IMG/VR virus record: IMGVR_UViG_3300036768_000870
Span: 1-24,276 of that record
Strand: one strand, 5' to 3'
DNA from: a virus
Length of the DNA stretch: 24,276 bases
The notes beneath the pieces are model-generated. The model did not search any database. It worked only from the letters and a program-made list of their open reading frames with translations, and had not been told where the DNA came from. The position numbers were made by a program, and so were the translations under genes. Positions 1-24,276 of the stretch are shown here, piece after piece; position 1 is the first letter of the stretch; every line of letters starts with the position of its first letter.

Positions 1-1
1 G

Positions 2-295
2 CGCACCGTCTGCGCCGTCGATATCGACCCATACGCCTGCGGGGTTCTCGTGGCCCGGCAGAACGACGGCCTGCTCCCGCCTTTCCCGATTTGGGATGAC
101 GTTCGTACCTTTGACGGACGTCTATGGCGAGGCCGTGTTGACGTGGTGTCTGGAGGCTTCCCGTGCCAGGACATCAGCGTGGCCGGGTCCGGCGCCGGCA
201 TCGACGGTGACCGGTCCGGCCTCTGGCGCGACATGGCGCGCATCATTGGCGAGGTTCGACCCCGCTTTGTCTTCGTGGAGAACAGCCCAGCAACC
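2..295 (+). pseudogene. DNA (cytosine-5-)-methyltransferase, internal fragment (both ends missing)
   Basis: The reading frame is already open at base 2 and shows C5-methyltransferase motifs in the usual order: AVDIDPYA (motif II, cofactor region), IWDDVRTFD (motif III), GGFPCQDISVAG (motif IV with the catalytic Cys of PCQ), GLWRDMARI, and RPRFVFVENSP (motif VI, ENV-like). The protein would methylate cytosine using S-adenosylmethionine. Motif I lies left of the window. Right after ENSPA (about base 295) the family resemblance stops: the target-recognition domain and motifs VIII-X are absent and the frame runs into antisense of phage genes. The open frame continues to base 577, but that part carries no methyltransferase sequence. 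It is the only plus-strand gene and converges on the phage late genes. It is therefore 3'-truncated, or joined here by recombination or misassembly. The family is clear; the breakpoint is good to about 5-10 bases. Confidence 0.8.
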
Positions 296-355
296 GCTCG
301 CTGCCACCTGCGCGCGGAGCGCGTCATAGGTGAGCGCCAGGCGCGCATCGGGCAT
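296..355 (-). pseudogene. 5' end of a truncated phage gene, unknown function
   Basis: An ATG at 355 follows the preceding gene after 18 nt and opens a frame beginning MPDARLALTYDALRAQVAAS. About 20 codons in, the sequence becomes the exact antisense of the conserved methyltransferase motifs. The frame stays open to 122 by chance, so residues beyond about 20 are not credible as the original protein. The position, strand and codon style match the last gene of the phage late/lysis cluster. I do not recognise the family from this short piece. No strong Shine-Dalgarno sequence is visible. Confidence 0.4.
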
Positions 356-373
356 CCAGCGCCCGAAATGCGG

Positions 374-553
374 TCAGTTGGGCGAAAAGTTCCCCACGCC
401 CGGCCTCGCCGGCCACGGCACCAGCGCCGCCAGCGGCACGACCTGGCCGTGATGCGCGGCCGCGTAGGCGATCGCCAGGGCATGGTCGTCGAAGTGCGCC
501 TCGCGCCGGTGGCCCTCTACCCACCAGACCACGGCCCAGCGGCTGGCTTCCAT
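374..553 (-). CDS. small hypothetical phage protein (59 aa)
   Basis: The ATG at 553 overlaps the stop of the Rz-like gene as TGATG, so translation is probably coupled. The product begins MEASRWAVVWWVEGH and is rich in Trp, His and Ala, with no Cys, no obvious signal peptide and no clear membrane segment. It resembles small uncharacterised proteins often found after phage lysis genes, but I recognise no named family. A GTG one codon upstream (556) is an alternative start. Confidence 0.6.
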   Translation of the reverse strand: MEASRWAVVWWVEGHRREAHFDDHALAIAYAAAHHGQVVPLAALVPWPARPGVGNFSPN

Positions 554-1062
554 CACCGCCCCGTCAGAGCGTCATAGCTGGCTTCGCAGGCTTGGCCGGC
601 GGTTCGGGCTTGGTCTGCCAGATCGGCCAGGACTGCAGCTCGATCCGCAGCCCTTCCGAGCAGCTGGGCACACAGACCGAGGGCGGCTTCGGCTGCCGCG
701 CCACGGTCGGCAGCGGAGGCGCCTGAAGCCGCTGGGGCGGCGGCGCGAGCGAGGGCAGCACGCTGCACCCGGTCAGCCAGAGAGCGGGCAGCAGCAGCAG
801 CGCTGGCCTGTTGTTCAGCTTGCGCAATGGCGGCACTTGCGATCTCCCCTTGCCTTGCGGCGATGCGGTTGGATTCGGCCAACGCGGTGGCCAGGTCCGC
901 GGCACGCGCGATCGCCGCGGCTTCGGTGGCGCGGTGCAGCTTTTCGGCCTCGACCTTGCGCTGATGGTTGCCCCACAAGCCCCAGGCCAGCAGGCCGACC
1001 ATGGCCCAGGCGTACCAGGGCAGCAGGCCGGCCACACGCTTCAGCACGGCAAGGTAGATCAC
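553..1062 (-). CDS. Rz: Rz-like inner-membrane spanin (DUF2514-like)
   Basis: This 169-aa protein has one N-terminal membrane segment (about residues 10-28, LLPWYAWAMVGLLAWGLWG), then a long Ala/Glu/Arg-rich coiled coil, and ends in AGQACEASYDALTGR, a tail typical of the DUF2514 phage family. This is the layout of i-spanins, which join outer-membrane Rz1 and fuse the two membranes at the last step of lysis. The GTG start at 1062 is chosen because GGGAGG lies 8 nt upstream and because it overlaps the previous stop as GTGA; the longer open frame upstream only repeats the neighbouring gene out of frame. Rz1 is entirely nested in it in the +1 frame, which strongly supports the assignment. Confidence 0.85.
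   Translation of the reverse strand: MIYLAVLKRVAGLLPWYAWAMVGLLAWGLWGNHQRKVEAEKLHRATEAAAIARAADLATALAESNRIAARQGEIASAAIAQAEQQASAAAAARSLADRVQRAALARAAAPAASGASAADRGAAAEAALGLCAQLLGRAADRAAVLADLADQARTAGQACEASYDALTGR
564..836 (-). CDS. Rz1: Rz1-like outer-membrane spanin lipoprotein, nested inside Rz
   Basis: In the +1 frame relative to Rz, a GTG at 836 lies 7 nt after GGGGAG. The 90-aa product starts MPPLRKLNNRPALLLLPALW and continues into a lipobox L-T-G-C, so signal peptidase II would leave a lipidated Cys at residue 24. The mature part is short and proline-rich (LAPPPQRLQAPPLP, KPEPPAKPAKPA), as in Rz1 o-spanins, and has two further Cys (VCVPSC) that could form disulfides. The whole gene lies inside Rz (1062-553), the same architecture as lambda Rz/Rz1. 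The longer open frame upstream of the GTG is only Rz out of frame. Automatic annotation commonly misses such genes. Confidence 0.85.
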   Translation of the reverse strand: MPPLRKLNNRPALLLLPALWLTGCSVLPSLAPPPQRLQAPPLPTVARQPKPPSVCVPSCSEGLRIELQSWPIWQTKPEPPAKPAKPAMTL

Positions 1063-1229
1063 GCGTCGGCCCTCCCGACGTCGATGCGCAGCGCTCGCAT
1101 GACCACCCGATGCAACTTGACCCAGTCGGGATCGCAGCGGTGGAGCTGACAGAAGAACAGCAGCCCCCACAGGTAAGGCCGCAGCCACCAGGCGAACCGC
1201 ACGGTGACCTCGAGCTTGTCTGCAGCCAT
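1059..1229 (-). CDS. small single-TM protein of the lysis cluster (possible holin or holin partner)
   Basis: This is a 56-aa frame too short for many gene finders. It starts at ATG 1229, whose A is shared with the last base of the endolysin stop, and ends in GTGA overlapping the Rz start. It begins MAADKLEVTVRFAWWLRP and has one hydrophobic stretch (about residues 12-29, FAWWLRPYLWGLLFFCQL) followed by a basic tail with several Arg. Coupling on both sides and its place between endolysin and spanins indicate a real lysis-region gene. The function is inferred from size, membrane segment and position only; holin, pinholin or antiholin are all possible. Confidence 0.65.
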   Translation of the reverse strand: MAADKLEVTVRFAWWLRPYLWGLLFFCQLHRCDPDWVKLHRVVMRALRIDVGRADA

Positions 1230-1990
1230 CACGCTCTACCTTCCTGCCGCTGCTTCCACCGCCGCCACAGCACCGTGCAGCAGATCCCCGCCAGCAGCAC
1301 CCACGGCACCCAGTCGGGCGGCACATCGAACCAGTCGTGCGCCGCGTCGCGCACGGTGGTCAGCGGGCCCTTGATCGCGTCGACCTGGTCGCTCACCGCC
1401 TTGATGGCTGCGGTGGCTACGCCCAGCGTGCTCACCTGCACCGTTGGGCTGCTCGCCAGCGGTGGCTGCGGTGCCACGGCCTGCGGCACTGGCGCCGGCT
1501 CGTCGGCGTGGCCGTCGGGCGTGGCGTAGATCGCTGCCTCGCGCAGGCGTCGCGCGTGCAGCACCGGATGCACCTGCAGCGGCGCGCCCTTGTACGGGTG
1601 GTACTTGTCCCACAGCTGGAAGGCTCGCGCGGCGCCGATGTAGTCGCCGGCGACGTGGCGCTTGATCATGGTCGAGCCTTCGAGCGCTTCCCAGCCGATG
1701 TTGAAGCCGCAGATCACCAGGGCGATCAGCTGGTTGGTCGACGCCATGCCCTTGCACGCCACCATCACGCGCTCGATGCCCTTGTCGATGTGGAAGGTGA
1801 GCAGCGCGGCCGAGCGCCTGGCGTCGATCGGCGGGTCGGCCAGAGTCACCTTGCGGCCGTCCTCGTACGTCGTGCAGCCGACGCCGATGGTGGGCTTGCC
1901 GGCGCTGCACAGGTACGGGTAGAACTTCTCGCCTTCCTCGCTGCGCAGGTGGGTGTGGATGGCGGCCTTGGCCGCGACGATGTCAGCCAT
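1229..1990 (-). CDS. endolysin, GH24 lysozyme with C-terminal membrane segment
   Basis: This 253-aa muramidase is predicted to cut the MurNAc-GlcNAc bond of peptidoglycan. The N-terminal GH24 domain (about residues 10-155) shows SEEG (catalytic Glu19) and GKPTIGVGCT (Thr34). The position of the usual Asp is Cys28, with the normal E-9-C-6-T spacing, so the triad is E-C-T; T4 lysozyme is E11-D20-T26. A Pro/Ala-rich linker follows (about 168-190), then an amphipathic stretch, and a membrane segment at about 228-242 (VPWVLLAGICCTVLW) with a basic tail RRWKQRQEGR. There is no N-terminal signal or SAR segment. ATG 1990 is preferred: GAGG lies 6 nt upstream, whereas the GTG at 2002 has its ribosome site too close. 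The stop overlaps the next start by one base. Confidence 0.88.
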   Translation of the reverse strand: MADIVAAKAAIHTHLRSEEGEKFYPYLCSAGKPTIGVGCTTYEDGRKVTLADPPIDARRSAALLTFHIDKGIERVMVACKGMASTNQLIALVICGFNIGWEALEGSTMIKRHVAGDYIGAARAFQLWDKYHPYKGAPLQVHPVLHARRLREAAIYATPDGHADEPAPVPQAVAPQPPLASSPTVQVSTLGVATAAIKAVSDQVDAIKGPLTTVRDAAHDWFDVPPDWVPWVLLAGICCTVLWRRWKQRQEGRA

Positions 1991-1998
1991 GGCGGCCC

Positions 1999-2289
1999 TC
2001 ACTTTCCTCGGTGCTCGACCAGGCGGTCGAGCTTCGCGTCGATGCGCTCCAGCTGCGCGCGCAACGTGGCCAGCGCATCGGCGGCAACCTTGTCCTGGCG
2101 CTCGTCGCGATCGTGCTGCAGCGTGGCCTCGCGCTCGAGCACCTGCACGCGGGCATCGATGCGGCCGATGAATGCGGTGAGCTGGACGATGGTGGCGACC
2201 ATGGTCAGCATCAGCCCGAGGGTCGACACGATGTGGCCGATCTGGATGCGCCGGTCCTGGTGCCAGGCTTCGTCTTGTTGCTTCGTCAT
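1999..2289 (-). CDS. membrane/coiled-coil protein of the lysis region (holin candidate)
   Basis: This 96-aa protein has one membrane segment at about residues 17-41 (IGHIVSTLGLMLTMVATIVQ), followed by a charged, heptad-like coiled coil to the end (REATLQHDRDERQDKVAADA). ATG 2289 overlaps the upstream stop as TGATG, and the endolysin starts 8 nt after its stop. A single-TM plus coiled-coil design directly ahead of an endolysin resembles accessory holin proteins of the XhlA/haemolysin type, though here the membrane segment comes first. Calling it a holin is inference. Confidence 0.65.
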   Translation of the reverse strand: MTKQQDEAWHQDRRIQIGHIVSTLGLMLTMVATIVQLTAFIGRIDARVQVLEREATLQHDRDERQDKVAADALATLRAQLERIDAKLDRLVEHRGK

Positions 2290-2714
2290 CAGACCACCAT
2301 CCAGGAGTGTTCGGGCGTGATGCGCGAGGCGTCCTCGCGAAAGCGCTTGAGCCCGCCGGCCAGCACCGCGCTCTCGGCGAACTCGCTGCAGAACCAGCGC
2401 GACGGGTCCGACCAGCTGCCCACGCGGAACAGGATGCCGAGCACCGCGCTCCAGTCGTACGGCTTGCCGATCTGGCTGCGGGCCCAGGCGATGGCCGCAG
2501 CCTCGTCGGGCAGCGCCAGGTCGACGACCTCGAAGTGGCTGGACGCCGCCACGACGTCGAGCAGCGGCCGCCGGCGCACGCCGCCGTGCAGAAAGGTCGA
2601 GTCGATCACGTTGGCGCCGTCCTCGATGATCGACACGTGCGACCAGCGGCCCCAGGTCACGAACCGGATCAGCAGCGACGACAGCGAGTGGGCGCGGCTG
2701 AACAGCAGGCGCAT
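2289..2714 (-). CDS. papain-like cysteine hydrolase of the NlpC/P60 (YiiX-like) superfamily
   Basis: This 141-aa protein starts MRLLFSRAHSLSSLLIRFVT. Candidate catalytic residues are His in WGRWSHVSIIEDG and Cys in RWFCSEFAESAVL. The His-before-Cys order matches the permuted papain-like (YiiX/YebB-type) branch of NlpC/P60 enzymes, which hydrolyse amide or ester bonds in cell wall or lipid substrates. ATG 2714 is chosen because it follows the previous stop by 4 nt and the upstream part of the open frame is only antisense-type low-complexity sequence. Located between the fibre genes and lysis genes, it could help cell-wall penetration or lysis. The fold is likely; the substrate is unknown. Confidence 0.65.
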   Translation of the reverse strand: MRLLFSRAHSLSSLLIRFVTWGRWSHVSIIEDGANVIDSTFLHGGVRRRPLLDVVAASSHFEVVDLALPDEAAAIAWARSQIGKPYDWSAVLGILFRVGSWSDPSRWFCSEFAESAVLAGGLKRFREDASRITPEHSWMVV

Positions 2715-2718
2715 GGCG

Positions 2719-3117
2719 TCACACCGACTGGAAGCTGACGGTGACGGTCTTGCGCTCCAGGCGCTTGCCCGCAGCAGCGGCCAGGGTTCGCGCCAGGTCC
2801 AGCAGCGCGGGCTTCTCGTCGCCCCAGGGCGCGCACAGCTGCTCGAGCAGGCGCGACTTGTCCTGCGGGTCGGGCGTGGCCAGGTACATGCCTGCCATGC
2901 CGCCGCCGTTGACGTGCACGGCCAACGCCAGCCCGCCGAAGTGGATGGCGGTGCTGAGCACACCGGCCCACGCCTGCGCGGGGCCGGTGCCGTAGGTACC
3001 TTCCGGCAGTTCAGGGTGCCATCCGGCAGCGGCGTAGGCGGCCGGCACGATGTCGGCCGAGGTCATTTCACGCGCGACGATGCGGATCACGCTGTCGGCG
3101 CTGAGGATGTGTTCCAT
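2719..3117 (-). CDS. hypothetical phage protein (132 aa)
   Basis: ATG 3117 is preceded by AGGAG 8 nt upstream, a strong ribosome site, so the gene is well supported. The product begins MEHILSADSVIRIVAREMTS and contains a Gly/His patch AVHVNGGGMAGMYLATPDPQ in the middle and a basic C-terminal region (GKRLERKTVTVSF). There is no membrane segment or signal peptide. It sits between the fibre-associated gene and the papain-like hydrolase and probably belongs to the tail or lysis group. I do not recognise the family and assign no function. Confidence 0.6.
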   Translation of the reverse strand: MEHILSADSVIRIVAREMTSADIVPAAYAAAGWHPELPEGTYGTGPAQAWAGVLSTAIHFGGLALAVHVNGGGMAGMYLATPDPQDKSRLLEQLCAPWGDEKPALLDLARTLAAAAGKRLERKTVTVSFQSV

Positions 3118-3128
3118 GGTTCGCTCTC

Positions 3129-3548
3129 CTACAGCCGAGCGGCTGCGATGAAAAGCAGGTCGAGCTGGGCCTGCGACAGGTTGAGCGCGCTGGCCAGGCC
3201 GTTCAGCATGGGCCAGCGCCGTTCGAACGAATTGCTCTCCTGCCAGTCGATCAGCGCGTGGCTGCGCTGCGGCTCGGGCAGGGCGTTGATGGCGGCCAGC
3301 ACCATCGCCTCGGTGATGCCCGCGTCGAGCAGCGCGCGGATGGCCTGGCGGCGCGTCACCTCGGCAGGCACGGTGGGCGCCGGCGGCAGCGGCGCGGCGA
3401 AGGTGCCGTTGCTGTACCGCCAGCCAGGGCCCGCCGGCGAAGCCTCGTCAAGCAGCACGGCACCCGGCGCGTGCGCGTCGACCCAAGCCTGGTCGGCCTC
3501 GATCACGTTGGCCACCAGGCCGGCCTGGATCACGGCGTAGCGGGCCAT
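3129..3548 (-). CDS. small tail-fibre-associated protein (fibre assembly-like)
   Basis: This 139-aa protein begins MARYAVIQAGLVANVIEADQ, then PGWRYSNGTFAAPLPP, and has a C-terminal helical part RRQAIRALLDAGI...ALIDWQESNSFERRWPML. This two-part design (short beta region about a virion residue or value, then a helical region with RRQARxAL and ALIDWE-like motifs) is typical of small proteins encoded directly downstream of phage tail fibres, often annotated as fibre assembly or XkdW-like. ATG 3548 overlaps the fibre stop as TGATG; the longer GTG/ATG start upstream lies inside the fibre gene and is less likely. The exact role is unproven. Confidence 0.65.
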   Translation of the reverse strand: MARYAVIQAGLVANVIEADQAWVDAHAPGAVLLDEASPAGPGWRYSNGTFAAPLPPAPTVPAEVTRRQAIRALLDAGITEAMVLAAINALPEPQRSHALIDWQESNSFERRWPMLNGLASALNLSQAQLDLLFIAAARL

Positions 3549-5209
3549 CACACCAGCTCCACCACGGTGCACTCGCCGCGGGCGCCCTTGCCACCGGCGC
3601 CGGATGCGAAGCCGTTGCGGCTGCCACCGCCGCCACCGCCGCCACCGCCCGGTGCGTTGCCGTCGGCGCCGGCGCCTGCGGCGGCCGCAACGCCCGCGCC
3701 GCCGCCACCGCCGCCGTCGCCGGCCGAGCTGTCGGTGCGCGCCGTACCCACCGAGCCGGCAGACCCGACCGAGCCGCCGGCGCCGCCAAAGCCCGTCAGC
3801 GTGGTGATCGGGCCGGCAGCCAGGCCCGTAGCGCCCCCGGCACCGCCCGGCTGGCCGACGTTACTGGTGTCGATCGAGCCGCCGCCACCGCCGCCACCGC
3901 CACCGCGCTGGCTGCGCAAGCCGGCGCGCATGCTGGTGCCGTTCTTGCCGTTGCCGCCGCCGCCGCCAGCACCATCACCGCCGCACGCCGGCGCGCCGAT
4001 GCGGGCCTGGAACAGGCGGCCGGACAGCCAGATCTGGGAGCCGGAACCGGCGTCCGTCGGCACGCCGCCAGGGTCTGTGTTGACCGCTGTCGAGGTCAGG
4101 ATGTCGCCTGTGCTTGAGCTGGCCTTGCCGCCGTAGGCCGTCAGATAGCTGCCGAAGGTGCAGTTGCCCCCGTTGGTGCCGGCTGCCGCGGCCGTGCCGT
4201 CCACCGTGGCGCTGGCCGCGCCGTTGACCTGGGCCGGGATGGTGACGGTAACGCTGGTGCCGGCCGCAATGCCCGTCAGCAGCCGCTCGACCTGCTCGCC
4301 GCCGCCACCCCCTGGGCCGCCGTCGCTCGCCACGCCAGACGCCTGCCTGGCGCCCGCGCCGCCCGACGCGCCGGCGCCGGTGCAGCGCACCAGGGCTTTC
4401 ACCCTTGGCGGCTGAATCCAGGTGCCCGAGGCCGTGAACGTGATGACCCCGCCGACCAGCGGCACGGTGTTGAACGTCGTGCCGTCGCAGTTGGCATCGC
4501 GCACCGCGCCCGGGTACAGCGCGTAGCTGTTCAGCCCGTCGACCTGGCCGCTGGTGTGCTGCAGCGTGATCACGCCGGTGCCGGCGTTCCAGATCCGCGT
4601 CTCCCAGTTGGCCCCCGCCGTGCCCGGCGCCGGCAGCGTCAGGGTGAACGTGCCCGTGCAGACCACCAACTTGCCGTTGTCGCCGGCGGCCAGCGTGGTG
4701 TTGCTGCTCAGGTTCAGGCGCGGCCGGCTGTTGCCACTGGCGCCGGTGGGGCCGCCGGGGCCGGTGGCACCCACCACGCCGGAGACATAGATGTCCCACA
4801 GGCTGATCGTGCCGGTGCCGGTCACCGCGGTGACGTTGATCGTCAGCGCGCCGGTGCCCGAGTTGTAGGCCGTGATCTGGCCTGTCATCGTGTTCGCGCT
4901 GTTCGCGTGGTCGACGACGATCAGGTACTGGCCCACGCCCCATTGCCGCCCTGTCGACGCGGTGAAGCTCTTGCTGCCGGTGCCGATGGCCACGCTGCTT
5001 GAGCTCGTGCCCACCAGGCTGGCCGCGCTGCTGGCCGCGCTGGCTGCGGCGGCGGCCGCCGCGCTGGCGCTGGTGGCGGCCGCGGCGCCCACCGCGGCCA
5101 CGTCGGCCACCATGGGCAGCAGCCACAGCTTGTGGCCGCCGTTGCGCATGTCCTTGGACGCGGTGCCGTCGTCGCTGTAGGTGTTGCCGTTGATCGTGGT
5201 TTGGGTCAT
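3548..5209 (-). CDS. tail fibre / receptor-binding protein with glycine-rich C-terminal domain
   Basis: This 553-aa protein has clear modules: an N-terminal part (1-35, MTQTTINGNTYSDDG), an Ala/Ser-rich probable coiled-coil stalk (about 36-64), a beta module with VAIGTGSKSFTASTGRQWGV (about 71-145), a short collagen-like stretch GATGPGGPTGASG (about 147-158), a further beta region, a segment VITFTASGTWIQPPRVKAL like the lead-in of glycine-rich fibre domains, then a C-terminal half packed with Gly runs (GGPGGGGG, RGGGGGGGGGS, PGGGGGGGGGS). Gly-rich fibre tips can form stacked polyglycine-II helices with variable loops that bind the host surface, as in phage S16 Gp38. Host recognition is inferred from this and from its position as last large tail gene. 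Confidence 0.85.
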   Translation of the reverse strand: MTQTTINGNTYSDDGTASKDMRNGGHKLWLLPMVADVAAVGAAAATSASAAAAAAASAASSAASLVGTSSSSVAIGTGSKSFTASTGRQWGVGQYLIVVDHANSANTMTGQITAYNSGTGALTINVTAVTGTGTISLWDIYVSGVVGATGPGGPTGASGNSRPRLNLSSNTTLAAGDNGKLVVCTGTFTLTLPAPGTAGANWETRIWNAGTGVITLQHTSGQVDGLNSYALYPGAVRDANCDGTTFNTVPLVGGVITFTASGTWIQPPRVKALVRCTGAGASGGAGARQASGVASDGGPGGGGGEQVERLLTGIAAGTSVTVTIPAQVNGAASATVDGTAAAAGTNGGNCTFGSYLTAYGGKASSSTGDILTSTAVNTDPGGVPTDAGSGSQIWLSGRLFQARIGAPACGGDGAGGGGGNGKNGTSMRAGLRSQRGGGGGGGGGSIDTSNVGQPGGAGGATGLAAGPITTLTGFGGAGGSVGSAGSVGTARTDSSAGDGGGGGGAGVAAAAGAGADGNAPGGGGGGGGGSRNGFASGAGGKGARGECTVVELV

Positions 5210-5210
5210 G

Positions 5211-6056
5211 TCAGAGCCACTCGACGAGTTCGAACGCAGCGGTGGTGACGCTGTAGTTGCTCAGCGCCAGGGGCTGCAGGGCGCGCATGCGCCCCACGAA
5301 GCCGTAGCGCTGGCAGGCCTGGTAGTCGGCCGGGTCGGGCAGGTACAGCAGCTCCTGCACGGTGCCGGCGCGGCGCTGGATCTCATGCGCCCAGGCGGCC
5401 TCGTTGGCCGTGAGCGCGTCGAAGGTGAAGCGCATGGTCCGGCGGCGGCGCTGCTCGTCGGCGAAGAAGCCGCCCGCCTTGAGCTTGTTGACCACGCTGT
5501 CGTCTTCATAGCCCGGCTGCGCACCGTACGTGGCGTTGACGCCGGGCTGCCACACCTCGCCGGCCCACAGGCGGCCGATCTGCACATAGCCTGCCGGGTT
5601 GGCGGTGTCGTTGATCGCCACGCGCAGGAAGCGCGCGTTCAGCGTGCCCGTCAGAACCTGGAAGGCCGAGAACGGGTGCCCGGTGTACGCGTCCTGCGCG
5701 ATGCCCCACCAGTTGGCGTCTTCCCACTCCTCGGGCCCGGTGAAGGGCAGGTACCACGCGGCCTGGCTGGCACCGGCGTAGACGTCGGAGGCGCCCAGCG
5801 TGGTGCCCAGGCTGATCGTCCAGGTGGCGGCCTGGCTGAGGTTGTGGTTGCACAGCGCGAAGGCGCGAAAGGCCCGCGCGGTGCCGAAGTCGACGTCGAA
5901 GCGCGTGTTGCCGGTGGTGGCGTCGACGCTGCGCGCCACCATGGCCCGCTCGCTGGTCAGCAGGTTGGAGATCGGCAGCGCCGTCGACCAGGCAGGCCCG
6001 GCCAAGGTCACGCCGGGGATTGCGCGGTTGCGGAATCCGATGGCCAGGTTGCTCAC
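5211..6056 (-). CDS. tail-tip/virion structural protein (281 aa)
   Basis: The product begins MSNLAIGFRNRAIPGVTLAG and is mostly predicted beta: SNLLTSERAMVARSVDATTG, a jelly-roll-like stretch RFDVDFGTARAFRAFALCNH, then LNARFLRVAINDTANPAGYV, resembling discoidin-type folds, and a C-terminal part with RRRRTMRFTFDALTANEA and AFELVEWL. The start is GTG 6056, 3 nt after the previous stop (TGACCTGTG), and the fibre gene starts directly after its own stop. Located between the probable hub protein and the fibre, it is likely a tail-tip or fibre-attachment component. I do not recognise a named family; carbohydrate binding is possible but not shown. Confidence 0.65.
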   Translation of the reverse strand: MSNLAIGFRNRAIPGVTLAGPAWSTALPISNLLTSERAMVARSVDATTGNTRFDVDFGTARAFRAFALCNHNLSQAATWTISLGTTLGASDVYAGASQAAWYLPFTGPEEWEDANWWGIAQDAYTGHPFSAFQVLTGTLNARFLRVAINDTANPAGYVQIGRLWAGEVWQPGVNATYGAQPGYEDDSVVNKLKAGGFFADEQRRRRTMRFTFDALTANEAAWAHEIQRRAGTVQELLYLPDPADYQACQRYGFVGRMRALQPLALSNYSVTTAAFELVEWL

Positions 6057-6059
6057 AGG

Positions 6060-7637
6060 TCAGCCCCACAAGGTGAACGTGCACTCGCCGCGCGCGAAGT
6101 CGTACCGGATCCCGGTGACAAGCATCAGCTTGCCGGCGGCGTACCCGAACCGCGACCACACCACCTGCACCACGCTGCCCAGGTCGACGGTGGTCAGCAG
6201 CGCCAGCGACAGGCCGGCTCGCAGCTGCGCGGTGTCGCGCTCTACGCCGAACAGGGCCAGCGCGGTGGCGGCGCTGAAACCCACGCCGTTGCCCGGCAGC
6301 ACCGTGGCGACGACGGCGCCGGCCGGGCCGCTGCAGGTGTCGAAGACTTCGGGCTGCGCGGCCAGGTGCTTGGTGATGGCCGTCCCCACGGCCTGCTCGG
6401 TGTAGCACCAGCCGCGCCCCAGGGCCTCGCGGTCGCCCTGCGAGGACAAGCCGGTGTCGATCTCGGCCGGCACCATGGTCGTCCAGTTGCGGCCGCCGCG
6501 CACCGTGGCGCTGGCGATGGGCACCGGGTAGGGCCCCTGGATCAGCTGCAGGCCGATGGCGTTGTCGCGCGTGAAGGTCCACACCGGCGTGCCGCTGGGC
6601 GCAGCCACGATGCCGGCCGTCAACACGCCCAAGCGGTTGCTGCCCACCCAGGCCCCGCCGCTGGCCGCCAGCGCGCCCAGCACCTGCGCGTAGGTGGTCG
6701 TCAGGTCCTTGATGAAGTAGCCGTGGCTGTTGCCCGGCACGGCCAGGGTCTGCAGCGCGGGGTCGATCTCCGCCGGCGCCAGGCCCGCGTCGATGGCCAC
6801 GTCGTACAGCACTTCGCCGAGCCGGCTGCGGCCGAAGGTGGTGCTGTAGGCCAGGTCGTGCCGGATGCCATCGACCGTAACCCGCCCCTGCGCCGCGGTG
6901 CCGAGCTTGAACAGGCCAGCGTCAGAGCAGCGCGCGTAGGAGCCGCTGGCGACCGTCAGCGCCTGCAGGGTAGCAAAGTCGGCCGCGTCGTTGTAGTTGT
7001 TGCTGACCGGCGTGAGCACGCTGCGCTTGTCGAACACCCAGCGCGGCTGCGTGGCCGGCTTGTCGCTGAGCATGTACACGCTGTTGGTGGAGTCGATCAC
7101 CTCGGGGGCGACGTTGCAGGCCGAGCCGTAGAGCCGTGGCTTGGCATGGCCGGCCAACTGCGCCGGCCCCTCGATGCCGCCGGTGCCGGCAAAGCGCGCG
7201 CAGGCCGGCTTGTCCAGCAGGTCGAGCTTGTCGCGCAGCCGCAGGGTCAGCACTTCGTAGCCCTGGGTCACGGTGTCCACCGTGGCCACCAGCACCACCG
7301 TCCAACCGCTCGGGTAGGCCGGCAGCGCGGCGTAGGTGGCGTCGCAGGCCAGCAGCCGCACCTGGCGCCAGGCCAGGCCGTAGCGGGCGAAGGCGTCGAG
7401 CGCGCCGTCGGCGTTGGCCAGCTGCAGCTCGCCGAAGGCCGCGCGCGCCTGGCCGAACAGGGTGCGGTTGGCGCCCATGTCGCGCTGGTAGTTGCCGGGC
7501 TGCAGCAGCCGTTCGCGTGCCACGGTGTTGGGCGGCGTGTCGGTGGGCGCCGTGGCAAAGCCCAGCGTGCTGAAGAGGAACACCTGAGTGTTCCCCGCCG
7601 CGTCGATGGCGGCGGTGATCTCGGCCACGTAGATCAT
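6060..7637 (-). CDS. tail-tip/hub structural protein (525 aa)
   Basis: The protein begins MIYVAEITAAIDAAGNTQVF. Near residues 165-195 it contains AKPRLYGSACNVAPEVIDST, a pattern seen in phage tail hub or baseplate-like proteins placed directly after the tape measure. The rest is predicted beta-rich with VTVDGIRHDLAYSTTFGRSR and ends RYDFARGECTFTLWG. ATG 7637 overlaps the tape-measure stop as ATGA, so it is translationally coupled. In siphophages the gene after the tape measure normally builds the tail tip, and no lambda-type M/L/K/I/J set is present here, so this and the next gene probably form a different tip complex. Function from position and weak motif only. Confidence 0.65.
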   Translation of the reverse strand: MIYVAEITAAIDAAGNTQVFLFSTLGFATAPTDTPPNTVARERLLQPGNYQRDMGANRTLFGQARAAFGELQLANADGALDAFARYGLAWRQVRLLACDATYAALPAYPSGWTVVLVATVDTVTQGYEVLTLRLRDKLDLLDKPACARFAGTGGIEGPAQLAGHAKPRLYGSACNVAPEVIDSTNSVYMLSDKPATQPRWVFDKRSVLTPVSNNYNDAADFATLQALTVASGSYARCSDAGLFKLGTAAQGRVTVDGIRHDLAYSTTFGRSRLGEVLYDVAIDAGLAPAEIDPALQTLAVPGNSHGYFIKDLTTTYAQVLGALAASGGAWVGSNRLGVLTAGIVAAPSGTPVWTFTRDNAIGLQLIQGPYPVPIASATVRGGRNWTTMVPAEIDTGLSSQGDREALGRGWCYTEQAVGTAITKHLAAQPEVFDTCSGPAGAVVATVLPGNGVGFSAATALALFGVERDTAQLRAGLSLALLTTVDLGSVVQVVWSRFGYAAGKLMLVTGIRYDFARGECTFTLWG

Positions 7638-10600
7638 TGCGACGCCACCAGACCGATGTCGGCCTCGATCTTGTTCAGGCGCGCGTCGATGCTCTGCAGC
7701 AGGCCGACCATCAGCTCGTTTGCAGACGTCTGCATGGCAGCGGCATCGGCGGTGGTCTTGGCCACGTCGGCCACCGAGCTGGCGGTGGCCGCGGTGGACG
7801 TGGCCGTGGCTGCGGTGGCGGCGGCCGTCTCCTGCGTGGCCTTGGCGGTGTCGGTGGCCGAGGCCAGCGCCGCCAGGCCTGCGCTGTTGGCCGGGCCTTT
7901 GCCGGCCAGCTCACCCAGCGTGAGGCCGCTCTTGGTGAGGTAGTCGCCGACGCCGGCGTACTCGTCCTGCACGTTGAGCAGCGCCACCATCTGCTTGCGG
8001 CCCTGCTCGGTGCTCGGGTCCAGGCTTTCCATCAGCGTGCGCAGGTCGCCGCGGCCGGTGGCGCCGCCCACGTCGGTGATGCCCACCGCCGCCAGCTGGT
8101 GGATGACGTCTTGCGCCGTGAGCGCCATCTGCTCGTCTTTGCTGTAGTAGTTCTTGACGTAGCTGGCGGTCTTGGCCTTCAACGCGTCCAGGCCGCCGGC
8201 GAACTCGACGAGCTGGAACTTCGCGTCGCTGCTCAGGCCGCTAATCTTGGCGAACACGCCGCCCAGGGGCTCGAACGAGGCGCCCATGTCGATCAGCGCC
8301 TTCTGCGCCTGCTCGATGGCGCCCAGCGAGGTCGACAAGTCCTTGAACGTGGGCGCGTCGCCAAGCTTGCTCAGCGTGTCCTGCACCCACTTCGGCAGGT
8401 CCATCTTCACCAGCACGTCGCGGATCGCGCCGGCGGCCTGGTCGCTGTACTGCGCGAAGCCCTTGGCGGGGTCGGAGTCGAGCGTGCCCAGCGCATCGAA
8501 GCCGCCGACCTTGTTGCCCGACTTGTCGAGCAGGTGGAACAGGCCCCAGCTCGGGTCGTTGTTGTCGCTCTCGAACACCGAGCGCACGGCGGCGATCGGG
8601 CTGTCCTTGCCGAACAGCTTGGCGGTGTCGTTGAACAGCCCGACCACGCCCTTGGCGAAGCCGCCCACGGCCTCCTGCAGCGTGTCGTTCTGGATGCCGC
8701 CCTGCTGCTTGGTGATGTCCTGCAGCGAGCCGTCGGAGCCGGCCAGCGCGTAGCCGCCGACGTGCGGCGTGCCGCCGCCGTCCTTGTACAGCATGGCGAT
8801 CACGGCCACCACGGCAGCCGCGATCCAGCCGTACGGGCCTGCGGAGGCCAGCGCACCTTCGGTGGCGGCCGCACCGCCGGCGGCCTCGGCACCGATGGCC
8901 GCGCCGCCCAGCTCGGCGCCGGTGGCCCCGGCCGCCACGCCACCCCAGGAGCCGTTGGCCGCGATCAGCGCGCCCAGGCCGTCGCCCCCGGTGGCGCTCA
9001 CCGCGTTGGCGTAGGCCAGCGACGCGCCGCTGGCGCCGGCCGTGCTGCCGGCACCGAACAGCCCGGCCAGCGTGTTGACGCCGCCGCTGTAGCCCGTGAG
9101 GGCGCCGTACATGCTGTAGGCGCTGGACACGTTGTTCGCCGTGCCCAGCAAGCTGGCGCCGGCCGTCATCGACGGGATGCCCAGCGCATTGCCGACCAGC
9201 GCACCGACGATGCCAACGCCCTGCTGGATCAAGGGCATCACGGTGAGCTTGAGCACCGTTTCGGCGGCGGTCTTCTTGACGAAGTCCCACGCGGAGTTGA
9301 AGCCGTGCGACAGCGCTTCGTACAGGCCGTTGCTCAGGTTGCCGAAGATGCCGGCCCAGGCGGTCTGCGCCTCGAGCGCGGCCTTCTTGTCGAACGCCGT
9401 CTGGTTGGCCTGCTGCAGCTTGCCCAGCGCCTCGGCCTCGTCGCGGTACTTCTGCGCCATGTTGAGGTTGATGTCGTCCTGCTGGGCGGCATTGCGCAGG
9501 GCGATCTGGCGGCGGTCTTCCAGCAGCGCGTTGCTGTGGTCGACCAGGGCCTGGCCCGTGAGACCCATGGCCCGCGTGGCGTCGTTCTGCTTGCGCACCT
9601 GGTCTTCGATGGCCTGCACGTGCTTGGCCAGCGCGTCGTAGGCCTTGTCGTTGGCCTTGCCCGTTTCCTCAAGCCACTGGGCGTTGGCCTGCAGTGCGGC
9701 GGTGTCGGCGATCACCTGCTTGGCGTGCGCCACCTCGGCATCGGTCATGCTGACCTTGCCGGTGCGCAGCTTCTCCTGCAGGTCGATCAGCGCCTTGTCC
9801 GAATCGCTGAGCTTGCGGCCGAGGTCGATCTCGCGCTGCACCTCGGCGTTCTTCTTCTCGAGCGCGGCGATCAGCTCGATGCCCGCGTTGCGGGCCTTGT
9901 CCATCGAGTCCTTGTGCTTGTCGACCGCGGCCGCCGCCAGGTCGACCTGTGGCTTGAGATCCTGGTGCGCGCGGGTCACGTTCTTCAGGTCGTCGACGCG
10001 ATCGCGCAGCTGCTGGCCGAGCAGCTTCTGGCCCCAGATGTCGGCAATGTCGTTGCCGGTCTGCGTGGCCACGGTCTTGACGCCCGCGAAGCCGGACTTC
10101 AACGCGTCCCAGGCGCCGCTGACGTCGCCGCTCTTCAGGCGGTTCACGGCCTCGAAGATGCCGCCAAACAGCTCGCTCGTGCCGGCCGCCACGCCGGCGA
10201 TCACCTTGCCCAGCATCGGCAACAGGCTGAACAGGCCCTGGCCCACGTCGATCAGGTAGGTGAACGCCGTGAAGGCGCCGCGCGCCCAGTCGGCCAGGGT
10301 GCCGTCGGCGGCCAGCTTCTTGATCTGTTCGCGCAGGCCGCCTGTGCCGTTGAACAGCTCCGCCGTGGCCTTGCCGATGTCAGCCAGCGCGGGCAGCATG
10401 CCCATCGCCAGCTCCTTCTTCCAAGCCTCGCCGCCGGCCTGCAACGAGCGAAGGGAGCGCTCGAACTCCTTGGCCTCGGCGGCCTGCTCGGTGGTGACCT
10501 TGGTCTGCAGCTGGCCGGTCTCGGCCAGGTCGTGCATGAAGGGCAGCAACTCGGCGCCGCTCTTGCCCAGCAGTGCCATGGCCGCGGCGCTCTTGCCGCT

Positions 10601-11137
10601 GCCGTCGCCGAAGTTGTCCATGGCCTTGGCCACGGCCACCATTTTCTCGTCCGGCGTCATGGCCTGGAACGAATCGAAGTCGATCCCCAGCGCACGCAGC
10701 GCCTGGGCGGCACGCTTGCCGTCATCGCCCACCATCGCGGTGGACTTGGCCAGCTTGTTCATGCCGTCGGCAATGGCGTCGGCACTGGTGCCCGACTGCT
10801 TGCCCACCGCCACCAGCCCCGACAAGGCCTCGACGCTGGCCCCGGTCTTCTCGTGCAGCTGCTCGAGCGCGGCCACGCCGTCGATCGCGCCCTTGATCAT
10901 GCCGGCGAAGCTGAACAGGCCGATCGCTGCAGCCAGCCCGCCGATGGCCGGCGCCAGGCCGCCCAGCCCCTCGAGGCGCGAGCGCATGGCCTCCACACCA
11001 TCGGAGCCGCGGTCAAGCTTGGCCTTGAGCTCGTCGACGGGGCCGCCCGTACTCTTGATGACGTCGCCCAGGCGCGAGAACACGCCCGAGGCGTTGTCCT
11101 GCGCGCTGATGTCGAAGCGGACGTCGGATGCGTTCAT
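7634..11137 (-). CDS. tail tape measure protein
   Basis: This 1167-aa protein is the longest gene, directly after the G/T chaperone pair and overlapping it as ATGA. It starts MNASDVRFDISAQDNASGVF, typical of tape measures. It has hydrophobic segments at about residues 60-85 (GLAAAIGLFSFAGMIKGAI) and about 765-785 (WIAAAVVAVIAMLY), a long charged coiled coil at about 365-560, and a C-terminal Ala/Thr-rich region (ATQETAAATAATATSTAATA). Tape measures set tail length and enter the cell with the DNA; by the usual rule of about 0.15 nm per residue this predicts a tail near 175 nm. The large plus-strand open frame opposite is a GC-codon shadow. Confidence 0.93.
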   Translation of the reverse strand: MNASDVRFDISAQDNASGVFSRLGDVIKSTGGPVDELKAKLDRGSDGVEAMRSRLEGLGGLAPAIGGLAAAIGLFSFAGMIKGAIDGVAALEQLHEKTGASVEALSGLVAVGKQSGTSADAIADGMNKLAKSTAMVGDDGKRAAQALRALGIDFDSFQAMTPDEKMVAVAKAMDNFGDGSGKSAAAMALLGKSGAELLPFMHDLAETGQLQTKVTTEQAAEAKEFERSLRSLQAGGEAWKKELAMGMLPALADIGKATAELFNGTGGLREQIKKLAADGTLADWARGAFTAFTYLIDVGQGLFSLLPMLGKVIAGVAAGTSELFGGIFEAVNRLKSGDVSGAWDALKSGFAGVKTVATQTGNDIADIWGQKLLGQQLRDRVDDLKNVTRAHQDLKPQVDLAAAAVDKHKDSMDKARNAGIELIAALEKKNAEVQREIDLGRKLSDSDKALIDLQEKLRTGKVSMTDAEVAHAKQVIADTAALQANAQWLEETGKANDKAYDALAKHVQAIEDQVRKQNDATRAMGLTGQALVDHSNALLEDRRQIALRNAAQQDDINLNMAQKYRDEAEALGKLQQANQTAFDKKAALEAQTAWAGIFGNLSNGLYEALSHGFNSAWDFVKKTAAETVLKLTVMPLIQQGVGIVGALVGNALGIPSMTAGASLLGTANNVSSAYSMYGALTGYSGGVNTLAGLFGAGSTAGASGASLAYANAVSATGGDGLGALIAANGSWGGVAAGATGAELGGAAIGAEAAGGAAATEGALASAGPYGWIAAAVVAVIAMLYKDGGGTPHVGGYALAGSDGSLQDITKQQGGIQNDTLQEAVGGFAKGVVGLFNDTAKLFGKDSPIAAVRSVFESDNNDPSWGLFHLLDKSGNKVGGFDALGTLDSDPAKGFAQYSDQAAGAIRDVLVKMDLPKWVQDTLSKLGDAPTFKDLSTSLGAIEQAQKALIDMGASFEPLGGVFAKISGLSSDAKFQLVEFAGGLDALKAKTASYVKNYYSKDEQMALTAQDVIHQLAAVGITDVGGATGRGDLRTLMESLDPSTEQGRKQMVALLNVQDEYAGVGDYLTKSGLTLGELAGKGPANSAGLAALASATDTAKATQETAAATAATATSTAATASSVADVAKTTADAAAMQTSANELMVGLLQSIDARLNKIEADIGLVASQ

Positions 11138-11469
11138 GGTGCGGGCTTCTTGGTTGCGGGGTCTTGCTTGCGCACGTGCGCGAGAAACACGCTGTCGCAG
11201 GCCTGCACGAGATCGAGCAGGCGCAGGGCCTCCTCGGCGTCGTCAAGGCCGATCAGCTGGCAGTACGCCAGCACTTCACTGACGGGGATGGGGCCCGGCG
11301 CCAGGCCCGGTTGGCGGGACTTGGACAGCCGGCAGAAGGCGGTGAACGGGGCCTCGTTTTCGGCCCACAGTTCGGGGCAGCGCTGCAGTGCAGGCGCCTG
11401 CACGGGCAGCTGCGCCAGAAAGCCCTCGCGCGGGCCCCATTCGAGCTGCCACGCGAGGTAGTCGGTCAG
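11134..11469 (-). CDS. T-domain of tail assembly chaperone, expressed by -1 frameshift from G
   Basis: This frame is entered from the upstream G gene through the heptamer at 11475-11469; after the slip the first new codon is CTG 11469, giving 111 residues starting LTDYLAWQLEWGPREGFLAQ and a G-T fusion of about 242 aa. The part before the only start-like codon (GTG 11403) reads as conserved tail protein (YLAWQLEWGPREGF), so starting there would delete real sequence. The region WAENEAPFTAFCRLS recalls the DUF1799 phage family. In lambda, gpG and gpGT act together as chaperones of tape measure and tail tube and are absent from the virion. The stop overlaps the tape-measure start. Confidence 0.8.
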   Translation of the reverse strand: MTDYLAWQLEWGPREGFLAQLPVQAPALQRCPELWAENEAPFTAFCRLSKSRQPGLAPGPIPVSEVLAYCQLIGLDDAEEALRLLDLVQACDSVFLAHVRKQDPATKKPAP

Positions 11470-11475
11470 TTTCCC
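11424..11475 (-). promoter_or_regulatory. programmed -1 ribosomal frameshift signal (GGGAAAC plus hairpin)
   Basis: In the G reading frame the codons read GCG GGA AAC TGA, so G-GGA-AAC fits the X-XXY-YYZ slippery rule and the zero-frame stop follows immediately. The heptamer occupies 11475-11469. After a 10-nt spacer a 7-bp stem is possible (CCTCGCG at 11458-11452 with CGCGAGG at 11430-11424, loop 21 nt), a suitable place for a stimulatory structure. Lambda uses GGGAAAG at the same point of the G/T genes. The site and geometry are seen; frameshift efficiency is not known. Confidence 0.85.
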
Positions 11476-11861
11476 GCGGCGGCCTCTTCGTGCGCGGCGG
11501 CGAACAGGGCCATGTCCTCGCTCAGCGACTTGATGGTCTTGCGGAACTCGGGGTACTTGGTCAACAGCGCCTTGGCGGCGTCCTGGCTGTAGGGCACCGG
11601 CTGGCCCTCGTCCTCGATGCCCGCCCAGTCCAGCAGCACGGCGCGCGCCATGGCCTCGATGTTGAGCCGGGCGACGACATCGGGGTCGATGGTGTTGCGC
11701 GCGATCTGCACCCGGTAGGGCGCGGTGATCTCGCGCAGCACGCGCTGGTGGCGCGGGTTGCCGTCGCGGGCCACGCGCACGCGGCTGGTGGCATCGAGGT
11801 CGTACCAGACGCCGTTGTTCTCGGCGTCGGCGTTGGTGGCGAAGGTCTTGCTGAGGTCCAT
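11466..11861 (-). CDS. tail assembly chaperone (gpG-like)
   Basis: The 131-aa zero-frame product starts MDLSKTFATNADAENNGVWY and ends HEEAAAGN followed by TGA. Its position between tail tube and tape measure, its size and the -1 slip site before the stop match lambda gpG and analogous G/GT pairs. It should bind the tape measure and recruit tail tube subunits. ATG 11861 is chosen because homologous proteins begin near a short MxLSKTF-like start; a TTG at 11924 would add 21 Pro/His-rich residues and lacks a ribosome site. Notably the ATG also lacks a Shine-Dalgarno sequence and follows a 59-nt C-rich leader. Confidence 0.82.
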   Translation of the reverse strand: MDLSKTFATNADAENNGVWYDLDATSRVRVARDGNPRHQRVLREITAPYRVQIARNTIDPDVVARLNIEAMARAVLLDWAGIEDEGQPVPYSQDAAKALLTKYPEFRKTIKSLSEDMALFAAAHEEAAAGN

Positions 11862-11920
11862 GGGTGTGAGCGGGTGGTGAGTGGGCGGGTGGGGGAGGCG
11901 AAGAGTGAGCGCGGCCGGGC
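11862..11920 (-). promoter_or_regulatory. C-rich 59-nt leader without Shine-Dalgarno before gpG
   Basis: On the coding strand the spacer between the tail tube stop and the gpG ATG is pyrimidine-rich in its last 48 nt, with repeated CACCCGC and CTCAC blocks and no purine-rich ribosome site. It is the longest spacer in the tail module, where other genes overlap or are a few nucleotides apart. It may tune G translation or bind ribosomal protein S1; this is inference. Confidence 0.35.
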
Positions 11921-13114
11921 TCAAGCGCCGAAGCGGTCCAGGAAGATGACCTGGCTGGTCGTCGGGTCGACCACGGCTTGCACGTCGGCGCTGAGCATCA
12001 CGTCGGTGTCGATGCTGCCGGCGGCGATGCTCACGTTGGTGTAGCGCGTCTTCGGCAGCGTGACGGCGTAGCCGTTGCCCGAGCCGTCGGCCACGCGCAC
12101 GGTCAGGCTGCTGGCGGTGTTGTTGATGAACTTGTCGTACAGCGTGCCGTCGGCCAGGTAGATCTGCACCTTGCCGGTGACCACCTGCGTGCCGCTGGCG
12201 ATGCCGGCGTTGCCCAGCGTGCCGATGGCCTTCTGGCCGCGCAGGTTGTTGTCGATCATCAGGTCCAGGCTCTGCACGAAGGTGTTGGCCAGCGCGGCGC
12301 CGCCTTCGTAGATGTTGCCGACGTTGTTGACGCTGTTCATCACGTCATAAGTCTGGCTGGCGGTGGTGCCGCCCGGCAGGTTGGTGGCCGTGTTGCGCAG
12401 CGCGTCCTTGCCCATGACGTCGAAGCTGCCGCCCACCGCGGCGCCGGCCTTGAACGACAGGCTGAGCTTGTTGAACACGCAGCCGCGGTACGCGAAGTAC
12501 TGGCCGACGTCGAGCAGCTGCCGCTCGATGGTGAAGCTGCGCTGCGTGGTGCCGTTGGTCAGCCGGCTGGTGGCCAGCGTGCAGCCGGCGATGCCGCTGC
12601 CGGTGCCGGCCAGCGGCGTGAGCGTGTCCACCGTCAGCACGGTGCTGGTGGGCGCCACGCTGCGGCTGACCATGAACCACTTGCCATCGTCCGGCTGCGC
12701 CGGCGCGTTCAGGCGGAACCACTGGCCCTTGGCCAGCGTGGTGAAGGCGCTGCTGCCGGTGGGCGCCGCGCCGGCGGTGATGGTGGTCGACGTGAAGGTG
12801 CCCGAGAAGGCGGTGCCGATGCCGGCGGTGCCGTACACGCCCCAGGTGCCCTGGAACACGGCCTCGAGCCAGGCATCGTATTCGCGGTAGCTCAGTTCGA
12901 AGCGCGCCGGGCCGTTGACGTCGGCGGCGACGCTGAACAGGTCGGCCACCGAGCGGTCGCTGCGGATTTCCTTGCTGCGGTCCTTGTTGATGCCGAAATT
13001 GATGCCCTCGCCGGTAAAGCGGATGGCGGTGTTGGGGCCGCTTGCGGCGATGACCCCGAAGTTGGTTTCTTGAAGGTAGCGCAGTGCGGCGCGGTTGCTG
13101 ACGGCCAAGGGCAT
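11921..13114 (-). CDS. major tail tube protein
   Basis: This 397-aa protein begins MPLAVSNRAALRYLQETNFG and includes YLQETNFGVIAASGPNTAIR and INFGINKDRSKEIRSDRSVA near the N-terminus, a pattern typical of the phage tail tube family (Phage_tube_2-like). The body is beta-rich with ELSYREYDAWLEAVFQGTWG, LSLSFKAGAAVGGSFDVMGK and SLDLMIDNNLRGQKAIG. These subunits stack as rings around the tape measure. ATG 13114 has AGGAG 6 nt upstream, the strong ribosome site expected for an abundant virion protein. The insert at about residues 100-180 (TFTSTTITAGAAPTG...SGIAGCTLATS) looks like an added surface domain. Confidence 0.85.
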   Translation of the reverse strand: MPLAVSNRAALRYLQETNFGVIAASGPNTAIRFTGEGINFGINKDRSKEIRSDRSVADLFSVAADVNGPARFELSYREYDAWLEAVFQGTWGVYGTAGIGTAFSGTFTSTTITAGAAPTGSSAFTTLAKGQWFRLNAPAQPDDGKWFMVSRSVAPTSTVLTVDTLTPLAGTGSGIAGCTLATSRLTNGTTQRSFTIERQLLDVGQYFAYRGCVFNKLSLSFKAGAAVGGSFDVMGKDALRNTATNLPGGTTASQTYDVMNSVNNVGNIYEGGAALANTFVQSLDLMIDNNLRGQKAIGTLGNAGIASGTQVVTGKVQIYLADGTLYDKFINNTASSLTVRVADGSGNGYAVTLPKTRYTNVSIAAGSIDTDVMLSADVQAVVDPTTSQVIFLDRFGA

Positions 13115-13127
13115 GGCGTGCTCCTGA

Positions 13128-13574
13128 TCAGGTGAGAAGTTGGTCGGGTGCGCCTTCGCGCAAGTTGTAGATGCAGGTCCAGGTGAGCTGGGCCACGCCG
13201 ATGGCGCGGTCTGCGTCGTCGAGCTGGACGGCGGTGTCGGCCAGGTGCAGGTCGCGCACCTTGTTGCCCAGCGATGGGTCGGCAGCCAGCGCGGCCTCGA
13301 CCTCCTTGCACATGGTGTCGAGCACGTCTTCCACGCCGTTGGTCAGCTTGGCGTAGCACTCCACCAGGAAGGTGAGCGTGCGGCGCTGCAGGCGCGGGGT
13401 GCCGATGCTCTTGTGCTCGACGCTTTCGGCCAGGCTGTACACGATCAAGCCGGGGACCGTGTTGTCGGTCATCTGGAACACGCGGCTGCGGTACACGCGC
13501 GCGCCGCTGGTGGGCAGCCCGGCGAGCCGCGCGACGACCAGGTCGCGCAGCTGGTTGCGTGCGTGGTTGGCCAT
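13128..13574 (-). CDS. tail terminator / minor tail protein (gpU-like)
   Basis: The 148-aa product begins MANHARNQLRDLVVARLAGL, a helix-first design like lambda gpU (131 aa): N-terminal helix, LPTSGARVYRSRVFQMTDNT, PGLIVYSLAESVEHK, and TLTFLVECYAK, ending TWTCIYNLREGAPDQ. Such proteins cap the growing tail tube and form the joint to the head. ATG 13574 has GAGGAG about 7 nt upstream. Its place between the FII-like connector and the tail tube gene agrees with lambda order (FII-Z-U-V), except that Z is absent here. Confidence 0.75.
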   Translation of the reverse strand: MANHARNQLRDLVVARLAGLPTSGARVYRSRVFQMTDNTVPGLIVYSLAESVEHKSIGTPRLQRRTLTFLVECYAKLTNGVEDVLDTMCKEVEAALAADPSLGNKVRDLHLADTAVQLDDADRAIGVAQLTWTCIYNLREGAPDQLLT

Positions 13575-13585
13575 GCTCTCGCTCC

Positions 13586-13873
13586 TCAGGCCCGCAGGAT
13601 CAGCTCGACCAGGCCGGTGCCGTCGCGCTGAAAAGCCTGCACGTTGTACGTGACGCCGGCCACGACGAGCAGGTCACCGCTTTGCGCGTTGCCCGGCAGG
13701 TCGACGGCGCGCATCACGTAGCGGTAGCTGGGCGCCTCGAAGCCCACGCGGCCCAGGTCGTACTGCGCGTCGGGATTGTCGAAGATGCCGACGACCGAGA
13801 CCCCGTTGTACGTGGCCGCAGTGGCGAACTCGCCCAGCTGCAGGAAGGGCAACAGGTTCTCGGTGAAGGGCAT
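13586..13873 (-). CDS. head-tail joining protein (gpFII-like)
   Basis: This 95-aa beta-rich protein begins MPFTENLLPFLQLGEFATAA and carries VVGIFDNPDAQYDLGRVGFE, SGDLLVVAGVTYNVQAFQRD and ends DGTGLVELILRA. The DGxxYxVxxxxPDGTG-LxxLxL-type ending is characteristic of lambda FII-like head-tail connectors, which finish the filled head so that the tail can attach. It lies between the small head gene and the gpU-like gene. The ribosome site upstream is weak. Confidence 0.75.
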   Translation of the reverse strand: MPFTENLLPFLQLGEFATAATYNGVSVVGIFDNPDAQYDLGRVGFEAPSYRYVMRAVDLPGNAQSGDLLVVAGVTYNVQAFQRDGTGLVELILRA

Positions 13874-13897
13874 GGCAAGCGGCCTGCGGTGCTGCCG

Positions 13898-14221
13898 TCA
13901 GTCCTGCGGCGCGGCGGCCTCGGGCACCTTGATGCCCAGCGCGGCCAACGTGGCGGACACGGCCTGCGCCACGGCGGCGCTAAAGGCGGCCGGGTCTTGC
14001 GGCGCGGCGGGCTGCGTGACGATGGCCGCGCGCGCCGCGCAGAAGGCGGTGGCGGCCTTGTCGACGGGCTCGAGCTTGTGCAGGTGAGCCAGGGCCGTGG
14101 CTTCGTCGAAGTCGACGGTGCCGCCTTCGTAGTAGCTGTTGGTCTGCTCGGTCTTCTGACCGTTGATCTCGACCGTCTTCGTGTCGTGGATGACGAAGCC
14201 GGCGCGGACGATGAACTTCAT
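13898..14221 (-). CDS. small head-region protein (hypothetical, 107 aa)
   Basis: ATG 14221 has GGAG about 9-10 nt upstream and fits the product start MKFIVRAGFVIHDTKTVEIN; the longer open frame includes a hairpin and no likely start. The N-terminal part is a short beta region (VEINGQKTEQTNSYYEGGTV), the middle is a helical DEATALAHLHKLEPVDKAAT, and the C-terminal half is Ala/Pro-rich with two AAPQD repeats. Its place directly after the capsid gene corresponds to lambda FI or a head decoration/packaging accessory gene, but I see no diagnostic motif. Confidence 0.65.
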   Translation of the reverse strand: MKFIVRAGFVIHDTKTVEINGQKTEQTNSYYEGGTVDFDEATALAHLHKLEPVDKAATAFCAARAAIVTQPAAPQDPAAFSAAVAQAVSATLAALGIKVPEAAAPQD

Positions 14222-14259
14222 GGTGTGGATCTCCAGTGGATGGGTGCGGTGCGGCCCGG

Positions 14260-14280
14260 CCGGCTGCTGTAACCAGCCGG
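14260..14280 (-). other. hairpin after the capsid gene
   Basis: A 7-bp perfect stem (CCGGCTG/CAGCCGG) with a 7-nt loop lies just after the capsid stop (14292). No T-tract follows, so it is not a typical Rho-independent terminator; it may stabilise or delimit the abundant capsid mRNA. Confidence 0.35.
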
Positions 14281-14291
14281 GCAAGGTGGCG

Positions 14292-15725
14292 TCAGAAGCC
14301 CGGCGTCAGCGCGTCGGACATCACCGAGAACGACGCGCCGTGGCGCACGCCGATGTCGCAGGTCTGGAAGGCGCGCAGTAAGACGTCACCGGTGGTGAAG
14401 CCGGTGCTGTCGTACGGGTTGAGCGCGATCTCGGTGACGCCCCACATGGCGATGAACAGCTCCTGCCAGTTGCCGTAGATCAGCTCGGAGCAGATGCCGT
14501 TGCTGGTGCCCTTGGTGAGCGTGCTGCGCAGCTGCTGCGACTCGGCGTAGGGCGAGCCCTTGACGCGGTCGGGGCTGCCCGCCACCAGGCCGCCCTGCGG
14601 GTCCCACAGGTACTGCCCGGTGCTGGCCTTCAGCGTCGACAGGTAGCCTATGGCCTTGCTGTTCATCGCGTAGGCGGCAGCGGCCTGCGGCGCGTTGGCG
14701 AACTTGGTGGCGTACTTCAGCGAGATCAGGTGGTCGAAGGTCAGGTTGGCACCGTTGGTGCCGCCGACCACCGAGATGACGCCGGCCTGGTTGACGATGC
14801 CGGTGGGCTGGTTGCTGGCGCCGCTGCCCGACAGCGCGGCCAGGTCCAGGCCCAGGGCGATGACCGCCATCAGGTCGGCACGGGCCAGCATCTCGATGGC
14901 CGGCGTGGCCTGCAGCAGCATCAGGCGCGACATCTTGCTGAGCGCGCCCACGGTCTTGGGCCGCAGGCTGACCTTGTCGAAGGTGGCTTCGGCCTCAGTC
15001 GGTGCGCCCGATTCCGCCACCCAGTACACGCCGGTCTGCGAGATCTGGCGCGGAATGTCGACGTTGCCCACCAGGCCGGTGAGGTAGCGCGCGCCCAGGA
15101 TGGCGGTGACCATCTGGTTGCGCAGCACCTCGACGAAGCTGTCGTACAGCAGCTGCGTCTGTACCAGGTTGCCACCCTGCGCGGCGGAGCCCACCAGGTA
15201 GGGCGCGCGCTTTTGCACCTTGCCCTGCGTGGACAGCATCTCCCACGCGCGCAGGTGCTGCTCGTCGGGTGCGAAGGGCAGGTCGTTGGGCAGGAAGAAG
15301 CTGCTGCCGCCCACGTCGCGGCCGAGCTGCTTGGCCAGCTCGTTGGACACCTCGCGCTCGAAGCCGGCGGCCTTCCAGTCCTGGCTGATGAGCGCGCGCA
15401 CGGCGCGCATGTAGCTGAAGGACCGGCGCTCCTTGTCGGTCAGGTCGACGCTGGCGCCGCCCACCGGCGTGGTGCGCGCCGCGCTCTTGTCCAGCGCTTC
15501 GAGGAACTGCGCGCGGGCCTGTTCAATGGTGGCGCCGCCTTCGATCAGCAGGTCGGCCAGGGTCTGGTTCTTCCAGCGCTCGCCCAGCGCGCGGATGCCG
15601 TTCTGGCGCTCGCGCTCCTGGCGGCGCAGGTCGTCCCAGTTGGGTGCGGCCGGCGGCGTGGCCGGGGCAGCCGCGGCTGCAGCGCCGCCACGCTGTTCGA
15701 GGGTGGTGTCAGTTGCTTGGTTCAT
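14292..15725 (-). CDS. possible separate scaffold-capsid product from an internal start
   Basis: Within the fusion gene, ATG 15725 (Met212, MNQATDTTLEQRGG) is preceded by AAGGAAA with 5-7 nt spacing, better than the ribosome site of the full-length start. It falls exactly between the protease domain and the scaffold-like region, after the linker STEGK. Starting here gives 477 aa, the usual size for an HK97-type capsid precursor. This would let the phage make many capsid subunits and few protease fusions from one gene. The site is seen; its use is inferred. Confidence 0.45.
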   Translation of the reverse strand: MNQATDTTLEQRGGAAAAAAPATPPAAPNWDDLRRQERERQNGIRALGERWKNQTLADLLIEGGATIEQARAQFLEALDKSAARTTPVGGASVDLTDKERRSFSYMRAVRALISQDWKAAGFEREVSNELAKQLGRDVGGSSFFLPNDLPFAPDEQHLRAWEMLSTQGKVQKRAPYLVGSAAQGGNLVQTQLLYDSFVEVLRNQMVTAILGARYLTGLVGNVDIPRQISQTGVYWVAESGAPTEAEATFDKVSLRPKTVGALSKMSRLMLLQATPAIEMLARADLMAVIALGLDLAALSGSGASNQPTGIVNQAGVISVVGGTNGANLTFDHLISLKYATKFANAPQAAAAYAMNSKAIGYLSTLKASTGQYLWDPQGGLVAGSPDRVKGSPYAESQQLRSTLTKGTSNGICSELIYGNWQELFIAMWGVTEIALNPYDSTGFTTGDVLLRAFQTCDIGVRHGASFSVMSDALTPGF

Positions 15726-16358
15726 GGTCTTTCCTTCGGTCGATGGTTCGGCGGCTGCCGAGGGCTGCGTGCGTGCCCGTGTTACCACGTGCACGCGCGT
15801 CTGCGTGGCCTGGTCGGCGCTGCGGCCGACGCCCACGGTGGGGTCGGCCGGGATGCTGAGCAGGGAGATCTCGAACGCCTCCCACCGCTGGGCGGTGTAG
15901 ACGTCGTCGGGGCTGAAGCGGTCGGGGTCGTCGGTCTCGCAGACGTAGTCCGACGCGCGGTACATGAAGCTGACGTTGCGGATGATCCGGTCCTGCACCT
16001 GGTTCATGGCCCAGGTGCCGCGCTCGTCCTTGCCGAAGCGCACCAGGGCGTGGCCGCGCTTGTCGTCGCCGATCCATGCGCGCTCGATCACGCCCAGCAC
16101 GTCGTCGGGGTTGTGGCCCCACAGCAGGCTGCCGCCGTCGTTGAGGCGGGCCAGGTCGGCGGCGCCCGGTGCGTGCGACAGCACTTCCTTGCCGAACCAG
16201 CGGTCGACCGGGTATTCGCTGCTGAAGGTCAGCTCGACGGTGCGGGCGTCGGTGTCGACGTTGGGCGCAAAGTCGGCGCGAAAGGACAGCACCCGCTTCT
16301 GCGGGCCCAGTACGTCCCCGTCCTGCAGGCGGCGGTGTTCGATGGCGCTGTGTTGCAT
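14292..16358 (-). CDS. HK97-type prohead protease fused to major capsid protein
   Basis: The 688-aa product has an N-terminal S78 prohead protease (about 1-180) with His82 in WGHNPDDVLG, Ser130 in IIRNVSFMYR and Glu163 in EAFEISLLSIPADP; the H-48-S-33-E spacing matches HK97 protease. A short linker leads to Met212. Residues about 212-310 are a charged helical scaffold-like region (DDLRRQERERQNGIRALGER), and the rest is an HK97-fold capsid protein (SQTGVYWVAESGAPTEAEAT, RPKTVGALSKMSRLML, GVTEIALNPYDSTGFTTGDV). The protease should trim the delta region during head maturation. Fusion of the two is known in some phages but less common than separate genes. ATG 16358 begins MQHSAIEHRRL. An internal start may yield capsid alone. 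Confidence 0.92.
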   Translation of the reverse strand: MQHSAIEHRRLQDGDVLGPQKRVLSFRADFAPNVDTDARTVELTFSSEYPVDRWFGKEVLSHAPGAADLARLNDGGSLLWGHNPDDVLGVIERAWIGDDKRGHALVRFGKDERGTWAMNQVQDRIIRNVSFMYRASDYVCETDDPDRFSPDDVYTAQRWEAFEISLLSIPADPTVGVGRSADQATQTRVHVVTRARTQPSAAAEPSTEGKTMNQATDTTLEQRGGAAAAAAPATPPAAPNWDDLRRQERERQNGIRALGERWKNQTLADLLIEGGATIEQARAQFLEALDKSAARTTPVGGASVDLTDKERRSFSYMRAVRALISQDWKAAGFEREVSNELAKQLGRDVGGSSFFLPNDLPFAPDEQHLRAWEMLSTQGKVQKRAPYLVGSAAQGGNLVQTQLLYDSFVEVLRNQMVTAILGARYLTGLVGNVDIPRQISQTGVYWVAESGAPTEAEATFDKVSLRPKTVGALSKMSRLMLLQATPAIEMLARADLMAVIALGLDLAALSGSGASNQPTGIVNQAGVISVVGGTNGANLTFDHLISLKYATKFANAPQAAAAYAMNSKAIGYLSTLKASTGQYLWDPQGGLVAGSPDRVKGSPYAESQQLRSTLTKGTSNGICSELIYGNWQELFIAMWGVTEIALNPYDSTGFTTGDVLLRAFQTCDIGVRHGASFSVMSDALTPGF

Positions 16359-16376
16359 GGTGAAGGGCCAAGAAGA

Positions 16377-16404
16377 AGGCCGCCGGTGTTGCCACGGGCG
16401 GCCT
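16377..16404 (-). terminator. terminator-like hairpin between portal and protease-capsid genes
   Basis: A perfect 8-bp stem (AGGCCGCC/GGCGGCCT) with a 12-nt loop, followed on the coding strand by TCTTCTTGG. The tail is mixed U/C, so it would be a weak or regulated terminator, or an mRNA end/processing point that separates portal from capsid message. It lies in a 68-nt gap, among the largest in the head module. Confidence 0.4.
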
Positions 16405-16426
16405 GGGTTGATGAAGGCGGCGACGG

Positions 16427-18121
16427 TCAGTCGGGGTTGGTGTCGGTAGCGCTGGGTGCGCTGGGGGTCTGGTCATCGTCGGCCGCACCGCCGGGCTCGG
16501 CCGGTGCGGCGGCGGCCTGCGCGGCGCCCTTGTCGTTGACCTGCGCGGGGTCGGTGTCCAGCACCAGGCCGTAACGCCGTGCCATGGCCAGCTCGTCGCG
16601 GCGCTGGCGGCAGTACTCCTCGAAGTCGCCACCCTGCTCCGCGTGGTAGTTGGTCAGGGTCTCGAAGCCGGACCGCACATCGCTCTTGGCCGCGGCGCCT
16701 TCCTTGACGGGGTCGACCCACTTCCACCCGCGGGGCGACCAGCGCACGGCCTGGTAGATCTCGGGCTGCGTCTCGAAGGCCGGCAGGTCGAGCACGCCGG
16801 CGAGCACCGCCATCTCGAGCCAGCGCTCGAACAGCGGCTGGCACAGGGTTTCGATCAGCCACTGCTGCAGCACGCGCCACAGGTCGCGGTCGGTCAACAG
16901 CGACAGGCGGCTGCTGCTGTAGTTGCTTTGGCTGTAGTCGCGGCTCAGGCTTTCGTAGCTGACGCCCACGCCCGCGGCCACGCTGCGCAGCATGAAGCGC
17001 ATGAAGGGGTCGAGCGCCGCGTTGGGGCGGTTGGGCGCGAAGCCCTGGAAGGTCTCGCCGGGCTCGAGGTCCAGGATGATGCCGGGCGTCATGTCGGTGA
17101 CGCGCTCGCCGTTCATCACGTCGTCGGCGTCGTCGCCGCCTTCGCCCGGGATGTCGATCTCGGGCCGCTGCCGGAAGCCCATGATGGCGGCGCCGGCGCG
17201 CGCAGCCACGATCTCGGCTTCTTCGTACCCGCCCATGTGCCGCAGCTTGACCAGGGTGGCATGCATCCAGGGCACGCCGCGCGTCTGGTAGGGCCGGTCG
17301 AACAGCGCGATGTGGATGATCTCCTCGGCCGGCACGCGGATGTAGTTCTGGCTGGTCATCGTCGCGCCGGCCAGGAAGTCGCCCGGGTGACGCGGGTACA
17401 GCCAGTAGGCGACCGGCCGCTGCCACTGGTCGACCTCGACGCCCATGCGGATCTCGTTGCCGGTGTCGCTGCTGCGGCCGTTCCAGGTGTCGACGATCTG
17501 ATCCGACTCGATCAGCTCCAGGCCCAGCGGCACGCGGCTGTCACCGAAGCGCTTGGGCACCAGGCGCAGCAGCAGCTCGCCCGACTCGAAGACAGAGTTC
17601 ATCACCACCTGCTGGATGCCGGCCCAGCTGAGCCGGCCGGCGGCGTGGCAGCGGCGCGGGTCGGTCCAGTGCTTCCACTCGGCCTCGATGCGGTCGTTGA
17701 CCTTGGTGTCGAAGGCATCCCCGCGGCGCTTCTTCACCTGCGCCTGCAGGCCGATGCCCTGGCCGACGACGTTGAGCATCACCGTGCGCTTGGCGTTCTT
17801 CGCGTACTCGTTGTCGCGGCAGAGCTGGCGGCTGCGGTTGCGCAGCGGCCGCAGGCTGGTGATGATTTCGGTGTCGGCGCTGGTGCCTTGGGCCGTCCAG
17901 TCGGCGGTGGTGCGGTCGTACTGCGCGCCGGCGTACAGGCGCTTGGCCGGCCGTGCAGGCGCCTGCAAACCGCGGGCGACCTTCTGCAGGCGCAGGTGCT
18001 CGGGGCCGTGCTCCGCGCGCCAGCCCTGCAGCGTGACGCTGCCCGGCAGCCTGGCGCGGGCCAGGGCCTGAGCCCAGACTTCGCGCGGCGTGGTGGCCAC
18101 GGCGGTACCGGTGGTCGCCAT
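16427..18121 (-). CDS. portal protein (lambda gpB family)
   Basis: The 564-aa protein forms the dodecameric vertex ring through which DNA is packed. Characteristic stretches are RSRQLCRDNEYAKNAKRTVM and NVVGQGIGLQ near residues 95-125, GIQQVVMNSVFESGELLLR, LELIESDQIVDT, VPAEEIIHIALFDRPYQTRG, and SYESLSRDYSQSNYSSSRLS, the strongly conserved signature of gpB-type portals. The C-terminal tail is Ala/Pro/Asp-rich. ATG 18121 overlaps the gpW-like stop as TGATG; a GTG one codon upstream is an alternative. Confidence 0.93.
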   Translation of the reverse strand: MATTGTAVATTPREVWAQALARARLPGSVTLQGWRAEHGPEHLRLQKVARGLQAPARPAKRLYAGAQYDRTTADWTAQGTSADTEIITSLRPLRNRSRQLCRDNEYAKNAKRTVMLNVVGQGIGLQAQVKKRRGDAFDTKVNDRIEAEWKHWTDPRRCHAAGRLSWAGIQQVVMNSVFESGELLLRLVPKRFGDSRVPLGLELIESDQIVDTWNGRSSDTGNEIRMGVEVDQWQRPVAYWLYPRHPGDFLAGATMTSQNYIRVPAEEIIHIALFDRPYQTRGVPWMHATLVKLRHMGGYEEAEIVAARAGAAIMGFRQRPEIDIPGEGGDDADDVMNGERVTDMTPGIILDLEPGETFQGFAPNRPNAALDPFMRFMLRSVAAGVGVSYESLSRDYSQSNYSSSRLSLLTDRDLWRVLQQWLIETLCQPLFERWLEMAVLAGVLDLPAFETQPEIYQAVRWSPRGWKWVDPVKEGAAAKSDVRSGFETLTNYHAEQGGDFEEYCRQRRDELAMARRYGLVLDTDPAQVNDKGAAQAAAAPAEPGGAADDDQTPSAPSATDTNPD

Positions 18122-18669
18122 CACGCGAACCTCACGCCAGTGCGGCCGGCCTTGCCCAGCCCGGCCGTGATGGCCTTGGCGCGGCGCTGCCGCGCGACGA
18201 TGACGGCCAGGCGGTTGCGCTCGGCATGCAGTTCGGTGATGGCCATGTACTTGAGTGAACGGTCGCGGATGGCGTACTCGGCCACCGCGCCGCCGGTCAT
18301 CCGGGCGCGGATGGCAGCGAGCACGGCCTCGAGGTCGATTTCTTCCTGGGTGCGGTCGTCATAGCCCGGCTGCGCCAGGCGCGGGTTGGCCACTACGGTG
18401 ATCTGGCCGCTGGCCACGGTGTAGGTCTCGCCGGCCTTGTCGACCCAGCTCGACCAGGTGTAGGTGTCGGGCGCCCACAGGGCTGTCTGGCTGGCGGTCT
18501 GCAGCACGCGGTAGCTGGTGCCATCGACCACCGCCTGCAGGTTGATGACAGCGTTGCCGGCCGACCGCGGCACGAGCCGGTAGTACAGCGTCCAGCCGGC
18601 CGACGGCGGGTAGGCCGGTACCGTGGTGGCGAAGTTGAGCGAGTCGCCCTGGATGAGTTTCTGGAACAT
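18121..18669 (-). CDS. head-tail connector, gpW-like C-terminal part with extra N-terminal beta domain
   Basis: The 182-aa product begins MFQKLIQGDSLNFATTVPAY. Residues about 1-95 form a beta region (GWTLYYRLVPRSAGNAV, LWAPDTYTWSSWVDKAGETY, VASGQITVVANP) resembling Ig/BppU-like modules. Residues about 105-182 are helical (IDLEAVLAAIRARM, YAIRDRSLKYMAITELHAER), like lambda gpW (68 aa), which plugs the portal between B and FII. Position directly before the portal gene agrees with lambda order A-W-B. ATG 18669 has AAGGA 7 nt upstream. The gpW link is by pattern and order; the N-terminal module is an addition. Confidence 0.65.
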   Translation of the reverse strand: MFQKLIQGDSLNFATTVPAYPPSAGWTLYYRLVPRSAGNAVINLQAVVDGTSYRVLQTASQTALWAPDTYTWSSWVDKAGETYTVASGQITVVANPRLAQPGYDDRTQEEIDLEAVLAAIRARMTGGAVAEYAIRDRSLKYMAITELHAERNRLAVIVARQRRAKAITAGLGKAGRTGVRFA

Positions 18670-18694
18670 CAGCCGATCCTTCGAGTTGGCGCGT

Positions 18695-18949
18695 TCACGA
18701 CCAGGTGGTAACCATCCCGCCCACCCGTGCGCCGCTGGTGCCCGCGGTGGTGCAGCGCAGGAACTTGCCGCCGGCGCCGGTCATGTTGGCGTGCGGCACG
18801 ACAACGTCGCCCAGCGCGTAGGCGGTGGTCGCGGCCCACACGCCCTTGACGGTGGCGGTGCTGTTGACCGTGCCGGCGGCATTGAGCGCGCCGCCGCGCA
18901 GCAAGGCGTCAACGAGCAGGTGCTGCGTGAAGTCCGTGAGCATGCCCAT
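18695..18949 (-). CDS. short virion-type protein (84 aa)
   Basis: It begins MGMLTDFTQHLLVDALLRGG, a start seen in longer phage proteins of about 150-250 aa, followed by VWAATTAYALGDVVVPHANM and FLRCTTAGTSGAR, the aromatic TxYxxGDxV motif common in virion and carbohydrate-binding modules. It ends soon after, so it may be a shortened form. A second ATG lies at 18943. Located between large terminase and the gpW-like gene, it could be a head decoration or head-associated protein; function not established. Confidence 0.65.
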   Translation of the reverse strand: MGMLTDFTQHLLVDALLRGGALNAAGTVNSTATVKGVWAATTAYALGDVVVPHANMTGAGGKFLRCTTAGTSGARVGGMVTTWS

Positions 18950-18973
18950 GGTGTGGCCCCGTGATGTGGATGG

Positions 18974-21127
18974 TTACCAGCGGTTGATCGAGAAAGCGCC
19001 GCCGCTCTTGCGTGACTGCCATCCACGCCGCGTCTGCTTGGACGCGGCGGGGGGCTTGGGCCCTGCGGGCGGCGGCGGTGGTTCATGGGTCCGGGGCACC
19101 GCCGCATGTGCTGGAGTAGGCACGCCTTGCGGCGGCGGCAGCATCTCAGCCCCGGCACTGCTCACCTCGGGGGCCGTACCCGTCAACGGCCCTTCGAGAT
19201 CCGGTTGTTCTTGCGATTCGTCGTTGTCCAGCAGCGTGCGCTGCACCAGGCGCTGCTCGAGGGCGGCCCAGTGCACGTCTCGCATCAGGTTGGTCTTGCA
19301 GCTGCGGGCTGCGTGCAGGCAGTACACCTCGCAGTCCAGCACCTCATTGCGGACGCCTGCAAGCTTCTGCCACGTCTTGCGGTAGCGGTTCGTTCGGCTC
19401 GGTGCCTTCACTTCGCTGACCAACTGCTCCCAGTAGTCGGGCCGTACCTTGGCGTACCAGTGCAGCACGCCAGGGCCGCGGCCTTCGAGCTGCAGCCGGT
19501 TCTCGAGGATCAGGTCCTTGGCCCGGGTCGTGCCGACAATGAAGGTGTCCAGGCCGAACTTCAGCGGTTTGTGCCTGCGGCCCAGGTCCACTTTCTTCGG
19601 CGGCGCGAAGATCTCGCGGCGGTCGTCGGTCTGCTCCGACGCGCCCTTGCCCGCCATGTAGCCGCGATGCCTGCGCGGCCGCACGTAGGCGTGGACGACT
19701 TCGGTGCGGTTGCCGTCTGAGCCGTCGATCGTCACCGCCCGGATGCGCAGCTTGGCGCCGCTGGCGTGTTCGAAGTCCCGCGTCAGCAGCGCGTCCAGGT
19801 CGGCCCAGGCGCCGGCGTTGGGCACCAGCGTGGACCCATGGAGCTCGCCCCAGTACACGAGCCAGCTTTCCTCGCCGCGGCCCCAGGCCCGGATGATCAC
19901 CGCCAGGCGATCGTGCTGGACGTCGACGCCGGCCGTCAGCATCAGCCCACCCCAGGGCACCGTGAACTCGGGGTAGTCCTCAGCGCGTGTCGCCAGCGCG
20001 TCGGCCTTGGGCATGTCGCTCTGGTACACCCACGGCAGGCCGAGCGTCGAGTTCCAGAACGCGATCTTGGCGCCCAGCTCGCCGGTGGCGGCCTCGTGCT
20101 CGGCCGTCAGGTACTTCTCGACCAGGCGGGTGAGGCTGCTGTCCGGGAAGCTGGAGTACAGCTCGTTCAGATAGAAGCCGGCCACGCCGTGGAAGTCAGC
20201 GGCGGCCTTCCATCCAAAGCCCAGGGCCTCAGCCTGGCGCACGTTTCGGTTCTTCTGCGCGTCGTTCCACACGCTGCCGCAGTGCGGGCAGACGTAGGCC
20301 GCGGTCTCGGGCAGCGCCTTGCCGAACACCGCGTGCGAGGCGGTGGGCCCGTCTTGCCACTTGACGTTGTCCCAGTTCAGGACGTGGGCCTCGCCGCAGT
20401 CGTGACACGGCACCCAGTAGGCCCGCTGGTCAGACGTCTGCATTTCCTGCACGATGGCGCTGACGCCGGCAACGGTCGGCGTGCCACCGATCAGGATCTT
20501 GCTGTCGTGGAAGCTCTTGACCCGCTCCTCCGCCAGCTTGATCGAGTCGCCCTGCCCCTTGATGTTCAGGTTGCAGTCGTCCGGCTCTTCCACGCACACG
20601 CGCTTGATGGGCGTGGACTTGACCCCGTCGGTGCTGTTCGATCCGAACAGCATCAGGAACCCGCCCGGGAACTGCTTCAGGTCCTGCTTGTTGTCGGCCG
20701 AGCGCGACTTCAGATTGACCAGCGGCCGCAGCGCGGGCGTGGCCTCGATCATCGGCTCGAGCTTCAGCTCGGTGTACTTCTTGTAGGTGGCCTCGCGCGG
20801 AAACATGATAGCCATCGACGACGGGTCGGTGTGGATCACGTACCCGACGTAGTTGTTCATCACGCCGTCGGTCCACCCCACCTGCGCGGACTTCTGGCAC
20901 ACCACCTTGCGCACGCGGCGGTCGTTGATCGCCTCCAGGATGCCCCGCAGGAAGGGCGTGATCTGCAGCGAGAAGCGGCCGGGCAGCGCCGTGTTCTGCG
21001 CCAGGTGCCGGTACCGCTCAGCCCACTGCGCGACCGAGATCCGCGGCGGCGGCGCCAGCCGGGCCAGGCAACGCCGCAACAGCTTGCGCAGGATCTGCGC
21101 GTCTGTCGGTAGTGTCGTCTGGGTCAT
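18974..21127 (-). CDS. terminase large subunit (GpA family)
   Basis: This 717-aa motor protein cuts concatemeric DNA and pumps it into the prohead. The N-terminal ATPase shows the GpA-type Walker A QKSAQVGWTD (about residues 78-87), Walker B region KRVCVEEPDD (about 175-184) and coupling motif ILIGGTPTV (about 211-219). Two Cys pairs follow (PCHDCGEAH at about 240-248; YVCPHCGSVW), a zinc-ribbon-like pair known in GpA terminases. The C-terminal nuclease part includes LTAGVDVQHDRLAVIIRAWG and AVTIDGSDGNRT. The end is Pro/Arg-rich. ATG 21127 lies inside the small subunit gene and lacks a good ribosome site, which suggests coupled translation. Confidence 0.95.
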   Translation of the reverse strand: MTQTTLPTDAQILRKLLRRCLARLAPPPRISVAQWAERYRHLAQNTALPGRFSLQITPFLRGILEAINDRRVRKVVCQKSAQVGWTDGVMNNYVGYVIHTDPSSMAIMFPREATYKKYTELKLEPMIEATPALRPLVNLKSRSADNKQDLKQFPGGFLMLFGSNSTDGVKSTPIKRVCVEEPDDCNLNIKGQGDSIKLAEERVKSFHDSKILIGGTPTVAGVSAIVQEMQTSDQRAYWVPCHDCGEAHVLNWDNVKWQDGPTASHAVFGKALPETAAYVCPHCGSVWNDAQKNRNVRQAEALGFGWKAAADFHGVAGFYLNELYSSFPDSSLTRLVEKYLTAEHEAATGELGAKIAFWNSTLGLPWVYQSDMPKADALATRAEDYPEFTVPWGGLMLTAGVDVQHDRLAVIIRAWGRGEESWLVYWGELHGSTLVPNAGAWADLDALLTRDFEHASGAKLRIRAVTIDGSDGNRTEVVHAYVRPRRHRGYMAGKGASEQTDDRREIFAPPKKVDLGRRHKPLKFGLDTFIVGTTRAKDLILENRLQLEGRGPGVLHWYAKVRPDYWEQLVSEVKAPSRTNRYRKTWQKLAGVRNEVLDCEVYCLHAARSCKTNLMRDVHWAALEQRLVQRTLLDNDESQEQPDLEGPLTGTAPEVSSAGAEMLPPPQGVPTPAHAAVPRTHEPPPPPAGPKPPAASKQTRRGWQSRKSGGAFSINRW

Positions 21128-21563
21128 ACCCGCTGAGCTTGGTCAGGAACTCGTCGAAGGTCTCTGCGATCAGGTCGCGCTTGGCCTCGACGCCGGAGGT
21201 CTGTTCGAGCAGCTGCGCCAGCCGGTTGACCTCGGAGCGCAGGAAGGACCGGGCCGCGGCGACCATGCCGTCCCACATGGGCTCGACCTGGTCAGCGGGC
21301 ACCAGCTGGCCGCGCTTCTCCGCCAGCTCGAGCTCCTCGCGATCGCCGCGCAGCCGGTCGAGCCGGTCCTTCGGCGACTCGCCCTTGACCTTCTCCAGCT
21401 CGTGCTGCACGCGCCACTCGATACAGGCCTTGCTGTCGTACTCGCTGGCCACGCCCGGCTTGCCGCGCACCGCGATCGGCATGCCCTGCTCTTGCCATTC
21501 GGCGATCGTCTTGACGGTCACTCCGAACAGGTCGGCCAGCGCTTCCCTGCTGCTGATTCTCAA
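21018..21563 (-). CDS. terminase small subunit (Nu1-like)
   Basis: The 181-aa product begins MRISSREALADLFGVTVKTI, a winged helix-turn-helix for cos/pac binding (VTVKTIAEWQEQGMP, as in lambda Nu1), followed by SEYDSKACIEWRVQHELEKV, a charged helical region (DRLDRLRGDREELELAEKRG) and a self-assembly region. TTG 21563 is preferred because GAGG lies 8 nt upstream; GTG 21572 (adding three residues) overlaps that ribosome site. The last 36 codons overlap terL by 110 nt and are Ala/Pro/Gly-rich, suggesting a flexible tail. Confidence 0.88.
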   Translation of the reverse strand: MRISSREALADLFGVTVKTIAEWQEQGMPIAVRGKPGVASEYDSKACIEWRVQHELEKVKGESPKDRLDRLRGDREELELAEKRGQLVPADQVEPMWDGMVAAARSFLRSEVNRLAQLLEQTSGVEAKRDLIAETFDEFLTKLSGYDPDDTTDRRADPAQAVAALPGPAGAAAADLGRAVG

Positions 21564-21593
21564 GATAAGCACCTCATGTGCACGTCAACTCTG

Positions 21594-21606
21594 CGCGAAT
21601 TTCGCG
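21594..21606. repeat. perfect short inverted repeat upstream of terS
   Basis: CGCGAATTTCGCG is a 6-bp palindrome around one central base in the 88-nt gap between the gpZ-like gene and terS. In lambda the cos site lies just before Nu1, so this could be part of a packaging or regulatory site, but a 13-bp palindrome is weak evidence. Confidence 0.3.
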
Positions 21607-21651
21607 GTCATCGAGGCCGCTGTTTGCGATTTCTGGGAAGGACCCGGCGAT

Positions 21652-22233
21652 TTACGGGCGGGTCGATCTTGTCTGCCAGTAGCGGGTTTCCTGCTGCAGG
21701 ATCGACGGGAACTTGTCGACGATGAAGGCGCGCAGGGCCTCTTGCACTGCGGAGTTCACGATCGCTTCGGGGATCGAAGGACCGAACAACTCGCGGATGG
21801 GCAGCTGGTGCCAGCTGCTGCGCACCTTCACGTGCTTGCCGCCCGCCTCGCGCACATACACACCGGTGTGCCCGTTGGGCATGGTGGCGATGAACGCGTG
21901 CTGGATGACCTTGCGGCCCTTGAGCACGTTGACGCTGACGCCGGCCTTGACCTGCCTGGCGCCGTACTTGATCAACGGAATCGGGCGGCCCGAGGTGACG
22001 ACGCTGGCCACCAGGTTGTCGGGCGATGCACGCATCACCCGCATGGCCGCCTTGATGTCGCCCGCCTTGAGGTTGTAACCCGTGTCGCGGATCTGGCGCG
22101 AGGCCTGCACCTTGGCCTGGTCAGCGGTCTTGTTCAGCGCCCTGACGGTCGCCTTGTCCTGCAGATCCTCGGCCAGCGCCTTCATGTCCAAGAAGGCCTG
22201 GTTCAAGGTGTGCCGCACGTCCACCTTGATCAT
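21652..22233 (-). CDS. minor tail protein, gpZ-like
   Basis: The 193-aa product (lambda gpZ is 192) begins MIKVDVRHTLNQAFLDMKAL. The order of features fits gpZ: helical KATVRALNKTADQAKVQASR, ADIFR-like basic helix TGYNLKAGDIKAAMRVMRAS, beta part IPLIKYGARQVKAGVSVNVL, AFIATMPNGHTGVYVREAGG, and a C-terminal helical end PIRELFGPSIPEAIVNSAVQ. Z-type proteins act at tail completion, allowing tail joining and DNA injection. ATG 22233 is chosen for GAGGG 7 nt upstream over GTG 22239. Its place before terS rather than between FII and U is unusual. Confidence 0.8.
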   Translation of the reverse strand: MIKVDVRHTLNQAFLDMKALAEDLQDKATVRALNKTADQAKVQASRQIRDTGYNLKAGDIKAAMRVMRASPDNLVASVVTSGRPIPLIKYGARQVKAGVSVNVLKGRKVIQHAFIATMPNGHTGVYVREAGGKHVKVRSSWHQLPIRELFGPSIPEAIVNSAVQEALRAFIVDKFPSILQQETRYWQTRSTRP

Positions 22234-22332
22234 GTGCACACCCTCGCGCAGCGTGCCTGAAATGTACTCAAAAGCTCTATTCCGTAAAACTCCCCCGTGC
22301 GCTGCAGCGCCTCCACGCGCCTGCGCTCCGCG

Positions 22333-22458
22333 TCACGCGCGCGCTGGCGATCGGTCGGCGAACGATCCGGCCCGCACCTTGTGCGCCTCGCAGCGGCCAC
22401 TGCCGTCGCGCACCAGCACGCCGCATTGGCTGCACGGTTTCGGGGCTGAAGATGGCAT
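22333..22458 (-). pseudogene. remnant of an HNH endonuclease gene (N-terminal zinc-knuckle only)
   Basis: ATG 22458 opens 41 codons starting MPSSAPKPCSQCGVLVRDGS, with CxxC and CEAH that would form a zinc knuckle, then KVRAGSFADRSPARA and a stop. This matches the first 35-40 residues of HNH endonucleases that lie just before phage terminase genes, but the HNH catalytic motifs are missing. In the +1 frame downstream, helical sequence DRQRARDAERRRVEALQRTG follows, suggesting a deletion plus frame change. It could alternatively be a real mini-protein. HNH nucleases near terminases assist DNA packaging in HK97-like phages. Confidence 0.55.
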
Positions 22459-22464
22459 GGGCGA

Positions 22465-22499
22465 AGAAAAGCCCCGCGCGGATCGCACCGGGCGGGGCT
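22465..22499 (-). terminator. Rho-independent terminator after the Q-like gene
   Basis: On the minus strand AGCCCCGC (22499-22492) pairs perfectly with GCGGGGCT (22477-22470), loop 14 nt, followed by TTTTCTTC counted from 22470. It lies 31 nt after the Q-like stop and only about 20 nt after a predicted promoter start. A strong terminator ahead of the whole packaging operon is expected to need antitermination, as at lambda tR'. Confidence 0.7.
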
Positions 22500-22526
22500 G
22501 GGGTCTCGTGTGGCCGAGTTTGCCGG

Positions 22527-22554
22527 AATCTACCCCAACTTGTCTTTGTTGCAA
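22527..22554 (-). promoter_or_regulatory. weak sigma70-like promoter (pR'-like candidate) at the end of the Q-like gene
   Basis: TTGCAA (22554-22549) and TAGATT (22532-22527) are separated by 16 bp; each matches its consensus at 4 of 6 positions. The -10 overlaps the stop codon of the Q-like gene and the terminator follows directly, as lambda pR' follows Q. The match is weak by itself; position is the main support. Confidence 0.3.
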
Positions 22555-22913
22555 AAACCACCGGCCGCCGGCTGTGCCAGCAACTCGGCCAGCCTGGCGT
22601 GCGCAGCTTCGATGCGCGCGTACAGCGTCGGCCGCTCACAGCCCAGCTCCTCGCACTGTCGCTCGATCGGCCCCCGCTTGCAGTAGTGCACGATGACTGC
22701 GTGGTGCAGCTTGTAGGACAGATGGTCCACAGCCCACGCCGTCTGCCACACGTCGGTCGACTTCGCCACCTTGATCGACGGCACCACGCCGCCGCCTGGC
22801 GGAGACCAGGCCGGGTGCAGCACGCTCATCGTGGGGTAGCCCGACCCATCGCCCACCGTGCAGGCCTCGGCCCAGCGCTGCAGGCGCGCTTCGATTCGCA
22901 CATCACGTGCCAT
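22530..22913 (-). CDS. candidate late regulator, Q-like/sigma70-region-4-like HTH protein
   Basis: The 127-aa product begins MARDVRIEARLQRWAEACTV, then GDGSGYPTMSVLHPAWSPPG, and has a C-terminal helix-turn-helix-like region (about 78-115: IVHYCKRGPIERQCEELGCE, TLYARIEAAHARLAELL) like region 4 of sigma factors. This design recurs in small phage proteins sited just before the terminase operon and often annotated as antitermination Q-like. Directly after it come a weak promoter and a strong terminator. ATG 22913 overlaps the preceding gene by 11 nt. The DNA-binding fold is likely; the antiterminator role is inferred from position. Confidence 0.6.
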   Translation of the reverse strand: MARDVRIEARLQRWAEACTVGDGSGYPTMSVLHPAWSPPGGGVVPSIKVAKSTDVWQTAWAVDHLSYKLHHAVIVHYCKRGPIERQCEELGCERPTLYARIEAAHARLAELLAQPAAGGFCNKDKLG

Positions 22914-23202
22914 GAGACGCCTCCGGCTCGCGGATCTGCAGCAGCGCCTGCGTGCGGGTCAGCCTGGCGGCCAAGAAGTCGGCTGCGGCGGCGTCACCGG
23001 CCAGCGGCACGCCCACCGTCAGCGGCCCCTCGCAGGCGAAGAACCAGCCGGGCTCAAGGTTCAGCACGCCGCGCCGCCAGCACTCGTCCACATGCGCATC
23101 GCCCAGCACGCGGCGCTTCTCGCGCACAAGGCGGGACACGCCAGGCATGTGGGCCGGCAGCCAACCCCAACCCTTCCGCTGCTCTGATCCACCCTTGTCC
23201 AT
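22903..23202 (-). CDS. conserved small phage protein (hypothetical, 99 aa)
   Basis: The product begins MDKGGSEQRKGWGWLPAHMP and contains GVSRLVREKRRVLGDAHVDE, CWRRGVLNLEPGWFFACEGP, then TRTQALLQIREPEASHG. I recognise this as a type of small protein common just before the Q-like gene in prophages of Betaproteobacteria, but it has no known function. ATG 23202 has GAGG 10 nt upstream; an in-frame alternative is the Met of HMPGVSR. It overlaps the next gene by 11 nt. Confidence 0.65.
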   Translation of the reverse strand: MDKGGSEQRKGWGWLPAHMPGVSRLVREKRRVLGDAHVDECWRRGVLNLEPGWFFACEGPLTVGVPLAGDAAAADFLAARLTRTQALLQIREPEASHGT

Positions 23203-23299
23203 CTGTCCATCACCTCACATTGAGAATTGAATCGAGCCCGTACGCCTCGCCCGCGTGGGCGCGCGCGCCTGCCCGCCTCGCGCCCGCCCGCCTTGTGTT

Positions 23300-23316
23300 G
23301 TAGACACATGGACATC
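23300..23316. repeat. 17-bp repeat, copy 1
   Basis: GTAGACACATGGACATC matches the copy at 23387-23403 at 14 of 17 positions in the same orientation, 87 bp apart. It lies in non-coding DNA, so the likeness is not due to a protein repeat. It could be a binding site for a phage regulator or replication protein. Confidence 0.5.
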
Positions 23317-23386
23317 GACGCCCACGGCTCCGCTGGTGACAGCTGCCGCAGCCATTGCCGGCTGCTTCAACTCTCACTGCAAGGTC

Positions 23387-23403
23387 ATAGACACGTAGAC
23401 ATC
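23387..23403. repeat. 17-bp repeat, copy 2
   Basis: ATAGACACGTAGACATC is the partner of the copy at 23300-23316. It is itself two TAGACA units 8 bp apart, an iteron-like design. Confidence 0.5.
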
Positions 23404-23485
23404 CAGGCGCGCCTGGTCGCAGCAGCGCTACATGGCCGTCACCTGGACTGCCCCGACCTTTTCCGCGCCGCCGCGCGCTCTCTGG

Positions 23486-24276
23486 TCAGAACGGGCAATC
23501 ACCGTCGGTGCCCTCTGGCTGTGCGCCCGCGTCGTGGCGCGTTGAATGGCTGCCGCTGGGGGCAAAACTGCCCGCCGTACCCGGTCTGCGGAAGACATAC
23601 GGCCGGCCGGGCCGGCTGCTCTTGTGCATCACCCAGCCCAACTTGCGCAGGGCCGCGCCCGCCTGCTTCTCGTGGAAGCGCCCCGGGCCCAGCTTCTCAA
23701 TGCCGATGCCGATGCGCTGCAGCAGGTCGATGAGCGTAATCTCGTTCACCAGCGTCCCATTCTCACCGTGGATGCCCACCTTCTGGTTCTCATCGTACAG
23801 GTAGCGCTGCACCGCCGCCTCGATCGCGCCCTCCACCTGGCGCTGCTGCTGCTGCGGGTCGAACAGATCGACCTGCTCGCGGTGCGTCGGCCAGAAGCGC
23901 TCGCCGGCGTCCAGGTAGGTCATCGCCTCGGCGAACAGCTGGTCGCGGTTCTCGCGCACCCACTGCAAGTCAACCAACTTATCCACACGCACCGGCCAGA
24001 AGCGGCGATTGCCCGTGGAGTCCGTCAGGTAATGGTCCTCGTTTGTCGTGCCGATGAACACCAGCTGCCGCGGGTAGTCCTTCGCACGCCGGTCAAAGCT
24101 CGCACGGAAGCGGTCCTTCGGGCTGCTGACGAACTGCTTGACCTTCGTCACCTCGCTCTTCGAGAAGGCGTCCAGCTCGCCGATCTCGTACACCCACACG
24201 CCCTGCAGGTTCTGGTACGCATCCTTGTCGCCCAGGATCAGCCCACTGTCGGCAAACCAGTCACCCCCCAGCAGCC
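23486..24276 (-). CDS. VapE-like replication ATPase/helicase, C-terminal part (cut by window edge)
   Basis: The frame is open to the right edge, so the N-terminus and Walker A are missing; 262 residues are visible. It starts LLGGDWFADSGLILGDKDAY, the sequence that directly follows Walker A in VapE-family proteins. Then come VWVYEIGELDAFSKSEVTKV (Walker B region), FVSSPKDRFRASFDRRAKDY, QLVFIGTTNEDHYLTDSTGN and RRFWPVRVD (arginine-finger region). The C-terminal part looks like a winged-helix (VNEITLIDLLQRIGIGIEKL, LGWVMHKSSRPGRPYVF). Such proteins serve as replication helicase/primase partners in phages. It is the last early-type gene before the late block. The internal GTG at 24199 is not a real start. 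Confidence 0.88.
   Translation of the reverse strand, partial: LLGGDWFADSGLILGDKDAYQNLQGVWVYEIGELDAFSKSEVTKVKQFVSSPKDRFRASFDRRAKDYPRQLVFIGTTNEDHYLTDSTGNRRFWPVRVDKLVDLQWVRENRDQLFAEAMTYLDAGERFWPTHREQVDLFDPQQQQRQVEGAIEAAVQRYLYDENQKVGIHGENGTLVNEITLIDLLQRIGIGIEKLGPGRFHEKQAGAALRKLGWVMHKSSRPGRPYVFRRPGTAGSFAPSGSHSTRHDAGAQPEGTDGDCPF

Follow-up and report, generated by a model that had tools for sequence, protein, structure and literature searches.

The window analyzed here is the whole 24,276-nucleotide stretch of viral DNA in IMG/VR record IMGVR_UViG_3300036768_000870. On its minus strand, an uninterrupted open reading frame that begins with ATG runs from 16358 to 14292 and encodes a 688-residue protein. 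The gene order is normal for head genes, with a GpA-type terminase and a lambda-type portal followed by the fusion gene and then a Phage_attach head-tail protein. The features of the locus are listed below.

16377..16404, minus strand: terminator-like hairpin and its T-rich tail, lying after the portal stop (16427) and ahead of the fusion gene
14292..16358, minus strand: fused gene for an S78 protease, a linker, a scaffold-like (delta) region and an HK97-fold major capsid protein, 688 aa
16356..16358, minus strand: ATG of the full-length product, without a recognizable Shine-Dalgarno (SD) sequence
15819..16310, minus strand: S78 protease domain, residues ~17-180, with H82, S130 and E163 (from Pfam, the structural model and the triad)
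15726..15821, minus strand: linker of residues 180-211, hypervariable and for the most part disordered, running up to the internal start (from conservation and pLDDT)
15732..15736, minus strand: internal SD core AAGGA (in AAGGAAA), conserved as a nucleotide motif
15723..15725, minus strand: internal start codon ATG, M212; an ATG is found in the linker of 95/96 and 40/40 clusters
14292..15725, minus strand: putative second product, a capsid precursor of 477 aa, residues 212-688
15177..15725, minus strand: scaffold-like delta region, residues 212-394, helical at 241-375 and predicted to be lost during maturation (from the model and the 8gta_A alignment)
14295..15176, minus strand: predicted mature capsid, residues 395-688, HK97 fold (from PF05065 and from 8gta_A in sequence and structure)

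A Protease and a Capsid Protein in One Reading Frame

The N-terminal part of the protein matches Peptidase_S78 (PF04586) over residues 64-178 with 28.9 bits against a gathering cut-off of 21, and H82, S130, and E163, the catalytic positions of that family, show no variation across alignments with 15 and with 44 relatives. The triad of this putative protease is in place. The C-terminal part matches Phage_capsid (PF05065) over residues 395-680 with 137 bits. An AlphaFold2 model, computed from 44 sequences, is confident for the protease (residues 17-171), disordered at 199-236, where pLDDT falls below 50, helical at 241-375, disordered again at 379-405, and then follows a capsid fold to residue 688. 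Column conservation in the linker is only ∼0.2-0.3 in the alignment of relatives. The best Foldseek match is the R4C capsid (8gta_A), and HK97 structures are also among the top matches. Because the mature R4C chain in 8gta_A begins at the residue aligned with G395, the mature capsid here most likely comprises residues 395-688, with a delta-like region ahead of it. A preliminary description of this DNA had claimed an intact H82-S130-E163 triad and an in-frame fusion of protease, scaffold, and capsid; both claims are borne out, the latter by the two Pfam domains and the helical region that lies between them in the single reading frame.

The protein also matches PHROG 617 ("major head protein") over its full length, with 459.8 bits; residues 33-682 align to positions 20-623 of a 626-position profile. 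It scores 172.8 bits against NCBIfam NF045541 (scaf_prot_MCP2), below the curated cut-off of 525 and over residues 34-306 only, and 25.3 bits against a cut-off of 475 for NF045540 (scaf_prot_MCP1), whose protease is ClpP-like, where the one here is S78-type. PHROG 617 and NF045541 ("prohead protease/major capsid protein fusion") share the domain order found here, and neither description speaks of two starts.

A Probable Internal Start at the Domain Border

In the model, ATG 15725 (codon 212) sits inside the disordered linker between the folded domains. The minus strand leading up to it reads ccGAAGGAAAGACC|ATG, and in a longer reading CCGAAGGAAAGACC|ATG. The preliminary description had placed this ATG, with AAGGAAA before it, at the domain border, and the AAGGA core does lie at 15736-15732, on the linker seam. 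We compared starts with an initiation score that sums SD pairing, spacing, start codon, and local folding, a simplified, home-made, and rough measure. In the window, the internal site scores 1.1 kcal/mol vs 17.2 kcal/mol for the upstream start (lower is better). Among relatives, the internal site outranks every other non-start ATG in 86 of 93 clusters, and it beats the best upstream start in 63 of 93, a comparison in which the position of the upstream start was a guess for most loci. The upstream start varies more than the internal one, from no SD at 16358 in the window to a very strong SD in some close relatives (L002, AGGAGGTGA).

Conservation was assessed with a fixed rule, which replaced a first duplex-energy pass that often chose noisy GTG hits: the first in-frame ATG 8-75 codons past the protease end was taken, and an SD was scored where at least 4 nt matched the anti-SD complement exactly, with an aligned spacing of 4-10. 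The sample comprised 325 fused ORFs, taken from viral contigs and from named phages and grouped into 96 clusters at 60% identity. The linker ATG is present in 95 of the 96 clusters. An SD of at least 4 nt precedes it in 75/95 (79%), against 40.1±3.6 under a synonymous null in which the peptide was kept and codons were redrawn from each gene's own usage, the sequences being not fully independent even at this level of clustering. At other in-frame ATGs of the same genes, an SD is found at 11% of 1135 sites. With the rule unchanged, a held-out set of 40 new clusters, drawn from prophages in bacterial genomes, gives an ATG in 40/40 and an SD in 32/40 (null 16.9±2.3; control ATGs 12%). A scan of the whole linker by frame finds a site in 82/96 clusters in frame, whereas the two remaining frames give 22/96 and 1/96, and ATG plus SD occurs in 79/96 linkers vs 21% of capsid-domain windows of equal length. 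The effect holds at both GC extremes (42 of 54 genes above 60% GC and 11 of 14 genes below 50%). Chance occurrence of the SD is ruled out by the synonymous null, the in-gene ATGs, the other frames, the capsid windows, and the held-out set taken together. The preliminary description had counted a lack of conservation of the internal site among the results that would speak against its reading, and the site is retained.

Close relatives (53-69% identity) keep the ATG and an AGGA, GGAG, or GGA in a linker that is otherwise diverged and hard to recognize. Among isolated phages, the site is present in VP882, phiHAP-1, R4C, RcCronus, ECO1230-10, Alexa, Persinger, and CRP-811. One metagenomic viral contig, L097 (37459 bases), carries a fusion gene whose protein product is 100% identical to its counterpart in Vibrio phage VP882. 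A DNA-level search for the linker in phages matched only PPpW-3, as expected from its hypervariability. A clear SD is missing in a few members (S-LBS1 (L083), L020, L265, L332, L458, and L489) and is weak in FoX2 (L088); in S-LBS1, FoX2, L458, and L489, it is possible that the dual-start arrangement has been lost or that initiation is independent of an SD.

The SD occupies each of the three codon registers (52/16/7) and overlaps ∼60 different tripeptides. Since its register differs and hardly any two of the tripeptides are alike, selection acts on the RNA and not on the peptide, and the same observations rule out a conserved cleavage or binding motif as the cause. Under the same SD rule, annotated neighbor genes have an SD in 24/48 cases and annotated fusion starts in 8/12, which makes the internal site at least as start-like as the ordinary starts of these phages.

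An SD-like sequence where two domains meet, within a disordered linker, could also serve as a ribosome pause that lets the protease domain fold first. We regard this as very improbable: a pause has no need of an ATG at start-codon spacing, yet an in-frame ATG is present in 135 of 136 clusters over both sets, and the positions just before it are poor in G, unlike those before other in-frame ATGs. We put as little weight on the site being an unused fossil of two formerly separate genes that lost the intervening stop codon. It is common for protease and capsid to have separate genes, each with its own start, as in HK97 (PMC8508860). A fossil would decay, however, and the site is still kept in relatives at 30-40% protein identity; genes split at the protease-capsid seam were sought among the loci compared, and none was found.

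How One Gene May Supply Two Subunits

Internal initiation very probably yields a free 477-aa capsid precursor alongside a minority of full-length, protease-bearing subunits. A single mRNA would carry two in-frame translation starts. Rare initiation at ATG 16358 would give the 688-aa protease-delta-capsid subunit, and frequent initiation at ATG 15725, through its own SD, would give the 477-aa delta-capsid precursor. The delta and capsid parts common to both would let a few copies of the long form enter the procapsid shell by co-assembly, bringing the protease to the interior, where, once activated, it would cut off the delta regions (near Q394/G395) as well as itself. The preliminary description had likewise read the gene as able to make both a fused protease subunit and plain capsid, and retention of a nucleotide signal in a hypervariable linker argues for that reading. 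Its further suggestion of a large excess of normal-length capsid fares differently in its two parts: the scores fit an excess, but the 477-aa product would keep an N-terminal region of ∼183 residues. By analogy with HK97 gp5, that product would be a capsid precursor and not a capsid of mature length.

A simpler account holds that only the 688-aa fusion is made, that the protease on each subunit cuts itself and the delta region off at maturation, and that the SD and ATG are incidental. The reading frame is indeed open throughout in all 325 fused ORFs (an apparent internal stop in L048 is the terminal stop), and the alignment with 8gta_A calls for a cut near G395 in any model, so that mature virions alone cannot separate this account from one with two products. 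It would, by inference, place one protease domain per capsid subunit inside the shell, and it leaves the retention of SD and ATG far beyond the synonymous and in-gene controls unexplained. We consider it improbable, though less so than a pause or a fossil. An internal promoter in place of internal translation was rejected on a simple scan for sigma-70-like promoters, the one type it covers, which found none in the region.

In the annotation of many phages and prophages, the capsid comes from a single long protease-capsid fusion, which raises the question of how a shell could accommodate one protease per subunit. The conserved hidden start, if used, resolves that question. The annotated capsid protein of these phages would then probably be the minor product, and protease dosage in the procapsid could be adjusted through one ribosome-binding site.

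A Hairpin Upstream of the Fusion Gene

The terminator-like hairpin ahead of the fusion gene is concentrated among close relatives: it occurs in 11 of 14 unique upstream regions at loci of at least 55% identity (shuffle rate 4%), in 17 of 39 at 44-55% identity (2%), and in 15 of 258 below 44% (1%). Loci with the hairpin also include L005, L007, L011, L012, L015, L016, L018, and L019, and further L021, L025, L026, L030, L034, L037, and L040. Its stems change sequence between relatives while pairing is kept, and the T tract often adjoins the fusion gene's own SD (TTTTTTGGAG). There is no space for a promoter between the hairpin and the gene, which is odd for a gene expected to need the most mRNA. 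Possible roles for the hairpin are antitermination, attenuation, or protection of the 5' end.

The hairpin bears on another reading, that the internal site is the sole capsid start of importance, with the fusion arising from occasional weak initiation upstream and the hairpin lowering or timing the long form. In the window, no SD precedes the first ATG, which lies downstream of the hairpin, and the scores differ by ∼16 kcal/mol, in keeping with this reading. A terminating hairpin upstream of both starts would nevertheless cut mRNA for both products, and the upstream start has a good SD in some relatives (L002, L010, and L012). We think this reading unlikely, if somewhat less so than exclusive production of the fusion, and it departs from the two-product mechanism mainly in degree.

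Relation to Known Head Genes

The closest parallel is lambda C, with its in-frame nested scaffold gene Nu3 (Shaw & Murialdo 1980, cited in PMC8508860). In both, an N-terminal protease shares one frame with a downstream in-frame start, which gives a protease-free product in lambda and would give one here, and the gene in the window has the conserved in-frame ATG, served by a ribosome-binding site of its own, that marks such an arrangement. The nested product of lambda is the scaffold alone, with capsid E encoded by a separate gene, whereas the nested product here would include the scaffold-like region and the capsid domain and not a separate scaffold. The best reading, by analogy, is that the arrangement here would be lambda C/Nu3 extended to take in the capsid. 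The HK97 gp4 protease and gp5 capsid likewise combine an S78-type protease, a delta-like region on the capsid, and the HK97 fold, but in two separate genes instead of one fused gene.

Gifsy-2 and the Pseudomonas phages F10/MD8 resemble the window in having a single gene that joins protease, scaffold-like region, and capsid, but their protease is ClpP-like. The tripartite capsid gene of Gifsy-2 was reportedly described by Effantin et al. (2010, Virology 402:355). A single gene for protease, scaffold, and capsid is described for MD8-like phages, and the MD8 capsid part is most like the Mu capsid, according to PMC8508860; a protease-capsid fusion is also described in the RcC cluster (PMC8601537). 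Protease-capsid fusion is thus already known from MD8-like phages, the RcC cluster, NCBIfam NF045540/NF045541, and Gifsy-2. The apparently new part is the internal start at the seam: no report of one in such fusions was found in the literature searched, which took in few subscription papers, and the text seen of PMC8508860 makes no mention of one in treating the single-gene fusion.

Fusions with a ClpP-Type Protease

Fusions of the F10-like type, such as gp5 of Pseudomonas phage F10, in which a ClpP-like protease is joined to a capsid of a different kind, have an in-frame ATG preceded by AGGA or a longer match 24 codons past the protease. Their sequences suggest that the same internal-start solution may have arisen outside the S78 family. 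In these genes, the peptide at the internal site is also conserved, and the site is weaker evidence than that in the S78 set. We see the chances as evenly balanced that initiation at the seam would be a general rule for fused protease-capsid genes, reached independently in the S78 and ClpP types, such that fusion would be tolerated with the protease kept as a minority passenger and the hairpin would form a second layer of control in the window's subfamily. The ATG and its SD are found in 11 of the 11 nonredundant F10-like members listed, namely, L096 (4387-6468), L390, L393, L398-L401, L403, L404, L406, and L407.

Follow-up and report, generated by a model that had tools for sequence, protein, structure and literature searches.

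A probable Q-type antitermination switch, with a second late promoter at an apparent mosaic junction, ahead of the late genes of a virus

Genes and control elements at the locus

The window, by which we mean the whole stretch of DNA analysed, is a 24,276-base viral record, and all elements of the putative switch lie on its minus strand. Q1 (22530-22913) is an open reading frame for a 127-aa Q-like antiterminator, an HTH protein so designated from relatives that are Q-like by annotation or profile and from a predicted fold resembling that of the phage 21 Q protein (21Q). A small ORF of unknown function (22903-23202, minus strand) stands before it and has relatives at the same place in two other loci (L002, L009).

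Q1 ends with a TAG stop codon (22532-22530) inside a promoter, p1, which consists of a -35-like hexamer TTGCAA (22549-22554), a 16-nt spacer (22533-22548) reading CAAAGACAAGTTGGGG, and a -10 hexamer TAGATT (22527-22532). The stop codon thus forms the first half of the -10 hexamer. Each hexamer agrees with consensus at four of six positions, and a promoter scan with a 9-of-12 threshold did not find p1. The spacer, with CAAAGAC at 22548-22542, is the putative Q-binding element, judging from HTH/spacer covariation in relatives. Transcription from p1 is expected to start near 22521, and a -10-like hexamer, CAAACT (22517-22522), is a candidate pause element by the conservation of its CANNNT form.

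An intrinsic terminator, t1 (22462-22499), comes next, recognised by folding and by a terminator detector. Its GC-rich stem (22499-22470) has arms AGCCCCGC (22499-22492) and GCGGGGCT (22477-22470) forming eight perfect pairs with three further inner pairs, and is followed by the T tract TTTTCTTC (22469-22462). The folding energy is -24.7 kcal/mol (z -2.65; as good in 2 of 200 shuffles), and the scan tool did not list t1 because the tool's loop limit is 8. A further terminator-like hairpin lies within the 3′ end of Q1 (22560-22584, minus strand), its T run overlapping the -35 region of p1.

Leftwards from t1 run the late genes: a Minor_tail_Z-like gene (21652-22239; PF06763, E 9.2e-12), which is the first behind the second promoter p2 described below, a Nu1-like terminase small subunit (TerS, 21018-21572; PF07471, E 9.3e-11), a GpA-like terminase large subunit (TerL, 18974-21127; PF05876, E 2.9e-78, and PF20454, E 1.7e-77), then portal, an S78 protease/capsid ORF, tail tube, lysozyme and DUF2514. 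Three of the nine late-region ORFs scanned had no Pfam match. The protease/capsid ORF (14292-16358, minus strand; 688 aa) combines S78 prohead protease and capsid domains in a single reading frame. At the left end of the window, on the opposite strand, lies an ORF (2-577) that looks, by motif, like a DNA cytosine methyltransferase.

A preliminary description of this DNA had proposed the end of a regulator, a weak promoter overlapping its stop codon, a perfect GC-rich terminator, and head, tail and lysis genes beyond. The sequence confirms this order on the minus strand, with the promoter as weak as its four-of-six hexamers and its absence from the scan imply, and with Pfam matches to portal, capsid, tail tube and lysozyme among the genes that follow. 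The promoter and terminator of that description stand; the pause element, p2 and the mosaic junction had escaped it.

Relatives of Q1 and the conserved promoter block

Searched directly, Q1 gave weak results. It resembles PA0613_fam (NCBIfam NF051483; E 2.5e-9) over nearly its full length, at 37.4 bits, below the curated cut-off of 100, and searches for the PA0613 family in 369, 7 and 1 genomes gave no member above cut-off. It matches phrog_4300, of unknown function, in the PHROGs search. No Pfam family was reached above cut-off, nor any Q family in Pfam or PHROGs, including PF06530 (Phage_antitermQ) and, at E 0.1, PHROG 79 (anti-termination protein Q-like). Four of 16 relatives match PF06530 weakly (best E 0.016), and phrog_79 is matched at E 0.001 by 26 of the 67 members of A6, an alignment of chosen proteins that includes Q1. 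Against the PDB, phmmer with Q1 and with the Q protein of L002 gave nothing meaningful; the A6 profile matched mostly sigma factors, its HTH half matching sigma region 4, and the 32 matches listed include neither a Q nor an AlpA chain.

A viral scan with the single Q1 protein found no relative, and tblastn of Q1 against phage records gave none at E 1e-5 and four unrelated-looking records at E 10. Seven viral loci came from a search with the neighbouring Minor_tail_Z protein, and alignment searches yielded 13 viral loci, then three more, one of which was known already. The gene order of L002 is that of the window (helicase, small ORF, Q, Minor_tail_Z, TerS, TerL). A profile of class 1, the window's class as defined below, matched 224 of 399 genomes of one order, a count set aside because most of the listed matches span only the half that resembles sigma region 4.

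Behind the Q genes of most relatives stands a conserved block of DNA that takes two forms. Class 2 reads GTTTTAC-N17-TACATT-TCAGG-CANNNT, and class 1 reads TTTTGCAACA-N14-TAGATT-C(C/A)GG-CANNNT; from the T run to the CA the two are equal in overall length. The window has a single copy of the p1 form, TTTTGCAACA-N14-TAGANTCNGGCA, and none of 100 shuffles has any. By eye, the block is present at 10 of the 13 viral loci found by protein (none was seen in L018, L021 and L022), and it recurs at L123 and L133 but at none of the other nine of 11 genome loci that are more distant. Our literature search, which reached few subscription papers, found no description of the block.

Scans for class 2 by DNA alone, with patterns derived from the loci found earlier by protein, returned 73 viral and 18 bacterial stretches, 91 places in all. 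At 84 of these a Q-like ORF ends between -23 and +23 nt from the motif start (35 at +14), compared with a Q-like ORF within 400 nt at 2 of 134 control positions; five of the 84 (L040, L060, L072, L085, L092) share a contig with a protein used in the profile, and related phages are non-independent observations. Among the seven misses, L122 has just 131 nt of upstream sequence, and L108, L111 and L118 belong to other phyla and are likely chance. The remaining three (L043, L103, L094) carry the motif with no Q-like ORF found upstream, so that stand-alone copies of the motif exist; these may be separate Q targets or recombined modules. The class-1 scan gave five stretches, each with a class-1 Q ORF; three of these contigs were previously known, and the presence of TTTTGCAACA in all five was imposed by the search pattern. 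The ORF of L031 ends shortly ahead of the motif, whose DNA is conserved nonetheless, for which reason selection seems to act on the DNA itself. Of the 18 bacterial stretches, 13 carry titles of Burkholderiales and two are identified no further than Proteobacteria or beta proteobacterium; three come from other phyla and are likely chance.

The viral class-2 search pattern ended at GGCA and left the T of CANNNT unspecified, and this T is nevertheless present in all 66 distinct viral class-2 matches, while the other bases that follow vary. Bacterial matches were left out of this count because the bacterial pattern specified the T. The window and the five class-1 stretches also have CANNNT with its T.

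Terminators were sought at 71 class-2 loci, namely the 84 less eight without the script's start motif and five with identical proteins. A first detector overlooked visible terminators, with counts of 43/71 versus 44/180 at -8 kcal/mol and 40/71 versus 11/180 at -15. A second detector, which was written after the first one's result and hence not blind, and was run once, looked for a hairpin followed by a T-rich tail no more than 150 nt from the -10. It found one at 64 of the 71 loci; among controls it did so in 22 of 240 segments taken at random and in 21 of 203 lying behind other ORFs. These counts are rough in both directions (the detector overlooks hairpins visible by eye in L017, L019 and L031). 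The median distance from the -10 to the start of the stem is 49 nt in class-2 loci; in the window this distance is 28 nt. Three of four class-1 loci (window, L016, L030, L031) passed the terminator detector.

Covariation between protein and DNA was examined at 75 loci, the 71 together with four of the eight without the start motif. The more two loci differ in HTH sequence (residues 80-104), the more the 5′ halves of their spacers tend to differ (r 0.54 between the two sets of distances), whereas residues 1-19, 20-52, 53-79 and 105-113 give 0.31-0.39; with residues 1-79 held constant, the partial correlation for the HTH is 0.37. The 3′ half of the spacer shows a weak contrast (0.33 for the HTH versus 0.12-0.31 for the others). 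Linkage alone is a poor account of this pattern, because residues 105-113, which are encoded nearer to the promoter, give only 0.31. The covariation supports, and does not prove, the view that the HTH reads the spacer between -35 and -10.

AlphaFold2 models of Q1 had a mean pLDDT of 73.4 when built from 16 sequences and 80.5 when built from 67, and residues ~20-50, the loop region, are poorly defined in both. For both models VIA-align ranks phage 21 Q first (Z 9.9 to 8.4 for the former, 9.9 to 8.0 for the latter), with nearly the whole protein aligned in the top rows (6p18, Z 9.9; 6jny, Z 9.0 and 9.4) and 9-14% identity in the alignments. Sigma region 4 follows at Z 8.4 and 8.8 over ~60-70 residues, about one Z unit or less behind in most rows, and Foldseek returned sigma domains for both models, with no Q21 among its best 50 matches. 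AlpA was not among the matches listed by either program, which excludes nothing. The 21Q and sigma matches fit a single reading because helices H3-H6 of 21Q resemble sigma region 4, while its N-terminal ring lies in the RNA exit channel, according to PMC6606751. The predicted fold of Q1 thus appears to resemble that of phage 21 Q most, by a narrow margin over sigma region 4. The preliminary description had called the locus lambda-like, which fits the layout; by fold, the appropriate comparison is with 21Q and not with lambda Q.

A second promoter and an apparent mosaic junction

A second putative late promoter, p2 (22250-22289, minus strand), reads TTTTAC-N17-TACATT-TCAGG-CACGCT, an exact class-2 match that arose in none of 100 shuffles. 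From the end of its putative pause hexamer, CACGCT, it is 10 nt to the GTG that opens the Minor_tail_Z ORF and 16 nt to an ATG in the same frame. Up to 400 nt from the -10 of p2 the second detector found no terminator; the first had reported a hairpin there, inside Minor_tail_Z, but a weak one (-13.0).

Between t1 and p2 lie pieces of two genes. The 5′ part of an HNH endonuclease gene (22333-22458, minus strand; phrog_144, E 1.1e-4 for the containing ORF) is cut short, and its DNA similarity to relatives stops near 22378. The segment 22355-22293 (minus strand) is probably the C-terminal tail of a second, class-2 Q protein (Q2): its score of 49 was equalled by none of 300 shuffles and by one of 600 window peptides, modest evidence that is helped by position. 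The best match to this remnant is L040, on a contig whose TerL (L013) is 82% identical to that of the window. The region is best read, from these alignments, as Q1-p1-t1-HNH′ joined to ′Q2-p2-Minor_tail_Z, and looks like a mosaic of two late switches produced by recombination. As such, the window would illustrate the swapping of late-control modules, with a spare late promoter left behind.

Among 167 sequences scanned with a tandem-promoter pattern widened so as to match p1, only the window, which also figures among them as L001 and L029, carries a pair of such promoters within 3 kb, and its tandem, half-guarded arrangement was found nowhere else among the loci compared. The second promoter may be a relic, a leaky start or a second Q-loading site. 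Q1-type proteins also precede promoters of the class-2 format in L041, L046, L079 and L107.

Proposed mechanism, alternatives and known systems

The locus is very probably a Q-type processive antitermination switch for the late genes, as the preliminary description had proposed in outline when it suggested that the HTH protein loads on RNA polymerase at the promoter and lets it pass the terminator. This reading is well supported because of comparison, and comparison only: the pairing of Q genes with the promoter, the conserved CANNNT, the terminator, the spacer/HTH covariation and the Q21-like predicted fold, together with the gene order and promoter geometry, are all established in that way and by the sequence itself. 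From them we infer binding, pausing, loading and read-through as follows. RNA polymerase would start at the weak p1, near 22521, and be paused just downstream by sigma holding the -10-like CAAACT. Without Q1, polymerase would halt at t1, some 50-60 nt further on. When Q1 is present, its sigma-region-4-like HTH would bind the spacer between -35 and -10, the paused polymerase would take up the N-terminal helix and loop of Q1 in its RNA exit channel, and, once loaded with Q1, would pass t1 into the late operon. The reading also draws on the phrog_79 matches in the family, the annotation of the VarioGold relative and the like layout of the AlpA promoter. Against it count the absence of a Q-family match for Q1 itself, the sigma domains listed by Foldseek and the narrow VIA-align margin, the three loci found by protein and the nine distant genome loci in which the block was not seen, the exceptions in VarioGold described below, and the three motif copies without a Q gene.

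Other accounts of the same elements fare less well. Part of the motif in the window encodes the C-terminus of Q1, and p1 falls below the promoter-scan threshold, so that chance matches, or constraint from coding where the Q ORF ends, have to be considered; but this candidate is contradicted by the shuffles, none of 100 giving the promoter motifs, by ORF ends that vary between -23 and +23 nt relative to an unchanged motif, and by L031, where the motif is kept outside the ORF, and its probability is close to nil. Alternatively, Q1 could be an ordinary activator or sigma-like factor recruiting polymerase to p1 through its HTH, with t1 merely ending an early transcript. The weakness of p1 and the match of the HTH half to sigma region 4, by both profile and fold, speak for such a role. 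An activator would need neither the -10-like hexamer nor the terminator just behind the promoter, however, and both are conserved; the 21Q fold match, moreover, takes in the N-terminal half of Q1 too, which makes recruitment of this kind a very unlikely explanation.

It is also rather unlikely that p1-t1 is bypassed, with the late genes transcribed mainly from an unguarded p2 and Q1 no longer decisive, a state of affairs that would be compatible with a working p1. Such a bypass would draw on p2 being an exact class-2 promoter, with its pause hexamer ending 10 nt before the first gene's GTG and no terminator found behind it, whereas p1 and t1 retain all features of their class and class-2 promoters in relatives are guarded by a terminator in 64 of the 71 loci. 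As an elaboration of Q-type antitermination at p1, one doubtful but conceivable possibility is a two-stage late switch arisen by recombination, in which Q1 is loaded twice, once at the guarded p1 and once more at the unguarded p2. If this were true, late-gene expression would combine a tightly Q-dependent supply with a boost that meets no terminator. Joined to it, and held just as tentatively, is the idea that the family consists of Q/DNA pairs in which HTH and spacer co-evolve, readable across many phages.

Switches of this kind are already known from 21Q, lambda Q and AlpA. The phage 21 system (PDB 6P18, 6P1A-C, 6JNX, 6JNY) likewise has a late promoter, a -10-like pause and a terminator; 21Q uses two direct-repeat TGAGCA subsites (PMC6606751), which the p1 spacer lacks. 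AlpA of Pseudomonas aeruginosa, with PalpB and tB, resembles p1 in its CANNNT hexamer and the terminator close behind, and has between -35 and -10 a binding element to which the putative one of p1 would correspond (PMC9371919, PMC7969949). Its promoter carries CACGAT at -1 to +5, where a change of the A or the T harms antitermination (PMC9371919), and tB begins 54 nt from the start (PMC7969949). The GGGACG binding element (ABE) of AlpA, in contrast, is absent from the p1 spacer. The present comparison points to a wide, thinly annotated family of Q-type antiterminators whose promoter-pause-terminator signature can be recognised from DNA alone, and whose numerous natural HTH/site pairs lend themselves to a study of promoter choice by Q proteins.

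A homologue of the L002 Q protein (33.6% identity) is VG_p50 of the Variovorax phage VarioGold, annotated 'antiterminator Q protein', a name that rests on an HHpred match to PF06530, the passages of PMC9658991 examined describing no promoter. The VarioGold locus shares GTTTTAC, TAGATT and a downstream HNH gene, and differs in a pause hexamer, CAGTCG, without the T and in a terminator 238 nt past the -10. In L002 itself, the spacer (within 3904-3960) has CGGACG in the same register as the GGGACG of AlpA, and the HTH has KSAMH where the AlpA paper names the contact residues K138, S139, T140 and H142.
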